From positions 62,001 to 126,000 of the forward strand of contig NZ_RQVT01000051.1 in assembly GCF_004010055.1 (NCBI RefSeq): a stretch of 64,000 bases of DNA. The letters run 5' to 3'. The stretch comes from Psychroflexus aestuariivivens (lineage in GTDB: Bacteria > Bacteroidota > Bacteroidia > Flavobacteriales > Flavobacteriaceae). The notes under the pieces were generated by a model. It was not told the DNA's origin and made no database searches. It was given only the letters and a program-made list of their open reading frames with translations. Of the stretch, positions 1 through 64,000 are shown in pieces. Position numbers and translations under genes: made by a program. How positions within the stretch are numbered: the stretch's first letter is position 1; each line of letters opens with the position of its first letter.

Positions 1-104
1 TTCTTGAACATATTTGGAATCATACCCATTTTATTTTTGGTATTTTCCAGAATATTTTTAGCAAGTTCCTCAACAGTTTCAACGTTTTGATCTTGAATAT
101 TCAT
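1..104 (-). CDS. Carboxymuconolactone decarboxylase/AhpD-family protein, N-terminal part only
   Basis: The reverse strand has an ATG at 104-102 and stays open to the window edge, giving 34 residues. The segment KNKMGMIPNMF resembles the start of CMD/AhpD-like proteins, which often begin with a helix followed by G(M/L)(V/I)PNM. Members are small helical peroxidase- or decarboxylase-fold proteins, often with a CxxxH site; that part lies outside the window, so activity cannot be judged. The next gene to the right on the same strand (FKBP) ends in a terminator, so this gene is probably a separate transcription unit. Confidence 0.6.
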   Translation of the reverse strand, partial: MNIQDQNVETVEELAKNILENTKNKMGMIPNMFK

Positions 105-159
105 AATTTTATTTTTTTGATTATTATCAAAATAGTCGTAAACCCTTAAGATACATTAC

Positions 160-195
160 AAAAAAAAGCGGTTGCATGAATTTCACGCAACCGCT
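160..195 (-). terminator. Rho-independent terminator of the FKBP gene
   Basis: A 9-bp perfect stem (AGCGGTTGC / GCAACCGCT, 167-175 with 187-195) lies 20 bp past the FKBP stop codon. Read leftward, it is followed by a run of seven or more T residues (the A tract at 160-167). Confidence 0.9.
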
Positions 196-214
196 AGAAG
201 TAAAATATATTGTT

Positions 215-646
215 TTATTTAATTTCGACTAATTCTAAATCAAAAGTAAGATCATGACCAGCAAGTGGATGATTGGCATCAACAACGATGTGATCGTCTT
301 TAACTTCTGCCACTCTCAATTGTCTTTCTGTCCCGTCAGGATTTTGAGAAACTAAGCCCATACCAACTTCTGGTTTAATTTCTGCTGGCAATTGCTCCTT
401 ACTTACTTCTTGAAAAAGTTCTTTTCTAACTTCACCGTAAGCTTCTTCCTTAGGAATTTCAATTGTTTTCTTTTCGCTTTCCTTCATATTTAGAACACCT
501 TCTTCAAATCCTGGAATCAACATGCCTTCACCTAAAGTAAATTCAATAGGTTCTCTTTCTAAAGAACTATCAAAAACTTGACCGCTAGAAGCAATTTTTC
601 CAGTGTAGTGTACTTTTACTGTGTCTTTTTCTTTAACTTGACTCAT
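215..646 (-). CDS. FKBP-type peptidyl-prolyl cis-trans isomerase (SlyD-like)
   Basis: This 143-aa protein is a typical two-domain SlyD-like FKBP. It opens with KEKDTVKVHYTGKI and continues with GQVFDSS, the core GEGMLIPGFEEGVLNMKESEKK, and the AYGE segment that leads into the inserted IF chaperone domain (about residues 70-120). The end (HPLAGHDLTFDLELVEI) is the returning FKBP strand. The usual His/Cys-rich metal-binding tail of E. coli SlyD is absent, which is common in this group. The enzyme isomerises Xaa-Pro bonds in the cytoplasm and helps folding. It is monocistronic, with a strong promoter and terminator. Confidence 0.93.
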   Translation of the reverse strand: MSQVKEKDTVKVHYTGKIASSGQVFDSSLEREPIEFTLGEGMLIPGFEEGVLNMKESEKKTIEIPKEEAYGEVRKELFQEVSKEQLPAEIKPEVGMGLVSQNPDGTERQLRVAEVKDDHIVVDANHPLAGHDLTFDLELVEIK

Positions 647-699
647 AAATAATTAATTTATTGATTTTAAAATAATTACAAATAAATTGTAATTTTATG

Positions 700-729
700 C
701 AAATGTAAGATTTAGGCTTAGAAACTCAA
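700..729 (-). promoter_or_regulatory. Bacteroidota-type promoter for the FKBP gene
   Basis: Read leftward: TTG (729-727), 19-bp spacer, TACATTTG (707-700). This fits the Bacteroidota consensus TTG-N19/20-TAnnTTTG. It leaves a leader of about 45 bases before the FKBP ATG. Confidence 0.75.
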
Positions 730-880
730 TAAAATGTTCGTTTTATTTGTTTTTTTAAAAGAATTTTAACCTTATTTGTTCTGTTTTCTTTCATTATTAA
801 TTCATTTTTGGAACAAATATTAATGTTTATCAAATTAAATTTGATATTTTTCAAGTATTCTATTAATTTGAGGAAAAAAA

Positions 881-1291
881 ATGAGCGAAAAATCTAAAAA
901 GCCGGATCAAGTTGTATATAATGAAGATTCTGAAAAGTATGATGCTGGTTTGTTACCATATGCTACCAATTCCGGAGCTCCTAAGATTACAGCTACAGAT
1001 CTGACCGGCTGGAAAAATGCAAATGTCAGTAAAGTGAATCACCAAATTGAAACCGAATTTGAAGCACTAAAGTCGAAATATGAAGAATTAATGCTTCAAT
1101 ATGAATATAATCACCTGATTTACAGTGCTGAATTTAGTTTTGAGCCAATTGTTGGTAAAATTTATCATTTGTATGAGAAATCCTCAGGAGCAATTTTTCT
1201 GTCTATCATTTCTCCCAATGAATGCAATTTTGATTTCAAAGGTAGTTTCAAATTGAATGAGGATAAAATGTGGATTCGGATTGATAATTAA
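881..1291 (+). CDS. DUF2452 family protein
   Basis: This 136-aa cytoplasmic protein has the features I associate with DUF2452: an N-terminal LLPYATNSGAPKI segment, a central helix (ETEFEALKSKYEELMLQYE), and a C-terminal part with YSAEFSFEPIVGKIYHLYEK followed by FLSIISPNE and KLNEDKMWIRI. The family is widespread in Bacteroidota, and I know no function for it. There is no signal peptide or membrane segment. The dienelactone hydrolase gene starts 29 bp downstream on the same strand, so they may be co-transcribed. Confidence 0.85.
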   Translation: MSEKSKKPDQVVYNEDSEKYDAGLLPYATNSGAPKITATDLTGWKNANVSKVNHQIETEFEALKSKYEELMLQYEYNHLIYSAEFSFEPIVGKIYHLYEKSSGAIFLSIISPNECNFDFKGSFKLNEDKMWIRIDN

Positions 1292-1319
1292 ATCAGTTAA
1301 ATTTTTAAACTATATAACT

Positions 1320-2186
1320 ATGTACACGAAATTTAAATTATTATTATTATCTATTATTTTGGTAGGTGTTTCTTGTAAAAATGAAACTAAAAAACCTTCA
1401 GAAGAAAATGAAAATCAGACTGAAGAACAAATAAATCTCAAAGAAGAAAAGAAGTCAAAATTTGAAGGTAGAGAAGTAACTTATGAAACAGATTCTACAA
1501 TTATGCGTGGCTATGTGGCTTACGATGAAATCAACGAGGAGAAGCGTCCGGGAATTCTAGTAGTACATGAATGGTGGGGACATGACGATTATGCAAGAAA
1601 GCGTGCAGATGATTTAGCAAAACTGGGTTATGTCGCTTTAGCGGTCGATATGTACGGCAATGGCAAACAAGTGAATCACCCCAAAGAAGCTATGAAATTT
1701 TCTAGTAATGTGATGCAAAATTTCGATGTTGCTAAAGTACGCTTTAATGCAGCTATGGAATTATTGAAATCTCATAAATATGTAGATGATAACAAAATTT
1801 CTGCGGTCGGATTCTGTTTTGGAGGTAGTGTTGCTTTGGCTATGGCAAATAGTGGAAGTGATTTAGATGCAGTTGCAGCATTTCATAGCGGTATTGAATT
1901 ACCTGTAATGCCAAATGAAGATTTGAAAGCTAGAATTTTGGTTCAGAATGGGGCAGAAGATGCCATGATTACAGATGAACAAGAAGAAAAATTCAAGTCT
2001 GCGCTTGAAAAAATTAATGCAGATTATACTTATTTAACTTACGAAGGCGTAAAGCATTCATTCACCAATAAAGCTGCAGATAGCATTGCTAAAAAGCACG
2101 ACCTTCCATTGGCTTACGATAAGGAAGCAACAGAGGAATCTTGGAATCGAATGATTGATTTTTTCAATGAAACTTATTCTGAATAA
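1320..2186 (+). CDS. Dienelactone hydrolase family lipoprotein
   Basis: The start is the ATG at 1320, which gives a lipoprotein signal (KFKLLLLSIILVGVSC, cysteine at about residue 19). A longer in-frame start at 1257 would overlap the previous gene and spoil the signal, so it is rejected. The mature part is an alpha/beta hydrolase of the DLH family: VVHEWWG oxyanion region, nucleophile elbow GFCFGGS (Cys nucleophile), an Asp in the QNGAEDAMI segment, and His in VKHSFTN. It probably hydrolyses small ester or lactone substrates at the cell envelope; the natural substrate cannot be read from sequence. Confidence 0.9.
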   Translation: MYTKFKLLLLSIILVGVSCKNETKKPSEENENQTEEQINLKEEKKSKFEGREVTYETDSTIMRGYVAYDEINEEKRPGILVVHEWWGHDDYARKRADDLAKLGYVALAVDMYGNGKQVNHPKEAMKFSSNVMQNFDVAKVRFNAAMELLKSHKYVDDNKISAVGFCFGGSVALAMANSGSDLDAVAAFHSGIELPVMPNEDLKARILVQNGAEDAMITDEQEEKFKSALEKINADYTYLTYEGVKHSFTNKAADSIAKKHDLPLAYDKEATEESWNRMIDFFNETYSE

Positions 2187-2230
2187 AAACTATTAGAAAT
2201 TAAAATTTGAATCTTTGTTAATAAAGCTTA

Positions 2231-2450
2231 TTAATAAAAATTAGTAAGCTTTTCAAGGATTTCATCAAAATCTGAATTATAATGTTCAAATTCGGTAGGG
2301 TAGCCTTCTCCATTGACTGTTATTAATATCTGAATCATTAATCCAGCTTCATCGGATGAATACTCCATTATAATTGTAGTTGTAATGTCATTGTTAACAG
2401 CATAACTTCTATAATATATCCATTATCGTCGTAGCTATACATTACACAAT
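2231..2450 (-). pseudogene. Decayed gene fragment, YD-repeat/lipoprotein-like
   Basis: Two reverse-strand frames carry protein-like sequence with a break between them. The upstream frame reads SYDDNGYIIEV; after a frame shift near 2400 the other frame reads NNDITTTIIMEYSSDEAG and runs on to a TAA at 2231-2233. The YDDNG pattern resembles the YEYDNNGN and YDEDGN stretches of the intact lipoprotein at 2972-3691, so this is probably the 3' remnant of a related gene. No start codon or signal sequence survives. It explains most of the 344-bp gap between the hydrolase gene and the next small gene. Confidence 0.5.
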
Positions 2451-2530
2451 GGCAAACTCATTATTTTTGAATTTAACGCTTCTTTATTAAGCGTAAACCT
2501 ATAGAAGTTTTATATTTATGATAAAAAATT

Positions 2531-2734
2531 ATGGGATCAAGTAAAGAAGTTAAAAAGGTGTATTTTTTTAAGGATAATAGTAAGAGCGAAGATGAAGTAC
2601 ATCTTTCAGACATGCATGATGACGGCGTTCACTTTAATAAAGAAATATTAGCAAAGGCCAAAAGAAAAAAACAAATTGACAAAGAAAAAGCGGAAAAAAA
2701 ACAGAGAAAGAAAAATCGAAAGAAGGATCTTTAG
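2531..2734 (+). CDS. Small lysine-rich hypothetical protein
   Basis: This is a 67-aa protein with an acidic/histidine middle (EDEVHLSDMHDDGVHF) and a strongly basic C-terminal helix (AKRKKQIDKEKAEKKQRKKNRKK). No family is recognised. The charge suggests binding to nucleic acid or the ribosome, but that is only inference. A low-complexity K-rich ORF in AT-rich DNA could be spurious; the varied first 40 residues argue for a real gene. Confidence 0.5.
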   Translation: MGSSKEVKKVYFFKDNSKSEDEVHLSDMHDDGVHFNKEILAKAKRKKQIDKEKAEKKQRKKNRKKDL

Positions 2735-2971
2735 TCCTGAAATAATTTTTTAAAAAACCTGAGGTTTACTTAAGTATAGTAATCATTTAGAAACTTTTAA
2801 TCCAATATTAAGTAAACAAAATTTCAAGTACATTTTTTCATTTTTGATTACTGTATCGGTTATAAAACTGAGTATAATATCTCTACAAAGCCTGACCTTA
2901 TGAGTTAAATTATTTAAGGTTTGTAATTTAGAGTTTTATGTCTTATGAAATTTCAATTCTAATTTTGACCT

Positions 2972-3691
2972 TTATTTATAAGTATAATATCTAACACTTG
3001 TTCTGTCTGAAGTTTCGTAACTTATTTCCCTTTTTGTTGGAAAACCTTCAGAGTTATATTCATAAGAATAATAGCTATAATTGTCACCCCATGGAGTCAT
3101 TACCATCAGGGTATTATTGTTAGAAATTCTATTAATTTTCAAATAAGATTCGTCAAATACTAAACTAAAGGGGTTTCTCATGTTATCATATTTGTATAAA
3201 AACCCACCTTGACTATATAATAAATTTCCATTATTATCATATTCATACTCGTATGTACAACAATAATCCCCATCTATAGTTTCGATTTGTGCTACCATAT
3301 TTCCATCTTCATCATATTCAAATTCTGTTTTTATGATTTCATCGCTATAAATAGTAGTTTCAACTATTTGATTACCTTCATAAGTTAGAGTTGTATATTC
3401 TCCATTGTATTCAATTTTAGATATTTTCCTATTTTCATATTCATAATATCTAGTATTAATTCCTACTTCACCAGATTCATCAGTATGAGTTTCAGTTAGA
3501 GAAATTATGTCACCATCTGAATTATATGAAAGATCAAAAACAGAGCTACTTTCTGTAAAATATGTAGTCCATTGAACTTCATATTTTTCTAATTTAAGAT
3601 TTGTAGGCTGATCATTTATAGAACCTGAATCATCGTCATTAGAACAAGAAATTAGGATAAAAGCTAGGATAGGTAATATTAGTCGTTTCAT
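2972..3691 (-). CDS. Lipoprotein with YD-repeat-like segments
   Basis: This is a 239-aa protein with a clear lipoprotein signal (LILPILAFILISC, Cys about residue 16) followed by SNDDD, an acidic stretch typical of Bacteroidota surface-exported lipoproteins. The mature part contains repeated Y(E/D)YxxxG units (LSYNSDGDII, FEYDEDGNMV, YEYDNNGNLL, YEYNSEGFPT), as in YD/RHS-type beta-rich repeats. It is probably outer-membrane attached. Function unknown. It is the last host gene before the prophage, and a related decayed copy lies at 2231-2450. Confidence 0.75.
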   Translation of the reverse strand: MKRLILPILAFILISCSNDDDSGSINDQPTNLKLEKYEVQWTTYFTESSSVFDLSYNSDGDIISLTETHTDESGEVGINTRYYEYENRKISKIEYNGEYTTLTYEGNQIVETTIYSDEIIKTEFEYDEDGNMVAQIETIDGDYCCTYEYEYDNNGNLLYSQGGFLYKYDNMRNPFSLVFDESYLKINRISNNNTLMVMTPWGDNYSYYSYEYNSEGFPTKREISYETSDRTSVRYYTYK

Positions 3692-3923
3692 AAGTAAAGA
3701 TAATTTTAATATTCATAAGAATTCTCACCTACCGTTGATTACTTTAAACATTATCATCTGAAGACAATTATATAAAACAAATTAGATAGAACATTCAATG
3801 TTTATTCAGTTTTAAGGATATCTAGAATGCCGAACTTAGTCATTTATTCACGATTTATAAAAAAATATTGATAACGAGTTGTTAAACAAACATTATCGCA
3901 AAAAAATTTCCTTCATAGATAAA

Positions 3924-3948
3924 ATAAAAAACCCCGATTTTAACGGGG
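3924..3948 (-). terminator. Original tRNA-Met terminator, stranded at attL
   Basis: Read leftward, a CCCCG/CGGGG hairpin (3932-3936 with 3944-3948) is followed by TTTTTTATTTT. It sits just past the truncated tRNA 3' segment, where the terminator of the undisrupted tRNA-Met gene would be. Integration has moved it some 53 kb from the working tRNA gene. Confidence 0.7.
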
Positions 3949-4000
3949 CTTATTGTAGCGTGGACGAGAGTTGAACTCGTGACCTCCGGGTTATGAATCC
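3947..4000 (-). other. attL: left attachment site, displaced tRNA-Met 3' part
   Basis: These 54 bases are identical to 57240-57293. They hold the T arm, variable region, the anticodon loop and the acceptor 3' strand of the tRNA-Met gene, but the 5' part is missing, so this is not a working tRNA. Identity stops right after TTATGAATCC, inside the anticodon stem. In the lysogen this is the original host 3' half. Confidence 0.93.
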
Positions 4001-4020
4001 AATTCTCGAACTTTTCTAAC

Positions 4021-4100
4021 TTGTAATTACCACAAAATCAAAAGCCTAACTTTTCTATTTATTTAAATTATCTAATTTTTCATTTTTTCAAGGGTTGTCG
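4021..4100. other. Probable integrase arm-type sites on the attL side
   Basis: TTGTAATTACC (4021-4031) and AAGGGTTGTCG (4090-4100) echo the repeated motifs next to attR (GTGTAATTACAA and TTAGGGTTGCC). Shared short motifs on both sides of the core are expected for arm-type integrase sites. The matches are short and imperfect. Confidence 0.4.
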
Positions 4101-4198
4101 TTTAAATACTTTCATGAATCTGTAAAACAAACACTTATAAGATATTTTTAATTGTTTTTTTAATATATGATGACTTTATATTAACCTCGTTATTTGAA

Positions 4199-4720
4199 TT
4201 ACCACTCATCACTTTGGTCAATTTCATTAGAAGATAAATAATTATAAAGTGAACTAGATAACTCATTCATAGTTTTTTCAATATCAGGAATAGCTTGTTT
4301 ACCATACTTAGTCATTTCACCGTCTTTTTTAAAAAAATTAGTCTTAATTAAATGCATATCATTTTTGTCAATAATAAAACTCAAACGATATCTATTTTTT
4401 TTAAATTCAACGATTAATTCATAATCAATACCACCAGTATAATTTTTGCCTAATACTTTGTATGAATACGCTTTTTCTGCTGGTCCAGAAATTCTTATTT
4501 TTTTATTTTGAAATTCAGCTTTTATGACCTCATCTGGATCATAGTAAGTTTCTTTAATCCAATCTTTAGTTTTAGCATACATATCTTTTGCAGAAGTATT
4601 ATTTAATTGAATAACTATGGGTTCAACGCCTTTACTTGTGAGTTTGAATTCAGGAATAGTAGAGGGGGTTGTAGCTTTTACAATTACAAGAGCTAAATAA
4701 ACAAGCCATTTTGATAACAT
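4199..4720 (-). CDS. DUF4468 domain protein, probably exported
   Basis: This 173-aa protein starts with a hydrophobic segment (WLVYLALVIVKA) that may be a signal peptide. It then matches the DUF4468 pattern, which has a TBP-like fold: an Asp-containing helix with AKTKDWIKETYYDPDEVIKAE, then NKKIRISGPA, and a Y-x-hydrophobic strand region (GGIDYELIVEFKKNRYRLSF). Function is unknown in the family. It is the third gene of a leftward operon headed by the phage repressor, so it is probably expressed in the lysogen and could be a lysogenic-conversion or exclusion protein. That role is inferred from position only. Confidence 0.7.
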   Translation of the reverse strand: MLSKWLVYLALVIVKATTPSTIPEFKLTSKGVEPIVIQLNNTSAKDMYAKTKDWIKETYYDPDEVIKAEFQNKKIRISGPAEKAYSYKVLGKNYTGGIDYELIVEFKKNRYRLSFIIDKNDMHLIKTNFFKKDGEMTKYGKQAIPDIEKTMNELSSSLYNYLSSNEIDQSDEW

Positions 4721-4782
4721 AAGTGAATTAATTTTAAGATTTAGTATATGGTTTTTTCATAGTTGGTAATTGAAATATTATC

Positions 4783-4998
4783 TCATAGCATAGAACCACC
4801 TATACCTAAAACAAATATTAGAAAGAATAAAAGAAATGGAAGTAATACAAACCACCATACTAAAATATTTGTGTTTTGTTTGTTTTTTTCTGCTTTCTCA
4901 ATAAGCTCATTCTGTAAAACTAGCATTTCGATCATTGCTTGCTTATCATTGAGCGCTTCGTATTCAATCCTTAAATCTTCTTTTTTGGATTTTTTCAT
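4783..4998 (-). CDS. Small single-pass membrane protein of the lysogeny operon
   Basis: This is a 71-aa protein with a charged N-terminal helix (KKSKKEDLRIEYEALNDKQ) and one C-terminal transmembrane segment (LVWWFVLLPFLLFFLIFVLGIG). It begins 28 bp after the repressor stop and precedes the DUF4468 gene, so it is probably transcribed with the repressor in the lysogen. The layout recalls small superinfection-exclusion proteins, but no family is recognised. Confidence 0.65.
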   Translation of the reverse strand: MKKSKKEDLRIEYEALNDKQAMIEMLVLQNELIEKAEKNKQNTNILVWWFVLLPFLLFFLIFVLGIGGSML

Positions 4999-5026
4999 TA
5001 TTATAGATTTTGAGTTGTATATTAAA

Positions 5027-5734
5027 TTAAAAAGTCCGTTTTATTACCTTCCAAATAGAATGTACATCATCTAGAATTAATGAGAAATCAGGAAATTCAG
5101 GCGAAGGGTTTCTAGATTTACATATAATTTTCCCCTCAACATCAGAATCTTCAATATCTTTATGAAAGATTCCATCTTTTGATACAATAATCCATCCATA
5201 ATCTGTAGGTCTAAAACCGTCAGGCCAATGATGCCTGCCTAATTCACGACCTAAAACTTCAGCACCGTTTGGAGTATCGTTAATACCTCCACCATTCATG
5301 CTATCATTACCTGTATTGAAGGCAATATACTTGCCTAATCCTATCTTGTCAACTGTAAAATATGATACTCCGAATGTGTTGTGGAGTTCATATTCATCCT
5401 CAAATACTTCTATAAAACTTGCGTATGCCTTGTAAGGCACCTTTGGAGCTTGAATCATATACTTACCATTTGGGAGTTCTACATATTTATTTCCGTGATT
5501 ATTTTCAATGTAGTTAACTTCTTTATCAGAAACTACAGATTGTGTATTTTGTGCGTTTTGTTCTGATTTAGAAAAAATGATATTTTTTATTACTTCAAGG
5601 TATTCTTTTTTAACACTACCTCTATTAAAAGCCAATCGCAATCCATTTCCTGAAATTGGCAAATCTTTGGACAAGTCGTCCCAGCTGTAGCCCTTAAGCT
5701 TTTTATTTTTTAGGATGTATTCTAATTCATTCAT
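5027..5734 (-). CDS. Phage repressor with S24/LexA-like C-terminal domain
   Basis: This 235-aa protein is the CI-type repressor. The N-terminal 50 residues form a helix-turn-helix-like DNA-binding region (GYSWDDLSKDLPISGNGLRLAFNRGSVKKEYLEVI). The C-terminal half is S24-like: Ser145 in TGNDSMNGG and Lys186 in IIVSKDGIF, 41 residues apart, fit the Ser-Lys dyad of self-cleaving repressors. The expected Ala-Gly cleavage site is not obvious (KAYASF stands roughly where it would be), so self-cleavage is uncertain. The gene is transcribed away from the early operon. A palindrome (5734-5756) abuts its start codon, suggesting autoregulation or control by another phage factor. Confidence 0.88.
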   Translation of the reverse strand: MNELEYILKNKKLKGYSWDDLSKDLPISGNGLRLAFNRGSVKKEYLEVIKNIIFSKSEQNAQNTQSVVSDKEVNYIENNHGNKYVELPNGKYMIQAPKVPYKAYASFIEVFEDEYELHNTFGVSYFTVDKIGLGKYIAFNTGNDSMNGGGINDTPNGAEVLGRELGRHHWPDGFRPTDYGWIIVSKDGIFHKDIEDSDVEGKIICKSRNPSPEFPDFSLILDDVHSIWKVIKRTF

Positions 5735-5756
5735 TATTTAGAATAATTTTAAATAA
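5734..5756. promoter_or_regulatory. Palindromic operator at the repressor start
   Basis: TTATTTAGAA-TAA-TTTTAAATAA: 10-bp arms with one mismatch, starting at the repressor's start codon. The same palindrome with perfect arms occurs at 34747-34771 and 48714-48736, both in promoter regions. It is probably a binding site for a dimeric phage regulator. Confidence 0.65.
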
Positions 5757-5758
5757 GT

Positions 5759-5818
5759 ACAAAACGAACATTTTATCTTTGTTTTAGCTGTTCGTATTGT
5801 TCGTTTTGTGTATATTTG
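5759..5818 (+). promoter_or_regulatory. Early divergent promoter with GTTCG-type operators
   Basis: The 12-mer TGTTCGTTTTGT (5798-5809) has an exact inverted copy at 5759-5770 and a one-mismatch direct copy at 5789-5800, giving three half-site-like elements. They directly precede an exact -7 box, TATATTTG (5811-5818), pointing into the early operon. The arrangement is what is expected for repression of the early promoter by the adjacent repressor. A good -33 TTG is not visible at standard spacing. Confidence 0.7.
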
Positions 5819-5860
5819 TACTCACATACATAAACAAATATAAGATAAAATTTAGAACTA

Positions 5861-6097
5861 GTGGAAAAACTAATCATTATCAATCAGAATTTGTGTTCGG
5901 AAAGTCACCGAATAAAGTTGGTTTCAACTCCAGTAGTTATTGAGGCAATTTTTAAAACAAAAAAGTGCGGAGTTTGGGTTATGGATAAAATATTCATGGA
6001 AACTTTTACTAAAGATAATTACAACCACCAGTTTAAAAAATTACTCGAAAACATTGAAAAAGAGTGCAATATCAAATTATTAAAACCAGCATCATGA
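5861..6097 (+). CDS. First early gene, unknown small protein
   Basis: This 78-aa protein uses a GTG start about 35 bases past the predicted transcription start. There is no recognised family and no signal peptide; the C-terminal half is a charged helix. It occupies the position where Cro- or CII-like regulators are found, but I see no convincing helix-turn-helix. Its TGA overlaps the next ATG (ATGA at 6094-6097), so translation is coupled. Confidence 0.65.
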   Translation: MEKLIIINQNLCSESHRIKLVSTPVVIEAIFKTKKCGVWVMDKIFMETFTKDNYNHQFKKLLENIEKECNIKLLKPAS

Positions 6098-6348
6098 ATA
6101 TTGAAGAATTACACCAAGAGCTACAAGTGGTATCAAAAAGATGTAAAGGCTTCCATAAAGAAGTCGCAAATGATTCAGGTATCAGTTATGTGTATCTATC
6201 TAGACTTAAGAAACCCGAATACAAACTCACAGATACTGAAGAGAATAGAACTCTTTTGAAGAAAATTATCAAAAACTATCGTAGGGCAGTTCAAAGAAGA
6301 ATTCAGGAATACCAATCCTTGAGTTCAGAAATTTCAGTAATAGAATAA
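6094..6348 (+). CDS. Small helix-turn-helix-like early protein
   Basis: Starting at the ATG that overlaps the preceding stop, this gives an 84-aa basic protein. The segment KEVANDSGISYVYLSRLKKPEYKL looks like a Cro/XRE-type turn-helix region, and is followed by a helical basic tail (KIIKNYRRAVQRRIQEYQ). A plausible early regulator or DNA-binding accessory protein. An upstream in-frame ATG at 6064 lies inside the previous gene and is less likely. Confidence 0.65.
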   Translation: MNIEELHQELQVVSKRCKGFHKEVANDSGISYVYLSRLKKPEYKLTDTEENRTLLKKIIKNYRRAVQRRIQEYQSLSSEISVIE

Positions 6349-6360
6349 ACTCAAACAGTC

Positions 6361-6585
6361 ATGACAAAATCTCAACGCATCAAGCATATCAAAAAAGAGC
6401 TATCAGATTTAGATGTTCATGAAGAAATTTTCAAACAAAGCTTAAGTGCAACTACAAACCGAAAGAAGTACTTAAGACAGGAGCTGGAAGAATTGGGAGC
6501 TTCCAGTTCCTCCCGAAAGGGAAAACAAGAGAGCGTATTAGATATGAAGCAAAAAGCCAAGCTTATTGCAAGTTTAACTCAATAA
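6361..6585 (+). CDS. Small coiled-coil early protein, unknown
   Basis: This 74-aa, highly charged protein is mostly helical (QRIKHIKKELSDLDVHEEIFKQSL, then KKYLRQELEELG), with a serine-rich hinge (GASSSSRKG) before a final helix. It follows the HTH-like gene by 12 bp in the early operon. No family recognised. Confidence 0.6.
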   Translation: MTKSQRIKHIKKELSDLDVHEEIFKQSLSATTNRKKYLRQELEELGASSSSRKGKQESVLDMKQKAKLIASLTQ

Positions 6586-6595
6586 ATCTAAAATA

Positions 6596-6787
6596 ATGGA
6601 AAGATTCAACAAAGAAGCAAGAGAACTTATAGATAAACTCGAAAAGGCTATCAGCTGTAATGACAGTAAAAAAGTTTCCAAATTATATGAGGAATCAATT
6701 TTAATCGACTGGGAAAATGTATCGGATCAATTGTTTGGAAAGTATGATGATCTGATTGACAAAGGAAACGAACTACTATTAAAATAA
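6596..6787 (+). CDS. Small early protein, unknown
   Basis: This is a 63-aa acidic, helical protein (KEARELIDKLEKAISCNDSKKVSKLYEESI) spaced 10 bp after the previous gene and 6 bp before the next. Tight packing in the early operon supports it as real. No recognised domain. Confidence 0.6.
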   Translation: MERFNKEARELIDKLEKAISCNDSKKVSKLYEESILIDWENVSDQLFGKYDDLIDKGNELLLK

Positions 6788-6793
6788 ATCATC

Positions 6794-7195
6794 ATGAATT
6801 CACAAACCAACTATATAAAACTGAAATCTAAATATGAATATCTCAGCGATGAAGATATCCAAAACGGTATTGAAGACATTACTTCAAGATTGGTCGAAAT
6901 GAATGAATTCAAATCAGTTGATCAAGCTAAGATATATATCAACCAAACTATAGAAGATTTTATGGATGACGATTATTTAACAAAATTCAATCGCATCCTT
7001 GGCAGAATTGACAAACGCGGAATAGCAATCACAGATTCGTTTCAGAAAAATCTGTTCTCAAAAATGAGAATGAAACTGTCAATACTCAATTATTTCAACA
7101 AAGCTAATTATGAAAAAAGCCCTTTAAAACAGGCGGTTCATAATGCATTTCAAATATTTCACAATTCACCACATAATTCAATAATCAAATTTTAA
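6794..7195 (+). CDS. Early phage protein, unknown
   Basis: This 133-aa, largely helical protein has no family I recognise. The N-terminal part is acidic (SDEDIQNGIEDITSRLVEM) and the C-terminal part basic. It ends 4 bp before the DUF1351-like gene and so probably belongs to the recombination/early module. Confidence 0.6.
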   Translation: MNSQTNYIKLKSKYEYLSDEDIQNGIEDITSRLVEMNEFKSVDQAKIYINQTIEDFMDDDYLTKFNRILGRIDKRGIAITDSFQKNLFSKMRMKLSILNYFNKANYEKSPLKQAVHNAFQIFHNSPHNSIIKF

Positions 7196-7199
7196 ATCT

Positions 7200-8621
7200 A
7201 TGGAAACTACAGCAACCCCAGAAATTAAAAAAGAAGTCATTACACTTGATAAAGTGAATGTTAGAAACCTTCCTGAACTTCAAGGATGGAAGCAAAAACA
7301 AAAACAAGTTGTAAAGAATCATCCTTTTGTAGCAATCAAGGATAACAAAACTTATGAGGAAGCTAAAAAGCATCGTACCGCTTTAGTTTCAGCAAGAACT
7401 GATATTCAGAAACAAGATAAACTAATTGCTTCTAAACTAAAAGAGCTTAGATCTGAATCTAAAAAAGTAGCTGATGAATTAATTCAAATCACTCAACCAC
7501 ATGAAGACAAACAACAGGATGAAGTTAAGCGATATGAAGATAAAAAGGAAGCTGAACGCAAAGAGCGGGAACGCATAGAACGTGAGCGAAAAGAAGCGAT
7601 TCAGAATAAAATTAACAGTGTTTATGCTTACTGGAAAACTAAAATTTCTCAATTGGAATTTGAAAATATATCTGAATTTGAAAAATCACTTGAAAATGGC
7701 ATTTCAAAACAAGATTCTGAAGAAATGGAAGAGTTTGAAATGGATTGGGCTGAGAAGAAAAATCTTCTAAAAAATCAATTAGAAGAGCGTATAAAATACA
7801 TAACTGAGCAAGAGGAAGCTAGAAAAGAACGTGAACGTTTAGCTGAGGAACGCCGAAAATTTGAAGAGGAAAAACAAAAAGAAGAGGAAGCTCGAAAGGC
7901 TCGAGAAAAAAAGCTTAAAGAGAGAAATGCAAAACTAAAACCATATATCAGATTCATAAGAGATTATGATCAGGTACTTTATCTATCGGATGAAGACTTT
8001 GACAAAGAACTTGAAAGTCTTGATCACCAAGCTTTAGAACAAAATAAGTTTGAAGCTAAACGTAAAGCTAAAGAGGCTGAGGAGAAAAAACAACGTGAAG
8101 CTGAGGCTGAGAAACTTCGCAAAGAAAAAGAACACATCGAAGCGGAAAAACAAGCTCAAGCACAAAAAACATTTGAAATCAGATGCAATCGACTTGGTGA
8201 AGTTGGCTTTGTCGAAAATCATACTGGAGCATTTGTAAACGATTCTCACAAAGTTCAGTTAGAAAGTTTAGTTGATGATGTTTATGCAATGGATATGGAA
8301 GAGTTTGAAGATTTTATCCAGGATGCAAAAACAGAATTAGTAAACGCCAAAGCTGAAGCAGAACGTAAAGCTCAGGAAGAAGCTGAATTAAAAGAAAAAC
8401 GAGAAGCTGAGGAAAAAGCTAAAAAAGAAGCTGAAGCCAAAAGACAAAAAGAACTTCAACCGGATAAATCCAAAGCTGAATCATTCATCAACGCACTTGG
8501 ATTCAGTGAGGAAATACCAACAATAAAAGATAAAGCTATTGAGGATCTGCTAAGAAATTTCGCAAATGAAGCTAAGGATCTTCAACTATCATACATAGAC
8601 GCTTTAAATCAAATCAAGTAA
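7200..8621 (+). CDS. DUF1351-like coiled-coil protein of the recombination module
   Basis: This 473-aa protein is dominated by very long charged coiled coils rich in K, E, R and A (about residues 85-240 and 270-330, and again near 390-430). The first 90 residues (VVKNHPFVAIKDNKTYEEAKKHRTALVSARTDIQKQDKLI) resemble the start of DUF1351 proteins, which sit beside phage recombination genes. It precedes an OB-fold gene and a YqaJ exonuclease, consistent with that placement. A scaffold or mediator role is inferred. Two globular inserts separate the coils. Confidence 0.6.
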   Translation: METTATPEIKKEVITLDKVNVRNLPELQGWKQKQKQVVKNHPFVAIKDNKTYEEAKKHRTALVSARTDIQKQDKLIASKLKELRSESKKVADELIQITQPHEDKQQDEVKRYEDKKEAERKERERIERERKEAIQNKINSVYAYWKTKISQLEFENISEFEKSLENGISKQDSEEMEEFEMDWAEKKNLLKNQLEERIKYITEQEEARKERERLAEERRKFEEEKQKEEEARKAREKKLKERNAKLKPYIRFIRDYDQVLYLSDEDFDKELESLDHQALEQNKFEAKRKAKEAEEKKQREAEAEKLRKEKEHIEAEKQAQAQKTFEIRCNRLGEVGFVENHTGAFVNDSHKVQLESLVDDVYAMDMEEFEDFIQDAKTELVNAKAEAERKAQEEAELKEKREAEEKAKKEAEAKRQKELQPDKSKAESFINALGFSEEIPTIKDKAIEDLLRNFANEAKDLQLSYIDALNQIK

Positions 8622-8651
8622 ATCAATTATTAATCTTAAATATTTCAAATT

Positions 8652-9071
8652 ATGCAGACAGAAGAAAACAAAGCAGAATTACATCCAAAAAACGGAGAAA
8701 TCACATTTATGATGCCAAGTACAAACGCACTTGGTGCATTGAAAAAGGCTGAAAAAGGACGTCAATTGACCGTGAGCTATAAAAAGAAAGAAGAATGGCT
8801 AGCTGAAGTTGACAAGCCAGTTAAATGTTTCTTTTTAGGATTAAAAGAAGCTACAGATGCAAAGGGAGAAACCTACTTCATAGCCAAACTTCACGACGGA
8901 GAAAAAGCCTTTGTATGTGCACAAACCGTACTAGTTCAATCTCTAATGAGTACAGAATTAGGACAGGGTGTTGAAATTACATGCACTGGATCAACCAAAA
9001 CAAATGGAAATGAAATTCCATTGTTTGACGTCGTAGAGTTAAATGTTAATATCACGAAAGGTGATGAGTAG
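8652..9071 (+). CDS. OB-fold-like, possible single-stranded DNA-binding protein
   Basis: In this 139-aa protein the central part (VKCFFLGLKEATDAKGETYFIAKL, then VEITCTGSTKTNGNEIPLFDVVEL) looks like an OB-type beta barrel with a strand pattern similar to phage SSB-like proteins. It lies between the DUF1351-like gene and the YqaJ exonuclease and overlaps the latter by 8 bp. It is therefore likely to serve strand annealing or protection. Assignment is by pattern and context, not by a named motif. Confidence 0.5.
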   Translation: MQTEENKAELHPKNGEITFMMPSTNALGALKKAEKGRQLTVSYKKKEEWLAEVDKPVKCFFLGLKEATDAKGETYFIAKLHDGEKAFVCAQTVLVQSLMSTELGQGVEITCTGSTKTNGNEIPLFDVVELNVNITKGDE

Positions 9072-9798
9072 TGTAGCTCAAATATCTGAAGAAGCTAAGG
9101 CAGAACATGAATCTGCCTTAGCTAAACTTCATAAGTTGAACAAAGAAAAGGAGTGGCTGGAGAACAGAAGAACTCGTTTTACAGTTTCAGAATATGTTCG
9201 GCTTATGGGATATGAAGATAATCCTGATTATGAAACTAAACTTACCAAAGGTGGGATTTCATACGCTTATGAAAAGTACCTAGAGGAAATTAGCACATTC
9301 AGCAAAAGTTTTTCAACTGCATCAACCGAACATGGAAATGAATTTGAAGTTGATGCCGCAGTTAGATTCATGGATGAAACGGGATTGAAAGTTCACAACT
9401 TCGGAGATGATCAAGAGTTTATAAAACTAGGCAAAGATTTAGGCTGTACTCCAGATGGTTTAATAGAAGATTGGGCAGGCTTAGAAACTAAATGTCCAGA
9501 TTCTAAAACACAGGATCAATATCTAAATGACATAAAGGGTCAGGAAAGCTTCAAAGAAGTTTGCAAAAAGTACTACTGGCAAATCATGGGTTCCATGTAT
9601 ATAACAGGAAGAAAGTCTTGGTATTTCGTCTCCTATGATCCTAGAATGATCAGTGAAGATGAACAAATCTTAATCCTAAGAATTGATCGAAATGAAAATG
9701 ATATCGAAAAACTCAAAAACCGTTTGAGGATGGCCATTGGCTATAAGTTATCACTACTCAAAAAAAGAGCTAAACGCAAACCTCTCAGAATAGTTTAG
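9064..9798 (+). CDS. YqaJ-like phage recombinase (lambda-type exonuclease)
   Basis: The protein is 244 aa from the ATG at 9064, which overlaps the preceding gene by 8 bp; a start at 9043 would overlap more and is less likely. The PD-(D/E)XK nuclease core is visible: HGNEFEVDAAVRF, GCTPDGLIEDWAGLETKCP (metal-binding Asp, then Glu-x-Lys), and QIMGSMYITGRKSWYFVSYDP with the conserved Gln. It should resect double-stranded ends 5' to 3' for phage recombination, working with an annealing protein, perhaps the OB-fold protein upstream. Confidence 0.88.
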   Translation: MSSVAQISEEAKAEHESALAKLHKLNKEKEWLENRRTRFTVSEYVRLMGYEDNPDYETKLTKGGISYAYEKYLEEISTFSKSFSTASTEHGNEFEVDAAVRFMDETGLKVHNFGDDQEFIKLGKDLGCTPDGLIEDWAGLETKCPDSKTQDQYLNDIKGQESFKEVCKKYYWQIMGSMYITGRKSWYFVSYDPRMISEDEQILILRIDRNENDIEKLKNRLRMAIGYKLSLLKKRAKRKPLRIV

Positions 9799-9800
9799 AT

Positions 9801-10004
9801 ATGTCAGGAAGTAAAACAATATGGTGGGGTTACGTGCATGAGAATGGTAGTATTCAGGTTAAAAGATATTTCAATGATGCAGACATTCAAGATGCAATTG
9901 AATCTCCATTTGTAGGAAAAGTAATCAGCAGAATTGAAGTTCCTGTTGATGTCAAAAATCATAGAGAGTACGCAGAAGAAATAGCAAATATAATGCTTCG
10001 ATAG
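9801..10004 (+). CDS. Small early protein, unknown
   Basis: A 67-aa protein 2 bp after the exonuclease stop. It begins SGSKTIWWGYVHENGSIQVKRYF and has an RIEVPVDV strand. No family recognised; tight packing supports it. Confidence 0.6.
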   Translation: MSGSKTIWWGYVHENGSIQVKRYFNDADIQDAIESPFVGKVISRIEVPVDVKNHREYAEEIANIMLR

Positions 10005-10006
10005 CG

Positions 10007-10204
10007 ATGAATTGGGAAGAACATAAGGGAGTGAAAAAATACAAAATCTTAAGATCGAATCTAGATTCAAAAGGTTTTGTCACTCATATCAATCGTGTAA
10101 ACGAAAAGTGTTTTAACCTAATCATCAATGGCGAAATAGTAAAGGTTTACAAAAAACGCCAATCAGCAAATAATTATCTAATCAAATTATTCAAAAAATT
10201 ATGA
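10007..10204 (+). CDS. Small basic early protein, unknown
   Basis: A 65-aa lysine-rich protein (KGVKKYKILRSN, VYKKRQSANNYLIKLFKKL) in a tight run of genes. Its stop overlaps the next start (ATGA at 10201-10204). Function unknown. Confidence 0.6.
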   Translation: MNWEEHKGVKKYKILRSNLDSKGFVTHINRVNEKCFNLIINGEIVKVYKKRQSANNYLIKLFKKL

Positions 10205-10581
10205 GTTACGAATTAGAATTACGCGGTTTTGTTCACAGAAATTGTAGTGGACAAATCATAAATCAAATGCGATACGCATCTCCATTTCAATTATATAAAT
10301 GGAAGGAGCAAGGCACTGAAATCAGCATCATGCTTTTTTCAGGAAAACTGGATAAGAATAACAGAAAAATCTTCGCTGGTGATCTTCATAAAGATGAAAC
10401 TATAGTTGATGGTGAAATGAAGGCGAGTTATTATCCTATCATTTTTGAAGATGCTTCATTTTGGGTTGATGAAAGTTTCAAGAAAGATGGAACATGTCTA
10501 ATACCGCTTTCTGAATATCCTGAACCAATCAACATCCAAGGAAACATATTTGAGAACCCAAACTATAAAAGTGAAGGATAA
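10201..10581 (+). CDS. YopX-like phage protein
   Basis: This 126-aa protein fits the YopX family layout: an N-terminal region, the IMLFSGKLDKNNRKIFAGDL strand pair (family pattern FTGLKDKNGKEIYEGDI), a middle containing IIFEDASFWVDE, and the C-terminal NIQGNIFENP (family GNIYENPEL). YopX proteins are common in phage early regions and have no firm function. The stop overlaps the next ATG by one base. Confidence 0.78.
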   Translation: MSYELELRGFVHRNCSGQIINQMRYASPFQLYKWKEQGTEISIMLFSGKLDKNNRKIFAGDLHKDETIVDGEMKASYYPIIFEDASFWVDESFKKDGTCLIPLSEYPEPINIQGNIFENPNYKSEG

Positions 10582-11018
10582 TGCTATACGATACTTCAAT
10601 AGAGTTTGACAAGAAACGAGCCATAGAACGCTTCAAATATCTCATCGACAAGAAAAAAAGAATCGAATTGATTGAGAAAAAAAAGAAACGTTCATTAAGT
10701 CAAAACAACTACTTGCACCTGATCCTTAGTTGGTTTGGACTTGAATTTGGTTACACGCTTGAAGAAGTAAAACAAGAGATTTTTAAAAAAGAAGTCAATC
10801 CTGAAATTTTTTACGATGGAGAAAAATCAGGACTTATCACCATTAGTCGATGGCGAAGTACAGCAGATTGTAATACTGAAGAAATTTCATTGGCCACAAA
10901 TAGGTTTAGAGATTATTCCGCTAAAAACGGGTGTTATCTACCAGAGCCAAATGATCTGCCAGCCATATCCGAGATGGAACGCCAACTAAGTCAACACAAC
11001 GTAAAGCAATATCTATAA
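10581..11018 (+). CDS. NinB-like recombination protein, tentative
   Basis: This 145-aa protein contains KKKKRSLSQNNYLHLILSWFGLEFG, similar to the KRTxxQNxxLxxxL helix of NinB/Orf recombination mediators. Later it has a TEEISLATNRFRDYSAKNGCYLPEP segment, comparable to the NinB C-terminal helix and G-I/C-x-L-P end. NinB-type proteins bind single-stranded DNA and help strand exchange. The neighbours fit, but similarity is by eye and moderate. Confidence 0.5.
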   Translation: MLYDTSIEFDKKRAIERFKYLIDKKKRIELIEKKKKRSLSQNNYLHLILSWFGLEFGYTLEEVKQEIFKKEVNPEIFYDGEKSGLITISRWRSTADCNTEEISLATNRFRDYSAKNGCYLPEPNDLPAISEMERQLSQHNVKQYL

Positions 11019-11299
11019 TGCAAACACTTACAGGAAATATCAAAGAGATTAATACTGATGATTCTGTCAGTTTCCCTAAAAAGATTCTGGAGCTTCAGAT
11101 GCCATTTGGCGAATCAGCTTTCATTGAATTTAGAGGAACTATCATGACCAGGCTACTTGAAGATTTTGATCAAAATGAACTTGTACAAATCAATATAGTT
11201 CTTCAGGGAAGTATCAGTAAAAAGTCAGGATTATTCTATAACAATTTAGTCGCACGAACAATAAAATCAGTAACCCAAAAAACAAAAGACTATGAATGA
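11018..11299 (+). CDS. DUF3127-like OB-fold protein (first copy)
   Basis: This 93-aa protein has a strand order suggesting a small OB fold: TLTGNIKEI, KILELQMPFGESAFIEFRG, VQINIVLQGSI, then SGLFYNNLVARTIKSV. This resembles DUF3127, a Bacteroidota family of SSB-like proteins. A second protein with the same layout is at 23830-24120. Overlaps both neighbours by a few bases. A DNA-binding role is inferred. Confidence 0.5.
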   Translation: MQTLTGNIKEINTDDSVSFPKKILELQMPFGESAFIEFRGTIMTRLLEDFDQNELVQINIVLQGSISKKSGLFYNNLVARTIKSVTQKTKDYE

Positions 11300-11864
11300 A
11301 ATTGAAGTAAAATCAGCAAAAATTAGAAGTGGAATGTTCCTAACATTCACTTTTGAAAAATCAGATGACAAACGAACAGACACTATTAAAGACGATTCTG
11401 ATTTACCATTTCATGAGGACCTAAAACAAGCGTTTTATAACCTCATTCCACATTTAGTTTTAGTGTCTGAATTAGACAAAGAGGTAAACATCGTAAACTA
11501 CATCGATAATGGAATTGATTTAGAATCTGAAAATGAAGCGGAACTGCAATTCAAATATGCAATTGATGAATTTAAAATTGATGGTTCTGGAGATACGGAA
11601 GGACTTGTTTTGGTTGGTAGAAAAATCTTGAGTACCGGAAAGGAAATCAAAATCACTTCACCAAAAGTAAAGTTCTATGAACCGGAAGACAAAAAACAAT
11701 ACCGATTCTTAGGCGAGCTGACAGAACGACTTGAAGCCTTAAAGACTGAAGTCGTAGAATATCTAAACGGAAAGCATGCACCGTTACCTCAACAGGAAAT
11801 GGAATTTCCAGAAGATGACGATGAAGCTTTTAATCAAGAAGAAGAGCAAAAGCATGTCGCCTAA
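11292..11864 (+). CDS. Early phage protein, unknown
   Basis: In this 190-aa protein the N-terminal half is beta-rich (EVKSAKIRSGMFLTFTFEK), with a regular middle (GLVLVGRKILSTGKEIKITSPKV). The end is very acidic (MEFPEDDDEAFNQEEEQ), the kind of tail seen on proteins that contact a basic partner or mimic DNA. It overlaps the DnaA-like gene by 11 bp. No family recognised. Confidence 0.6.
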   Translation: MNEIEVKSAKIRSGMFLTFTFEKSDDKRTDTIKDDSDLPFHEDLKQAFYNLIPHLVLVSELDKEVNIVNYIDNGIDLESENEAELQFKYAIDEFKIDGSGDTEGLVLVGRKILSTGKEIKITSPKVKFYEPEDKKQYRFLGELTERLEALKTEVVEYLNGKHAPLPQQEMEFPEDDDEAFNQEEEQKHVA

Positions 11865-12183
11865 AGAATATTTAAAAATAGTTCATCAGGCAGTTTGTGA
11901 AAGATTCGGAGCCACTGAAACCGAATTTTTCACAATCTCCAGGAAAAAGCACTTAGTGTATATGAGACAGTTGTTTTGCTTTATGGCCTACAAAAAACTG
12001 AAAGAAGATTCAGATAGTAGAGTTTCAGAAATCAATGAATATATCACTGAGTACAGAGGAAAAAGATACGATAGAACAGCTGTATTTGGAAACTTTAAAA
12101 AAATCGAAAACCACAGCAAAATCTATCGAGATGTTCAAGCAGATATTCACGATTTAACAAGACGAATTCAATGCAAATTATAG
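11854..12183 (+). CDS. DnaA domain IV-like DNA-binding protein
   Basis: From the ATG at 11854 it is 109 aa. It resembles the C-terminal DNA-binding domain of DnaA without the ATPase: FGATETEFFTISRKKHLVYMRQLFCFMA (basic loop plus helix), then YRGKRYDRTAVFGNFKKIENH, which stands where DnaA has the DHSTVLHAxxKI signature. A longer in-frame start at 11776 lies deep in the previous gene and is rejected. It may recognise the phage origin or act as a regulator; only context supports the first. Confidence 0.65.
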   Translation: MSPKEYLKIVHQAVCERFGATETEFFTISRKKHLVYMRQLFCFMAYKKLKEDSDSRVSEINEYITEYRGKRYDRTAVFGNFKKIENHSKIYRDVQADIHDLTRRIQCKL

Positions 12184-13844
12184 TTCACCCATCTGAATTT
12201 CATATAAGTATTCCTAATGATCATCTGCGCCAGATAAAAACTGAGAATGTAAAGCGGTTGAATAATAGGCGATGGGATTATAATAAAAAGTGCTGGATTG
12301 TACCTAGAAATCTTCAGGATGAAGTTTTAAAAATTGGCAGATTTTATCATGCCGAGATTTTAAAAGTCAAAAATAATAGTCCTCAAAAAGTCGGTAAAAT
12401 TAAAGATCTACCTGATCTGGATATGAAAATAGAGCTGAAGCATCCAGAAGGATTTCAATTAAGAGATTATCAATCGAAAGGCGTAGCTAGAGGGTTGGAG
12501 CTGAAAAAATACATCAACGGTGATGAGCAAGGCTTAGGCAAAACACTTCAAAGTATTGCTACACTATATGCCGCAAAACTCAAAGGCGAAGATGTATTTC
12601 CGGCACTTATTATTTGTCCAGCTTCAATGAAAGAAACATGGCTTAGAGAGTGGCGGGATTGGACAGGAATTAAATCTTTAATTCTAAACAATTCAGTAAA
12701 AAACACCTGGCCACGATTTATTGAAATGGGAATGGCAGATGTCATCATAACCAACTACGAAAGTTTAAGAAAATACTTTGTTGATTATATGCCACCTAAA
12801 GCCAAAATGAAAAACTCCATGGATATTAAAATGTCTCCAAAAGTTGACATTTTCAAATCTGTAATTATAGATGAATCACATAGATGTAAGGACAGCAAAA
12901 CCCAACAAACAAAATTGGCACTTAGAATTTGCATGGCTAAAGACTGGGTTATTCTCTTGACAGGTACGCCAGTCGTTAATAAACCAATTGACCTATTTGC
13001 ACAGCTGGCCATATTAGGACGATTAAAAACCTTTGGCGGTTCCAAAGGTTTCAGACAAAGGTATTGTAATGGTGGTAGTGGTGCCAGCAATTTGAGAGAA
13101 CTGAATTACTACATCAATAAGTATTGTTTCTTCAGACGTGAAAAGAAAGACGTGGCTAAAGATCTGCCAGATAAGCAACGTCAAACTATCCTTTGCGATA
13201 TCACAACTAGAGCACAATACAATAGGGCTAAAAATGACTTTGAAAAGTATTTAGCCGACAATGATTTGACTGATGAAGAGATTCAGAAAAAACTCCGTGG
13301 TGAAATCATGGTAAAAATTGGTGAACTCAAAAAAATTTCAGCCAAAGGGAAACTTAATGAAGTTAAAGAGTTCGTTGATCAGGTGGTTGAATCTGGAGAA
13401 AAAATCATCGTGTTCTGCAATCTACATTCAATAGTTGATGAATTGAAAAAATTATATCCAAAAGCCGTTACGATAACAGGACGCGATGATTCAGTTCAAA
13501 AGCAAAACAGTATTGACCAATTTCAAAAAAACAAAGATTGTCAGGTCATAATCTGTAACATTAAAGCCGCAGGAGTAGGAATCACCTTGACCGCTTCATC
13601 CAGAGTTGCTTTCGTAGAATATCCTTGGACATACGCTGACTGTGTGCAGTGTGAAGACCGAGCGCACAGAATTGGCCAGGTAGACAATGTGATGTGTACT
13701 TACTTTTTAGGTAAAAACACCATAGACGAGGACATGTTTAAAATGATCAAAGAAAAAGCGACAACAGCTAACACCATTACGGGAGCAACAGATAAAATGG
13801 AAACAAATTTTGTTGACAAGATGTTGAACATATTTAAAAAGTAA
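12171..13844 (+). CDS. SNF2-family helicase with HARP-like N-terminus
   Basis: This 557-aa protein starts with a short region (LNNRRWDYNKKCWIVPRN) like the HARP module of annealing helicases. The SNF2 ATPase follows: Walker A DEQGLGKT (about 117-124), DESHR (about 233), LTGTPVVNKPIDL, and helicase-C motifs ending DRAHRIGQ (about 500). Phage enzymes of this type are ATP-driven DNA translocases placed in replication modules. It overlaps the DnaA-like gene by 13 bp. No DnaB-type helicase is visible in the prophage, so this may be its main replication motor, with host DnaB recruited by another factor. Confidence 0.88.
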   Translation: MQIIVHPSEFHISIPNDHLRQIKTENVKRLNNRRWDYNKKCWIVPRNLQDEVLKIGRFYHAEILKVKNNSPQKVGKIKDLPDLDMKIELKHPEGFQLRDYQSKGVARGLELKKYINGDEQGLGKTLQSIATLYAAKLKGEDVFPALIICPASMKETWLREWRDWTGIKSLILNNSVKNTWPRFIEMGMADVIITNYESLRKYFVDYMPPKAKMKNSMDIKMSPKVDIFKSVIIDESHRCKDSKTQQTKLALRICMAKDWVILLTGTPVVNKPIDLFAQLAILGRLKTFGGSKGFRQRYCNGGSGASNLRELNYYINKYCFFRREKKDVAKDLPDKQRQTILCDITTRAQYNRAKNDFEKYLADNDLTDEEIQKKLRGEIMVKIGELKKISAKGKLNEVKEFVDQVVESGEKIIVFCNLHSIVDELKKLYPKAVTITGRDDSVQKQNSIDQFQKNKDCQVIICNIKAAGVGITLTASSRVAFVEYPWTYADCVQCEDRAHRIGQVDNVMCTYFLGKNTIDEDMFKMIKEKATTANTITGATDKMETNFVDKMLNIFKK

Positions 13845-13855
13845 TCAATACAAAC

Positions 13856-14665
13856 ATGAGCAAAGAAGCATATTATTTTTCCCACGACAGCAACGCCCGA
13901 CAGGATGAGAAAATACTCGCTCTTAGGATGAAGCACGGCTGGGAAGGTTATGGCATTTATTGGGCAATAATAGAAAAGCTCAGAGATGAATCGGATTTCA
14001 CGTGTGTCAAAGATTATAACGTAATAGCCTTTGACCTACGTACAGATGCAGCCATCATAAAATCAATTGTAGAAGATTTCAGGTTATTTCAATTTACCGA
14101 ATGTGGTAAGCGGTTCTACTCTGAAAGTCTTATGAAAAGGATGGATGCTAAAAAACAAAAATCTGAAAAAGCCAAAAAAGCTGCTGAAAAAAGATGGGGA
14201 AGGTCTGCAAAAAATGAAAATAGTAATGCGGATGAAATGCGAACGCAAAACAAAAGTAATGCGGATGATATGCAAACGCATAGCAAACGCAAAGCTGACC
14301 CAATGCAAGGAAAGGAAAAGAAAGTAAAGGAAAGTAAAGTAAAAGAAAGTAAAGTAGAGAATAAGAAGAAAAGCTCGCGCTTTTCGCCTCCCTCGCAAGA
14401 TGATGTTTATGATTATTTACTTGAAAAAAAATTACATCCAAGTTTAGCAAAAAAAGAATCTGAAAAATTTTGGCATTTCTACGATTCAAAAAATTGGATG
14501 GTCGGAAAAAATAAAATGAAAAAATGGAAGTCAGCCGTATCAGGATGGATCAATCGAATGTCGGATTTCAAATCATCAAAATCAAATCAAGATGAAAACA
14601 CTGAAAAACCAAAATACAACAGGCAGTCTGAAGAAATCGTCAGACGAAATGCAAGTAACTGGTGA
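13856..14665 (+). CDS. DUF4373 (Lin1244/Lin1753-like) replication-initiator-like protein
   Basis: In this 269-aa protein the first 115 residues match the DUF4373 domain: AYYFSHDSNARQDEKILALRMKHGWEGYGIYWAIIEKLRDE, then a winged-helix-like stretch. A polar low-complexity linker follows (about 120-170). The C-terminal domain begins SPPSQDDVYDYLLEKKLHPSLAKKESEKFWHFYDSKNW, a pattern common at the ends of phage replication initiators. By analogy with lambda O it may bind an origin inside its own gene; the linker DNA carries iteron-like repeats (14222-14354). Confidence 0.8.
   Translation: MSKEAYYFSHDSNARQDEKILALRMKHGWEGYGIYWAIIEKLRDESDFTCVKDYNVIAFDLRTDAAIIKSIVEDFRLFQFTECGKRFYSESLMKRMDAKKQKSEKAKKAAEKRWGRSAKNENSNADEMRTQNKSNADDMQTHSKRKADPMQGKEKKVKESKVKESKVENKKKSSRFSPPSQDDVYDYLLEKKLHPSLAKKESEKFWHFYDSKNWMVGKNKMKKWKSAVSGWINRMSDFKSSKSNQDENTEKPKYNRQSEEIVRRNASNW
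14222..14354 (+). repeat. Iteron-like repeats inside the DUF4373 gene, candidate replication origin
   Basis: Two 26-bp copies, 14222-14247 and 14255-14280, differ at two positions and are spaced 33 bp; both start AGTAATGCGGATGA and end AACGCA. A third partial AACGCA copy follows. Then come three exact GAAAGTAAAG copies (14320, 14330, 14345) in an A-rich tract. Repeats plus an AT-rich stretch within a putative initiator gene is the lambda-type origin layout. The repeats could also simply reflect low-complexity protein sequence. Confidence 0.45.
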
Positions 14666-15401
14666 TCTGAATAGCGATCTCAATAAATTTCAGATTGCCA
14701 GGAAAGCAAAGACGTTTGATAAAATCAGAGACTTACCTGAAATGGAAGCTAGACAAAATCTAGGAATGATTTTTACCAAAGCGGCAAATCTGGTAGGTTT
14801 CAAAAATGAGATAGGGGATATCAACAAAGCTGACATTAGGAATATGATTTTTAAGGAATACAGAAACCTGAGTCTGCAAGAAATTGATTACGCCTTTGAG
14901 CACGACAGATACTCTGGTGATCCAATCGATCATTATCAAATGTTCAACTCTGTTTATGTCACTAAAGTTTTGAAGAAATACATCAAGTGGCGGAATGCAT
15001 ACAGAAAAGAAAACCAACTGGATAAAAAAGCTTTACCCATACCTGACATTAAAATTTCTGAAGCTGAGAAACAACAAAATCATGAAAACTTTATCCGAAT
15101 GATTTTCGAAAGATTAGAAGTTAGGGAAACGGTCCACGATGCCTGGTTACTTTATGATTTAGTAGATGCGCCAAAAAAGGATGATGTAGACTATAAAAAG
15201 AATCTATACAATGCACAGAAAGCGAAATATTATGAGGATGAAAAAAATGTAAATCCGTTCAAAAAAATAACTCGAGGAGAAGGAGAGAAGTACATTAAAA
15301 ATCGATGTAAAGCTATTATCGTTAGCAAATATTTAAAGGATTATATAAATGATTATGAGATATTTAGAAGTAAAATTATTTCAAAAAAATCTAAAAATTA
15401 G
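14649..15401 (+). CDS. Replication-module protein, unknown
   Basis: From the ATG at 14649 it is 250 aa and overlaps the DUF4373 gene by 17 bp. A start at 14592 is possible but would overlap by 74 bp. The sequence is helical: EARQNLGMIFTKAANLVGF, then LSLQEIDYAFEHDRYSG, then VTKVLKKYIKWRNAYRKE. Its position after an initiator-like gene is where phages often keep a helicase loader, but there is no Walker A motif, so it is not a DnaC-type ATPase. Function unknown. Confidence 0.65.
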   Translation: MQVTGDLNSDLNKFQIARKAKTFDKIRDLPEMEARQNLGMIFTKAANLVGFKNEIGDINKADIRNMIFKEYRNLSLQEIDYAFEHDRYSGDPIDHYQMFNSVYVTKVLKKYIKWRNAYRKENQLDKKALPIPDIKISEAEKQQNHENFIRMIFERLEVRETVHDAWLLYDLVDAPKKDDVDYKKNLYNAQKAKYYEDEKNVNPFKKITRGEGEKYIKNRCKAIIVSKYLKDYINDYEIFRSKIISKKSKN

Positions 15402-15457
15402 CGTGCATGAATGTCTAATATCTCTTAATTTCCATACAGGAAATAAAATTAAATATT

Positions 15458-15652
15458 ATGACAATTGAACAGCAAATTACAAAAGACCCAAACAAAGCCT
15501 TTATCAATTTTGTAAAAACACATGAACAAAATGAAATCTTTAACAAGCTAAGAGATCACAATCTCAGAAATGTAAAGATTCTCACAACTGAATTTTTAAC
15601 AGTCGCTACAAAATACGCATTACTAACAATGCTAGAGAACAATCAAATTTAA
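15458..15652 (+). CDS. Small protein, unknown
   Basis: This 64-aa helical protein (FINFVKTHEQNEIFNKLRDH, then LTTEFLTVATKYALLTMLENN) ends the replication block and precedes the structured leader of the methyltransferase gene. No family recognised. Confidence 0.55.
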   Translation: MTIEQQITKDPNKAFINFVKTHEQNEIFNKLRDHNLRNVKILTTEFLTVATKYALLTMLENNQI

Positions 15653-15762
15653 TGCGACTAAGGATGTTCTTTTAAGTTCAGATTATCATCGATGAAAAGC
15701 AGATGAATTTTGACAGTCGGTCTTTTGAGATGAACTGCTTTACCAAAAACCTGAAAACGACC

Positions 15763-15807
15763 ACACGGCAAAACTAACTCCAGGGGATAACACCCCTTTA
15801 GCCGTGT
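15763..15807 (+). other. Structured leader element upstream of the methyltransferase gene
   Basis: A nested stem: outer ACACGGC/GCCGTGT (15763-15769 with 15801-15807, 7 bp perfect) enclosing an inner AGGGG/CCCCT hairpin (15782-15786 with 15793-15797), with an asymmetric internal loop. It lies 27 bp before the ATG at 15835, inside a 182-bp stretch without a credible gene that is richer in G+C than its surroundings. There is no T tract, so it is not a simple terminator. It may be an RNA cis-regulator of the downstream gene or part of a small RNA. No known class recognised. Confidence 0.5.
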
Positions 15808-15834
15808 ACAAAATAATAGTAAAAAATATAAGTT

Positions 15835-17247
15835 ATGTTTAATCAAAATTTTTATCCAACACCCGAAAGCGTAATTTCGATGATGACAGCTGATTTGGAT
15901 ATTCAAGAAAAAATAATTCTGGAACCATCTGCAGGAAAAGGAAACATTGTAGATTTCCTAAATAAGCATCAAGCCAAAGAAGTTTTAACCTTTGAAAAAG
16001 AAACCGATTTAGCTACAATTGTCAAACAAAAATCTACTTTCCTGGGCCATGATTTTTTAGAAGAAGCTACAGCTGAAAACCTAAGTCATATTGACTATAT
16101 CATTGCGAATCCACCTTTTGATCAAGCTGAACATCACATTCTGAAAATGTGGGAAGTCGCACCTGAAGGATGCACTATATTGAGTCTTTGCAATATGGAA
16201 ACTATAATGAATGGGTTTTCAAGAAAACGCAGGCAATTAGAACTTCTGATCAATGAAAATGGTGAAGTCAATGATTTAGGTAACTGCTTTGCAACTGCTG
16301 AAAGGAAAACCAATGTCGAAGTAAATTTAGTTCGTTTATTCAAACCTGTCGTTTCTGACTTCAACAAATTCGATGGATTCTTTATGGATGAAGACAATGA
16401 TCCACAAGGCAATGGGATTCTACCTTATAACGAAATCAGGAATATTGTACAAAGTTATGTTGGTGCCGTTGAAAAATTTGATGAAGTTAAAAGCACAGTT
16501 GAAAGTTTAAATAGATACGCCAAGCCAATAGGGGCGAGCGGATCATTTAGTTATTCTGTGACCTATGGAGATACGGTAACCGATAAAGCACATTTTGCAA
16601 AAACTTTACAAAAGACAGCTTGGAAACATGTTTTTAATAAAATGAAAATTGAAAAATTTGTAACCTCTGGCGTGATGCAAAAGGTTAATGAATTTGTTGA
16701 GGTTCAAAGTAAATATCCATTTACGATGAAAAATATTTATCGAATGATTGATATTATAGTTCAAACTCGCGAACAGACATTCAATAAATCCATGATAGAA
16801 GTTTTTGATAAAATCACGAAGCATCATCACAAAAACCGCTATGAAGTTGAAGGATGGAAGACAAATAAGTCTTATCTAGTTGACAAAAAGTTTATATTAG
16901 ACTGGGTAACTGAAATAGGCTTTGATGGACAATTTTCAATTCGATATAACGGGAATCAAAATAAGATGAATGATTTACATAAAGTCTTATGTTTCTTGAC
17001 TGGAGAATCTCCAAAAGATACAATGCGTGAAGATAAAGATGGTAATCATCCACCTATTAGAGAATTGAGTATGTGGCCACATCAACTGAATCTTGAATTC
17101 GGCATCTGGTACGATTGGGGATTTTTTCAGATCAAAGGATTTAAAAAAGGAACTTTACATGTTAAATTTAAAGATGAAAAAGTATGGGAGAAGTTTAATA
17201 GAAAAGTTGCAGAAATAAAAGGCTTCGAATTGCCTGAAAACATTTAG
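15835..17247 (+). CDS. DNA adenine methyltransferase-like protein with DUF4942 domain
   Basis: In this 470-aa protein the first 190 residues are a class I SAM-dependent methyltransferase: EPSAGKGNIV (SAM-binding motif I, about 29-38), LTFEKE (acidic end of strand 2), and IIANPPFD (NPPF catalytic motif, about 90-96), typical of N6-adenine methylation. The rest matches the DUF4942 region often fused to or adjacent to phage methyltransferases (GGFDG-type FDGFFMDED, KWKTNKSY-like GWKTNKSYLVDKKFILDWV). No partner nuclease is adjacent, so it probably protects or marks phage DNA. It ends in a good terminator. Confidence 0.82.
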   Translation: MFNQNFYPTPESVISMMTADLDIQEKIILEPSAGKGNIVDFLNKHQAKEVLTFEKETDLATIVKQKSTFLGHDFLEEATAENLSHIDYIIANPPFDQAEHHILKMWEVAPEGCTILSLCNMETIMNGFSRKRRQLELLINENGEVNDLGNCFATAERKTNVEVNLVRLFKPVVSDFNKFDGFFMDEDNDPQGNGILPYNEIRNIVQSYVGAVEKFDEVKSTVESLNRYAKPIGASGSFSYSVTYGDTVTDKAHFAKTLQKTAWKHVFNKMKIEKFVTSGVMQKVNEFVEVQSKYPFTMKNIYRMIDIIVQTREQTFNKSMIEVFDKITKHHHKNRYEVEGWKTNKSYLVDKKFILDWVTEIGFDGQFSIRYNGNQNKMNDLHKVLCFLTGESPKDTMREDKDGNHPPIRELSMWPHQLNLEFGIWYDWGFFQIKGFKKGTLHVKFKDEKVWEKFNRKVAEIKGFELPENI

Positions 17248-17254
17248 AAAAACG

Positions 17255-17278
17255 AAAGGCTACTTTGAAGTAGCCTTT
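17255..17278 (+). terminator. Terminator after the methyltransferase gene
   Basis: AAAGGCTACTT/AAGTAGCCTTT, 11-bp near-continuous stem with a short T run, 8 bp past the stop. A close copy follows the next gene (17830-17857); both are followed by (T)AACCAATCT. Confidence 0.85.
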
Positions 17279-17334
17279 CTAACCAATCTTATGGATAACA
17301 TGATTCCATGTACGAATATAAATAAAATTTAATC

Positions 17335-17826
17335 ATGACAACAGATAGAGCTATAAAAAGACGAAATAGAAAACTTCAGAATTTCTTTGATAATTTATTT
17401 CCTGAAATTATAGGTACAGATGTAAATATTTCAATAATTGGTAATGAAAACACACCGGCCATCATTATAGATCATAGAAAAGTGTTGAGCTGCTATGTTC
17501 ATAATTTCGACCTTAGATTTACAGATCTTCCCTCAGGTGGCGAAATTATGCACGAAGAAAAATTAACTTGGGAAATGAATCCAGATCATGAAAAAATCAG
17601 ACAATGGTTTCATGAAGCTCAGCACCGAAGTTGCTATAAAGTTAAGGTGAAAGGCACTGATCTATATCTGGCTGGCTACAATTTTCTGAAACGTGATAAA
17701 GAAAATCCTAAAGGGCGGTATCCAGTATTTGCACCATACGGATTCAAATATTATTTCACAAAAGAAAAAGCTGAAGAAATCGTAACAGATTATTCTAGGA
17801 AAGGAATGGAGCTGGAGGTTGTGTAA
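17335..17826 (+). CDS. Hypothetical protein between duplicated terminators
   Basis: This 163-aa soluble protein has no family I recognise. It starts with a basic helix (TDRAIKRRNRKLQNFFDNLFPEI) and has a central beta-rich part (ISIIGNENTPAIIIDHRKVLS). A C-terminal half contains HEAQHRSCYKVKVKGTDLYLAGYNFL and KYYFTKEKAEEIVTDY. It stands alone between two near-identical terminators, suggesting a single-gene cassette at the edge of cargo block 1. Confidence 0.65.
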   Translation: MTTDRAIKRRNRKLQNFFDNLFPEIIGTDVNISIIGNENTPAIIIDHRKVLSCYVHNFDLRFTDLPSGGEIMHEEKLTWEMNPDHEKIRQWFHEAQHRSCYKVKVKGTDLYLAGYNFLKRDKENPKGRYPVFAPYGFKYYFTKEKAEEIVTDYSRKGMELEVV

Positions 17827-17829
17827 TAA

Positions 17830-17857
17830 AAAAGGCTACTCATCAAAGTAGCCTTTT
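17830..17857 (+). terminator. Second copy of the GGCTACT terminator
   Basis: AAAAGGCTACT (17830-17840), 6-base loop, AGTAGCCTTTT (17847-17857). It marks the end of the preceding single gene and the start of cargo block 1. Confidence 0.85.
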
Positions 17858-17939
17858 AACCAATCTATTATAAAAAACTTCATCCTAAGCCAAATATATA
17901 AAAATCTTAATAAAATGGTAAAAAGAATTTAGAGTTGTA

Positions 17940-17947
17940 TATATTTG
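17940..17947 (+). promoter_or_regulatory. -7 box of the first HEPN gene
   Basis: TATATTTG, an exact TAnnTTTG match 39 bp before the ATG at 17986 and after a terminator. A TTG at -33 is not evident. It suggests cargo block 1 has its own promoter. Confidence 0.5.
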
Positions 17948-17985
17948 TTGATGTAAATGAGTTGGCAGTAATTTAAAAATAATAT

Positions 17986-19845
17986 ATGTGGATAAGTAAA
18001 AGTCAGGAATGGAAAAGTTCTCATTCAGATTTAAGCAAATATTTTATAGAAAAATTAAAGCAGCAAGTTGATTCTACAGAAATAATATCCAATAAGCATA
18101 GAACCACAAATGGATTAACCTTGATTTCGGAAATCATTAATGTTGCCAAGATGACCAAGGACAGACCTAAATATAAAAACAGATTGATCAGCTTATTGGA
18201 GGAATCTAAGGACACCAATTTAAAGTCTAATATTGTAAATGACTATATAGTATCTAGATATTTTAAAGACATTAAAAATTATTACTCTGGTCTAACCCCT
18301 AGAAAAATTGCATCTAAAGAACGAGAAATTAAATTACTTATAATTAAGTCAAAAATATTTCAGTCAAGGGTTCAAGAAAAGTATTATAAATATATTTTGA
18401 ATGAAATACAAAATATAAATTTTGATACTGAAAATTTTGAAAGGGAAGCAAAAAAAATAGATTCAATAATTTCATGTTTTACTCCCTATGTTTTGTTTTT
18501 GGGTTATTCTACCACTAGTATAAGTGAAATAGCTTATCGCTACGTATTTAAACCATATGGAAAATCTGCACCGCAAAAGATAGCTGAACACTTTAACGGT
18601 AAAAGAAGTGAATTTAAATTTCTGATAAAAGCACAAAAAAATGCTCCAGAATTTTCTTTTATCAAGAAGAATTTGAATAAAGATCACATTTCAATTAATG
18701 AAATCGAATTTGAAAATGTGAAAAGTTTAATGTTCAATAATGACCTTAAAATGTCTGAAAATGATGAACTTTTTGAATTATCGACCAAGGTAAGAGATCC
18801 GCATAATTTTTTAAGAATATTATATGATTTAGGATTAAAATGGTATGTAGCTAAATCTGCAAGACTTTCCCTAAACTTTTTTACACCCTTTTTTGATAAT
18901 GTTTATTGGAGATTTGGAAAAGCCGTTTCAGATAACAATCATAAATATCAAAATAGCAAAATACTATTAGATCCTATTAATGTCCCAAACAGACCAGATA
19001 CCTTACACGAAACTCTAAAAAAATTAGCACAAGATTTTAAATTTGATGATAAACTTGAAAATGGTATTCCTGCATACTCAAACCTTTTACAGCCAATATA
19101 TTTTTATAATCTAGCTTTAGGTTCAAAGTCGATTGAAAATTCAATCTCATTACTGTGGACCTCTTTGGAAATGATAGTACCTTACCGGCCTTATGAATAT
19201 GATATTGAAAACGTTCAATACTTTGTAAGTAAATCGCTAGCTATTGGATCAGTTGGAAGGGAATTAACTTCATTTATATTAAGATATGTTGAAACAAACA
19301 GCTTAAACAATGATGAATTATCTACAGAAAGTTTTAAAGCTCCTTATTTAAAATATACTTCAAGCGGCTTAAAAAAATGGGTCAAATGGTTAACAACAAA
19401 TTTTGATACAAAAGATGATCCATATGAAAAAATTAAAGGTTGCTCAAATCTTTTATGTAGTCAGTTCTGCTTCTTGAATGATACTTATTCCGGCAACTCT
19501 GAATCATCTGAGTATTGGCTGAACAAAATTACAAGTTCTGAAAAATCAATAAAGTATCAACTAGACAGGATTTACCTTCATAGAAATCAAATAGTACATA
19601 CAGGTAAATTCATTAACGAATATTCAAATCTCTGGTCACATCTTGAGTGGTATGTTGGAAAGCTTTTAAGTTACTGTATTCTAGAAAGTATGAATGGAGA
19701 AGAAAATCTTGAAAAGATGTTCTTAAAATTACATTCAAAAAATGAACAAATTATTTCAATTTTGGAAAATAATAAAGACAAGAAAATTAATGAAATGGAA
19801 TTTATATTTGATGATATTTTAGAACCAACTTGGCAATTTTTTTAA
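17986..19845 (+). CDS. Large HEPN-motif protein, probable phage-defence effector (HEPN 1)
   Basis: A 619-aa protein with no signal peptide. The C-terminal region has a HEPN ribonuclease motif: Arg533-Asn-Gln-Ile-Val-His538 in RIYLHRNQIVHTGKF, preceded by helices (SLLWTSLEMIVPY and KIKGCSNLLCSQFCFLND) and followed by LWSHLEWYVGKLLSYCIL. This is the RNxxxH arrangement of ApeA-like HEPN defence proteins. The first 400 residues match no domain I know and may be the sensor. It is probably an RNase that acts on RNA during infection by other phages; that is inference from the motif and the cargo setting. Confidence 0.65.
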   Translation: MWISKSQEWKSSHSDLSKYFIEKLKQQVDSTEIISNKHRTTNGLTLISEIINVAKMTKDRPKYKNRLISLLEESKDTNLKSNIVNDYIVSRYFKDIKNYYSGLTPRKIASKEREIKLLIIKSKIFQSRVQEKYYKYILNEIQNINFDTENFEREAKKIDSIISCFTPYVLFLGYSTTSISEIAYRYVFKPYGKSAPQKIAEHFNGKRSEFKFLIKAQKNAPEFSFIKKNLNKDHISINEIEFENVKSLMFNNDLKMSENDELFELSTKVRDPHNFLRILYDLGLKWYVAKSARLSLNFFTPFFDNVYWRFGKAVSDNNHKYQNSKILLDPINVPNRPDTLHETLKKLAQDFKFDDKLENGIPAYSNLLQPIYFYNLALGSKSIENSISLLWTSLEMIVPYRPYEYDIENVQYFVSKSLAIGSVGRELTSFILRYVETNSLNNDELSTESFKAPYLKYTSSGLKKWVKWLTTNFDTKDDPYEKIKGCSNLLCSQFCFLNDTYSGNSESSEYWLNKITSSEKSIKYQLDRIYLHRNQIVHTGKFINEYSNLWSHLEWYVGKLLSYCILESMNGEENLEKMFLKLHSKNEQIISILENNKDKKINEMEFIFDDILEPTWQFF

Positions 19846-19894
19846 ATTAAAGGTATTGTTAATTTTATGTTTTGTCGAGAAAGTCTAAAAATCT

Positions 19895-19945
19895 AAGGTT
19901 TTCATCAAACTAAAACTAAATTTTCTTCCATTGAAAACCTCGGTG
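19895..19945. repeat. Inverted repeat between HEPN genes 1 and 2
   Basis: AGGTTTTCA and TGAAAACCT (9-bp arms, about 30 bp apart) lie in the 198-bp gap between the two HEPN genes. It is a possible operator or weak RNA structure. I see no convincing promoter box for the next gene. Confidence 0.3.
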
Positions 19946-20043
19946 GCTCTGTTTTGAGGATTATCAATTGTTTTTAAAAAAATAAGATGAAAATAAAAAC
20001 CTAATACAAATATTTTGACAATACATTTAAAAGCATATATTGA

Positions 20044-21012
20044 ATGAAGTATCTTAAGATAAACATCCCATCATATGTATTGCCAGAAACTAAATATACT
20101 TTAGACAAAGGAGTCTATATTTTTCCCTCAAACATCAATCAACCTTCCAAAATAATTGATAAAGTCTATCTTTCCTTAATTATAACTGATGAAAGTTTAT
20201 TTTTAATTAATTCGGACAATCTGAAAATTTGCGTTAGTTCATTCATAGTGTTTCTAAATTTTATTACATACTCTGTACATAGTGCTATATGGTTGCAGAC
20301 TGTTAATTTTAAGGTGTTATATAAAGAAGTTAGTGAAGCTGATAGTCTTAATGAAATTGTTGAAAATTATATGGAATTTGAAAAATCTCAAATAAATTAT
20401 TTTTATCATAATTTTAATTATCTCGCATTACAAATTGGTACTCAAAAATCTGACAGTGACGATTACGCTAATTTTGTTTATTTATATCGAAAATATATTA
20501 ACTTGGATTATAAGGACCCTTTAAAAGATAAAATTGATTTATTATCATTCACTTCTGTACAACCCAATCTAACAAATAATTATTATGATAATCAAAATGT
20601 TGAGATAAGTCTTGTTTATACTATTCTTGACTCAATTATAAAAGATTATCTGAAAGATAACCAAACAGTTAAGAAATGTGAGAATTGCGGTTTTAAAAAG
20701 ATTGGTAGGAAGAATGATAAAACTAGAATTAGTGAATTTATAGATCTATTAGAAATTGAAGATCCAAAACTTTGGAAAAGTATATTAATGAATTTATATA
20801 GAATTAGAAACGAGTTTTTTCACGAAGGTAAAATTGATAACCTTAATGAAAATATAGATAAGGCTTTCAAAGAGAAATTAAATGATACAAAAGAATCAGG
20901 TTTGACAATTAAAGAGGAAGTTAAATACAATCAAAGCCGTTTACTAGGTCTCTTAAAGGTTAAAATGATGATTAGAAAAATTTTAATCGAATCATTAAAA
21001 AAACAAGTATGA
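20044..21012 (+). CDS. HEPN-motif protein with Cys pair (HEPN 2)
   Basis: A 322-aa protein ending in a HEPN-like region with Arg255-Asn-Glu-Phe-Phe-His260 (LYRIRNEFFHEGKI), again RNxxxH. A CENCGFKKIG segment shortly before (about residue 217) recalls the CxxC insert of some ApeA-type C-terminal domains; only one Cys pair is clear. The N-terminal half is unrecognised. Same strand as HEPN 1, with a 198-bp gap. No overall similarity to HEPN 1 is visible beyond the motif. Confidence 0.6.
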   Translation: MKYLKINIPSYVLPETKYTLDKGVYIFPSNINQPSKIIDKVYLSLIITDESLFLINSDNLKICVSSFIVFLNFITYSVHSAIWLQTVNFKVLYKEVSEADSLNEIVENYMEFEKSQINYFYHNFNYLALQIGTQKSDSDDYANFVYLYRKYINLDYKDPLKDKIDLLSFTSVQPNLTNNYYDNQNVEISLVYTILDSIIKDYLKDNQTVKKCENCGFKKIGRKNDKTRISEFIDLLEIEDPKLWKSILMNLYRIRNEFFHEGKIDNLNENIDKAFKEKLNDTKESGLTIKEEVKYNQSRLLGLLKVKMMIRKILIESLKKQV

Positions 21013-21014
21013 AA

Positions 21015-21052
21015 CTAATTATATTTAAATTTTTTAATTTAAATATAATTAG
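21015..21052. terminator. Bidirectional terminator between convergent HEPN genes
   Basis: A perfect 17-bp inverted repeat (left arm 21015-21031, right arm 21036-21052; CTAATTATATTTAAATT and its complement) around a TTTT loop, followed by T-rich sequence rightward. It separates HEPN 2 from the convergent HEPN 3, overlapping the latter's stop codon. Confidence 0.85.
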
Positions 21053-22017
21053 CATTTTTTTAAATCCTCAATCAGTTCAGGGGTTAACAATGCTTGTTTT
21101 AAAACCATTTTGGTTATAACATTGAGAAAATCAAGAATCTTATTTTTGTTATCAGCTAGAATACTTAAGTCTTTTTCGAAATCGACTTTATTACCGTGAG
21201 CAATACTGTTTCTGTATCTATATAATTTTCCTAAAATTATAGGCAAGTTTAAGGTGTCAGGACCATTAAAATAATCCATTACAAGTATTGGTTTTTTTGA
21301 GAGATTATTTATCAAGTTAATTTTATTTTTTAATTGTTCATTTATGCTTGATTCATTTGGTTTATACGTCGATAAAAGTAGCTCTAAAATTGAAAAAAAA
21401 CCTATTACTTTAAATGGGGAAATATTTGATATTCTTTGTAAATGCATAAAGTCTTTTAGAGATTTATCAATACTATCAAATTTACTTTCATGTTTAAAAA
21501 AATCTTTTAAACTATAAATTAAATCCTTAATTTCCTTTATATCAGATTCTGTTATTTCTTTGATTGGAGTTTCAAATTTAGATCTATCAGTAAAAAAAAC
21601 GAAGCTCTTTATGGGATCGTACATTCCTGGTAATATTTCAGGCTTTTCATCTAATCCAGAAATATCACAAACCCAACTTTCAAAATGAAATCTTAAATTT
21701 AATCTTGATAAACTAAAAGCTAATGGTAAAACCCTATCGTTATAGGGTAAGTTATGTTTAATAATTGTATATTTCCATTCACTACTTTCTAATTTATGCC
21801 AATTAAAATGAGTTGGATCATCAGATTTAGCTTTTAGGTCAAATTCATATATATTTGGATCATATTGATTAAATACCTGATTTTTTATACTATACTCTCT
21901 TAAGTATTCAATAATTTTAGGATCTGGTCTGCAAATAACCAAGTCATCAATCTCTATCGAATTTTTATTATTATTAAAGTTTATTTTATCGGCAATAAAG
22001 TAAAATTTTTCATGCAT
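21049..22017 (-). CDS. HEPN-motif protein on the opposite strand (HEPN 3)
   Basis: This 322-aa protein has Arg269-Asn-Ser-Ile-Ala-His274 in KLYRYRNSIAHGNKV, the RNxxxH HEPN signature. It is preceded by a helix containing FFSILELLLSTYKP and followed by a terminal helix (FLNVITKMVLKQALL). The N-terminal half is unrecognised. It is convergent with HEPN 2 and has its own upstream -7 box, so it is an independent unit within the same cargo block. The identical length to HEPN 2 (322 aa) looks coincidental, since their sequences differ. Confidence 0.6.
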   Translation of the reverse strand: MHEKFYFIADKINFNNNKNSIEIDDLVICRPDPKIIEYLREYSIKNQVFNQYDPNIYEFDLKAKSDDPTHFNWHKLESSEWKYTIIKHNLPYNDRVLPLAFSLSRLNLRFHFESWVCDISGLDEKPEILPGMYDPIKSFVFFTDRSKFETPIKEITESDIKEIKDLIYSLKDFFKHESKFDSIDKSLKDFMHLQRISNISPFKVIGFFSILELLLSTYKPNESSINEQLKNKINLINNLSKKPILVMDYFNGPDTLNLPIILGKLYRYRNSIAHGNKVDFEKDLSILADNKNKILDFLNVITKMVLKQALLTPELIEDLKKC

Positions 22018-22057
22018 GACATATAAATTTATTTAAGCTTGTGTCTAACTTATCCTT

Positions 22058-22086
22058 CAAATATAGCCAAAAAAACCTTATATTTG
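22058..22086. promoter_or_regulatory. Divergent -7 boxes between HEPN 3 and the packaging operon
   Basis: Leftward TATATTTG (22065-22058) faces HEPN 3; rightward TATATTTG (22079-22086) faces the RuvC-like gene 74 bp on. Both match TAnnTTTG exactly and are 13 bp apart. Good -33 elements are not seen for either. Confidence 0.5.
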
Positions 22087-22159
22087 ACCTAATAATGAGC
22101 TTTCCAAAAACCCTGTTTGAACCTGTCATCAGGTAAAGATTTCCCAAATATTTTAAACT

Positions 22160-22603
22160 GTGTCAAGTGTTATAGTCGGAATAGATCCTGGCGTAGATAC
22201 TGGTGTCGGTCTTTGCTTTTCTAATAAAGACAAAGACGCGCTGACTTTGCCTATTCATAAGGCTTTCAACTTAATCAATCATTTAGTCAACACTAATGAA
22301 AAAGTTTATGTTAGAGTAGAGGACGCCAGAAAACGCAAATGGTTTGGTAAAAACTCCAATAGCAAACAACAAGGCGCTGGATCCATTAAACGAGATTGCA
22401 AAATCTGGGAGGATTTTTTAACTGAAGTAAAGAAAGATCATCCTGGTAAATTCAATTTTCAAATGATCCATCCAGTCAAAGGCGCAACCAAACTCAATTC
22501 AAAAACATTTAACCAAATCACAGGAATAACAAAACGCACCAGCAATCATGCTAGAGATGCGTATATGCTTGTCCATGGTTTAAACCCAAAACTTATAAGA
22601 TAA
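22160..22603 (+). CDS. RuvC-like Holliday junction resolvase
   Basis: This 147-aa protein uses a GTG start. RuvC/RNase H-fold acidic residues are visible: Asp9 in VGIDPGVDTGVG, Glu in VRVEDARKRKWFG (about residue 54), and the C-terminal Asp in SNHARDAYMLV. Phage resolvases of this type clear branched DNA before packaging. It is the first gene of the rightward block that leads to terminase, which fits. Confidence 0.88.
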   Translation: MSSVIVGIDPGVDTGVGLCFSNKDKDALTLPIHKAFNLINHLVNTNEKVYVRVEDARKRKWFGKNSNSKQQGAGSIKRDCKIWEDFLTEVKKDHPGKFNFQMIHPVKGATKLNSKTFNQITGITKRTSNHARDAYMLVHGLNPKLIR

Positions 22604-22606
22604 ATT

Positions 22607-23197
22607 ATGTCTAAAGGAAAGAACCCAGTAACACACGTAAAGCTATCGATTAAAGATATCATTTTCCAGGATGAAAACCCTAGATATATCAATGATGAAG
22701 ATTTACAAAAGCTAGCTGAAGACATCAAAAAAGACGAAAGCTTTTTGATGCAACGCCCGCCACTGATCAACGATATAGGTGGAGACTTTTATTGTTATGC
22801 CGGAACCCAAAGAATAAAAGCGGCCAAGCTGAACGGCTACAATGAAATTTATTGTTTTGTTGAAAAGGACGTTCCAGAGAAAGTACAGCGTGAACGCATG
22901 CTGAAAGACAATCTTCATAGAGGGAAATGGGACAAAGACAAACTCCTGGACTTGGATTTTGAATTGATGGAACTCAAAGATTTTGGTTTTGAAGATATCG
23001 ATCTGGATTTCATCAAAGATGAACCAGAGTTTCCAGATGAGTTTGAACAAGAGAAAAATGAGAATCCTCCAAAGATGTCCATCACCTTTGTCGATTCCAA
23101 ACAACTCAGTGATTTTGAAAAGCTGATTAAAGATGAGGTTTTATCAAAACAGAAGTTTGAAAGTATCACCTATTCAGTAAGCGAGGGAGAACTATGA
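22607..23197 (+). CDS. ParB/sulfiredoxin-like nuclease-domain protein
   Basis: In this 196-aa protein the first 110 residues are a ParB-N domain: VKLSIKDIIFQDENPRYI, LAEDIKKDE, PPLINDIGGDFYCYAGTQRIKAAKLNG, with GTQR in the place of the usual GERR/GHRR motif, and an asparagine-helix NLHRGKWDKDKL. Its stop overlaps the Mom-like gene. ParB-like genes next to Mom-like genes recur in phages, suggesting the pair acts in DNA modification rather than partition. Confidence 0.82.
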   Translation: MSKGKNPVTHVKLSIKDIIFQDENPRYINDEDLQKLAEDIKKDESFLMQRPPLINDIGGDFYCYAGTQRIKAAKLNGYNEIYCFVEKDVPEKVQRERMLKDNLHRGKWDKDKLLDLDFELMELKDFGFEDIDLDFIKDEPEFPDEFEQEKNENPPKMSITFVDSKQLSDFEKLIKDEVLSKQKFESITYSVSEGEL

Positions 23198-23799
23198 GAC
23201 TAGCCAAAGCATCCACAAAAGCCATAAGATACGCCTGCCTAAAGTATCACTATGCAAAAGCAGTCCCTCAAATTCGTTTGGGTTATTCTGTGTTTAATGA
23301 TGCGGATGAATGGTGTGGAGTTGTGTTGTTTTCAAATGGTGCTAATCCTAGAATTGCTCAAGAATATGATTTGGTCCAGGGTCAGGTAGTAGAACTTGTA
23401 AGAATGGCACTCAACGGTAAACAGGAATTTACATCCCAAGTTTTAGCCGCAGCTTTAAGAACTATCAAAAAAGATGCGCCTCAGGTCAAAGTCATTGTCA
23501 GTTATGCAGACCGAAATCAGGAACATATTGGCACCATTTACCAAGCAACCAATTTCTTTTATATGGATGAAAGATCCAATGAACGTGGAATACGAATAAA
23601 CGGAAAACTAACCCACCGTAGAAGCGTTGGAAAGAAGTATGGCAATGCCTCAATTCAATGGCTAAGAAAAAACATTGACCCTAATGCTGAAATCGTTCGC
23701 GGAAAAACAAAAATCAAGTATGTGTATCCACTAGATCGTAAGCAAAGAAAGAAACTTAAGAAAATGGCTAAACCCTATCCTAAGAAACAAAGCGCTTAG
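23194..23799 (+). CDS. Mom-like DNA modification protein (adenine carbamoylmethylation family)
   Basis: This 201-aa protein resembles phage Mu Mom, a GNAT-fold enzyme that converts adenine in DNA to N6-carbamoylmethyladenine. Matching regions are HYAKAVPQIRLGYSVF, CGVVLFSNGANPRIA, VELVRMALNG, SQVLAAALRTIKKDAPQVKVIVSYADRNQEHIGTIYQATNFFYMD, and a basic C-terminus. The modification would shield phage DNA from restriction enzymes. It overlaps the ParB-like gene by 4 bp and precedes packaging genes, consistent with late modification of progeny DNA. Confidence 0.82.
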   Translation: MRLAKASTKAIRYACLKYHYAKAVPQIRLGYSVFNDADEWCGVVLFSNGANPRIAQEYDLVQGQVVELVRMALNGKQEFTSQVLAAALRTIKKDAPQVKVIVSYADRNQEHIGTIYQATNFFYMDERSNERGIRINGKLTHRRSVGKKYGNASIQWLRKNIDPNAEIVRGKTKIKYVYPLDRKQRKKLKKMAKPYPKKQSA

Positions 23800-23829
23800 G
23801 ACAGGAATAAAACTCAAAAAATTTAGATT

Positions 23830-24120
23830 ATGGGAATTGAATCAAAATTTACTCAAATCATAGAAATACAAGGAACAATCCATAAAATTAAAAATATCCA
23901 ACAATATGGGGAACATGGATTTTATAAAAGACAATTGCTTTTAAAAGTTCCAAACGGGAATTATCCGCAAATTATTCCTATTGATTTCCTTAAAGATAAG
24001 TCTGCATTGCTTGAAAACTATCAAGAAGATGACAGCATAAAAGTAAGTGTCAACTTTAGAGGTTACGAAAACAACGGCAGTAATTTTGTCAATTTGGTTG
24101 GATGGAAAATTAGCGATTAA
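23830..24120 (+). CDS. DUF3127-like OB-fold protein (second copy)
   Basis: This 96-aa protein has strand layout IEIQGTIHKIKNIQ, GFYKRQLLLKV, IKVSVNFRGYENNGSNFVNLVGWKI, like DUF3127 and like the protein at 11018-11299, though with little residue identity. Probably a small nucleic-acid-binding OB fold. Placed between the Mom-like gene and the terminase genes. Confidence 0.55.
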   Translation: MGIESKFTQIIEIQGTIHKIKNIQQYGEHGFYKRQLLLKVPNGNYPQIIPIDFLKDKSALLENYQEDDSIKVSVNFRGYENNGSNFVNLVGWKISD

Positions 24121-24155
24121 TATAATTGCAGAGATAATTTAAAATTCTCTGTGTA

Positions 24156-24356
24156 ATGAAAAAAGAATATTTAGCGATGAATCAAATTTTAAAAAAGAAA
24201 CTAGAACGATTAAAGAGGAAAAGAGAAGAGTTATCACAGCTTGTGAATTCAACGGAATCAAACAGTTTAATCAAACAGGACTACATACGTGTGAAAGCTC
24301 AAATTGAGACTTTAGAGGATGTTTTGGATATATCTGAAGGCATGATGGTCGAATAA
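24156..24356 (+). CDS. Small coiled-coil protein, unknown
   Basis: A 66-aa, fully helical, charged protein (LKKKLERLKRKREELSQLV, KAQIETLEDVLDI). An internal ATG at 24177 is an alternative start. Lies 37 bp before the terminase small subunit-like gene. Function unknown. Confidence 0.55.
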   Translation: MKKEYLAMNQILKKKLERLKRKREELSQLVNSTESNSLIKQDYIRVKAQIETLEDVLDISEGMMVE

Positions 24357-24393
24357 AGCTAGACTATATCTAATCGCACGAAATTCGGACGGA

Positions 24394-24852
24394 ATGAGTA
24401 AATCAAAAAATAAAATTGAACGCGATGCCAAAGGCAGGTTTAAGAAAGGTAAAAGCGCTAATCCAGATAAACAGTTTTCATCTAAAAACCAACCTGAAAA
24501 TGCTGGACGAAAAGGCAAAACAACGACTGAGTATTTACAAGAGCTTGGTAAGGCGATGTCGATTGAATTCGATATCAAAATCACAAATACCGAAGGCAAA
24601 GCAAAAGTCCGAAAAGGTAAAGTTGAAAGTCACTCATCTATGAATGAATTACTGGCCAACTTGCTTTTTGCAGATGCCATTCAAGGTAATCACAAAGCAA
24701 GAAAAGAAATATTAGATCGCCAGGAGGGAAGACCACAACAAAGAGTTGATTTAACGAGTAAAGGCAAATCAATCTCCAGCATGACTGACGAAGAAAAACA
24801 GAATAGAATTCAAGAATTACTGAATAAAGCAAAAAACAAGAAAGATGAGTAG
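24394..24852 (+). CDS. Terminase small subunit-like protein (DUF5681-type)
   Basis: This 152-aa protein begins ERDAKGRFKKGKSANPDKQF, the basic GRFxxGxSxNP start typical of DUF5681 proteins. It continues with a helical body (NELLANLLFADAIQGNHKARKEILDRQEGRPQQRVD) that matches small packaging proteins next to TerL. It likely recognises phage DNA for packaging. It overlaps the next small gene by 8 bp. Confidence 0.7.
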   Translation: MSKSKNKIERDAKGRFKKGKSANPDKQFSSKNQPENAGRKGKTTTEYLQELGKAMSIEFDIKITNTEGKAKVRKGKVESHSSMNELLANLLFADAIQGNHKARKEILDRQEGRPQQRVDLTSKGKSISSMTDEEKQNRIQELLNKAKNKKDE

Positions 24853-25036
24853 TCTAAAAATTGAATCAGGTAAAGTCTTCGTCAATGAAAAAGAAACCAA
24901 AAATGCTGAACTGATTGGTTATGCAGTTTTGGATCTAGCGGATGAGAACAAAGAAAATTTAAACATCTTGGATGATCGCGAAACTCAAAACTATTATAAA
25001 ACACATAGCGGTAAGTCAGTATTGATTGAAGACTAA
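24845..25036 (+). CDS. Small protein between terminase subunits, unknown
   Basis: A 63-aa acidic protein (SSLKIESGKVFVNEKETKNAEL). It overlaps the upstream gene by 8 bp and shares one base with the TerL start, so it is translated with the terminase. No family recognised. Confidence 0.6.
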   Translation: MSSLKIESGKVFVNEKETKNAELIGYAVLDLADENKENLNILDDRETQNYYKTHSGKSVLIED

Positions 25037-26457
25037 TGCTCACAGATGAAGAAATATATGAATTGGAAGTTTTATTGAGGTATCAATCGCTGAATACCTA
25101 CGATGAATACACCAATCCAAATTATAAGTTTCTTCATCAATCCATCATAGAACAAAAGTTTTCTAAACTAGGGAAACTACTCAGAGGTTATGCCGGATGT
25201 ATTTTAGAAGGATCATCACGATCTGGAAAAACTTGGAGTGGTGTCGATATCATCATTTGGCTTTGTACTGAAGTCGAAGAAAATTGCAGAATCAATATTT
25301 ACAGAGAAACTTATCAATCTTTTGAAGAATCGCTTTACGATGATTTCAAAAGACGTTTAGATGATTTTGACTTGCCTAATCCATTCCACAACGCACAGAA
25401 AGTAAAAAGTTTTAAAATAGGCAATAATGTCATTTCCTTTCAAGGTTGTGATAAGATTGGAAAAAAGCACGGTTCAGGTGCAGATTATGTGTTTTTCAAT
25501 GAGCTCATGCACATTCCGCAGAATATTTTTGATCATGCTGAAATGAGATGCCGTAAATTCTGGTGGGCAGATTACAATCCTAGCTTTACAGATCATTGGG
25601 TATTTGATAAAGTCACCACCCGTGATGATGTTGGTTTCCTTAGAACTACATTCAAACAGAACAAACACATCTCATCTCCAGAGCGAAGAAAAATATTGAG
25701 TTATGAGCCTTACAAACCGAATAGCTATGAAATCAAAAACGATGATTTATATTATAATGGCGAACCGATTTCAGATAAAAACCAACCGCCACCACATCCA
25801 AAAAATGTAACAAGTGGCACCGCTGATCCTTTCATGTGGAAAGTCTATGGTTTAGGTCTTCGTGGTGCAATGCAAGGCGTCATCTTCACCAATGTAGAAT
25901 GGATTGATGAATTTCCAGACATTGATTTCACTTATGCCAATGACTTTGGTTTCACCGCAGATCCTAATGTGCTTGTTAGGTATGCAGAGGATGAAAACAA
26001 TATCTATGCAGAACCTTTGACCTACAAAGCCATTGAAACTGACGAGGAATTATCTCAAATCTTAGTTGATTTAGATATTGAAAGGTCTAAACCGATTGAT
26101 TGTGATTCTTCAGATAAACATATCAGCGAAAACAAAGGCACGATTGAAATGGTGAAAGGCCTCAGGAAAAGAGGTTTCAACGCTAGAAAGATTTCAAAGA
26201 AAAAATCTGTGATGTATTGGATTCTCTCGATGAAGAAAAAGAAAATCCACATCGTCAAAAACGATTTTTATAAGAAAGTCAAAAAGGAAAGGGAAAACTA
26301 CACTTTCAAAGAAGTCAATGGTATTCTGATCAATCAACCAATTGATGATTTTAACCATTTCTGGGATGCAGTTCGTTATGGCCACATCTCACACAACGTC
26401 AGTAGCAAAAAACATATTACAAATAAAAGTCTCGCTCAAATGGGCGTAGCATACTAA
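25036..26457 (+). CDS. terL: Phage terminase large subunit
   Basis: This 473-aa packaging ATPase/nuclease has Walker A GSSRSGKT at about 58-65, a Walker B-like strand ending in YVFFNEL (about 151-157), and an ATPase coupling region ADYNPS. The C-terminal RNase H-like nuclease has acidic residues in YANDFGFTADPN, DCDSSDKHIS and DDFNHFWDAVRYG. It cuts concatemers and drives DNA into the prohead through the portal encoded next. Length is normal for the family. Confidence 0.95.
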   Translation: MLTDEEIYELEVLLRYQSLNTYDEYTNPNYKFLHQSIIEQKFSKLGKLLRGYAGCILEGSSRSGKTWSGVDIIIWLCTEVEENCRINIYRETYQSFEESLYDDFKRRLDDFDLPNPFHNAQKVKSFKIGNNVISFQGCDKIGKKHGSGADYVFFNELMHIPQNIFDHAEMRCRKFWWADYNPSFTDHWVFDKVTTRDDVGFLRTTFKQNKHISSPERRKILSYEPYKPNSYEIKNDDLYYNGEPISDKNQPPPHPKNVTSGTADPFMWKVYGLGLRGAMQGVIFTNVEWIDEFPDIDFTYANDFGFTADPNVLVRYAEDENNIYAEPLTYKAIETDEELSQILVDLDIERSKPIDCDSSDKHISENKGTIEMVKGLRKRGFNARKISKKKSVMYWILSMKKKKIHIVKNDFYKKVKKERENYTFKEVNGILINQPIDDFNHFWDAVRYGHISHNVSSKKHITNKSLAQMGVAY

Positions 26458-26467
26458 ATCAGGAGTT

Positions 26468-27868
26468 ATGGAACTAGTCGAGTTAATCAAAACAGAACCG
26501 CAAAAAGCTATCAATCTGATCAAGAACAGATGCTTTATGGATTTCACCAAAATCAAAAACCTCAAATCTGAATTTGATCTTATTGATAGGAATTTACGTG
26601 ATACTCAAATCGGTAAGGTTCAAAAGGATAAAATGATTGGAGAAGGAGAGAAGCGGAAAAAAGTTAGCTCTGTGAGAATACCTGTGCCGTTTCAAAATAA
26701 AATCGTCACCACATCCACAGCTTTTGAAGTTGGTGAACCTGTCAGCCTAGTTCCAAGTGAAGCCAACGACTTAACCGAAGAAATTGAAAGGCTCTGGGAA
26801 GCGAACCGAGTTGATTCTAGTATTATGAAAATGGTTTCTTTGCGTAAAAGTGAATTGCAATCAGCTTTATTGTTTTACATCAAAGACGTTGACAAAAACA
26901 AAACTTTCAACAAAAAACTAGGCAGTAATAAAAACAAGGAAATCAAAACCAAAGTCCTTGAAAACAAATATGGCGTGATGTCTCCATACTTTGATGAGTA
27001 TGGTGATATGAAGCTTTTTATGTGGGAATTCACATTAAAAGATGAAGAGAATAAAGAAACCAAACACGCTTGGATTTACGATGAAACCAAAGTTTATAAG
27101 CTTAAAAGCACCACAGGTAAAATGGAACTTATGGATTCTGAAGATCATGGTTTTTCTAAAATTCCAATTGTTTACACCGCTCAAGACAAACCAGAATGGC
27201 ATATTTCTGAAAAAATGATTGATAGGCTAGAGGTCAGTCTATCAAAGCTAGGTAATTCAAATGATTATGCTGGGCATCCAATTCTAAAGCTTTACGGTGA
27301 TGTGGAAGGCGCACCTGATAAAGATGAAGATGGCAAAGCTTTTAGATTGGAACAAAAGGAAACCGACGATGGCAAAATCATCTCTTCTGATGTTGAATTT
27401 TTAACCCATGACAATGCACCTGAATCTGTCAAGCTCGAATTGGATCGACTTGAAAAATATATTTATTCCTTATCATCAACGCCTGATATCTCATTTGACA
27501 ATATCAAAGGTTTGGGTACTATTTCAGGCGTGGCCATAAAGCTGATGTTTTTAGATGCTATGATCAAAGCTACAATGAATAACACCAGTTTGAATCAGCC
27601 AATGATCGAGCGGATCATCAATGTATTTATTTCTGGGACTATCGAAACAAGATTGACTAATCTCAAAAAGTATGTTGAAAATACTTACATTAAAGTTCAG
27701 TTCAATTCCATCATTCCAGATGACATCAAAGAAACGATTGAAACTTATGCTAGTGCAGTTGATTCTGGCATTATGAGCGTGGAAACTGCCATAAAAAAAC
27801 TAGACCTGGTCAAAGATGTTGAAAAGGAAATGGAAGGGATTAAAACCGAAAAAGCTCCAGTTGAATAA
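26468..27868 (+). CDS. Phage portal protein (SPP1 gp6-like)
   Basis: A 466-aa protein right after TerL. Portal-type features include VRIPVPFQNKIVTTSTAFEVGEPV near the N-terminus, a KIPIVYTAQDKPEWHISEKMIDRLE segment, DYAGHPILKLYG, and a helical stem/crown part with SSTPDISFDNIKGLGTISGVAIKLMFLDA. The 12-mer portal is the DNA channel of the capsid. The head genes expected next are displaced by 6.9 kb of cargo. Confidence 0.9.
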   Translation: MELVELIKTEPQKAINLIKNRCFMDFTKIKNLKSEFDLIDRNLRDTQIGKVQKDKMIGEGEKRKKVSSVRIPVPFQNKIVTTSTAFEVGEPVSLVPSEANDLTEEIERLWEANRVDSSIMKMVSLRKSELQSALLFYIKDVDKNKTFNKKLGSNKNKEIKTKVLENKYGVMSPYFDEYGDMKLFMWEFTLKDEENKETKHAWIYDETKVYKLKSTTGKMELMDSEDHGFSKIPIVYTAQDKPEWHISEKMIDRLEVSLSKLGNSNDYAGHPILKLYGDVEGAPDKDEDGKAFRLEQKETDDGKIISSDVEFLTHDNAPESVKLELDRLEKYIYSLSSTPDISFDNIKGLGTISGVAIKLMFLDAMIKATMNNTSLNQPMIERIINVFISGTIETRLTNLKKYVENTYIKVQFNSIIPDDIKETIETYASAVDSGIMSVETAIKKLDLVKDVEKEMEGIKTEKAPVE

Positions 27869-27969
27869 TTTTATATATATTTATATCCGTTAACATAAAC
27901 AGTCAATATCAATAAGTTTTCTATAATTGTTCTTGATATTTGGAAGTTGCCCACAAGCTGAAAAAACTA

Positions 27970-28890
27970 ATGGCTAAAAAAAAAGACAATAACATGATTT
28001 CATTGAAATCACTAATAATTTTGGTGATTTCAATTTGGCTTTTTTCTGGAATTATAAGTTGGTTCTTTTTTAAAAACTGGAAAGAAAGTGCTTCATTTGG
28101 TGATACTTTTGGAGCAATAAATTCATTATTTTCAGGTTTAGCTTTGGCTGTTATAATTTACACTATTTATCTTCAAAAAACAGAATTAAGTTTACAAAGA
28201 AAAGAGTTAGAATACACAAGGGAAGAATTATCAAGAACTGCTGATGCTCAAGAACAAACAGCAAAATTAATGAACGAGCAAATTAGATTGAGCAATCTTC
28301 CATTTTTACAGTATAATTCAAAAATTATCAGAGGGAAAGAATGTTTAATTATATCTAATCAAAGTGATAACCCAATATTTGATGTTGACATTTGGTTATT
28401 TATCACTGAAGCTGAATTTAGCTATGAACATAAAAAATTTATTGAAGATTGGGTCGATGAAAGACATAAGGAAAATTTGAAAATTGGAGATTTAATAGAT
28501 GATGAATTATGGGCAATATGTGAAAGAGGAATTTATCATTCATTTCCAAAAAATAAAAGAATAATTATGCCAATTGATTATCCAATTGGAGATAGAGCAT
28601 TTGAAATTTATGTTCAATACAGAGATAATTTAGGAAACAATTATTCACAAAGTATCTATTTTATGGACAAAAACTCAAATCAAAACCCATTTGAGGATGC
28701 TATCTCTAAACCTAATATTCCAACCGTTACAAAAAGAATAGATTTGACAAATAAGAATTTGACTGAAGAAATGCTACCAGAAATTGCTAAAGGATTAGTC
28801 AATTTGAAAAAAGCATCTATCTTCTGTTCATATCTTAAAGATAGAGAAAAAATAGGCGTGGAAAATTATTGGGAAATGAAAAATTTGTAA
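27970..28890 (+). CDS. Two-pass membrane protein, putative abortive-infection-like
   Basis: The ATG at 27970 gives 306 aa; a TTG at 27940 is possible but sits on the predicted -7 box. Two transmembrane segments (LIILVISIWLFSGIISWFFF and FGAINSLFSGLALAVIIYTIYL) lead into a coiled coil (KTELSLQRKELEYTREELSRTADAQEQTAKLM) and a beta-rich cytoplasmic domain. This layout, especially FGDTFGAINSLFSGLA, resembles membrane proteins annotated as putative abortive-infection (AbiC-like). First gene of cargo block 2, with a type III R-M system behind it. Function is inferred. Confidence 0.6.
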   Translation: MAKKKDNNMISLKSLIILVISIWLFSGIISWFFFKNWKESASFGDTFGAINSLFSGLALAVIIYTIYLQKTELSLQRKELEYTREELSRTADAQEQTAKLMNEQIRLSNLPFLQYNSKIIRGKECLIISNQSDNPIFDVDIWLFITEAEFSYEHKKFIEDWVDERHKENLKIGDLIDDELWAICERGIYHSFPKNKRIIMPIDYPIGDRAFEIYVQYRDNLGNNYSQSIYFMDKNSNQNPFEDAISKPNIPTVTKRIDLTNKNLTEEMLPEIAKGLVNLKKASIFCSYLKDREKIGVENYWEMKNL

Positions 28891-28958
28891 AATAAATGTT
28901 TTAATAATACATTAAAATATTTAAAAATAGAGAGTTATTAATTTAGTAAAATTAAATT

Positions 28959-30026
28959 ATGCAAATATCAGAATTATTACGTTTGACTGAATGGTTCAAG
29001 AAAAATATTGTTAAGAGAAAAATACCAAATTATTACAGTGATTTATTTAAGATAATGAATCAAAATACTTCAAATTCTAAACAGCCTTTTGAAAATGAAA
29101 AGAATGAATTATTTGAATCTTTAACTGAAGTAAATATAAATTCATTGACATTAGAACAAATTAAATTTTTAGAACAGATAGAAATTTTAGATCTCTTAGG
29201 AAGTGAAGGGATAAGTAATATTGAGTCAATATTATATAAAAACAAATTAGATATTGCAACTGCTGCAAATAAAGTCGGAGAATTTAACAGTAGGGTTCAA
29301 AATGCAGTAAAAAAAATTAATGAATTAGATACAGTTTTAGGTAAGTCATTTTCAATTGATGACGGAGAGCTACCTGAAGATACAATAATGATGCGAGTGT
29401 ATTTTCAAGATAGTGTTGCAATTAACGATATTACTGATTTTAAAAAACTTAGCACAGTCTGGTATGATATAGGGCGCGGGATTGCAATGGCTCAAGGCTT
29501 TACTCCAGAAGATTTTAAAATTGTAGGAGCTCAAAAAGGTTCATTAATTATCGAAATGGCAGTTTTGGCTAGTATTGCAACTTCGGTTAGTACCATATTG
29601 CTCAAAGGTCTTAAAATTGCTGAAAGAGTAATTGATATATTAAAGAAAGCTGAAGAGCTAAAGGCAATGAAACTTTCTAATGAAAACATTGAGAAGGAGG
29701 TTAAAAAAGCAGCCAAACTTGAAAAAGAAAAAGGAATTAATTTAATACTTGAATTAGTTATCGAAGAACTTGGTTTAAATAAACAAACAGAAGGCGATAA
29801 AGTAAATGCTTTAGAAAAGTCTATTACTAAACTAATTAATTTTACTCAAAAAGGTGGAGCTGTTGATTTTATAGAGCCTAATGAAGAAGAGATAAATGAA
29901 TCAGAAGATGTAAATGAATCAAATTCATCCGTCAGAAGTGAGATAAAAAAGCTTAAAAATAATGTTGAAGAAATTAGGCAACTTGAAAACAAAATAAAAT
30001 TACTTGAAAATAAAATTGATAGTTGA
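28959..30026 (+). CDS. Unknown 355-aa cargo protein with hydrophobic core segment
   Basis: No family recognised. The N-terminal half is helical and charged. In the middle, AQGFTPEDFKIVGAQKGSLIIEM is followed by a hydrophobic helix (AVLASIATSVSTILLKGLKIA, about 198-218). A helical K/E-rich region with RVIDILKKAEELKAMKLS comes next, and a C-terminal coiled coil ends the protein (VRSEIKKLKNNVEEIRQLENKIKLLE). The hydrophobic segment could be membrane-active. It lies between the membrane protein and the R-M genes, so it may be part of a defence unit. Confidence 0.55.
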   Translation: MQISELLRLTEWFKKNIVKRKIPNYYSDLFKIMNQNTSNSKQPFENEKNELFESLTEVNINSLTLEQIKFLEQIEILDLLGSEGISNIESILYKNKLDIATAANKVGEFNSRVQNAVKKINELDTVLGKSFSIDDGELPEDTIMMRVYFQDSVAINDITDFKKLSTVWYDIGRGIAMAQGFTPEDFKIVGAQKGSLIIEMAVLASIATSVSTILLKGLKIAERVIDILKKAEELKAMKLSNENIEKEVKKAAKLEKEKGINLILELVIEELGLNKQTEGDKVNALEKSITKLINFTQKGGAVDFIEPNEEEINESEDVNESNSSVRSEIKKLKNNVEEIRQLENKIKLLENKIDS

Positions 30027-30098
30027 TAGCTATTCTAACAAGATTTATATTTATTGAGTTTTGGATACTATAATTAGTATTTCTGCAATTAATTAAAT

Positions 30099-30106
30099 TA
30101 GTTTTG
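30099..30106 (+). promoter_or_regulatory. -7 box of the type III R-M operon
   Basis: TAGTTTTG, exact TAnnTTTG match, 55 bp before the mod ATG. It sits inside an inverted repeat TCTGCAA/TTGCAGA (30082-30088 with 30104-30110), which may be an operator. Confidence 0.45.
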
Positions 30107-30160
30107 CAGAGGTAATTTTACTATTACTTAGTAATTGCTTTAATAAAATAATTTAAGAAA

Positions 30161-32002
30161 ATGAATCAGATATCTAAAGAGCAAAAATTGCTTAAAGAAA
30201 TTCATATTTTACAAAAAAAACTAGAAGTTGCCAACAACCGAATTAAAACCGAGAAATACGGAATTACTTGGTTGGACGTGCCAGAAGCATTTGAAGAAGA
30301 AAGTGAAAACCAGCTACCTATATTGACAGAGGTAAAAGAAAAAGCCATAAAAAATGAGGACGGAAAACCAACCCACATTTTAATTGAAGGAGACAATTAC
30401 CATTCGCTTACTTGCTTAAATTATACGCACAAAGGAAAGATTGACCTAATCTATATTGACCCACCTTACAACACAGGAAAGGACGGATTTACATATAAAG
30501 ACAAAAGGATAATCGACAAATTTCCTGATGGAACTACTGTACCGAAAGACTCGCCATTAAGACATAGTTATTGGCTTTCTTTTATGTACAAAAGATTAGA
30601 TTTAGCAAAAGACTTACTAAAAGACACAGGCAAAATCGTAATAAGTATTGACGATAATGAAGTAGCAAACCTTGTTTTACTTTGTGCAAAGGTTTTTGGC
30701 AGTTACAACCAAGTTGCGGTGCTACCAACAATTATGAACCTTAAAGGTAATCAAGATGAATTTGCCTTTGCAGGAACTCACGAATACACAGTAATTTTTG
30801 CTAAAGACATTTCTAAATGCACATTTAATCAATTTGATTTAGATGATTCTGAATTAGAAAAATGGGAAGAAGATGAAATTGGTTTTTTCAAAAAAGGTGC
30901 ACCTATGCGTGCAACAGGAGAAGAAGACAAAAGAGAAGATAGGGCAGAAATGTTCTATCCAATATTTATAAAAAATGACGAAGCATTCTCTCTTACAAAA
31001 GAGGAACATTTTCAACTATATGATAAACAGACAAAAACCTTTAATGATAAATTCTTAAAAGAAATAATAGCGCAATATGAAAAAGATGGGTTTGAAACTG
31101 TTTTACCTTTTTCAGGCGATAAATACGGCAGATGGCGTTGGGGATTTTCAGAAAAAAACAGGAAAAGACTAAAAACAGACGTTATTATCAGTCGAACCAA
31201 AAACGGGATTTCTTTATATAAAAAACAAAGACCTGATTTAAATGAATTACCAACAAAAAAACCGAAATCATTATTTTACAAGCCTGAATATTCAAGTGGG
31301 AATGGCACAGCACAATTAAAAAACATTTTAGGCTATAAGGCTTTTAAAAACCCAAAACCAATTGACTTAATTATTGACCTTATTCAATTATCAACAAACC
31401 AAAAATCTACCGTTTTAGACTTTTTTGCAGGTTCAGGCACTACATTACACGCTTGTTTAGATTTAAATAATCAAGGATATAAAATTCAAAACATTATTTG
31501 TACAAATGATGAAGGAAATATTTGTACTGAAGTAACATATCCAAGAAGTAAAAAAGTTATTGAGGGATATATTGATTTAAAGAAAAATAAAATCCAAGGG
31601 CTTGGTAATTCATTAAAATTTTACAAAACCGATTTTGTAGGTTCTAACAATATTCTTTCAGCAACAGATGAAGATAAATCTTCATTGGCTCACAAAGCAG
31701 GCTATTTGCTTGCCATTGCAGAAAACACATTAGAAGAAATAGAATTAAGCAGTTGTTATCAACTGTTTGAAAACGATAAAAAAGTAACCGCCATTTACTT
31801 CAAAGAAGAAATGACTGAAATGGAGGCTTTTTTAGAGAAAGTAGAAAATATAGAAAAACCAATCGCATTGTATCTTTTTAGTTGGGGAAATAGAAGTGAG
31901 TTTGAGGCTCTTTTTGACCATTTGGAACACATTACAATTAAAACCATTCCACAACCCATTTTAGAAATTTACAAAAGGATATATAATATAGTTACCGTAT
32001 GA
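30161..32002 (+). CDS. mod: Type III restriction-modification system, methyltransferase/specificity subunit
   Basis: This 613-aa beta-class N6-adenine methyltransferase has catalytic DPPY (YIDPPYNTG, about 100-105) before the SAM-binding motif I (VLDFFAGSGTT, about 420-428); that order defines the beta class used by type III systems. The roughly 300-residue region between them carries the target-recognition part. The N-terminus has the usual coiled helix (LLKEIHILQKKLEVANNRI). It methylates one strand of an asymmetric site that cannot be predicted here. The stop overlaps the res ATG (31999-32002). Confidence 0.92.
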   Translation: MNQISKEQKLLKEIHILQKKLEVANNRIKTEKYGITWLDVPEAFEEESENQLPILTEVKEKAIKNEDGKPTHILIEGDNYHSLTCLNYTHKGKIDLIYIDPPYNTGKDGFTYKDKRIIDKFPDGTTVPKDSPLRHSYWLSFMYKRLDLAKDLLKDTGKIVISIDDNEVANLVLLCAKVFGSYNQVAVLPTIMNLKGNQDEFAFAGTHEYTVIFAKDISKCTFNQFDLDDSELEKWEEDEIGFFKKGAPMRATGEEDKREDRAEMFYPIFIKNDEAFSLTKEEHFQLYDKQTKTFNDKFLKEIIAQYEKDGFETVLPFSGDKYGRWRWGFSEKNRKRLKTDVIISRTKNGISLYKKQRPDLNELPTKKPKSLFYKPEYSSGNGTAQLKNILGYKAFKNPKPIDLIIDLIQLSTNQKSTVLDFFAGSGTTLHACLDLNNQGYKIQNIICTNDEGNICTEVTYPRSKKVIEGYIDLKKNKIQGLGNSLKFYKTDFVGSNNILSATDEDKSSLAHKAGYLLAIAENTLEEIELSSCYQLFENDKKVTAIYFKEEMTEMEAFLEKVENIEKPIALYLFSWGNRSEFEALFDHLEHITIKTIPQPILEIYKRIYNIVTV

Positions 32003-34449
32003 GCAGATACAGTCCATTAAACTTTCAAACGAAAGCCATAGATAAATTAGTTTCCACATTTACAAATTTGTGGGGAAATACAGAACCACAAAGACTTTTG
32101 GCGTTCAAATCACCCACAGGAAGTGGTAAGACTTTTATGGTTGCCAACTTTGTGCATAGTTTGAACAATATACCAACTTGGGATTATGATAAAGCTTTTA
32201 TTTGGATTACGTTTTCGGAAGACTTGGCAATGCAAAGCAAAGACAAGTTTCACGAGTATTTTGATACAAATCTTGAAAATGGTTTACTTACAGTAAATGA
32301 TTTTAAACAAGGCAAACTATACAAAAACGATATTCTATTTATCAATTGGCAAAAGTTGGTTGCTTCCAAAAAAGAAAACCGATTGTTGCGAAGACCTGAT
32401 GAAGAAGAATTTTTAAAAGAGCAAGGTTACTACTTTGAGGATTTAATCGAAAACACCCACAAAGAGGGTAGAGAATTTGTTTTAATCATAGACGAAAGTC
32501 ACAAAAACCGAGATACAAATTTAGCCCAAGAGGTAATTGACATTATCAATCCAAAAGTAATTCTCAATGTTTCTGCAACGCCCAAAAACATACCCGGAAT
32601 TGATGAAATTGAAGAAGGAACAGCAGGTTACGTTGGGGTTAAACGTGAAGAAGTAGTTGAAGAAGGATTAATCAAAGAAAAAATTGCAGTTCAAACCGAA
32701 GAAGATTTAGCAAAATACCCAAACAAAGATTTAGACGAGTTACTTTTAGATTTAGCTATTGAACGCCAACAAGAAATAAAAGCTGAATACAAAACTTTAG
32801 GCAAAAACATAAATCCATTGGTTTTAATCCAATTGCCAAATGACGATAGTCGTTTGAAAGACGCAGGACAAAAAACCAAAGAGGAAATAGTTTTAAATTA
32901 TCTTCAAAAAAAGAAAATAAACACAGACAGAAATGTTGCCTTATGGTTTGACGGCAAGCAGAAAAATATGGACTTCATTACACACAATGAAAGTGATGTA
33001 GATTTTATGCTTTTCAAACAAGCCGCAGGAACAGGATGGGATTGTCCGAGAGCTCATATTTTGGTAATGTTCAGAGAGATTAATTCAGCTTCGTTTTACG
33101 TTCAGACCATTGGTAGAATTTTACGAATGGCAGAACCAAACCGCAAAGACGACTACAAGAACAATCCGAATTTACGAACAGGATATTTATACACCAACTA
33201 CAAGCGTAATGATGTAGAAATCCCAGACCAAGGAACTAAAAACAAACCTTTTATATACACCTCAAAACGAAAAGAAGATTTAGAGAATATTGAGGGTTTA
33301 TATTCTGACTTTGTTTCTCGTGTTGATTATGGCGATTTAGGTCACGCAGTAAAATTTCAAATGGGTTTCTTAAAATCATTTGACAATTATTTTGGTTTTG
33401 AAGAGCAAGACCACCCAGCTATAATGCGAGAAAAAATTCAAGCAAAAGGCATAAACATAAACCCAACTTTAACAAACAAATTAATTGTTGATGCGGAGTT
33501 TACAGATTATGACAAAATCAATTTAGACTTTGCCAAAAAAGGACACGAAGAAGATTATGAAATTTCAAGAAATGATGTTGAGAAATTATTCAATTGGTAT
33601 TGCTTTCAACTTCTTTCAGAACAAACAGAAACAGAAGCAAAAGTTTCAAACGTTTCTCGTTCTTGGTCGCCTTTGAAATCGGCTTTTAGAGTATGGTTTA
33701 AAAGTATATTTGACCAAGACAGTAACTTGTACTATCGTATTCTAATCAATGATTTAAACAAGGAGCAATCAAGTATTTTCAGACAAGCCTTAACTAAAAC
33801 TTTGAAAGACTATTATCCTGTAAAAAAAGAATATCTTGAAAAGCGAAAAAAAGACATAGAAAAACGCGAAGCACCACTTTTTGAAATTAAAGAGGAATAC
33901 ACTTTTACAGATGACTATGCACAATTGAAAGCACAAGAAGGAACTTCCGAGTTAAGTGCTATCCAACCATTCTATTTGAAAAAGGAATATAAAGGACGAG
34001 ACAATGAATTAAGATTCTTGAATTACCTGGAACAGAAAAAAGACAATTTAGATTGGTGGTTTAAAAATGGAGATTCAGGAAAAGAGTTTTATTGCTTAAA
34101 ATATTACAACACAGCGAAAGAGAAAGAATCACTGTTTTATCCGGATTGGATTATGAAATTTAAAGATGGTAGAATTGGCATTTTTGACACTAAAAGTGGA
34201 CAAACAGCACATAATCCTGAGGGTCGAGCTGTGGGCCTTGCAGATAAGCTGAAAGTATTAAATGAGAATGAAAATATATATGTTGGTGGTCTTGTTATCT
34301 TAGAGAATAATCAATGGTATTACTTTAGTAATGAAAAATATTTATCAAAAAATTCGAAATCTGAGGTTAAAACAGTAAAATTTGATTATAAATACAATCC
34401 TAATAGTTTAAATAAAAACTGGATACTATTTGAAAAATTATTTAACTAA
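31999..34449 (+). CDS. res: Type III restriction endonuclease subunit (Res)
   Basis: An 816-aa SF2 helicase-nuclease. Walker A SPTGSGKTFMV lies at about 37-48; other motifs are IIDESHKN, NVSATPKN, AAGTGWDCPRAHIL (motif V) and QTIGRILRM (motif VI). A PD-(D/E)XK-type nuclease follows at the C-terminus: YPDWIMKF then GIFDTKSG (Asp716, Asp730, Lys732 approx.). All key motifs are present, so the system is probably active. It works in complex with Mod and cuts unmodified incoming DNA. Confidence 0.92.
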   Translation: MSRYSPLNFQTKAIDKLVSTFTNLWGNTEPQRLLAFKSPTGSGKTFMVANFVHSLNNIPTWDYDKAFIWITFSEDLAMQSKDKFHEYFDTNLENGLLTVNDFKQGKLYKNDILFINWQKLVASKKENRLLRRPDEEEFLKEQGYYFEDLIENTHKEGREFVLIIDESHKNRDTNLAQEVIDIINPKVILNVSATPKNIPGIDEIEEGTAGYVGVKREEVVEEGLIKEKIAVQTEEDLAKYPNKDLDELLLDLAIERQQEIKAEYKTLGKNINPLVLIQLPNDDSRLKDAGQKTKEEIVLNYLQKKKINTDRNVALWFDGKQKNMDFITHNESDVDFMLFKQAAGTGWDCPRAHILVMFREINSASFYVQTIGRILRMAEPNRKDDYKNNPNLRTGYLYTNYKRNDVEIPDQGTKNKPFIYTSKRKEDLENIEGLYSDFVSRVDYGDLGHAVKFQMGFLKSFDNYFGFEEQDHPAIMREKIQAKGININPTLTNKLIVDAEFTDYDKINLDFAKKGHEEDYEISRNDVEKLFNWYCFQLLSEQTETEAKVSNVSRSWSPLKSAFRVWFKSIFDQDSNLYYRILINDLNKEQSSIFRQALTKTLKDYYPVKKEYLEKRKKDIEKREAPLFEIKEEYTFTDDYAQLKAQEGTSELSAIQPFYLKKEYKGRDNELRFLNYLEQKKDNLDWWFKNGDSGKEFYCLKYYNTAKEKESLFYPDWIMKFKDGRIGIFDTKSGQTAHNPEGRAVGLADKLKVLNENENIYVGGLVILENNQWYYFSNEKYLSKNSKSEVKTVKFDYKYNPNSLNKNWILFEKLFN

Positions 34450-34462
34450 AAATAGAAAATTT

Positions 34463-34681
34463 ATGATAACTAAAAAAGAATTAAAAGACTTAGGTTTTAC
34501 TGAAATTAATCCGCTCGAAAATAATTCCATTGATTTACATCATACTAACAAAGAAAAATTTCCTTTTAAAATTAACCTTTCAGCTCATGGAATAGCTCAA
34601 CCTATTTTGCCTAAAGCAAAAGGCGATATGTTTAGAGATATCAATAAACTCAAAGACTGGTTATCTTTAAATTTTAGTTAA
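34463..34681 (+). CDS. Small protein following res, unknown
   Basis: From the ATG at 34463 it is 72 aa (ITKKELKDLGFTEINPLENNS...). A start at 34430 would sit inside res. It lies 13 bp after res and before the cargo terminator, so it is co-transcribed with the R-M genes. It could be an accessory or immunity protein; no family recognised. Confidence 0.6.
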   Translation: MITKKELKDLGFTEINPLENNSIDLHHTNKEKFPFKINLSAHGIAQPILPKAKGDMFRDINKLKDWLSLNFS

Positions 34682-34703
34682 ACATCATTTTTACTAATAT
34701 GAT

Positions 34704-34735
34704 TAAAACCCGCCCCACCATAAGCGGTTTTTTTT
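34704..34735 (+). terminator. Terminator closing cargo block 2
   Basis: AAAACCCGC (34705-34713) pairs, with one bulge, with GCGGTTTT (34724-34731), followed by a T run to 34735. It isolates the R-M operon from the phage head operon that starts just downstream. Confidence 0.75.
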
Positions 34736-34746
34736 GTGTGTAACTT

Positions 34747-34790
34747 ATTATTTAGAAACATTCTAAATAATCTTAAAAGATTTAAATTTG
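34747..34790 (+). promoter_or_regulatory. Head-operon promoter with perfect palindrome
   Basis: ATTATTTAGAA-ACA-TTCTAAATAAT (34747-34771) is an 11-bp perfect palindrome. It is followed 12 bp later by TAAATTTG (34783-34790), an exact -7 box, 30 bp before the first head gene. The palindrome covers the place of the -33 element, so it is likely an activator or repressor site. The same palindrome is at 5734 and 48714. Confidence 0.75.
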
Positions 34791-34820
34791 TCTAGAACGA
34801 ACAATTTAAATCTAATTCTT

Positions 34821-35492
34821 ATGTCAGTAGAAGTTAAAAGGATCAAGGAAAGACTGAAGGCCAAATTCCCGAAAGTCAACTTATCCAAAAAAAGGATTGA
34901 CGAAATCTCGGCAAGACTTGCAAAGAAACCGGATGACGATGCGGATGATACTGCGATTGATGAAGTAATTCAAGATGCCAATGACTTCATGCCTTTTGAG
35001 GACATTGCACGCGAAGATGATCGTGTGAGAAATCTTGAGAAAAAAGCCAATCAAAAGCAGGACCCAAATCCTAGTGACGGTGAAGATCCTAAAACTCCTA
35101 GCGAAAACGATGATGATGAAGACGATGATGGTAATGTCCCGAAATGGGCAAAATCATTAATCGACAGTAACAAAAAACTGTCAACAGAGCTTCAGGAAAT
35201 CAAAAAAGGGAAAGTCATTGAGACTAAAACCAAATCCGCTAGAGAGTTGTTTGATGAAAACGAAACCTTTAAGTCGCTTAAAGACAAGAACAAAGATTTC
35301 TTTTTCAGACAAATCAACGTTGAATCAGAAACACCAGTTGAGGAACAAATTGAATCTTTAGAGAGTGAGTACAAAGATTTGGTACAAACTCAAAAAGACA
35401 ATGGCAGTTATGCCGGAACGCCTCCAGCTAGTGGAACTGATGTTGACAAACCTTCTGACGAAGAAGTAGATTCAGTTGTAGAAAATCTTTAA
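34821..35492 (+). CDS. Putative capsid scaffolding protein
   Basis: The ATG at 34821 gives 223 aa; the longer ORF from 34788 starts at the predicted transcription start and is rejected. It is very acidic and helical: N-terminal helices (KRIKERLKAKFPKVNLSKKRIDEISARL), a D/E-rich linker (ENDDDEDDDGN), and a coiled coil (SLIDSNKKLSTELQEIKKGK). Position right before the decoration and capsid genes, plus charge and helicity, fits an internal scaffold. No protease motif seen. Confidence 0.6.
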   Translation: MSVEVKRIKERLKAKFPKVNLSKKRIDEISARLAKKPDDDADDTAIDEVIQDANDFMPFEDIAREDDRVRNLEKKANQKQDPNPSDGEDPKTPSENDDDEDDDGNVPKWAKSLIDSNKKLSTELQEIKKGKVIETKTKSARELFDENETFKSLKDKNKDFFFRQINVESETPVEEQIESLESEYKDLVQTQKDNGSYAGTPPASGTDVDKPSDEEVDSVVENL

Positions 35493-35509
35493 TCTAAAAA
35501 GACAAGAAA

Positions 35510-35908
35510 ATGCCAGAAGCAAATTTAACGCGTAGTTCTGCTGTCAATACCAGTGATGATTCAATCATCATTCAGGAATTGATCGAGGATATTCCAGGCG
35601 GAAGAACGCTAGATGTCGAAGGATTCGGCAAAGATGTTATTCAGGCAGGTCACACCATCATTGAAAATGATGAGACAGGCGCATTAAAACCAATGCCACT
35701 AAATGGCGCTGGAGATGATTACGCCGCTAAACCTGCAAACCACACCTATGTAGGTGTTTTGGTTGGAACTGTACTTACCAAAAAGCCATTGGCTTCAGTT
35801 ATGGTAAGAGGAACTGTAAATGAGGAAGCCGCAAAGAATGCTGGTCTACCAAGTTATACAAGTGCAATGAAGTCAGCTATAGCCTTAGTTCGATTTACTA
35901 AAAACTAA
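35510..35908 (+). CDS. Putative head decoration protein
   Basis: This 132-aa protein sits directly before the major capsid gene, where decoration (gpD-like) proteins are common. Beta-rich, with GHTIIENDETGALKPMPL and a HTYVGVLVGTVLTKKPLASVMVRGTVNEEAAKNAG segment; the VRGTVN(E)EA pattern is typical of capsid-stabilising decoration proteins that report 'vmv-rGtvn'. Likely binds the capsid outer surface. Confidence 0.65.
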   Translation: MPEANLTRSSAVNTSDDSIIIQELIEDIPGGRTLDVEGFGKDVIQAGHTIIENDETGALKPMPLNGAGDDYAAKPANHTYVGVLVGTVLTKKPLASVMVRGTVNEEAAKNAGLPSYTSAMKSAIALVRFTKN

Positions 35909-35917
35909 TAGATCATT

Positions 35918-37213
35918 ATGGAAAAATCTCTTTTCAAACAATATGTAGACAAATGGTTCAAGCCTATTGTCTCTAAAGTCGTTGAGAAAATCAACGGAAA
36001 GGAAGCCGAACTGACTTACATGTGGCGAAGTATGCTTAAAAAAGTGTATTCGCCAACATTGAAGTGGAGTTCACTCTCAAGCAACAATACACACATTGCC
36101 GCTGATGTTGTTTCTATGAATTCAAGCCTGCCATTGAAAAAGCGTGATTCACTCAGAAAAGCTGAAGGCGACATTCCAAAGATTGGAATGAAGCTGGCTT
36201 TAGATGAACGCACAATGACAGATTTGGATATTCTGGAAAGAACCAATCAGAACAATGACCGTACAAATGAAATCATCAAAAAGTTATTTGGTGATACCAA
36301 AAAGTGTACAGTTGGTGTATTGGAGCAATTGGAATTCATGTTTCTGCAAGCCTTATCCACAGGTGTAACTGTCATTGAGGACAAAGACAAAAACACAGGT
36401 ATCGGCATCAGAATTGATTTTGGCCATCCAAAAGAAAACAAATTCGGTGCAGAAAAGCCTTGGTCAGATAATGATTCTGCTAAAGTTGTTTCAGACATTG
36501 AGCGTATCATGGACAGAGCCAGTGAGAAAGGACACACGCCAAGATACTTGCTTATGGATCGCGGAACTTTCAAAAACCTGAGAAAAAATCCTGAGGTTAA
36601 AGAATTGTTTGCCGCTTCTATGGGTTTTGCAGGGCAGAACATTCCAACACCGACTTTAAGTCAAGTCAATGATGTGATGAGTGACAATTATAATTTAGAA
36701 ATTGTGATCATTGATCGTTCTGTTGCTTTCGAAAAGAATGGCAAAAGAACTTCTGTGAAGCCATGGGCGAAAAACGTCGTTGTATTCTTAGATTCTATGG
36801 ATGTTGGAGACTTATCCTGGGGAACTTTAGCTGAAGAAAATCATCCAGTAAGTCAAGTGTCTTATCAAAAAGCAGATGATTTTATTTTGCTATCCAAGTA
36901 TCATAAAAACGATCCACTTCAGGAGTTCACATCTTCTCAAGCTTTAGCCGTTCCGGTGATTCATAATGTAGATTCTATTTACATGTTGGATTCAGAGGAA
37001 GCTGAAACTGAAGAACAAACTGAAGGCGATTCAGTTTTCAATTATGAAGGCACAGATTATACAAAATCTAGTGTAGTAGCTGCGATTAATCTTGCAAATG
37101 AAGATTTGAAAGCTAAAGCGACCAATGCGGATTCTACACTTCAAACTAAGATCAATAAGCTTTCTGAAGCTGAAATCGAAGTGTTTGAAGAAAACATCGA
37201 AGAACCAGCATAA
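35918..37213 (+). CDS. Major capsid protein
   Basis: A 431-aa protein in the canonical position after scaffold/decoration genes. It has an HK97-type feel: a long N-terminal helical arm, then SLPLKKRDSLRKAEGDIPKIGMKLALDE, and a P/A-domain part with RYLLMDRGTFKNLRKNPEVKELFA and VVFLDSMDVGDLSWG. The C-terminal 50 residues (YEGTDYTKSSVVAAINLANEDLKAKA) form an extra helical tail. Major capsid assignment is by order, size and overall pattern. Confidence 0.8.
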   Translation: MEKSLFKQYVDKWFKPIVSKVVEKINGKEAELTYMWRSMLKKVYSPTLKWSSLSSNNTHIAADVVSMNSSLPLKKRDSLRKAEGDIPKIGMKLALDERTMTDLDILERTNQNNDRTNEIIKKLFGDTKKCTVGVLEQLEFMFLQALSTGVTVIEDKDKNTGIGIRIDFGHPKENKFGAEKPWSDNDSAKVVSDIERIMDRASEKGHTPRYLLMDRGTFKNLRKNPEVKELFAASMGFAGQNIPTPTLSQVNDVMSDNYNLEIVIIDRSVAFEKNGKRTSVKPWAKNVVVFLDSMDVGDLSWGTLAEENHPVSQVSYQKADDFILLSKYHKNDPLQEFTSSQALAVPVIHNVDSIYMLDSEEAETEEQTEGDSVFNYEGTDYTKSSVVAAINLANEDLKAKATNADSTLQTKINKLSEAEIEVFEENIEEPA

Positions 37214-37225
37214 TACGTTTGATGT

Positions 37226-37798
37226 ATGTATAGCCCAGAAGTTATTCAGAATTTAAAAAACAGAATTGGATTTGGCAAATCAAGTCTTCCAATTGAAGTC
37301 GATGAAAGTAATGTAGATGGAACCACAGGTAGAACATTTGCATTTTATCACAGGCTTGTCAATCCGAAAAACATCTACATGACTATGGATGAAATTGAAG
37401 CTTCGCAAACGAAGTTCAACGCATTCCTGGATCAACTCAAACTAGATGTCACAAAATCTGTTTTGACTGAATTACTTCATAAAAATGAATATTATCGGAG
37501 TAGTAAAGACTACTCCGATATTATCATTGATAAGGCTGAAATCTTTGATGATTGCATCGGTTACAATATGGCCATCACTTGCATAGAAATGTTGATCAGT
37601 TCATCTAGAATTAATCAACAACAACGCAACGCTGAATTGAAATATGACAAACTCAAAATTGAGTTGGAAGGCTTCAAAGATTCCAAAGGCAATCAAATCG
37701 CCAATGGATTGACAAGCAAATACAGTCAGGCCATTAAAGATGCTTCCAAAATATTATTCCCAGATGGTTTAAGAATTCGAAGCCCTAAAGTTTGGTAA
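37226..37798 (+). CDS. Head-tail connector-like protein
   Basis: A 190-aa, mainly helical protein next to the capsid gene. NLKNRIGFGKSSLPIEVDESN and a helical body (QQQRNAELKYDKLKIELEG) precede the end GLRIRSPKVW. Order suggests an adaptor that docks on the portal. The gene contains a perfect 12-bp hairpin (37493-37520). Confidence 0.6.
   Translation: MYSPEVIQNLKNRIGFGKSSLPIEVDESNVDGTTGRTFAFYHRLVNPKNIYMTMDEIEASQTKFNAFLDQLKLDVTKSVLTELLHKNEYYRSSKDYSDIIIDKAEIFDDCIGYNMAITCIEMLISSSRINQQQRNAELKYDKLKIELEGFKDSKGNQIANGLTSKYSQAIKDASKILFPDGLRIRSPKVW
37493..37520. repeat. Perfect hairpin inside the connector gene
   Basis: TATCGGAGTAGT-AAAG-ACTACTCCGATA: 12-bp arms, 4-base loop, within coding sequence for YRSSKDYSD. 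No T tract follows, so it is not a standard terminator. Could slow transcription, affect mRNA decay, or be chance. Confidence 0.6.
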
Positions 37799-37799
37799 G

Positions 37800-38300
37800 A
37801 TGAATCATACAAAAGAAAATCCTGAAGGAATAGACGAAAAAATTCAGCTGTTGCAAAACAAGCTGTACACTAAGCTAGATTATGATAAAATGACCGCATA
37901 CGGGCGTGTCTATAAGCTTAAAAAAGGTGAAAAGACATTTCCCGCGTTTTTTAAAGAAGGCGATGATTATAAAGATGTGCTTTTGGATGATTCTAAAAAC
38001 TGTCAATTCTTTTTTTTCGAGAATAGCAGAACCAGATACGAATCCCCTTTGAACATCACAGATGTAAAGATCATTTTCCTTTTGAATTTAAAAAACCTAA
38101 AACCAGATATTCCACATCGAGCTGATGAAGAATGCAAAATTGAAATCCAAGAGATTCTAAACAGAATCAAGTTTTTCAAAATAAAAAGCATTGATAAAGG
38201 TCAACGTGCATTGAGTGATTTCATCACAGATTTTCAGGATATGCAACCTTATCACGCTATCAGTTTCAATGGAACATTGAGATATCAAATTAACTGCTAA
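37800..38300 (+). CDS. Neck/tail-completion-like protein
   Basis: A 166-aa protein between the connector and tail-tube genes. It contains DDSKNCQFFFFENSRTRYESPLNITDVKIIFLLNLKNL, an alternating strand pattern, then EIQEILNRIKFFK and a C-terminal YHAISFNGTLRYQINC. By order it should complete the neck or tail end. No family motif recognised. Confidence 0.55.
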   Translation: MNHTKENPEGIDEKIQLLQNKLYTKLDYDKMTAYGRVYKLKKGEKTFPAFFKEGDDYKDVLLDDSKNCQFFFFENSRTRYESPLNITDVKIIFLLNLKNLKPDIPHRADEECKIEIQEILNRIKFFKIKSIDKGQRALSDFITDFQDMQPYHAISFNGTLRYQINC

Positions 38301-38312
38301 AATCATACAATA

Positions 38313-39176
38313 ATGACAGTTGTTAACGAAGTCTGCGGAGCTGAAGGTTCTAAGACTAAAAACACAGGCGGAAAAAAACAGCGCTTAGAAGGTGCTGTCA
38401 GAACCTATGCCTTAGCTAAAGGCAATTTCACTTTTGAATCTATAAAGGATGCCAAAAGCAAAGAGAAATGGGATGAAGCCAAACAAAATAAAGATATCGT
38501 TATTTTCTATGATATCGAAGAGCTCGAGGTCAACAATCGAGAGGAACAGATCACTGAGGGAAGATACTCAGATTACAAAAGCAAGGATGCCATCAAAGGC
38601 GTGAACTACACGCACTATTTGAGTTCTTGTAGCTATGAAGCTTTGAAGTCTTTTGAAAGTTCTGAATACAACCGAGTGTTCAGAATCACAGAAAACAATG
38701 AATTGCTTTGTGTGGTTAAGGATGACGGCAAAGTTCAGGGAGAACCGTTGAATTCTTTCTTAGTTGGAATTAGAAACGATGCACCAGCTGATGGTGTTCC
38801 TAATTGCCAGGTCATGTTGAAATTCAACCCTTACAAGCTTTCAGTTTTAAAACCTGAATTCGACATGTCAGATTACGAAGGTATTTATGATGTGCGTTTA
38901 GAATTGGTGTCTGCTACGGCAACATCAATCAAATTCAAAGCTATGGCGGTTTGCTCATGCAATGCAATCAAAAGTTTTGAAGAAAGTAATGTCGTGGTCA
39001 AAGATGCATCTGGAGCTGTTGAGACAGTATCATTTGTTTCACCAGATCCTGATGGTGTTTATGAAATCACCGGTACAGATTTCGCCAATGGTTATGAGCT
39101 AGACTTGGATGGAGTTATAGCGCAAACCGAAATCATGTATGAATCTGAAGCGCCACTTTCAATTCAGCTAGACTAA
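38313..39176 (+). CDS. Putative major tail (tube) protein
   Basis: A 287-aa protein in the tail-tube position, two to three genes before the tape measure. It is beta-rich, with YDIEELEVNNREEQITEGRYSDY and FLVGIRNDAPADGVPNCQVMLKFNPY. A C-terminal part (CNAIKSFEESNVVVKDASGAVETVSFVSPDPDG) looks like an Ig-like add-on. Tube proteins of siphoviruses are of this size. One-base overlap with the next gene. Confidence 0.65.
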   Translation: MTVVNEVCGAEGSKTKNTGGKKQRLEGAVRTYALAKGNFTFESIKDAKSKEKWDEAKQNKDIVIFYDIEELEVNNREEQITEGRYSDYKSKDAIKGVNYTHYLSSCSYEALKSFESSEYNRVFRITENNELLCVVKDDGKVQGEPLNSFLVGIRNDAPADGVPNCQVMLKFNPYKLSVLKPEFDMSDYEGIYDVRLELVSATATSIKFKAMAVCSCNAIKSFEESNVVVKDASGAVETVSFVSPDPDGVYEITGTDFANGYELDLDGVIAQTEIMYESEAPLSIQLD

Positions 39177-39391
39177 TGGCTAGTTACAAAGGGATAAAAT
39201 TCGCAAAGGGGTACAATCGCCCCTTTGACGAATTCAAAAAGGAGTTTGAAAACACTCACGTCTTTAAATCAATTCCATCCAAAGAGCGTGAGGCAGAACT
39301 AAAAAAAGCTCATAAAATCGCTACTAAAAATGTCAAACTTTCTAACAGCAATAAGAAAAGCGGAAAGGCTGACACCACAAAGGATAAGTGA
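39176..39391 (+). CDS. Small basic tail-region protein
   Basis: A 71-aa lysine-rich protein (YKGIKFAKGYNRPFDEFKKEFENTHVF, then KNVKLSNSNKKSGKAD). It shares one base with the tail-tube gene and overlaps the next gene by 62 bp in a different frame. A real gene by packing; function unknown. Confidence 0.55.
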   Translation: MASYKGIKFAKGYNRPFDEFKKEFENTHVFKSIPSKEREAELKKAHKIATKNVKLSNSNKKSGKADTTKDK

Positions 39392-39770
39392 TGAGCTGTT
39401 TGACTTAATACGAAAGATTGAAGATTTATTGGCAAAAATCAATGCCAATACGCTTCATGAACACAGTACAGATGTTGAAGGTAATCCCATTGGTTTTTAT
39501 TCCGCAGGTACCGAAGCCATAACGGGAGGAAGAAAACGAATGGGACAACCTTTTGACCTCAAGGAGTCAGGAGAATTTCTAAACAGTGTTTTTGCACGTG
39601 TAGAAAACCACAGCATTTTCTTTGATGCTACAGACAGCAAGAAAGAAGAAGTGCTTTACAATTTACTTTCTGAGGACATTTTCGGGTTGACAGATGAAAA
39701 CCTTAGAAAAGTGATTGATGAAAAAATATTGCCTTCATTTTTAAAATACCTCAAGCACAATTTGTTTTGA
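39330..39770 (+). CDS. Tail assembly region protein 1
   Basis: A 146-aa protein upstream of the tape measure gene. It begins with a helical stretch (SNFLTAIRKAERLTPQRISDELFDLIRKIEDLLAKINANTL), then GGRKRMGQPFDLKESGEFLNSVFARV, reminiscent of small tail-terminator-type proteins. The only in-frame ATG is at 39330, inside the previous gene. Ends in a TTGA overlap with the next gene. Confidence 0.55.
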   Translation: MSNFLTAIRKAERLTPQRISDELFDLIRKIEDLLAKINANTLHEHSTDVEGNPIGFYSAGTEAITGGRKRMGQPFDLKESGEFLNSVFARVENHSIFFDATDSKKEEVLYNLLSEDIFGLTDENLRKVIDEKILPSFLKYLKHNLF

Positions 39771-40369
39771 TTTACGATAGCTTAGATATCATTCCAGTTA
39801 AACTGTTTTTCAAGATTTTGGAGACAGGAGAAACAAATTTGTTGGCCACAGAACAAACAGATAAGGATCTTGATACACTCTGGGAAAAACTAGAGAATGA
39901 ACATGAAAGCCTAAATCAAAACAATAAAGCATCCAAGATTTTTAATCTATATCAAAAGATGGAATCTTTATCCTCAAAGTACAATGCCATCAATTTAGGA
40001 ATTCGTGTGCTTTGGAAATATTATGATCATGAGTTAGCAGACATGCTGAATGATTATGGTTATAAATTCAATCATTCATCAAAATCTAAAAATTCAAATC
40101 AATATGAAAAGGATTTGGATAAGATCAGTAGAGAAAGTGAAGCTATTTTAAATAAGATTTCACAGCTCAAAAACAAACTTCCAAAAAAGCAAACATCAAA
40201 GAAAACCAATCTGGATGAAACCATTTTAAACTATTCAGCATTTACAGGTTCAGGCTTTATCGATACTAATAAAATAACTGTAACTCAATATTATGCCTTG
40301 ATCAAAATTGGCAATGAAAAGCTAAAAACTTTAGAAACCAACAAACCTAAAAAAAATGGCAGAAGGTAA
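39767..40369 (+). CDS. Tail assembly chaperone-like protein
   Basis: A 200-aa protein directly before the tape measure. It starts at a TTG that overlaps the preceding TGA (TTGA, 39767-39770); the next in-frame Met is about 65 residues in. The sequence is helical with EKDLDKISRESEAILNKISQLKNKL. This is the position of the paired tail chaperones (G/GT in lambda), so the weak start may reflect coupling or a programmed frameshift. It overlaps the tape measure gene by 14 bp. Confidence 0.55.
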   Translation: MIYDSLDIIPVKLFFKILETGETNLLATEQTDKDLDTLWEKLENEHESLNQNNKASKIFNLYQKMESLSSKYNAINLGIRVLWKYYDHELADMLNDYGYKFNHSSKSKNSNQYEKDLDKISRESEAILNKISQLKNKLPKKQTSKKTNLDETILNYSAFTGSGFIDTNKITVTQYYALIKIGNEKLKTLETNKPKKNGRR

Positions 40370-43300
40370 GATCACAAGAGAAGATATTGTCGATGATCGG
40401 GTACTCAATCTAGGTAAAGAATATGCTGAAAGTTTGAATCCTGCCATTCGTGCTAATCAAGAATGGGTCAATTCTTTTGATGAAATCAAACAATCTGCTT
40501 TAGAATATGCCAAATTAGAAAAGAGTTTTAAGGCTTCTAAAAACAGAAAGAATCTAATTGCACTTCAAAAAGAAGAGGAAAAACTAAGAAAACAAACCGC
40601 AGATGCTCTAAAAGCTGAGGAAGCTGCTAGAGAAAAAACAGCTAAAGCCGTAAAAGCTGAACAAGAAGCCCAGGCTAAAGCAAAAAAGGTAATTCAGGAA
40701 GAGGAAAGGATTAGAAAACAATTAGCTGATGCCATCAGATCTGAAGAAAAGGCAAAGCAAGCTGGTCTTGATACTGAACGCAAAGAACTTCAACTCAAAA
40801 GACAAAAAGAGCGCGCTCAAAAGAAAACTAAAAAACTCACTATTGCGGAACGTGAGGATTTAAAACTACTCAATAGAAATAAGCGTGAAGCGGCAAAAAT
40901 GTCGTCTACACTTGCTACGGAATACGAAAAGCAAAGTGTAAAATTAATACAATTAAAACGTGAGTACAAAGGTCTAGCAATGGAGGAGGGCGAAGCCTCC
41001 AAAGAAGCTAAAGACCTCCTTCGTGATATAACCAATCTTGATAATAAACTTAAAAAAGTTGACTCAAGTGTTGGCGAATTTCAGCGCAATGTTGGAAATT
41101 ATCCAAGTGCTTTAAAACATGCTGGTGCAGCTGCTAGAAATTTAGCCACACAAATGGGTGTTTTGGGTGGTCTAGATTTGACTTTCAGAGTACTCAGAGA
41201 TGCTACGAGACGAGTAAGGGAGTTTGATTTTGAGATGAACAAACTTGCAGGTATCGCCGGCACAACTCGTAAGGAACTTAAAGATGTTCAAAGTGTCATT
41301 ATTTCGGTTGCTAGCTCTAGTCCAAAAACTTCAAATGAAGTCGCAAAACTGGCCACTTCATTGTTTTCATTAGGTAAAACTAAAGAAGAAGTAAAAGCAC
41401 TGACACCTGTAGTTAATGATTTATCAATTGCACTAAATACAACATCAGATGAAGCTGGGGAATTCCTGGTACAAACTTTAAATGCATTTGACAAAAGTGC
41501 CGAAAGTGGTGAAGAATTCGCAGATATTATTGCGAATGTTAGAACATCGACAGCATTAAACTTTCAAAGAATTCGTGATGCTATGGGCTATGTAGCACCA
41601 ACAGCGAATGCGCTGAATTTGACACTTCAAAGAACTGCAGGTATCATAGGTACTTTAAATGATAACGGAATTAAAGCAGCCAGAGCAGGTCGGTTAATGA
41701 ACACCTCATTTACAAGATTAAATGACAGGGGTTTAGGCTTGGATGAAGCTTTAGAAAGAATCAATAATTCGCAAGATAGATTAATGACATCTACTAAGTT
41801 ATTTGGTGCTGAATCTTCCACATTAGGATTGATCCTAGCCGATAATATTGATAAAGTAGATGCCTACGAGAAAGAATTTGATCAAGCTGGAGGTAGTCTT
41901 AAAAAATTGACTGATGAGCAGATGAAGTCATTAGACAATCAAATAGCTATGTTAGAATCTAGCTGGGAATCTTTCATTTTATCCTTAGAAAATGGTGAAG
42001 GAACATTATCAAAAGTATTCAAACGAAGTCTGGATATCTTAAAAAACATGGTTGATGGAATGACTGAATTGTCAAAAAGTGAAGAACAGTTAAGGGATAA
42101 AACTTATAACAAAATATTACAGGATCGACTAAAATATTATAAGAGTTGGACCAACGAAGAAAATAAAAGAGCTGTAGCTCAAAAGGATATGAAAAATGCT
42201 CAAAATGAACAAATAAAATTGATGAAAGAAATGAGCAGATTGCAATCCGAAATAGATAATAAATGGAACTCTGCATTAGAAATTAGCGATTATAAAGAGG
42301 ATTTAAAAGAAGTCAACAAAGAATACCAAAGAAACAAAGCTACAATTGAAGCAACAAATCAAGTCTTATCTGAAATGAATAGTTCTGATGATGGCAATGA
42401 TGATAGTAATTCTGAAAAAATAGAAGAGGAAGCTAGATCGGTAGCATTTCTTAAAGGAAAAATTCAAGAATTAAAAGATGAACAACAAAAGTTAACGATT
42501 TCAGATAAAAGTAGATCTGTTCAAATCAATAATAAAATCAAAGCCTATGAAGATGAAATTGATGCAATTCTAGGCGTTAAAGAAGCTAATGAAGAAACTA
42601 AATTAAGTGAAGAGGAATTGCAAAAATTCAGACTAGAAAGACAAATCACGCTCAACAATGAACTTTTAAAAAGTGATAAGTCAAGTTTTGAAGAAAAACA
42701 AAAAGCGCTTCAAAATCGGTATGACGATGAAATCGAATTGGCAATTCTGAACACCAATGAACAGTCAAATTTGTTTGATCATTTGAGTGATGAAGAAATC
42801 AATGCAATAAAAAAGACAGGAAAAGCTTCAGAAGACATCAGAGCAAATCTGAATGACAGACAAATTCTTGCTTTAGAGAAATTCCTAGAAAAGCGTAGGC
42901 AACTCATTAATGAATCTGAAAATACATCAGATCAACTGGATGTTGAAAAAATCCAACAAGAAGCCAAAAGAGCACAGAACATCCAGCAAACTGCGATGGA
43001 AAATGAAATTAGGTTGGAAAATGAAGCTTTTCAAGCTAAAGAAGGAGTTTATGAAAATGAAGTTAATGCCGCAGAACTCAGAGAAAGAAGAATTGCAGAA
43101 ATAAAAAAGAAGTATGCAGAGGAAGGTCTTCAAACACAACTTAAAGCTGTTGAACAATTATTAGCTAATGAAGAATTAAGCAAAGACAAACGCATTCAAT
43201 ATGAGCGACAAGTTGCTGAAATCAAACGTGACTTGTCCGAATTGTCAACTAAAAATAAAAAGGAAAAAGATAAAGAAGAGGTATCATCAGTTTATGCAAA

Positions 43301-44117
43301 AACTGAAAGGATTATTTATTATTCCTCGCAAATGGCTAATGCTGTTAGAGATTTAACAAATTCAATTTTTCAGGGCAGAATCAATGCAATCGATCAGGAA
43401 ATCGCAAAACTTGATGAAAAATATAATCGTTGGCTTGAAAATGAAAATCTCACTGCCGATCAAGAAAAGGAAATTAGAGATAGGCAAGAAGCAGAAAGAC
43501 AAAAACTCGAAAAGAAAAAACGTAAAGAGCAACGCAAACAAGCAATTCTAGAAAAATCGTTTGCTGCTTTAAGTATAGGTTTAACAACGTTACAAGCAAC
43601 TATGGCCGCATTAGCACCACCACCTGTTGGACTTGGTCCAGTTTTCGGACCACCTTTAGCAACAGCAACAGCAACAATTGGTGCAGTACAATTAGCTGCC
43701 GCACTTGCTAAGCCTATTCCTCAGTATATGGAAGGTACAGAAGATCATCCTGGCGGAAAAGCTTTAGTTGGTGAAGTCAGACCTGAGGTTATTACTGAAC
43801 CAGGAAAAGAACCTTATATCGTTGATTCTCCAAGTATTTTAGATTTAAAGAAAGGAACTAAAGTCACACCAAGTTTGGATGAATATAATCAATTGATGCG
43901 TGCTTCAATGCTAGCATCTGTAGATATCAATAACAAAAAGTTGAATGATTTTAAAGCGAGGGAATCATTTTCAGATAACAAAGATGTTATTGAGAAATTA
44001 GATTCAGTTGAAAATACAATCAAGAACAATAAGACTAAGGTTTTTGTCAATCAGGAAAAGCAACCTGATTTCAATCACGAACTATTTAGACTTAAAAATA
44101 TTAGTTGGAATTCATAA
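40356..44117 (+). CDS. Tail tape measure protein
   Basis: This 1253-aa protein sets tail length. Long coiled coils lie at residues about 50-215 (K/E/A-rich repeats) and 560-1060. A phage tape-measure domain sits at about 250-500 (GVLGGLDLTFRVLRDATRRVREFDFEMNKLAGIAGTTRKELKDV... GEFLVQTLNAFDKSAESGEEFADIIANVRTSTALNFQRIRDAMGYVAPTANAL). Hydrophobic helices lie near 1070-1110 (QATMAALAPPPVGLGPVFGPPLATATATIGAVQLAAALA). At roughly 3 residues per 4-5 Å of tail, it implies a long flexible tail. Confidence 0.93.
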   Translation: MAEGKITREDIVDDRVLNLGKEYAESLNPAIRANQEWVNSFDEIKQSALEYAKLEKSFKASKNRKNLIALQKEEEKLRKQTADALKAEEAAREKTAKAVKAEQEAQAKAKKVIQEEERIRKQLADAIRSEEKAKQAGLDTERKELQLKRQKERAQKKTKKLTIAEREDLKLLNRNKREAAKMSSTLATEYEKQSVKLIQLKREYKGLAMEEGEASKEAKDLLRDITNLDNKLKKVDSSVGEFQRNVGNYPSALKHAGAAARNLATQMGVLGGLDLTFRVLRDATRRVREFDFEMNKLAGIAGTTRKELKDVQSVIISVASSSPKTSNEVAKLATSLFSLGKTKEEVKALTPVVNDLSIALNTTSDEAGEFLVQTLNAFDKSAESGEEFADIIANVRTSTALNFQRIRDAMGYVAPTANALNLTLQRTAGIIGTLNDNGIKAARAGRLMNTSFTRLNDRGLGLDEALERINNSQDRLMTSTKLFGAESSTLGLILADNIDKVDAYEKEFDQAGGSLKKLTDEQMKSLDNQIAMLESSWESFILSLENGEGTLSKVFKRSLDILKNMVDGMTELSKSEEQLRDKTYNKILQDRLKYYKSWTNEENKRAVAQKDMKNAQNEQIKLMKEMSRLQSEIDNKWNSALEISDYKEDLKEVNKEYQRNKATIEATNQVLSEMNSSDDGNDDSNSEKIEEEARSVAFLKGKIQELKDEQQKLTISDKSRSVQINNKIKAYEDEIDAILGVKEANEETKLSEEELQKFRLERQITLNNELLKSDKSSFEEKQKALQNRYDDEIELAILNTNEQSNLFDHLSDEEINAIKKTGKASEDIRANLNDRQILALEKFLEKRRQLINESENTSDQLDVEKIQQEAKRAQNIQQTAMENEIRLENEAFQAKEGVYENEVNAAELRERRIAEIKKKYAEEGLQTQLKAVEQLLANEELSKDKRIQYERQVAEIKRDLSELSTKNKKEKDKEEVSSVYAKTERIIYYSSQMANAVRDLTNSIFQGRINAIDQEIAKLDEKYNRWLENENLTADQEKEIRDRQEAERQKLEKKKRKEQRKQAILEKSFAALSIGLTTLQATMAALAPPPVGLGPVFGPPLATATATIGAVQLAAALAKPIPQYMEGTEDHPGGKALVGEVRPEVITEPGKEPYIVDSPSILDLKKGTKVTPSLDEYNQLMRASMLASVDINNKKLNDFKARESFSDNKDVIEKLDSVENTIKNNKTKVFVNQEKQPDFNHELFRLKNISWNS

Positions 44118-46412
44118 ATGGGACAAGTTAATCCAGCATATAACAATAGGGCAGAATACGAGCTTTATCAAAAAGGCTACGGCAGTATGATTATTTCTGA
44201 GCCAATCGGATGGAAAACGGATGATAAAGAAATGGCCAGGAATGAAGATTATGATGGTATTTTTCCAAAATTTTCAAATAACTTAAAGTTTTATGGAGAT
44301 GCTGTTGACTTCATCCAAGCTGTCAAAGATATTTTTGACATCAATGCTGAAATCAGATTGAGCAAAAAGGAAAAGCACCCTTATGAAGATACCTGGTATT
44401 TGTCATATACTGGTTATCTAGATATGAGTACTTACACTTATGAGGATAACAAAATTTCTTTAAAATTCAATTCAGGTGGTCTAGAACAAGAGCTAAAAAA
44501 CAGAAATAACAAAAAAATTGAAATTGAAAGGACCAACACATTAGATGGCCAACCTATTCCAGATTTAGAAACTTCAAAAGTAAAACTAGAAGGCAGAAGA
44601 ATCTTTTTAAGGTCTAAATGGGAAATGGATCAGGATAATAATGATTTTAGCTTAACCACTTCTTACAATTGGGACGTATTTGATGGTGGTAGTGATATTA
44701 TTCAATCCAAAAAAATTAGCTTACCACTAAAGCTCGAACAAAATTCTCATCAAAACTTAGCACAAACGCCAACTACTTTTTTTTCAACAGTAATGAATCA
44801 AGGCGATTTGAACCAGATGTTAATGTTTGATTTTTCAAGAGAAAGAACCTTAAATGTAAGTTTTAAAGATATTGGTTTCAAACCTAGAATTACAGAATTT
44901 GATGTGAATTGGGCTTACATAGCTATCCAAATCAATGTGTATGAAAATGGATTTGATTTCGATCATAAATCCACCACAACAATTTATGCAGCGACGAAAA
45001 ATTATTCAAGTTCAAACTTAAATTATAATAATCCTGATGATCTTGAACAAATATCAAATCAATGGGTAGATGTAAATGATCAAAGTTTTGATATCACATT
45101 ATTAGAAGGAGAATCTTTTGAAGTTGCTATTTTGATTCGCGGAGCTTTAGAAAGACAATTAGTGAACCGCTCAAGATATTATGTTGATTTTGATAATTTC
45201 CTAGGAAAAGTAACTGTAGAGGAAGACAGTGAATTTCAAACAACATTCACAAAGTCATTATTAGCTCATGAACTAGGTGAGCGTTTATCTCATATAATCA
45301 CCGGAAGAACAAATATTTTCAAATCTGAAGTACTTGGTCGGACTGCTATTGGTTATGAGAAAAACGGCATGGCATCTATGACCGCTTTGTCTCATGGTTT
45401 TTGGATACGGGGTTTTGAAAAAGATGCCAGTGATGAAGAAAATAAGTACAAACCATTTACCACGACTTGGAAAGATTATATAGAATCGCTTCAAGCAGTT
45501 TGGAATCTTGGTTTAGGTATTGAAAATGATGGAAAAAAGGAGATTCTAAGAATTGAGGATAAAAAGTATTTCTATCAAAAAACCGTAACTATAAAATTGC
45601 CATACCAGGTTAAAAATGTCAAGCGTAGTGTAGCAAAGAAAAAATACTATTCAGGAATTGAAATCGGTTATGAAAAGGGCGGAGAATATGAGCAAGCTAT
45701 GGGATTGGATGAATACAATGGAACCTCAACTTTTATAACACCAGTAAAAACTATTGATAACGATTTTGTAAAAAAATCTAAGTACTCGGCAGACTCATAC
45801 GGTAGAGAATTCACTAGAAGAAAATCTAAAACATTATTTCCAACTGAAGATACAGACAGAGATAATGATATTCACTTAATGGATGTGAAACCAACGGAAT
45901 TAGGACATTTCAAAATGCGAAAATGGCAGGATGATTTCGATGAAGAACCTACAGGAATCTATTCACCTGAAACTGCTACAAATTTGAGATTGACACCGTT
46001 TTGTATGTTAAAACGTCATGGCTGGATAATCAGAGCTTCAGTTTCAAAATTTCCCGATGAATGGATAAGATACACTAGCTCTACGGCTAACAGTCGGCTA
46101 AAAACAAAAATGAGTATAAATCCTGATCATACTTATGTAAATGGTCAGGAATATGCTGAAAATGATGATATCATTTCAAATGAATTGGAAAGGGAGCGAT
46201 TTGTTCCAGAGTGGATTGAATTTGAGCATGTAGTTGAATTTGAAACCGCTAGAGATTTAGAAGGTTATACAACTATTTTAGGGAAAAGAATCCCAAATAA
46301 ATATGGCCTTATTGAATTCATCAATGAATTCGGAGATAAGGAAACTGGATTTCTATTCAACGTAAAACCTAACGAAAAAGGGAAGTGGAAAATATTAAAA
46401 GCAAGTAAGTAA
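44118..46412 (+). CDS. Distal tail/baseplate protein, large
   Basis: A 764-aa beta-rich protein starting directly after the tape measure stop, where the Dit/Tal-type tail-tip proteins are. The first 160 residues (EYELYQKGYGSMIISEPIGWKTDDKEM..., TWYLSYTGYLDMSTYTYEDNKISLKF) look like a tail hub. No hydrolase motif is recognised. It likely joins the tube end to the fibres. Confidence 0.6.
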   Translation: MGQVNPAYNNRAEYELYQKGYGSMIISEPIGWKTDDKEMARNEDYDGIFPKFSNNLKFYGDAVDFIQAVKDIFDINAEIRLSKKEKHPYEDTWYLSYTGYLDMSTYTYEDNKISLKFNSGGLEQELKNRNNKKIEIERTNTLDGQPIPDLETSKVKLEGRRIFLRSKWEMDQDNNDFSLTTSYNWDVFDGGSDIIQSKKISLPLKLEQNSHQNLAQTPTTFFSTVMNQGDLNQMLMFDFSRERTLNVSFKDIGFKPRITEFDVNWAYIAIQINVYENGFDFDHKSTTTIYAATKNYSSSNLNYNNPDDLEQISNQWVDVNDQSFDITLLEGESFEVAILIRGALERQLVNRSRYYVDFDNFLGKVTVEEDSEFQTTFTKSLLAHELGERLSHIITGRTNIFKSEVLGRTAIGYEKNGMASMTALSHGFWIRGFEKDASDEENKYKPFTTTWKDYIESLQAVWNLGLGIENDGKKEILRIEDKKYFYQKTVTIKLPYQVKNVKRSVAKKKYYSGIEIGYEKGGEYEQAMGLDEYNGTSTFITPVKTIDNDFVKKSKYSADSYGREFTRRKSKTLFPTEDTDRDNDIHLMDVKPTELGHFKMRKWQDDFDEEPTGIYSPETATNLRLTPFCMLKRHGWIIRASVSKFPDEWIRYTSSTANSRLKTKMSINPDHTYVNGQEYAENDDIISNELERERFVPEWIEFEHVVEFETARDLEGYTTILGKRIPNKYGLIEFINEFGDKETGFLFNVKPNEKGKWKILKASK

Positions 46413-48460
46413 TGGCAGAATTCAAAAGCATAGAGATAACTTTTAATAAGGATTTAGAAATAGGTGAAAACGTGTATTTCGAAATGCCTGTTTTGTTCTT
46501 AACTTATCCTTCAAATCATACTTGGGTGAATGTTCGTCAATCACCAAATCAAGTCACTAAAGGTGTGCCTATAGAAGATAGTCCAGGTTTAAGAAGTGCT
46601 ATAAATTATCAAGCGGCTTTAGAGGCAGATTTAGCTGAAGAATATGGAATGAATGTGACAAGAACTGGAAATACAGTTAGAATTGCAGCGACAGACGTTT
46701 TTTATGGTTTTAACTGGGTTGAGGGTTCAAATCATGTGAGTTATGTGATAGATGATGAGACAGAAGATCTGTTTTTAATTACTTCAGTAACATTCAGTGC
46801 CGGAATCAATCCAAATGTAAATACCTGTCAAAATATCAGGATTCATGTTGAAACCACGATTCCTATAGCTGACTTAGTAAGTCCTGGTTCTGCTAACCCA
46901 AACCCAGGGCAAAACAATATGAGTTTTTATATTCCGCGTGGTCAACCTTTTCTGTTGAAACTAGAATCTGAAGAGGGTCAAACCGCAGAAATAAATTTCA
47001 ACAATGGCATCGATGTTTTAAGTTCCGATAATCTTGATTTAGAAATTCAAAACACGCCTGGAGGTTCTAATGTAGTTGTAAACTTATTAAACCAAGGTGT
47101 AAATAATATAGTTGATTTTTATGCTGAGGTAGTTGGGCCACACGAGCTTGAACTCGAATATTCATTGGATGGTGAAACTTGGCAAGATTCAAATATATTT
47201 TCTGGATTAACACCAGGGAATTATACCTTGTATGTTCGTGATCAATTTGGATGTCAAACACAGAAAAACTTTGTTACTCAAGAAGCGGGTAGTGGTGCAC
47301 CATATTTTTATATTTCAAAGTCCAATTCTATTCGATATGCCAACCGTGTAGATTTTGGAGATGCAGCCAATTACAAAACTGATGAAAATACGCTAAGCTG
47401 TGAAGTAAATGTGCCATTGCCATATACTGAAATCCAACAATTTCAATCTGCGGATATCATACGTACTCAGTTTTTATCAAATTATGAAAACATCACAGCT
47501 GAGGTTTTGGATTTAGAAACTGATGAATCGACAAATATTCCAATCGAGCAACATTCAACTAATATTGATTTGAATGATTCCAGAGATGCAATCATATATC
47601 CTTTACCGGATAACAAAACAGGTGTGTATTTTATCACTGGAAATATTTATAATTATAGTTCAGGTGAGGCGATTACAGATTATGCTTTAAATGGAAATCT
47701 GCCTGAATGGGGTGAAACTGGTAATTTCGTCAGAATTCAGAATGCTTGGTATCTCATAGAAGAGATTATTTATGATGATACAATTGCCGCTGATGTCATG
47801 GTTATTAGCAAGGAAACATCAGTTCAAACTGATGTTATTGCGAAATCAATTTACGATCGACGCAATTATGAGATTTATGAGTTTGAGATTGATTTTTTTG
47901 ATTTTCTGAATAAAACCGTTCAAGTCAGAATCATTAATCAAGATGATAATTTTGGAACAATCACATTGCTTTCAGAAAAAATAAATGTCAAGGTAAAACA
48001 TCCTGATACCATCGAAATTCGATATAAAAACAAACACAATACCGATATGTTCTATATGACTGGAATAGAACATAAGATCAGAATTCCTATCAATAAAGTT
48101 TCAGGTCAATCTGATGAAGAAACTGAAACTCAAAAAACAGATAGCACAACTGAGGTGATTTCTGCAACAGTTCATGAAGGTGATGAATTCGAGTTTGAAC
48201 CAGTGACTAAAGAGATCATGCGAAAAATCATTCAAGGACTTACACACACGAACGTTTTAATTGATAGTGTGGCATACAAAAAAGAAGCTATTGAAATTGA
48301 AGGCCCACTGGGAGAAACAAATCTTTATATCGTTAAAGCAAGTATGATCAAGTCAAACAATGTATTTGATTCAACTTCAGGAAATAATGAATTTGCAACT
48401 TCAAATGTTGAAATTCCAGGATTTATAGATAATGGTGAAGATGGATTTATTAAGTATTAA
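46412..48460 (+). CDS. Tail-tip protein with SprB-repeat-like domain
   Basis: A 682-aa protein sharing one base with the previous gene. Around residues 245-295 it has EYSLDGETWQDSNIFSGLTPGNYTLYVRDQFGCQTQ, which closely follows the SprB-repeat pattern (YSxDG-x-tW-x-F-x-xL-x-G-x-Y-x-v-x-D-x-xGC) of Bacteroidota gliding adhesins. The C-terminal part carries a baseplate-like beta region (YKNKHNTDMFYMTGIEHKIRIPI). Probably a receptor-facing tail protein. Confidence 0.65.
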   Translation: MAEFKSIEITFNKDLEIGENVYFEMPVLFLTYPSNHTWVNVRQSPNQVTKGVPIEDSPGLRSAINYQAALEADLAEEYGMNVTRTGNTVRIAATDVFYGFNWVEGSNHVSYVIDDETEDLFLITSVTFSAGINPNVNTCQNIRIHVETTIPIADLVSPGSANPNPGQNNMSFYIPRGQPFLLKLESEEGQTAEINFNNGIDVLSSDNLDLEIQNTPGGSNVVVNLLNQGVNNIVDFYAEVVGPHELELEYSLDGETWQDSNIFSGLTPGNYTLYVRDQFGCQTQKNFVTQEAGSGAPYFYISKSNSIRYANRVDFGDAANYKTDENTLSCEVNVPLPYTEIQQFQSADIIRTQFLSNYENITAEVLDLETDESTNIPIEQHSTNIDLNDSRDAIIYPLPDNKTGVYFITGNIYNYSSGEAITDYALNGNLPEWGETGNFVRIQNAWYLIEEIIYDDTIAADVMVISKETSVQTDVIAKSIYDRRNYEIYEFEIDFFDFLNKTVQVRIINQDDNFGTITLLSEKINVKVKHPDTIEIRYKNKHNTDMFYMTGIEHKIRIPINKVSGQSDEETETQKTDSTTEVISATVHEGDEFEFEPVTKEIMRKIIQGLTHTNVLIDSVAYKKEAIEIEGPLGETNLYIVKASMIKSNNVFDSTSGNNEFATSNVEIPGFIDNGEDGFIKY

Positions 48461-48702
48461 TCTCTGTCATGTTTTCGCCTTTGCAATTCTTCAAGGTCTT
48501 CCTTAGTGACATTCAGATTATTTTCAACTGAATAATGGTGATGATGTGTATGGAAATGACTAACTGAATCATCTCGTTTTTCCTTTGAACCAACGCCCAA
48601 AATAAGTTCTGTCACTTTCTTAAATACAGTGAAGCCAAAAGCAAAAACAACCAATAAAATCAGTATAAATATCAACATATCACAAATATAAGATTTTCTC
48701 AT
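48457..48702 (-). CDS. Small histidine-rich membrane protein, antisense to tail genes
   Basis: An 81-aa protein with one transmembrane helix (MLIFILILLVVFAFGFTVF) and a cytoplasmic or periplasmic tail with a His cluster (HFHTHHHHY) and a coiled C-terminus (NVTKEDLEELQRRK). It is the only leftward gene among the tail genes. Its start is 11 bp from the 48714-48736 palindrome shared with the repressor promoter, so it may be a lysogen-expressed gene such as an exclusion factor. The His cluster could bind metal. Confidence 0.6.
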   Translation of the reverse strand: MRKSYICDMLIFILILLVVFAFGFTVFKKVTELILGVGSKEKRDDSVSHFHTHHHHYSVENNLNVTKEDLEELQRRKHDRD

Positions 48703-48713
48703 GTAATGTAACT

Positions 48714-48758
48714 TTATTTAGAATAGTTCTAAATAATACCTAGTTTTGTTTAATTTTA
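48714..48758 (+). promoter_or_regulatory. Fibre-operon promoter with palindrome
   Basis: TTATTTAGAA-TAG-TTCTAAATAA (48714-48736) has perfect 10-bp arms. It is followed by TAGTTTTG (48741-48748, exact -7 box) and a weaker TAATTTTA (48751-48758). It separates the leftward small membrane gene from the rightward fibre gene. Confidence 0.65.
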
Positions 48759-48777
48759 AGCTGCAAACAAGATATAC

Positions 48778-50370
48778 ATGAGCTTAATCACTCAAATACA
48801 ACAAACCCTAGCTTCTTTAGTACAATGGCGAAATGATGTGATTGCGAACAGCAAAACCACAGAAGAGCTTGAATCAATAGAGGATATCAACAATGATGAT
48901 CTAATTCGTATTTCTAGAAACGGTCAATCTAAGAAATCTAGTATTGAAAATTTCTCAAGCATTTTTGGAGATCAAAATATCAAAGGAATTACCAAAGCTG
49001 TTTATATCAATTGGAATACAAATGGTAATCGTGAAGCTAAAGTTGCTAGCTATTTAAATAACACATCAGAATTTACGGTTGAAGGCAATCAGCTTTTATT
49101 ACTTAAGAATTATAAAAACCAAACCATGTATCAGGTACAAGATTGGAATCCTGAAGTACACACCTGGTTGTTTTTAAAAGGCAAAGGCACTTATCCTAAT
49201 TCTGAAAACCCAGTAAGTGTAAATGATTTATACTATCTCGGTTTTACAGTAAAAGATTACAGCAATAATGAATTCGACCTTGGAGAAATCGGACAGATTC
49301 CAATCCAAGATTTTATAAATTCATCCAATGATGTTTTTTCAATAAATGCCGCAGCTCACAATATTTTCCTGACCACAAGAGATGGTGAGGATTTCATTTA
49401 TCTCTATATCGGTTCTCAAATCTTAATCGGTGATAACAATCAGCCAGAGATTGATCCAGTGTATCAAAATGAATTTTTTGAAATCACAGCTCAAGAGCCA
49501 GCTGATGAACCATCTACTGGTGGTGCTCAAAGTGTTTTGGAGGAAGAAATATTGTCTAATGTAGAAATTTCAGAAGCGGCTCCAGCAGGAACTACATTTC
49601 CTGAAGGAATGACAATGACAGAATTTGTTCATGCAATAGCTATCAGTACTTTTTATCCTGATCTCATTGCGCCAAGTTTTTCATTGAATCGTTCCGGTTC
49701 TCAACTTAGAATCATAGGATCATCAACAACTTTTACATTGACTTTCAATTTTAACCGAGGAAAGATAAAGGGTGAAATTGTCAATGGTGTTTGGGATGAA
49801 AACGAAGAACAGAATCCAAGAGCAGGGCAGGCGACTGGATATGAAATAGATGGTGTCGAAACTGAAAACAATAGCCTTCAAGTGACAAAAACAGTTCAGC
49901 AAGGAATTAATGCTTTTGTGGCCAAAGTGACTTATGAAGATGGACCTCAACCAAAAGACAGTGTCAATAATGATTATCAATCACCATTAATAGGCGGAAC
50001 ATCACCAGAACGTTCAGCAAGTTTTGAGGGGATTTACCCTTTGTTTGCGACTGTAAACGCAATCAGTCAGGGAAATCAATTGCCGAATTATTCAATGTTA
50101 AATGCAAATAATATTGAAATTCAACTTGCTGGTGAATCAGGTGGAAACAAGCAATCCTTTTCAATTCCTGATGCATGGTTAGCAAATAGAGCACTGGATA
50201 AGGTTGAATATTTTAATCCAGTTTCTGGTCAGTTCGATACGGCTAATAAAATAACAGATTTTGACGCCAGTTCAGCTACCAAAACAATAGAAAGCCAAAT
50301 AATAGGGTATACAAAATATACACATAATGGAGGTAATCGTGGCTCCATATTAATTCGATTAAAATTTTAG
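48778..50370 (+). CDS. Tail fibre-like protein 1
   Basis: A 530-aa protein. The N-terminal helix (LITQIQQTLASLVQWRNDVIANSKTTEELE) may trimerise and anchor it to the tail. DLIRISRNGQSKKSSIENF recurs in Bacteroidota phage fibres. The rest is beta-rich with two Ig-like or jelly-roll-like parts; the end NGGNRGSILIRLKF is typical of a fibre tip. It has its own promoter. Receptor binding is inferred. Confidence 0.6.
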   Translation: MSLITQIQQTLASLVQWRNDVIANSKTTEELESIEDINNDDLIRISRNGQSKKSSIENFSSIFGDQNIKGITKAVYINWNTNGNREAKVASYLNNTSEFTVEGNQLLLLKNYKNQTMYQVQDWNPEVHTWLFLKGKGTYPNSENPVSVNDLYYLGFTVKDYSNNEFDLGEIGQIPIQDFINSSNDVFSINAAAHNIFLTTRDGEDFIYLYIGSQILIGDNNQPEIDPVYQNEFFEITAQEPADEPSTGGAQSVLEEEILSNVEISEAAPAGTTFPEGMTMTEFVHAIAISTFYPDLIAPSFSLNRSGSQLRIIGSSTTFTLTFNFNRGKIKGEIVNGVWDENEEQNPRAGQATGYEIDGVETENNSLQVTKTVQQGINAFVAKVTYEDGPQPKDSVNNDYQSPLIGGTSPERSASFEGIYPLFATVNAISQGNQLPNYSMLNANNIEIQLAGESGGNKQSFSIPDAWLANRALDKVEYFNPVSGQFDTANKITDFDASSATKTIESQIIGYTKYTHNGGNRGSILIRLKF

Positions 50371-50373
50371 GTA

Positions 50374-52593
50374 ATGGGTAGAGAAGTAGGAACATTTGTG
50401 TTTTCAGCTAATTTTGAAGTTACCAAGGAAGGAACTCTTGACGCTCGACAAATCGTTGATAACTTTGATGATTTGCTTGTTTTTAATTCTGGGAATTTTA
50501 TTCCTAACGGATTTCCAGTTGCTGTAAGAGGAAAAAACAATGCTGATGAACGTGGTTTGTACGTTTGCATGGATAATGCCAATCTTAATCAGGCAGAATC
50601 TTGGGCTAAAATCACCTCGAATATAAATTTGGCTTTAGCCATCGATTCTAATGGGAATAACACAGAATTTAAAAATAACCCAAAGGATAGTAAAGGGTTT
50701 GATGATATAAATATTCTTCCGTTTAAATGGGATTCATATTTGACAAACAAATCAGTACTATTGAATAGTGATAATATTACACTGGGCAATAATTATAGTA
50801 ATTCTTCAGCAAATAAAATTTTAGCAAATCACGGCTTATATTATTTGAGTGAAACAAATGATATAACAAAAGCCAACTACCCAGATTTAGGGATTTCAGG
50901 ATTAAACCCATATAATTTTGATAGTGATTTCAACAAAGATTGGTCATTTGGATCAAATAGATCTATTTTAAATCTTGATTTTGAATTGAAAGATAATGAA
51001 GGTAATTATTTAGAAATAGTAGATAATCGTAGGATTCCAATTTATATAAAGTTTAAAGACAATCAAGGGAATGAAGTTCATTTCAGCTATTATTTCAGTA
51101 CAAGCAGAGATTTAAAATTTTTTATTAAAAATATTTCCTATGAATCTGGAGGCACAGTTTTAACATTAAACCATGAAATTCCATTAAAGTATTTCAATTG
51201 GCTAAACGAGAGAGGTGGTTCTACCTATATTGATGCAACAGAAGATTATAAGAATGGCGGGTATAGCTTAGCTGGTAATCTTGTAATGGGTCAGGATTTA
51301 TCACTAATAAACACCACAAACTCAGTAATACTAGGTTATCAAAATGGCACAAGTGCTTTTGGTTTAAAGTTTATCGAAGACTGCTTGATAGTAGGTCGTA
51401 GAAATTTAATAAGTGCCGAAAAGGGAAGTGCTGTCAGAGGAGCTTCTGTATTTGGTGAACTCAACATTTCTAGAGCTAGTGCTACAAGTGTTTTCGGTAT
51501 TAGAAATATCGCCAATAGTGCGGGTGAAACCATATTTGGCATAAGAGCCTATGATATTAGAACTAATCAAGATGATAACCTTGGGAATGATAGAAAAGAT
51601 ATTGCATTCCATATTGGTATTTCAAACATTGGTTCTTTAGAAAGATTAAGTCAATTAATGGTATTTAAAAATGGCTTTATCAAACTTACAGAAGTACCAA
51701 TAACTTCAATGGGGATAAACCAGTATACGCCTGGAGGTATAAAAGGTGGTTTTGGTTTAGATTCTGAAGATGGAAATAAGTTAAAGTACTGCCCTGATGG
51801 ACAAAACTGGAAAACCGTTGCAACTACTGAAGATGTTCAGCAGTCTAGTGAAGAAACACCAGCCACTATAAAGCAAAAATATGAAGAGAATGCTAAATCT
51901 TTCAATGATACTTTATTTGATAGGTTAGCTGGTGACTATTACTTAAAAAAGTCAAGTAATCAAGAAATTGATTCTGAAAAAACTTATACGGAAATACAGA
52001 AACTGTGGAAAGGCGCTGAGTTCAGGTCTAATGGAAATGATAATAATGTTTCCAAGATATTTATTGATGAAAATTCGATTGAATATACTGTGAATGTAGG
52101 GGGTGATCCTCAGTATAATAAGTTGACTCCAAATGTAAGTGGTTTACAAGATGGAGAGACAAAAGAACACAAATTACCCAATAACCCAGGAACAATTGCC
52201 TCATCATATGATAGGGTCAACCAAGTTAGGTTAATAGAAATTGATATCAATAATGACACTGTTGTAGTCGATAATAAGGATTATAACATAATGATAAACT
52301 CAACCGATGGAACAGCTCCTATAGTCGATATGACTTCAGAGCTTCCTCAATCACATGGCAGGTTGATTAATATAAGAGCAAATGCAAGGGTTGATTTCAA
52401 TATACCAATAAAAGATCTAGATGGAAATACATTTTTGCCAAATGGAACTAATGGTAATACCCAATTAGATGCCACTACCGCAGAAGCGGGAATTAGTTTA
52501 CAAGCTATATCAGCAAATGTTGAAGCCCAACCAAATTCTATTATTAGCTCAGCTAATAATAGATGGTTTCTGTTAAAGAATAATAACGCATAA
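50374..52593 (+). CDS. Tail fibre-like protein 2 with YadA-head-like repeats
   Basis: A 739-aa protein 3 bp after fibre 1. Around residues 300-400 it has repeating short strands with glycines (SVILGYQNGTSAFGLKF, CLIVGRRNLISAEKGS, ASVFGELNISRASATSVFGIRNIANSAGETIFGIRAYD), as in left-handed beta-roll adhesin heads. The C-terminal part (VDFNIPIKDLDGNTFLPNGTNGNTQ) is a compact beta domain. Probably the host-range determinant. Confidence 0.6.
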   Translation: MGREVGTFVFSANFEVTKEGTLDARQIVDNFDDLLVFNSGNFIPNGFPVAVRGKNNADERGLYVCMDNANLNQAESWAKITSNINLALAIDSNGNNTEFKNNPKDSKGFDDINILPFKWDSYLTNKSVLLNSDNITLGNNYSNSSANKILANHGLYYLSETNDITKANYPDLGISGLNPYNFDSDFNKDWSFGSNRSILNLDFELKDNEGNYLEIVDNRRIPIYIKFKDNQGNEVHFSYYFSTSRDLKFFIKNISYESGGTVLTLNHEIPLKYFNWLNERGGSTYIDATEDYKNGGYSLAGNLVMGQDLSLINTTNSVILGYQNGTSAFGLKFIEDCLIVGRRNLISAEKGSAVRGASVFGELNISRASATSVFGIRNIANSAGETIFGIRAYDIRTNQDDNLGNDRKDIAFHIGISNIGSLERLSQLMVFKNGFIKLTEVPITSMGINQYTPGGIKGGFGLDSEDGNKLKYCPDGQNWKTVATTEDVQQSSEETPATIKQKYEENAKSFNDTLFDRLAGDYYLKKSSNQEIDSEKTYTEIQKLWKGAEFRSNGNDNNVSKIFIDENSIEYTVNVGGDPQYNKLTPNVSGLQDGETKEHKLPNNPGTIASSYDRVNQVRLIEIDINNDTVVVDNKDYNIMINSTDGTAPIVDMTSELPQSHGRLINIRANARVDFNIPIKDLDGNTFLPNGTNGNTQLDATTAEAGISLQAISANVEAQPNSIISSANNRWFLLKNNNA

Positions 52594-52604
52594 TCAATAC
52601 ATAT

Positions 52605-52709
52605 ATGGCTGAAGATAAAAAGAACAAACCAGGAGAACCAAGATTGCCAACTGGTAATGAACATATAAAAGATGTTATTGATGACAATTCTGAAAATGAT
52701 GAGACATGA
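52605..52709 (+). CDS. Tiny 34-aa protein coupled to the holin gene
   Basis: An ATG at 52605 opens a 34-codon frame (MAEDKKNKPGEPRLPTG...), ending TGA at 52707-52709. Its stop overlaps the holin ATG (ATGA at 52706-52709). It lies in the 112-bp gap between fibre 2 and holin. Charged and proline-containing, without a membrane segment. Coupled translation suggests it tunes holin synthesis; very small and easily missed. Confidence 0.5.
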   Translation: MAEDKKNKPGEPRLPTGNEHIKDVIDDNSENDET

Positions 52710-53353
52710 TACAAAATACACAAATACCAATAGTCGTATTGGTATTCATTAAGAAAGTTTTTACTTATTCGAAAGGTGCTTTATTTTTTATATCAACACC
52801 AATAGCGTTTGGATTTACTGAGCTTTCAAAAATTATATTCAAAGGAGTCAATGAGCGCGATATTCTCTTACCGCTCTTTTTATCAGGATGTACTTTTATG
52901 CTTTATGGATTTGTTTTCATAGGTGATTTTTTAACTGGTTTAAGAGCATCAAGAATAGAAGCAAGAAGAAAAGGTAGAAAGGACTTTGTAAAATCTTCTA
53001 AGCTTTGGAGAAGTTTCTGGAAATTTTTTGGAGTTGCTGCTATTCTATTGATCATAACTGTGTTTTCATTAATGATGACAGTATTTGAAAGTGATTTTTT
53101 CTATATGACATTTCTTGTTGCTATTCCTGCTGTAATGCTAATGGTGATACTTTATGAATATCATTCTATTGGTGAAAATCATAAACGAATCTACGGATAT
53201 AAACCTAAGTATTACTCATTTTTTGATAAGCTAGCAAACGCTATTGAAGATGGAATAATTAATAAGGTTTCTTCATGGTTCGGTAAAGAATCTAAACCAA
53301 AAGACATTCCTGGAGTCAGTTCAGATAAATCTGAAAAAGAAAAAAGATACTAG
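52706..53353 (+). CDS. Phage holin
   Basis: A 215-aa membrane protein with three to four hydrophobic helices (GALFFISTPIAFGFTELS, FLSGCTFMLYGFVFIGDFLTGL, FGVAAILLIITVFSLMMTVF, FYMTFLVAIPAVMLMVILYEY) and a basic loop (ASRIEARRKGRKDF). The GDFLTG..AS-R..AR..G segment is typical of the phage holin family 4 type in Bacteroidota. It permeabilises the inner membrane at lysis time. Amidase follows by 2 bp. Confidence 0.75.
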   Translation: MIQNTQIPIVVLVFIKKVFTYSKGALFFISTPIAFGFTELSKIIFKGVNERDILLPLFLSGCTFMLYGFVFIGDFLTGLRASRIEARRKGRKDFVKSSKLWRSFWKFFGVAAILLIITVFSLMMTVFESDFFYMTFLVAIPAVMLMVILYEYHSIGENHKRIYGYKPKYYSFFDKLANAIEDGIINKVSSWFGKESKPKDIPGVSSDKSEKEKRY

Positions 53354-53355
53354 AA

Positions 53356-53901
53356 ATGAGAGCTACTCAAATTAAATACATTGTTATTCACTGCACAGCT
53401 GGTTTCAAAAATGCTGAAGCTGTTCAAGATTATTTTACCAGGCCAAAATCAAAAGGCGGTCGAGGTTGGAGAACTGGAGGTTATAATCGAATAGTTGAAG
53501 AAGATGGAACCATTAAAAAAATGTATCCGTTTTCTAGGATAACAAACGGTGTTCTTGGGTATAATGCAGAATCGCTACATATAAGTTATGTAGGTGGTTT
53601 AAATTATGAAGAATTTAAAGAAGGTAATTTCATAGCTGAAGATACCAGAACCGATGCTCAAAAAATAGCAATTGAACAATGCATAATTGAAGCTATTGAA
53701 TGGCTTCAGGAAAACGGCAAAGATATTTATCATGATCTAATGATCTTAGGCCATCGTGATTTTTCTAATGACAAAGATGGATCTGGAGTAATTGAAAGCT
53801 GGGAACGAATTAAAGAATGTCCATGCTTTGATGCAATTCCTGAATACAAATTCTACAATTCAAATAATGGCAAAAAAGAACTCTTGCCTACAAATCGATA
53901 G
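53356..53901 (+). CDS. N-acetylmuramoyl-L-alanine amidase (endolysin)
   Basis: A 181-aa Amidase_2 (T7 lysozyme-like) protein: YIVIHCTAG (first zinc His, about residue 12), GGRGWRTGGYNRIVEEDGTI, HISYVGG, ILGHRDFSNDKDGSG (second His), and ECPCFD (cysteine ligand, about 157). It has no signal peptide, so it depends on the holin to reach the wall. It cleaves the bond between MurNAc and L-Ala. Confidence 0.95.
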   Translation: MRATQIKYIVIHCTAGFKNAEAVQDYFTRPKSKGGRGWRTGGYNRIVEEDGTIKKMYPFSRITNGVLGYNAESLHISYVGGLNYEEFKEGNFIAEDTRTDAQKIAIEQCIIEAIEWLQENGKDIYHDLMILGHRDFSNDKDGSGVIESWERIKECPCFDAIPEYKFYNSNNGKKELLPTNR

Positions 53902-53903
53902 TT

Positions 53904-54401
53904 ATGAAAATCAAAATTATTCTAAGTCTTATTATTGTTGTTTTGGTACTTTCTTGCAAAAGCTTTCAGAAAGTTTCTGAAGAAAAACAAACGACTAAAA
54001 TTGATACCGTTTTTGTCGAGAAAAAAGTAAATGACACTATGATCATTAAAGAGGTTAAGGAAGTCACCAAACCTGTTTATTTTGAAACTGAAATTCCTTG
54101 TGATGAAGATCAGTCTGGCAAAGTTGGTACTGGTAACAATATTTTTGATTATAAAATAAAAGATGGAAAAGTCCAATTTGATTTTCATATAGATAGTACC
54201 AAATGTTTGACACGTGAACAATATCGATCACAATTCAAATCTGATAGCTTGAGCATCAGAAAACAATTAGAAAAAGAATACAGATCTCAAAAGAAAACTA
54301 AAGTTTATGTTTATCCTTGGTGGGTTTGGGCGCTTGGTGTTGGCTGTATTCTATTTGCAGGTTTATGGACATATCAAAAGTTTTTTATACCAAGAATATA
54401 G
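53904..54401 (+). CDS. Unimolecular spanin-like lipoprotein with C-terminal membrane anchor
   Basis: A 165-aa protein. Its N-terminus is a lipoprotein signal (IILSLIIVVLVLSC, lipobox Cys about 18), for outer-membrane attachment. The C-terminus has a transmembrane helix (WWVWALGVGCILFAGLWTY). Between them is a helical periplasmic part (REQYRSQFKSDSLSIRKQLEKEYRSQKK). One protein linking both membranes is the u-spanin layout (as in phage T1). It lies directly after holin and endolysin, so it should complete host lysis. Confidence 0.75.
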   Translation: MKIKIILSLIIVVLVLSCKSFQKVSEEKQTTKIDTVFVEKKVNDTMIIKEVKEVTKPVYFETEIPCDEDQSGKVGTGNNIFDYKIKDGKVQFDFHIDSTKCLTREQYRSQFKSDSLSIRKQLEKEYRSQKKTKVYVYPWWVWALGVGCILFAGLWTYQKFFIPRI

Positions 54402-54527
54402 TGTTTGTTAGCTTGTTTATTGCAAAACTCAAAATAATAAGGCGTTTAAGTATTCAGAATTGATGCTATTTAATAATTAGCCATTTTCCTTTAATCAAAA
54501 AATTTTTTTTTAAAATAAATCTTATAT

Positions 54528-54562
54528 TAGTTTGCGTAAAGCAAACTATTTATTTATATTTG
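54528..54562 (+). promoter_or_regulatory. Strong promoter with operator-like palindrome for the right-end operon
   Basis: TAGTTTGC-GTAAA-GCAAACTA (54528-54548, perfect 8-bp arms) contains TTTG (54531-54534). Exactly 20 bp later comes TATATTTG (54555-54562). This is the best -33/-7 pair in the window (TTTG-N20-TAnnTTTG), with the palindrome over the -33 element. The Cro/XRE-like protein encoded by the third gene is a candidate binder. Confidence 0.8.
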
Positions 54563-54619
54563 TACTCAAGAAATAGCAAGGGTTCTTTGACATAACGATA
54601 AACAATAAAAGTTACAAAA

Positions 54620-54964
54620 ATGGAAAAATTAATTGATCGAGTTTGGGAATACTCACAAAACAATCCTGAAGGATTTACTTTGAATCTTGAAACAATGAAA
54701 GCTGTAAAATTTGGAATTGTAGTAGCCTACAATGAAACTCAAAATAGCTTTGGCAAAGAAGCCTTAAAGACGGTTATTAGCCATTCACTAAATCATAGTA
54801 AAAAAATTGGGGGATGGTTAAATGATGAAAATGGTTTTTACTATTATGATTCAGTAAAAATCTTTAAAAATTCAGAATTAGAAAAAGCAATTGAATTTGC
54901 AAAAGAGCATAATCAATTAGCAGTTTTTGATTTGACAAACTTAAATGAAATAAAAATTAAATAG
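54620..54964 (+). CDS. Right-end operon protein 1, unknown
   Basis: A 114-aa soluble protein. The first 60 residues (KLIDRVWEYSQNNPEGFTLNLETMKAVKFGIVVAYNETQNSFG) and LNHSKKIGGWLNDENGFYYYDSVKIF are regular, but I know no family. Its stop is part of a small GGGGAGA/TCTCCCC hairpin (54964-54980). It is driven by the strong promoter at 54528-54562 and may be lysogen-expressed. Confidence 0.65.
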   Translation: MEKLIDRVWEYSQNNPEGFTLNLETMKAVKFGIVVAYNETQNSFGKEALKTVISHSLNHSKKIGGWLNDENGFYYYDSVKIFKNSELEKAIEFAKEHNQLAVFDLTNLNEIKIK

Positions 54965-55022
54965 GGGAGAAAATCTCCCCGCCCTTGCTTCTTTATTGTT
55001 TAGTAAACGGAAATCTAAAAAA

Positions 55023-55193
55023 ATGAAAGCAAAGGAAAAAAAACAATTATTGATACACTGTATAGAGCTTCACGTTCAATGTGGGTATAGTATAGAGCAG
55101 TTTATCGGAAAACCAGTTTCGTATTTTGATATGGATAAGATACAAAACAGAGTTGAGTGGCTAAAAAATGAATTTCAAATTGAAGGACTATGA
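55023..55193 (+). CDS. Right-end operon protein 2, small
   Basis: The ATG at 55023 gives 56 aa; a TTG at 54996 would add nine residues and is less likely. It is helical and charged (KEKKQLLIHCIELHVQCGYS, DKIQNRVEWLKNEF). Its end overlaps the start of the HTH gene (ATGA at 55190-55193). Function unknown. Confidence 0.55.
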   Translation: MKAKEKKQLLIHCIELHVQCGYSIEQFIGKPVSYFDMDKIQNRVEWLKNEFQIEGL

Positions 55194-55615
55194 ATAATCT
55201 AAATAATGAACAAAAACAATCCATACTCAATTATAAAAAAGCGGGTATTGATATTGAAGTAATGGGTGAGGACAAAGTTAAAATAACACAGTCCAAGCTA
55301 GTAAACGGTTACATTTTGAATCAAAAACAATTGGTAAATCGTGCTAAAGAAATATTTCCAGAATATAAAATAGTACCAGTTGTATTTTCATTGAATGTAA
55401 ATCAAGTTAATATTGAGTGGATTGAAAATAGAATGAAAGAATTTGGTATCAAAAGGAATGATCTAATCAAACAGCTAGCTATAGACAAATCAAGCTTAAG
55501 TTTAATTTTATCAGGGAAAAGAGACCTTTCAAAACCAATGCGTGCAACTTTCTTTTTCTATTTTCTAACCTATGAGTTAAACCGTGATTTTAGGAAACAT
55601 CTCAACTCAAATTGA
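55190..55615 (+). CDS. XRE/Cro-like helix-turn-helix regulator
   Basis: In this 141-aa protein the last 60 residues contain a Cro/XRE HTH: MKEFGIKRNDLIKQLAIDKSSLSLILSGKRDLSKPMRATFFFYF, with the turn at IDKSS and the recognition helix after it. The N-terminal half is of unknown type. Third gene of the right-end operon; it may bind the palindrome at the operon promoter. Confidence 0.75.
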   Translation: MNNLNNEQKQSILNYKKAGIDIEVMGEDKVKITQSKLVNGYILNQKQLVNRAKEIFPEYKIVPVVFSLNVNQVNIEWIENRMKEFGIKRNDLIKQLAIDKSSLSLILSGKRDLSKPMRATFFFYFLTYELNRDFRKHLNSN

Positions 55616-55617
55616 AT

Positions 55618-55655
55618 AGATTCACAGAGAGACAAGTGTGTCCCTCTGTGAATCT
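55618..55655. terminator. Long hairpin between convergent regulator and integrase operons
   Basis: AGATTCACAGAG (55618-55629) pairs with CTCTGTGAATCT (55644-55655); after one mismatch, GAC pairs with GTC around an AAGTGT loop. It lies 2 bp past the HTH gene stop and 18 bp before the leftward gene's stop. No long T tract, but the stem is strong enough to act in both directions. Confidence 0.7.
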
Positions 55656-55672
55656 TAAATCAAATGATTTAT

Positions 55673-55942
55673 TTATCTTTTAAGTTTCATGATCCAACCT
55701 TGATCTGGCAATTCTTCATTGTGCAAGTTGACTAGAAAAATATGTTTTTCAAATTGAGAATTAGGAAACTTGTAATAAAGTTTAGCTTTACGACAGTTAC
55801 ATTCAATTTTGAAAAACTCCAGCTTTTTAGGCATTGGCAAGTTTTTCATCTCACATGCTTTTTCAAGTCTAACTTTGCCAATTTTTAAAAGCAATTTTTC
55901 GATTTGAGATTTATCAGTATTTTCGAAAACAATTTTGCTCAT
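55673..55942 (-). CDS. Small protein downstream of integrase, unknown
   Basis: This 89-aa protein's ATG overlaps the integrase stop by 4 bp, so it is coupled to the integrase. It has ICNCRKAKLYYKF-like content (IECNCRKAKLYYKFPNSQF, two cysteines) and mixed helix/strand. No helix-turn-helix typical of excisionases is seen. A role in recombination directionality is possible from position only. Confidence 0.6.
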   Translation of the reverse strand: MSKIVFENTDKSQIEKLLLKIGKVRLEKACEMKNLPMPKKLEFFKIECNCRKAKLYYKFPNSQFEKHIFLVNLHNEELPDQGWIMKLKR

Positions 55943-57135
55943 ATTCTAATATCAACGTTTTTTAGCATCTCCATTTCTCTTTTCTTTCTGTTAACCAAAT
56001 ATACCGAATTTGTTATACCAGGTGTTGTGTGTGAAGCTAACTTGCTAGAAAGGTTAAGTTCATTGTTTTCAATTTTACTATCCATTAGGTCAAGAAATAA
56101 GTGTTTCAGGGCATAAAAGTCTTCTTGAATTCCATATTTGTCTTTGACAAGTCTTTTCCAACGTTTTGTTATTTGATAGGATTTAATTGAATTTGGTCCT
56201 GGAACAAGTCCTTTTGAAAATACATAATCGTTTTTGCTTTTAGCTTTGCTAATGACTTCTTTCCAAAATGGAACAGCTGGTTTAATAATAGCTTTCATAG
56301 TTTCAACGTATTCTTTTCCTTTCTGAATAACAATTTTGTATTCTTGGTTTCTTAGATCAACATCTTTAACCTGAAGTTTCATCAATTCAGAGCTTCTAGA
56401 TCCTGAATAAAAGAAAATCATTGTGTACAAGTAAAAGGTGTAATGATCCTTTTCTAAAATATCCAATATATTTTTAAATTCTTTGATATCAAGAATTTTT
56501 CTAACCTTTTTTACTGTTTTCCTTTTCCTGATATCTCGTATTGGATTATGAAAAAGCGCGCGTTTTTCTACAAGCTCATTAAATACTATAGATAAGTAGG
56601 AGAGGTGCTTATTAAATCGATTATTAGAAATATCCATAAAATCTAGAATATCCCTAATGTGACCAGAGTGAACATCTTTAGTCATTAGTGCTGGATATAG
56701 TTTCTTAGCTACTCTATGAAATGAGTTAACTGTCGATCTGATATCCTTTTTTGTTTTATCAGTGATTGGCAGGTTGGGATATGTTGTTTCAAGAGATTCT
56801 ACAATCCACATTTCACCTAACTTATCAGATGAAGCTGTTTTTGGCTTCATGTATTTTTTAGTGATAGGATTGTAAAGTTTTTCTTCAAAGAGAAGTTTGA
56901 TCTGTACAAAAAGAATTTCGGCGGCTTCTTTACGTTCCTTTAAAGTTTTGAAACGATTCAATTTTTTTCTGTAAGGAAATCCTTTAGGATACTTGTCACT
57001 GTAATCTGGATCGTAGTATTTACATTCTACATACCAGTTTTTGTTCAAATCTTTTTTTGAATTTGCTGTTTTCCAATTTTTAGGATGTACCCATATTTCA
57101 GAGTATGAGCATCCATAAATTAATTTAGTTGCCAT
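55939..57135 (-). CDS. int: Tyrosine-type site-specific integrase
   Basis: This 398-aa protein carries out integration at the tRNA-Met site. The N-terminal arm-binding part and SAM-like core-binding domain (about 100-200) precede the catalytic domain. Catalytic elements: Arg in FYSGSRSSELMKL; box II reads DFYALKHLFLDL, so the usual HxxR is Y-A-L-K; then SHTTPGITNSVYLV with the nucleophilic Tyr. The K-for-R form occurs in Bacteroidota integrases. It lies 105 bp from attR and reads inward, as usual for tRNA-targeting phages. Confidence 0.93.
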   Translation of the reverse strand: MATKLIYGCSYSEIWVHPKNWKTANSKKDLNKNWYVECKYYDPDYSDKYPKGFPYRKKLNRFKTLKERKEAAEILFVQIKLLFEEKLYNPITKKYMKPKTASSDKLGEMWIVESLETTYPNLPITDKTKKDIRSTVNSFHRVAKKLYPALMTKDVHSGHIRDILDFMDISNNRFNKHLSYLSIVFNELVEKRALFHNPIRDIRKRKTVKKVRKILDIKEFKNILDILEKDHYTFYLYTMIFFYSGSRSSELMKLQVKDVDLRNQEYKIVIQKGKEYVETMKAIIKPAVPFWKEVISKAKSKNDYVFSKGLVPGPNSIKSYQITKRWKRLVKDKYGIQEDFYALKHLFLDLMDSKIENNELNLSSKLASHTTPGITNSVYLVNRKKREMEMLKNVDIRI

Positions 57136-57136
57136 A

Positions 57137-57188
57137 GTGTAATTACAATTTAGGGTTGCCGTTAGGGTTGCCTTTTGTGCAATTACAA
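57137..57188. other. Probable integrase arm-type sites near attR
   Basis: TTAGGGTTGCC occurs twice (57150-57160 and 57162-57172). It is flanked by GTGTAATTACAA (57137-57148) and GTGCAATTACAA (57177-57188), one mismatch apart and 40 bp apart. Such paired repeats between int and the core are typical arm sites. Related motifs lie on the attL side (4021, 4090). Confidence 0.6.
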
Positions 57189-57205
57189 ACCGAAAGAAGA
57201 TTTAG

Positions 57206-57244
57206 TTAAAAAGCCGAAATCCGCATTGGGAGCGATTTCGGCTT
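57206..57244 (-). terminator. Phage-supplied terminator for tRNA-Met
   Basis: AAGCCGAAATC (57211-57221) pairs with GATTTCGGCTT (57234-57244), 11 bp; read leftward it ends in TTTTT. It stands just past the tRNA 3' end on phage DNA and replaces the host terminator left at attL (3924-3948). Confidence 0.85.
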
Positions 57245-57293
57245 ATTGTAGCGTGGACGAGAGTTGAACTCGTGACCTCCGGGTTATGAATCC
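57240..57293 (-). other. attR: right attachment site
   Basis: 54 bp identical to 3947-4000, covering the 3' part of tRNA-Met. Here phage DNA completes the tRNA gene, so function is kept. Host sequence resumes with the tRNA 5' half at 57294. Confidence 0.93.
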
Positions 57294-57322
57294 GACGCTC
57301 TAACCAACTGAGCTACCACGCC
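57249..57322 (-). tRNA. tRNA-Met (CAT anticodon)
   Basis: A full 74-nt cloverleaf on the reverse strand. Acceptor GGCGTGG pairs with CCACGCT (G1-U72 wobble), then A73. D arm GCTC/GAGC, anticodon loop TTCATAA (CAT), and T arm ACGAG-TTCAACT-CTCGT complete it. The anticodon stem has an A-C mismatch at 31-39. CAT can also be read as tRNA-Ile2 after lysidine modification, so Met is the default call. The 3' half lies within attR. Confidence 0.88.
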
Positions 57323-57453
57323 ATTTTTTTGAGTTTGCAAAGATAAAACATTCTTTTGTTTACACAAACCTGATTTAAAAATTATTTTTCAATAAAGATT
57401 TTATACTTCAGCCAAATATACATATATTGCTTTTCAATATTAAAGACAATAGC

Positions 57454-57840
57454 ATGAGTGATAAAGTAAAATTTGAGATGGAGTTCCCTATTCAGGTTTC
57501 GCCAAATCTTTTATACCAATATATATCCACACCTTCGGGTCTAAGTGAATGGTTTGCTGATAATGTAAACTCCAGAGGAGAAATCTTTACATTCATCTGG
57601 GAAGGTAGTGAAGAAGAAGCGAAATTACTTACCAAGAAAACCGATGATCGCATCAAATGGCGTTGGCTTGCGGACGAAGACACTAATTATTTTTTCGAAA
57701 TGCGAATCCAAGTTGACGAAATAACCAAAGATGTATCCTTGATGATTACAGATTATGCCGAAGAAGACGAAGTAGACGAAGGCAAAATGCTCTGGGAGAA
57801 TATGGTTTCAGATCTTAAACAAATTCTCGGTTCAGCTTAA
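57454..57840 (+). CDS. START-like/SRPBCC domain protein
   Basis: The ATG at 57454 gives 128 aa; the ORF's earlier ATG at 57427 is less likely. It has KFEMEFPIQVSPNLLYQYISTPSGLSEWFADNVNSRGEIFTFIWEG, a START/AHSA1-type ligand-fold opening with the conserved GLSEWFAD, and a C-terminal LWENMVSDLKQILGS helix. Found widely in Bacteroidota; ligand unknown. First host gene after the prophage. Confidence 0.85.
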   Translation: MSDKVKFEMEFPIQVSPNLLYQYISTPSGLSEWFADNVNSRGEIFTFIWEGSEEEAKLLTKKTDDRIKWRWLADEDTNYFFEMRIQVDEITKDVSLMITDYAEEDEVDEGKMLWENMVSDLKQILGSA

Positions 57841-57849
57841 TATTTTATT

Positions 57850-58704
57850 ATGAATGTATGTTATAATGGCGAAATTCTGCCATTTGAAAACGCCAATTTG
57901 AAAATCGACAATCGTGCTTTCAATTATGGCGATGGTTTGTTTGAAACCATTAGAGTGATCAATGGTAAAATCATGTTTTGGGAAGCTCATTATTTCAGGC
58001 TAATGTCTTCTATGCGTATTTTAAGAATGCAAATCCCAATGGATTTTTCACCTGAATACTTAGAGAAAAAAATTCAGGATTTAGTTGAATCCAATGAATT
58101 ATCAACTTCAGCAGCAAGAGTCAAAATCAATGTCTACAGGAAAAGTGGTGGACTTTATACACCAGAAAATTTTGATATTGGTTACGTTATTTCAACCAAA
58201 AAACTTGATAATCCATTTTACACCTTAACTGAAAATAATTATGAAGTTGAACTTTTTAAAGATCACACAATTCTTTCTGGAATGTTGTCAACTTTGAAGT
58301 CAACCAACAAATTAGTCAATATTCTAGGCAGTATTTTTGCTGAAGAAAATGGTTTTGACAATTCATTTTTAATCAATGAAAAAAAATCTGTGGTTGAAGT
58401 TACCAACGGAAACATTTTTGTAATTAAAGGAAATCAGATTAAAACGCCGCCCTTATCAGATGGTTGTTTAAATGGAATTATAAGAAAACAAGTTATTGAA
58501 ATTATTCAAAAAATTGAAGATTTAGAAATTACCGAAGTTTCAATTTCTCCTTTTGAATTACAAAAATCTGACGAAATTTTCTTCACAAATGCCATCCAAG
58601 GCATAAAATCCATTACAAAATATAGAAAAAAGACTTTCACAAATAAAATTGCAAAACAATTGGTCGGAAAATTGAATGCTAAAGCTAGGTTGGCTGATGT
58701 TTAG
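57850..58704 (+). CDS. Class IV PLP-dependent aminotransferase
   Basis: A 284-aa protein of the BCAT/ADC lyase superfamily: NRAFNYGDGLFETIRV near the N-terminus, the PLP-lysine region STLKSTNKLVNIL, then EKKSVVEVTNGNIFVIKG and a C-terminal EIFFTNAIQGIKSI that binds the cofactor phosphate. It could be a branched-chain aminotransferase or aminodeoxychorismate lyase; short length favours the latter. Lies 9 bp after the START-like gene and converges on AlgH. Confidence 0.85.
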   Translation: MNVCYNGEILPFENANLKIDNRAFNYGDGLFETIRVINGKIMFWEAHYFRLMSSMRILRMQIPMDFSPEYLEKKIQDLVESNELSTSAARVKINVYRKSGGLYTPENFDIGYVISTKKLDNPFYTLTENNYEVELFKDHTILSGMLSTLKSTNKLVNILGSIFAEENGFDNSFLINEKKSVVEVTNGNIFVIKGNQIKTPPLSDGCLNGIIRKQVIEIIQKIEDLEITEVSISPFELQKSDEIFFTNAIQGIKSITKYRKKTFTNKIAKQLVGKLNAKARLADV

Positions 58705-59264
58705 TTATTATTAGGATTCTCTGGTGCGTTGCTCCATAATAAATATTCACCACCTAAGTTTTTCATTTTTTCTTGCCAAAATTCACCTTTAGTGTTTACA
58801 TTGAAAACATCCTTGGGTTCTATTTCATCATCAATAACCCATGTTTTAGCTTTTAGTTCATCTTCCAACTGGATTGGATCCCAACCTGAATATCCAAGAA
58901 AAAATTTGATATTATTTTCGGTAATTTCTTTGTTATTGATGATTTGAATAATAGTTTCAAAAGAGCCTCCCCAAAACACGCCATTTGCAATTTTTATGCT
59001 TTCTTCAATGAGATGTGGCACATTATGGATAAAATAAAGATTGTCTTGTTCTACAGGACCACCATTAAAAATTTTAAAAGAGAAATTTACTTCTGGAATA
59101 ATATCATCTAGATTGAACTCTAAAGGTTTATTTAAAATAAAACCTACTGCACCATCAGAATTGTAATGCGCTAGTAAAATTACTGATCTATTGAAAGTGA
59201 TATCTCCAATTATAGTTGGTTCAGAAATTAAGATGTTTCCACATTTAGGTACCTCAGTTTCCAT
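58701..59264 (-). CDS. YqgE/AlgH family protein
   Basis: A 187-aa protein with the family signatures: GNILISEPTIIGDITFNRSVILLAHYNSDGAVGFILNKPL, FNGGPVEQDNLYFIHN, GVFWGGSFE, and FFLGYSGWDPIQLEDEL. Conserved across bacteria, with no secure function. Its stop overlaps the aminotransferase stop by 4 bp (convergent). Confidence 0.93.
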   Translation of the reverse strand: METEVPKCGNILISEPTIIGDITFNRSVILLAHYNSDGAVGFILNKPLEFNLDDIIPEVNFSFKIFNGGPVEQDNLYFIHNVPHLIEESIKIANGVFWGGSFETIIQIINNKEITENNIKFFLGYSGWDPIQLEDELKAKTWVIDDEIEPKDVFNVNTKGEFWQEKMKNLGGEYLLWSNAPENPNNN

Positions 59265-59319
59265 AAATAAGTTTTTATAAATTTAAGATTTTTCATCAAA
59301 CAAATCAATTAAAGTTATA

Positions 59320-59350
59320 AAAAAAGGCCTTTTTATAAAAAAAGACCTTT
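59320..59350 (-). terminator. Terminator of the HU gene
   Basis: Read leftward, AAAGGTCTTTTTT pairs with AAAAAGGCCTTT with one mismatch, followed by T residues. It lies 30 bp past the HU stop. Confidence 0.75.
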
Positions 59351-59379
59351 GTTTTCTAAGAAAAATGTTTGGTTAAATC

Positions 59380-59652
59380 TTAGTTTACTGCTTTTTGTAA
59401 ATCAGAACCAGCTTTGAATTTAACTACATTTTTAGCAGCAATTTTAATGGTTTTACCAGTTTGTGGATTTCTACCTTCACGAGCAGCTCTTTTTGAAACC
59501 GACCATGATCCAAATCCAACTAAAGAAACGCGATCACCTTTTTTAAGAGCGCCTTCAACATTTCCTAAGAAAGATTCTAATGCTTTTTTTGCTTCTGCTT
59601 TTGTGACACCGGCATCTTCTGCCATTGCATCGATCAAATTTGTTTTGTTCAT
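59380..59652 (-). CDS. hup: HU-family DNA-binding protein
   Basis: A 90-aa protein: NKTNLIDAMAEDAGVTKAEAKKALESFLGNVEGALKKGDRVSLVGFGSWSVSKRAAREGRNPQTGKTIKIAAKN. The GFGSW/RxGRNPQTG arm that inserts in the DNA minor groove is intact. A nucleoid protein that bends DNA; it may also assist integrase and the phage packaging complex, as HU/IHF does elsewhere. Strong own promoter and terminator. Confidence 0.97.
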   Translation of the reverse strand: MNKTNLIDAMAEDAGVTKAEAKKALESFLGNVEGALKKGDRVSLVGFGSWSVSKRAAREGRNPQTGKTIKIAAKNVVKFKAGSDLQKAVN

Positions 59653-59699
59653 AACTGAAAATTTAAATTTTGTAGATTAAACATTTTATTAACACTTTA

Positions 59700-59729
59700 C
59701 AAATTTATATGGAAAAAATTACTGTGCAA
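59700..59729 (-). promoter_or_regulatory. Bacteroidota-type promoter of HU
   Basis: Read leftward: TTG (59729-59727), 19-bp spacer, TAAATTTG (59707-59700). Same spacing as the FKBP promoter (700-729). Confidence 0.8.
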
Positions 59730-59814
59730 GAAAAAGTTAGAAAAATCCTTGCTAAAACCCCAAAAAACCTTGATTTATCAACTGATTTCCGATTTTCAAG
59801 GCTGAAATTTAAGT

Positions 59815-60765
59815 TTATGACAAGAAATAAAACGAATTATCCCATCCCATTCCGTTAAGAAGTGAGGCGGTTGACATGCGTTTTTTTCCAGGAAATTGTA
59901 ATTCTTTGATCAAAATAAAACCATTTCTGACCGCTACTTTTATCGATTTATCTTCTATAAAAGTACTTCCAATTGGTCTATTGTGTTTTTCAATTTGGTG
60001 CTGAACTTTATAAATTTTCAATTTTAAAACCTCATTGTTCATATTCAATTCTGTCCATGCTACAGGAAAAGGAGAAAGTCCACGAATGAAATTATGAATA
60101 TTTTCAGCATCCTGATTCCAATTGATTTTCGTATTGGTTTTATCTAATTTTGGTGCGCCTTTCAATTCTGACTCTGCTTTTTGGCTTTTCGGAGAAATTT
60201 CTTGGTTTTGAATAGCTTCAACAGTTTTTACAACTAATTCTGCGCCGACATTCATTAATTTATCATGTAGACGTTCTACATCATCTTTTGGCAGGATTTC
60301 GACATTTTCTGAATCAATGATATTTCCCGTGTCGATATCTTCATCGATGAAAAAAGTAGTTACACCTGTTTCTTTTTCACCGTTGATAATCGCCCAATTT
60401 ATAGGTGCTGCACCACGATAATGAGGTAGAAGTGAGGCGTGTAGATTGAAAGTGCCAAAACTTGGATATTCCCAAACCATTTTTGGCAGCATGCGGAAGG
60501 CTACAACAACTATAAGATTTGGATCACATTCTTTGAGTTCATTTTGAAATTCATCCGACTTTAAATTGGTAGGTTGTAGAATTTTCAAATCTTGACTCTG
60601 TGCATATTGCTTGACTGCAGAAGATTTCAGTTTTCGACCTCGCCCAGCAGGTTTATCTGGAGCGGTTACTACACCAACAATGTTATGCCCAGATTCAACT
60701 AATGCTTTGAGGCTGCCAACCGCAAAATCTGGCGTACCCATAAATAATATCTTCAATTTTCTCAT
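59815..60765 (-). CDS. fmt: Methionyl-tRNA formyltransferase
   Basis: A 316-aa protein with the formyl-transferase core: KILFMGTPDFAVGSLKAL, VVTAPDKPAGRGRKL, LHASLLPHYRGAAPINWAI (active-site Asn-His-Asp region, with LHAS for the usual N-H), GVTTFFIDEDIDTG, and a C-terminal OB-like domain ending PGKKRMSTASLLNGMGW. Formylates initiator Met-tRNA. Overlaps recQ by 4 bp in one leftward operon. Confidence 0.96.
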   Translation of the reverse strand: MRKLKILFMGTPDFAVGSLKALVESGHNIVGVVTAPDKPAGRGRKLKSSAVKQYAQSQDLKILQPTNLKSDEFQNELKECDPNLIVVVAFRMLPKMVWEYPSFGTFNLHASLLPHYRGAAPINWAIINGEKETGVTTFFIDEDIDTGNIIDSENVEILPKDDVERLHDKLMNVGAELVVKTVEAIQNQEISPKSQKAESELKGAPKLDKTNTKINWNQDAENIHNFIRGLSPFPVAWTELNMNNEVLKLKIYKVQHQIEKHNRPIGSTFIEDKSIKVAVRNGFILIKELQFPGKKRMSTASLLNGMGWDNSFYFLS

Positions 60766-62675
60766 GCTTTCAGTTTATAAGTATTAGTATGCGTAATTTC
60801 AATTATATTGTATTCTAGAAGTTTTTGAATTTGCTCCAGAACTTTATTGTTTTCAAAACCGCTTTGATTTATTATTTCTTTAGAATTTTTTTCACCATCT
60901 TTCAATTTTGATATAATAAACTCTTGAATATTTTTTGGGGTCTTTTTTGAATTTTCAGTTTTAGTTTGGTTGTTTTGGATGCAAACGGAACAAATTTTAC
61001 AATTTTCAGAAAAATTCTCATCAAAATAATTCAACACAAATTTTTGTAAACAAGTTTGTGTTTCATCCACATAATCTAAGACATATTCTGCTTTTCTTAG
61101 CTTATTTGTTCTGTATTGAAGCGTATATTCCTTTAACGGATTTAGTGTGTATTTGTCTTCGCGTGGCAGTAAAAATGTAATACTCATGTCTTGTTTTATG
61201 ATTTTTGCATCGAGTATTTTCTGCTGATGTAAAGCCTCTAATTGTTTGAAAATTTCTTGCTCAGAAAATCCAGTTTTTTTTGAAATCATTTTTACATTCA
61301 AAACTAATTCATTATCAAAAACACCACCATAAGTTCTAAGAATAGTTCGTGTCAACAAGGCGTATTGATTATTGTCTTCAATATAATTTAGGACTTGCTG
61401 ACTGCTGACTAAAAATTTAATTTTAGATTTTTTCTGAAATGTTTTTGATAAAGTGATTACACTCAACCGATCTAAAAGATTCAGGGTGTTGTAGGTTAAA
61501 TTTGTTTTGAGTTGATATTGTTTACAAAATTCATAAAAATTGAAATCAAATATTTCATTTTCGCCTTCACCATAAGCAATTCTGAAATATCTAGTCAGGG
61601 CTTTATAAACATTTTGTAGAGATTCAAAATCGGGAACGGTTTTGATAAACTGATCTTGTAAACGAATTTTATCACCATCGTTATAAATAATGACAGCCTC
61701 GGCATAAGTGTCGTCACGTCCTGCGCGTCCTGCTTCCTGAAAGTAACTTTCCAGACTTTCTGGTAAATGATAATGAATAACTTTGCCAACATTACTTTTG
61801 TCGATTCCCATACCAAACGCATTGGTTGCCACCATAATTTGCGTTTCTTCTTCCAGCCAAGATTTCAATTTTTTGTTTTTCTCTGAAGCATAAATTCCAC
61901 CGTGAAAAAAATCTGCTTTAAAACCATTTTTGTTCAAGAATTCTGCAATTTCAACAGTTTTTGAACGATTTCGGACATAAACAATGCTATTTGATTTCAG
62001 ATTTTGAAGTTGATTTATAATTTCGAAATGCTTGTCGGCAGTTTTAATTTTCTTTAAAGCAATATTACTCCGTTTGAAACTTTCTGAAATTTCCACAGCA
62101 TCTTCAAGTTGCAATTCTTTTGCAATATCTTTTTTTACAGAAGCTGTAGCAGTGGCAGTTAAAGCCATAATGTTTATGCCTGGATGAATTTCTCTCAGCA
62201 AACTTATATTGCGATAGGCTGGACGAAAATCGTGTCCCCATTGAGAAATACAATGTGCTTCATCTATTGCGATTAAATTCACGTTCATTTTTCCTATCCT
62301 TGCTTGAACAATCTCTTGTTGCAAACGCTCGGGCGAAAGGTACAGAAACTTGTAATTGCCATAAATACAATTGTCCAAACTTTGGTCAACGTCTTTAAAG
62401 TTCATACCGCCTTCTAAATAAATAGCTTTAATGCCTTTACTTTTTAAATTTTCTACCTGATCTTTCATCAAGGCTAGGAGTGGAGATATTACAATGCAAA
62501 TGCCAGGCATGGTAAGTGCCGGAACTTGAAAACAAATTGATTTCCCGCCGCCAGTTGGTAAAAAAACGCATGCATCTTTTTGACTTAGCGCAGCATCTAC
62601 AGCTTTTTTTTGTGCAGGTTTGAAGTTTTCAAAACCCCAATAAGTTTTCAGAATAGTTTCCGGCGTCAATTTCAT
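60762..62675 (-). CDS. recQ: RecQ-family ATP-dependent DNA helicase
   Basis: A 637-aa SF2 helicase: FLPTGGGKSICFQVPA (Walker A), IDEAHCISQWGHDFRP, ALTATATASVKKDI, ATNAFGMGIDKSNVGKVIHYHLPESLESYFQEAGRAGRD. The RQC part has Cys residues ENCKICSVC for zinc; there is no clear HRDC domain, common in short Bacteroidota RecQ. 3' to 5' DNA unwinding in repair. Confidence 0.95.
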   Translation of the reverse strand: MKLTPETILKTYWGFENFKPAQKKAVDAALSQKDACVFLPTGGGKSICFQVPALTMPGICIVISPLLALMKDQVENLKSKGIKAIYLEGGMNFKDVDQSLDNCIYGNYKFLYLSPERLQQEIVQARIGKMNVNLIAIDEAHCISQWGHDFRPAYRNISLLREIHPGINIMALTATATASVKKDIAKELQLEDAVEISESFKRSNIALKKIKTADKHFEIINQLQNLKSNSIVYVRNRSKTVEIAEFLNKNGFKADFFHGGIYASEKNKKLKSWLEEETQIMVATNAFGMGIDKSNVGKVIHYHLPESLESYFQEAGRAGRDDTYAEAVIIYNDGDKIRLQDQFIKTVPDFESLQNVYKALTRYFRIAYGEGENEIFDFNFYEFCKQYQLKTNLTYNTLNLLDRLSVITLSKTFQKKSKIKFLVSSQQVLNYIEDNNQYALLTRTILRTYGGVFDNELVLNVKMISKKTGFSEQEIFKQLEALHQQKILDAKIIKQDMSITFLLPREDKYTLNPLKEYTLQYRTNKLRKAEYVLDYVDETQTCLQKFVLNYFDENFSENCKICSVCIQNNQTKTENSKKTPKNIQEFIISKLKDGEKNSKEIINQSGFENNKVLEQIQKLLEYNIIEITHTNTYKLKA

Positions 62676-63223
62676 GTTTTTTTGATTTCGTTTAGAATGA
62701 AATCTATTCGTTCATTTATTCTAGCTTTAGGAACTTCAATGAGTTCATAACCTAAACCTTCGTAGGTGTTGATTAATGCTTTTTGAATTTTTGAAGCTAA
62801 ATCTAAATCCTCAAATCTTTCGTTATCAGTTTTATAAATATCATTCCATATCGGAAATAAAAATATTTTATCATAAATATATGATTCATTGGCTTTGGTA
62901 AAACTTTCTGGGTAATTTTGGTCGAATAAGTCCATATAAGCGGTCACATCTGGAATTCCACGATCTATAAACACTTGATTAACATTGAGTTCTGCGGCAT
63001 CTTCAAATTGCTTTATGCGTCCTTTGAGTAGCATTTCGCTAAATTTCAAAGGTTCTGTGAGGTAAAGCTGATCGATGCCACGTTGTCTTGCTTCTAAAGT
63101 TATTTCTCTTGAAACTTCTGGAAAACACCAATATCCATAATCGGTCAAAGTTTCTATCACACTAGATTTTCCGGTGCTTGGTCCACCGATGAGCAAATTC
63201 TTTTTTGGTTTCAATTTTGTCAT
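62672..63223 (-). CDS. AAA-type ATPase/NadR-like protein
   Basis: In this 183-aa protein Walker A is GGPSTGKSSVIETL near the N-terminus, followed by CFPEVSREITLEARQRG, then FIDRGIPDVTAYMDLF and a C-terminal YEGLGYELIEVPKARINERIDFIL. This is the NadR/Thd1-like kinase fold (AAA_28-type) often found beside recQ in Bacteroidota. Substrate unknown. Its stop overlaps the recQ start. Confidence 0.85.
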   Translation of the reverse strand: MTKLKPKKNLLIGGPSTGKSSVIETLTDYGYWCFPEVSREITLEARQRGIDQLYLTEPLKFSEMLLKGRIKQFEDAAELNVNQVFIDRGIPDVTAYMDLFDQNYPESFTKANESYIYDKIFLFPIWNDIYKTDNERFEDLDLASKIQKALINTYEGLGYELIEVPKARINERIDFILNEIKKT

Positions 63224-63264
63224 TGATTTAAGCTACAAGAGTTTATAAAAACGATGAATAACAG

Positions 63265-63272
63265 TATATTTG
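63265..63272 (+). promoter_or_regulatory. -7 box of the DUF493 gene
   Basis: TATATTTG, exact TAnnTTTG. It lies inside the longer ORF (63254 start), supporting translation from 63287/63290. Confidence 0.55.
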
Positions 63273-63289
63273 CAAAAAAAATACAGATG

Positions 63290-63586
63290 ATGACACCCAA
63301 TCAATCTTCAGATGAATTTTATACAAAACTGAGAAAAAGGCTAAAAAAAACCAGTAAATGGCCTTCTCCATACTTGTATAAATTCATTATTCCAACTGAA
63401 AATCAGTCGAATATAGACACATTGATTGCCATATTTGATAATTTAGGCGCTGTTATTTCAACTAAAAAATCTTCAAAGGGCAAATATACCAGCGTTTCTG
63501 TAAATGTAACAATGAAATCGCCGGATATTGTCATAGAAAAATACAAAGAAGTAGGAGAGAAGGTGCAGGATGTGATTTCCCTATAA
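63290..63586 (+). CDS. DUF493 family protein
   Basis: The ATG at 63290 (or 63287) is chosen because a promoter -7 box overlaps the upstream alternative start at 63254. The product is 98 aa: SSDEFYTKLRKRLKKTSKWPSPYLYKFIIPTENQSNIDTL, then SSKGKYTSVSVNVTMKSPDIVIEKYKEV. It has the ferredoxin-like DUF493/YbeD fold, conserved in bacteria, with no firm role. Confidence 0.88.
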   Translation: MTPNQSSDEFYTKLRKRLKKTSKWPSPYLYKFIIPTENQSNIDTLIAIFDNLGAVISTKKSSKGKYTSVSVNVTMKSPDIVIEKYKEVGEKVQDVISL

Positions 63587-63639
63587 GCAGTTTCAATAAT
63601 ATTCCTTATTTTGCGTTCCATTAATAAAATAACAGAACA

Positions 63640-64000
63640 TTGATAGATAATTTAGAGTACAATTCTGAAAGAAACGAATTGAAAATTCCAGAATACGGTC
63701 GGAATATTCAAAAAATGGTTGAATACGCTTTGACTATTGAGGATAGAGATAAAAGAAATCGAACTGCAAAAACCATCATTGATGTCATGGGAAATATGAG
63801 TCCGCATCTTCGTGATGTGCCAGATTTTCAGCATAAATTATGGGATCAGCTATTTATTATTAGCGATTTCAAACTAGATGTGGATTCTCCTTTTCCTAAG
63901 CCTTCTAAGGAAGAACTTCAAAAAAGGCCTGAACCTTTGTCTTATCCACAGAATTTTCCAAAATATAGATTTTATGGTAACAATATCAAACGAATGATAG
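63640..64000 (+). CDS. DUF4290 family protein, partial at right edge
   Basis: An open frame from a TTG at 63640 runs off the window with no stop (120 codons so far): LEYNSERNELKIPEYGRNIQKMVEYALTIEDRDKRNRTAKTII, then DVMGNMSPHLRDVPDFQHKLWDQLFIISDFKLDVDSPFPKPSKEEL. The pattern is that of DUF4290, a Bacteroidota-specific family. TTG is the best start seen; no in-frame ATG lies near. Function unknown. Confidence 0.85.
   Translation, partial: MIDNLEYNSERNELKIPEYGRNIQKMVEYALTIEDRDKRNRTAKTIIDVMGNMSPHLRDVPDFQHKLWDQLFIISDFKLDVDSPFPKPSKEELQKRPEPLSYPQNFPKYRFYGNNIKRMI

Follow-up and report, generated by a model that had tools for sequence, protein, structure and literature searches.

A prophage of Psychroflexus aestuariivivens carries three adjacent cargo genes that we consider probable separate single-gene defences. 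These would comprise one or two independent HEPN RNases and an ApeA-like RNase that responds to products of phage DNA breakdown, with abortive infection as the likely outcome. The first gene encodes a protein that, by family profile comparison, is a remote homologue of ApeA over most of its length.

Three Adjacent Genes with RNxxxH Motifs

Gene 1 (positions 17986–19845, + strand) of the window, the whole stretch of 64,000 nucleotides analysed here, encodes a 619-amino acid protein with a C-terminal HEPN motif, RNQIVH (R533–H538; codons at 19582–19599, + strand, as computed from these residue numbers). Gene 2 (20044–21012, + strand) and gene 3 (21049–22017, − strand) each encode a 322-amino acid protein, with the motifs RNEFFH (R255–H260) and RNSIAH (R269–H274), respectively. 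All three ORFs are intact and each protein has a single RNxxxH, in agreement with the original prediction. Among the 72 window ORFs of at least 90 amino acids, only these three carry RNxxxH, and the probability that three randomly placed carriers would be consecutive is 0.0012. RNxxxH occurred in 2.9%, 0.6%, and 1.8% of composition shuffles of the proteins of genes 1, 2, and 3, respectively (20,000 per protein), and the longer form common to all three, YxxRNxxxH, in 0.2%, 0.04%, and 0.07%. The genes are not chance ORFs: when the block was shuffled by single bases 500 times, no stop-free stretch exceeded 136 codons.

Prophage Location

The prophage is bounded by a perfect 54-bp attachment repeat (left copy, 3947–4000; right copy, 57240–57293), which at its right copy overlaps tRNA-Met (57248–57322, − strand), and it encodes an integrase (55939–57135, − strand; phrog_1, E 1.6e-27). 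Upstream of the cargo is the gene for a phage DNA methyltransferase (15835–17247, + strand) that matches phrog_32703 (E 6.5e-142) along with methyltransferase PHROGs and has phage relatives. Downstream are genes for a Holliday junction resolvase (22160–22603, + strand; phrog_1770, E 4.7e-19) and for the terminase large subunit (25036–26457, + strand), the latter having 57.6% identity with the terminase of Cellulophaga phage Nekkels_1. The block lies between replication and packaging genes, as had been predicted. Its GC content is 0.262, versus 0.328 for the prophage. At Rfam gathering cut-offs, tRNA was the sole match and no RNA component was found.

In P2, defence systems occupy a comparable slot, between the replication endonuclease and the portal (excerpt of PMC9519451). 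The cargo described here is likewise situated between replication and packaging/portal genes, but in a different phage, and our phage comparison searches found no second prophage with cargo in the same slot. Three other contigs have the same methyltransferase (L042, L043, and L045), which is the sole feature they share with the window; the downstream ORFs read on them contain no R[NDHS]xxxH, except for one small antisense ORF. The slot, suggested to be a hotspot, is no more than a candidate for one on these comparisons.

Relationship of Gene 1 to ApeA

A scan with two peptide patterns yielded 10 relatives of gene 1, all from Bacteroidota, and these were combined with the window protein into a family profile of 11 sequences. 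The profile was compared with 177,635 distinct PDB sequences, and all five matches at E ≤ 1 were to ApeA, with a best E of 9.1e-10. The best alignment pairs residues 79–592 of the 612-position profile with residues 75–568 of 593. The motif blocks coincide, with RIYLhRNqIVHsG of the family aligned to RIYRTRNLIVHTG of ApeA, and a second block aligns GSKSIENSLSLLWTSLE to QTNAVENQLLNLWIAIE. RNQI[VI]H is conserved in all 11 family members. When gene 1 was compared with ApeA as a single sequence by phmmer, E was 0.0055.

Among the structurally characterized ApeA proteins of E. coli (Ec1, Ec2, and Ec3ApeA; PDB 9hxb to 9hxn), Ec2ApeA aligns colinearly with the gene-1 family over about 510 residues. 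Gene 1 and Ec2ApeA are of similar length (619 and 593 amino acids), and the C-terminal RNxxxH of one falls on that of the other. Gene 1 is nonetheless very remote from ApeA. Its first ~78 residues, which include a conserved KHRTxNG, fall outside the match, and the window protein matched none of the ApeA models of PADLOC, Pfam, and NCBIfam (none at E ≤ 1 in PADLOC and Pfam). The PADLOC model (PDLC02157) detected two of the 11 family members, the window protein not being one of them (best E 2.4e-4), and Pfam HEPN models, including HEPN_Apea, detected none of the 11. Because the curated ApeA models miss the window protein, we refer to it as an ApeA-like homologue rather than an ApeA. With this relationship, ApeA extends into a clade of Bacteroidota that is mostly missed by the models tried, and a prophage is seen to carry a member of it. 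Weak local matches of gene 1 (4/7 genomes, E 0.0018–0.0079) had partial coverage and were excluded as relatives.

Defence-type neighbours occur at four of the 10 loci of gene-1 relatives. At two of the 10 (L027 and L033), the relative is located between hsdS and hsdR, which ties some members of the clade to type I restriction operons. At the other two, the neighbours are sce7725/sce7726 and a KAP ATPase (L021, the same place as L031) and an IetA-like ATPase (L028). Four further loci have ordinary-looking ORFs (L024, L025, L026, and L032), and the only genes noted at two (L029 and L030) were mobility or toxin-like ones. An excerpt of PMC3710099 describes PrrC as embedded with hsdMSR and notes ApeA in restriction-modification operons of epsilonproteobacteria. 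The two relatives between hsdS and hsdR resemble PrrC in this placement, but unlike the anticodon nucleases PrrC and RloC, neither gene 1 nor its 10 relatives have an ABC ATPase (Pfam), and gene 1 of the window lies outside any restriction-modification operon. Type I specificity domains are present on three contigs of the host genome. It is conceivable, though we think it rather unlikely, that the clade is a restriction-linked branch of ApeA that in some bacteria serves as a second-line suicide RNase inside type I operons, similar to PrrC but lacking the ATPase. The prophage would then have taken it up in free-standing form and placed it beside two others, a HEPN RNase unrelated to it and an orphan HEPN-like protein, giving one lysogen three RNases with three triggers.

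Gene 3 Resembles Other HEPN Families

The C-terminal half of gene 3 matches two Pfam models, PF18735 (RiboL-PSP-HEPN) and PF18737 (MAE_28990/MAE_18760-like HEPN; E 8.7e-4). At full length the match to PF18735 (E 1.4e-5) scores 25.5 bits, under the curated cut-off of 28.4 bits; the score is 26.9 bits in a six-frame search and, for the C-terminal 173 residues, 28.4 bits, which is at the cut-off. R269 and H274 are invariant in gene 3 and its relatives (4/4). Judged from these matches, gene 3 belongs to the HEPN superfamily and is of the RiboL-PSP/MAE_28990 type. According to an excerpt of a review (PMC10952713), the HEPN domain of PD-T4-2, PD-T4-5, PD-T7-3, and ApeA is PF18735. Gene 3 had no match in PADLOC, so its assignment to a PD system is not supported.

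Comparison of the family profiles of genes 1 and 3 showed no relationship. We therefore rejected the idea of three ApeA-like paralogues, given this mismatch and the placement of gene 3 in other HEPN families. The ApeA-like reading, raised originally as a possibility for all three genes, stands for gene 1 and is not supported for gene 3, nor for gene 2, which has the motif and a noise-level match. Three weak local matches of gene 3 (E 4e-4 to 0.0039) had partial coverage and were excluded as relatives. The best among the weak local matches of genes 1–3 was at L015.

Gene 2 as a Putative HEPN Protein

No relatives of gene 2 were accepted in the collections searched, in which there were weak local matches only (one at E 0.0084 and seven at E 0.014–0.039; these had partial coverage and were excluded). 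Gene 2 matched nothing in PADLOC or NCBIfam, and its matches in Pfam and PHROGs were at chance level. Among the Pfam matches obtained in the analysis, NLRC4_HD, Glyco_hydro_2, TMEM18, and MauJ are regarded as chance. A recent duplication among genes 1–3 was rejected, since comparison of gene 2 with the gene-1 family gave no useful similarity. The protein has a CxxC (CENC) about 40 residues ahead of RNEFFH.

We consider gene 2 a putative HEPN protein that may represent a new family; within the collections searched it occurs in the window alone. LYRIRNEFFHEGK in gene 2 is similar to both KLYRYRNSIAHGNK in gene 3 and RIYLHRNQIVHTGK in gene 1, and an hhalign comparison with the gene-3 family gave a match located on the motif (E 0.0025 and 0.007). 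Gene 2 ranked first among 332 non-member ORFs in this comparison, yet at noise level: its E was 0.0070, and an unrelated ATPase-like protein of a plasmid reached 0.0072. There is accordingly some chance, clearly the smaller one, that the HEPN RNases number just two, genes 1 and 3, and that gene 2 has another identity, such as a nucleic acid-binding protein or a regulator in which RNxxxH arose by chance. The noise-level match and the database results are in keeping with this, as are the zero relatives in which motif conservation could be compared and the 0.6% of shuffles that produce the motif; the location of the match on the motif, the first rank, and the resemblance to the motif segments of genes 1 and 3 speak against it.

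Proposed Function

In each cargo protein, a C-terminal HEPN ribonuclease is probably joined to a sensor part. Gene 1 would form a large oligomer in which the N-terminal and middle regions restrain the HEPN domain until another phage infects. Deoxydinucleotides are reportedly an activator of ApeA, according to the title of a preprint, and such a small DNA breakdown product could switch on the HEPN domain of gene 1. Paired RNxxxH sites would then cut RNA and stop translation, and the cell would die or stall ahead of the maturation of the new phage. A similar mode of action, with different sensors and triggers, may hold for genes 2 and 3. Should all three proteins be active, the block would be a compact natural test case of whether a lysogen benefits from several RNases with different triggers. 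A search of the available literature collection for HEPN defence in Flavobacterium prophages found no paper.

The preference for separate systems in one cargo slot comes from co-occurrence. A gene-2 or gene-3 relative was found within about 6 kb at none of the 10 gene-1 loci, and gene 1 or gene 2 at none of the three gene-3 loci. In addition, the genomes of the 10 gene-1 relatives yielded no gene 2, in a search that had no positive control. The alternative raised originally, of one multi-part system whose three HEPN proteins form an assembly or pass a signal along, draws on their adjacency as the sole RNxxxH ORFs of this size in the window and on the shared direction of genes 1 and 2. We regard it as very improbable in light of the missing partners, the convergent orientation of gene 3 with its own promoter-like box, and the spacing of genes 1 and 2. 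Equally improbable is a role outside defence, with the genes serving the control or upkeep of the prophage; they might, for instance, kill cells from which it has been lost or target host RNA when it is induced. The prophage location fits such a role, and HEPN toxins are known in toxin-antitoxin pairs (excerpt of PMC3710099). Against it, the gaps between genes 1–3 and the region directly after them contain no ORF of at least 50 amino acids, for which reason toxin-antitoxin pairs were rejected, and the sole small neighbour is an unclassified 163-amino acid ORF ahead of gene 1. The ORFs around gene-1 and gene-3 relatives, read unsystematically, likewise included some defence genes and no evident phage genes. 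Separate defences carried as prophage cargo thus remain our preferred reading.

Transcription Signals

As predicted, gene 2 has the same direction as gene 1 and is convergent with gene 3. Between genes 2 and 3 is a perfect 17-bp inverted repeat (21015–21052; arms 21015–21031 and 21036–21052) that is nearly all A+T and whose fold, on both strands, surpasses that of each of 200 shuffles. It is followed by CA and then seven T on the + side, and by only three T on the − side. The repeat had been proposed as a bidirectional terminator, a term that suits gene 2 but, because of this difference, applies less well to gene 3.

The 198-bp gap between genes 1 and 2 makes their tight co-transcription doubtful. 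No −7-type box occurs in this gap, the nearest being at 19803, within the end of gene 1. Gene 3 has its predicted box, TATATTTG (22058–22065, − strand), about 41 bp upstream, which conforms to the −7 box consensus TAnnTTTG. A TATATTTG box of the same consensus is also located ahead of gene 1 (17940–17947, + strand), and was absent from the original prediction.

The prophage and its three RNxxxH genes

Contig C25 of the 3.1-Mb host genome contains the window, within which a perfect 54-bp repeat (copies at 3947–4000 and 57240–57293, the right one overlapping tRNA-Met) encloses ~53 kb. Inside the repeats are genes for an integrase, helicase, replication initiation protein, methyltransferase, Holliday junction resolvase, and ParB-like protein, along with terminase, portal, major head, and tape-measure genes; judged by sequence, the prophage looks complete. 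An IMG/VR record of 54,164 bp is the same prophage, with the proteins of genes 1–3 all 100% identical.

The three ORFs with RNxxxH motifs are as originally described: gene 1 (17986–19845, + strand, 619 aa, RNQIVH at R533–H538), gene 2 (20044–21012, + strand, 322 aa, RNEFFH at R255–H260), and gene 3 (21049–22017, − strand, 322 aa, RNSIAH at R269–H274). Just these 3 of the 72 window ORFs of at least 90 aa carry the motif, and the probability of their falling consecutively if placed at random is 0.0012. Their GC contents (0.278, 0.252, and 0.254, respectively, versus 0.328 for the prophage) fit foreign cargo. The TATATTTG box, a −7-type promoter-like element, precedes genes 1 and 3, and none occurs within the 198-bp gap upstream of gene 2. 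The bidirectional terminator predicted between genes 2 and 3 is a real palindrome, but its T-run favors the direction of gene 2. Two similar hairpins (17254–17279 and 17830–17857; stem GGCTAC.../...GTAGCC, then TAACCAATCT) lie just before the cargo and flank a 163-aa ORF at 17335–17826. Both hairpin regions fold better than 200 of 200 shuffles each.

Gene 1 and ApeA

The initial lead for gene 1 was a phmmer match to Ec2ApeA (E 0.0055) across residues 81–574. Full-length relatives are rare, with none in a family-wide sample of 148 further genomes and two in 394 other genomes of the order; none was found in phages or plasmids (E≤0.01), nor among viral contigs beyond this same prophage. When genome contigs were scanned using an alignment of three sequences plus two peptide patterns, 127 stretches came up, 10 of which are loci with gene-1 relatives (34–67% identity, all Bacteroidota), including the same two places as found among the order genomes. 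The closest relative is from Tenacibaculum skagerrakense (67% identity, support 100/100). RNQI[VI]H and its surrounding block are kept throughout the family (n=11).

Searched against the PDB, the family profile (n=11) matched ApeA alone at E≤1 (5 of 5 matches), bearing out the expectation that gene 1 is ApeA-like, while the three-sequence profile gave eight matches, six to ApeA and two weak SLN1 rows (E ~0.8). The PADLOC ApeA model matched 2 of the 11 members and missed the window's gene 1, and Pfam HEPN models matched none of the 11. These profile comparisons firmly identify gene 1 as an ApeA homologue out of reach of the models tried. The ApeA entries matched in the PDB mostly have 10 or 12 chains (one has 2), which suggests that ApeA forms large oligomers. 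Near the N-terminus, KHRTxNG (K37–G43 of gene 1) is conserved in 11 of 11 members; residues 1–78 (17986–18219) are outside the ApeA match.

HEPN proteins with the RNxxxH motif are described as metal-independent RNases, the histidine being required in KEN, RloC, and PrrC and the arginine at least in KEN and PrrC (PMC3710099), and ApeA, which carries HEPN domains, is reported to defend against phages (PMC7699616). From this literature we infer that gene 1 may sense nucleotides freed by DNA breakdown during infection, and would then cleave RNA, with arrest following. Of the 21 new systems from one E. coli screen, 12 were reported in intact prophages and 6 as having remote similarity to HEPN (PMC9519451).

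Neighborhoods of gene-1 relatives

ORFs were read directly at 8 of the 10 loci and via L020 and L021 at the other two; selected neighbors were scanned against libraries and the remainder assessed by eye. In a Chitinophagaceae (L027:612–11136) and a Chryseobacterium (L033:3402–10305), the relative lies between hsdS and hsdR, separated from each by 9–51 bp as the ORFs were called. The same strand also carries hsdM upstream. This location inside a type I restriction operon resembles that of PrrC, but without an ABC ATPase. ApeA-type HEPN genes within R-M operons have already been described in epsilonproteobacteria (PMC3710099), and thus the linkage here is an extension rather than a first case. 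Type I specificity domains occur in the host genome on contigs C7, C30, and C50.

At L021/L031 (L021:7077–11020, Chryseobacterium), sce7726 and sce7725 are directly upstream of the relative and a KAP ATPase is downstream; the sce7726-family gene in L021 matches a PADLOC model named cll. The relative is near an IetA-like ATPase and an IS256 transposase in L028, an IS256 transposase in L029, and serine-recombinase-like and MazF-like genes, both under NCBIfam cut-offs, in L030. The neighbors in L024, L025, L026, and L032 are ordinary-looking (mfd in L024; the rest by eye).

Genes 2 and 3

Full-length gene 3 matches PF18735 (E 1.4e-5, 25.5 bits) and PF18737 (E 8.7e-4); the PF18735 score is 28.4 bits for its C-terminal 173 residues and 26.9 bits in a six-frame search (cut-off 28.4). 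PF18735 is given for PD-T4-2, PD-T4-5, PD-T7-3, and ApeA in a review (PMC10952713). Relatives occur in 1 of 148 other family genomes (41% identity, amid ordinary-looking genes), on a Nostoc plasmid (25%, annotated as a HEPN protein), and in two records of Rhodococcus opacus PD630 plasmids (23–24%). R269 and H274 are invariant in all four aligned family members, two of which have N after the arginine and two S. We identify gene 3 as a putative HEPN protein with fair confidence. A 533-aa open frame in another genome (L015, G154:C12:272921–273172) matches gene 3 locally around the motif (residues 217–298, 35% identity, E 4e-4) and is perhaps another HEPN protein. The host has a second PF18735 HEPN gene (G000:C9:11772–12374), a stronger match than gene 3 (E 6.5e-17, 62.6 bits).

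Gene 2 has no relative in phages or plasmids (E≤0.01), among viral contigs beyond this same prophage, or in the 10 genomes bearing gene-1 relatives. Overlapping samples of 148, 394, and 354 other genomes gave weak local matches only (0, 1, and 7 rows), and none of 90 pattern stretches from one genome-contig scan was confirmed. A profile match to the gene-3 family falls on LYRIRNEFFHEGK (E 0.0025, probability 12%). A control took in 336 ORFs of the window and of 14 loci; gene 2 ranked first of its 332 non-members against this family, but at a noise-level E of 0.0070, next to 0.0072 for an unrelated plasmid protein. Gene 2 is thus a candidate HEPN protein, a likely one by its look and context.

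One system or several

The original prediction weighed three separate ApeA-like systems stacked at a possible hotspot against one multi-part system, and proposed co-occurrence of the genes as a check. Partner genes are absent from all 10 gene-1 loci and all 3 gene-3 loci, gene 3 is oriented convergently with gene 2, and profile comparisons reveal no sequence relationship among the families. These observations argue against a single multi-part system, and we favor separate systems sharing one slot. The predicted ApeA likeness holds for gene 1; gene 3 matches PF18735 and PF18737. The same methyltransferase as upstream of the cargo is found in three other contigs, followed there by different genes. 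In Leeuwenhoekiella phage Arctus_1, a tRNA-Trp (L045:10608–10680) comes directly after this methyltransferase, in the position of the window's cargo.
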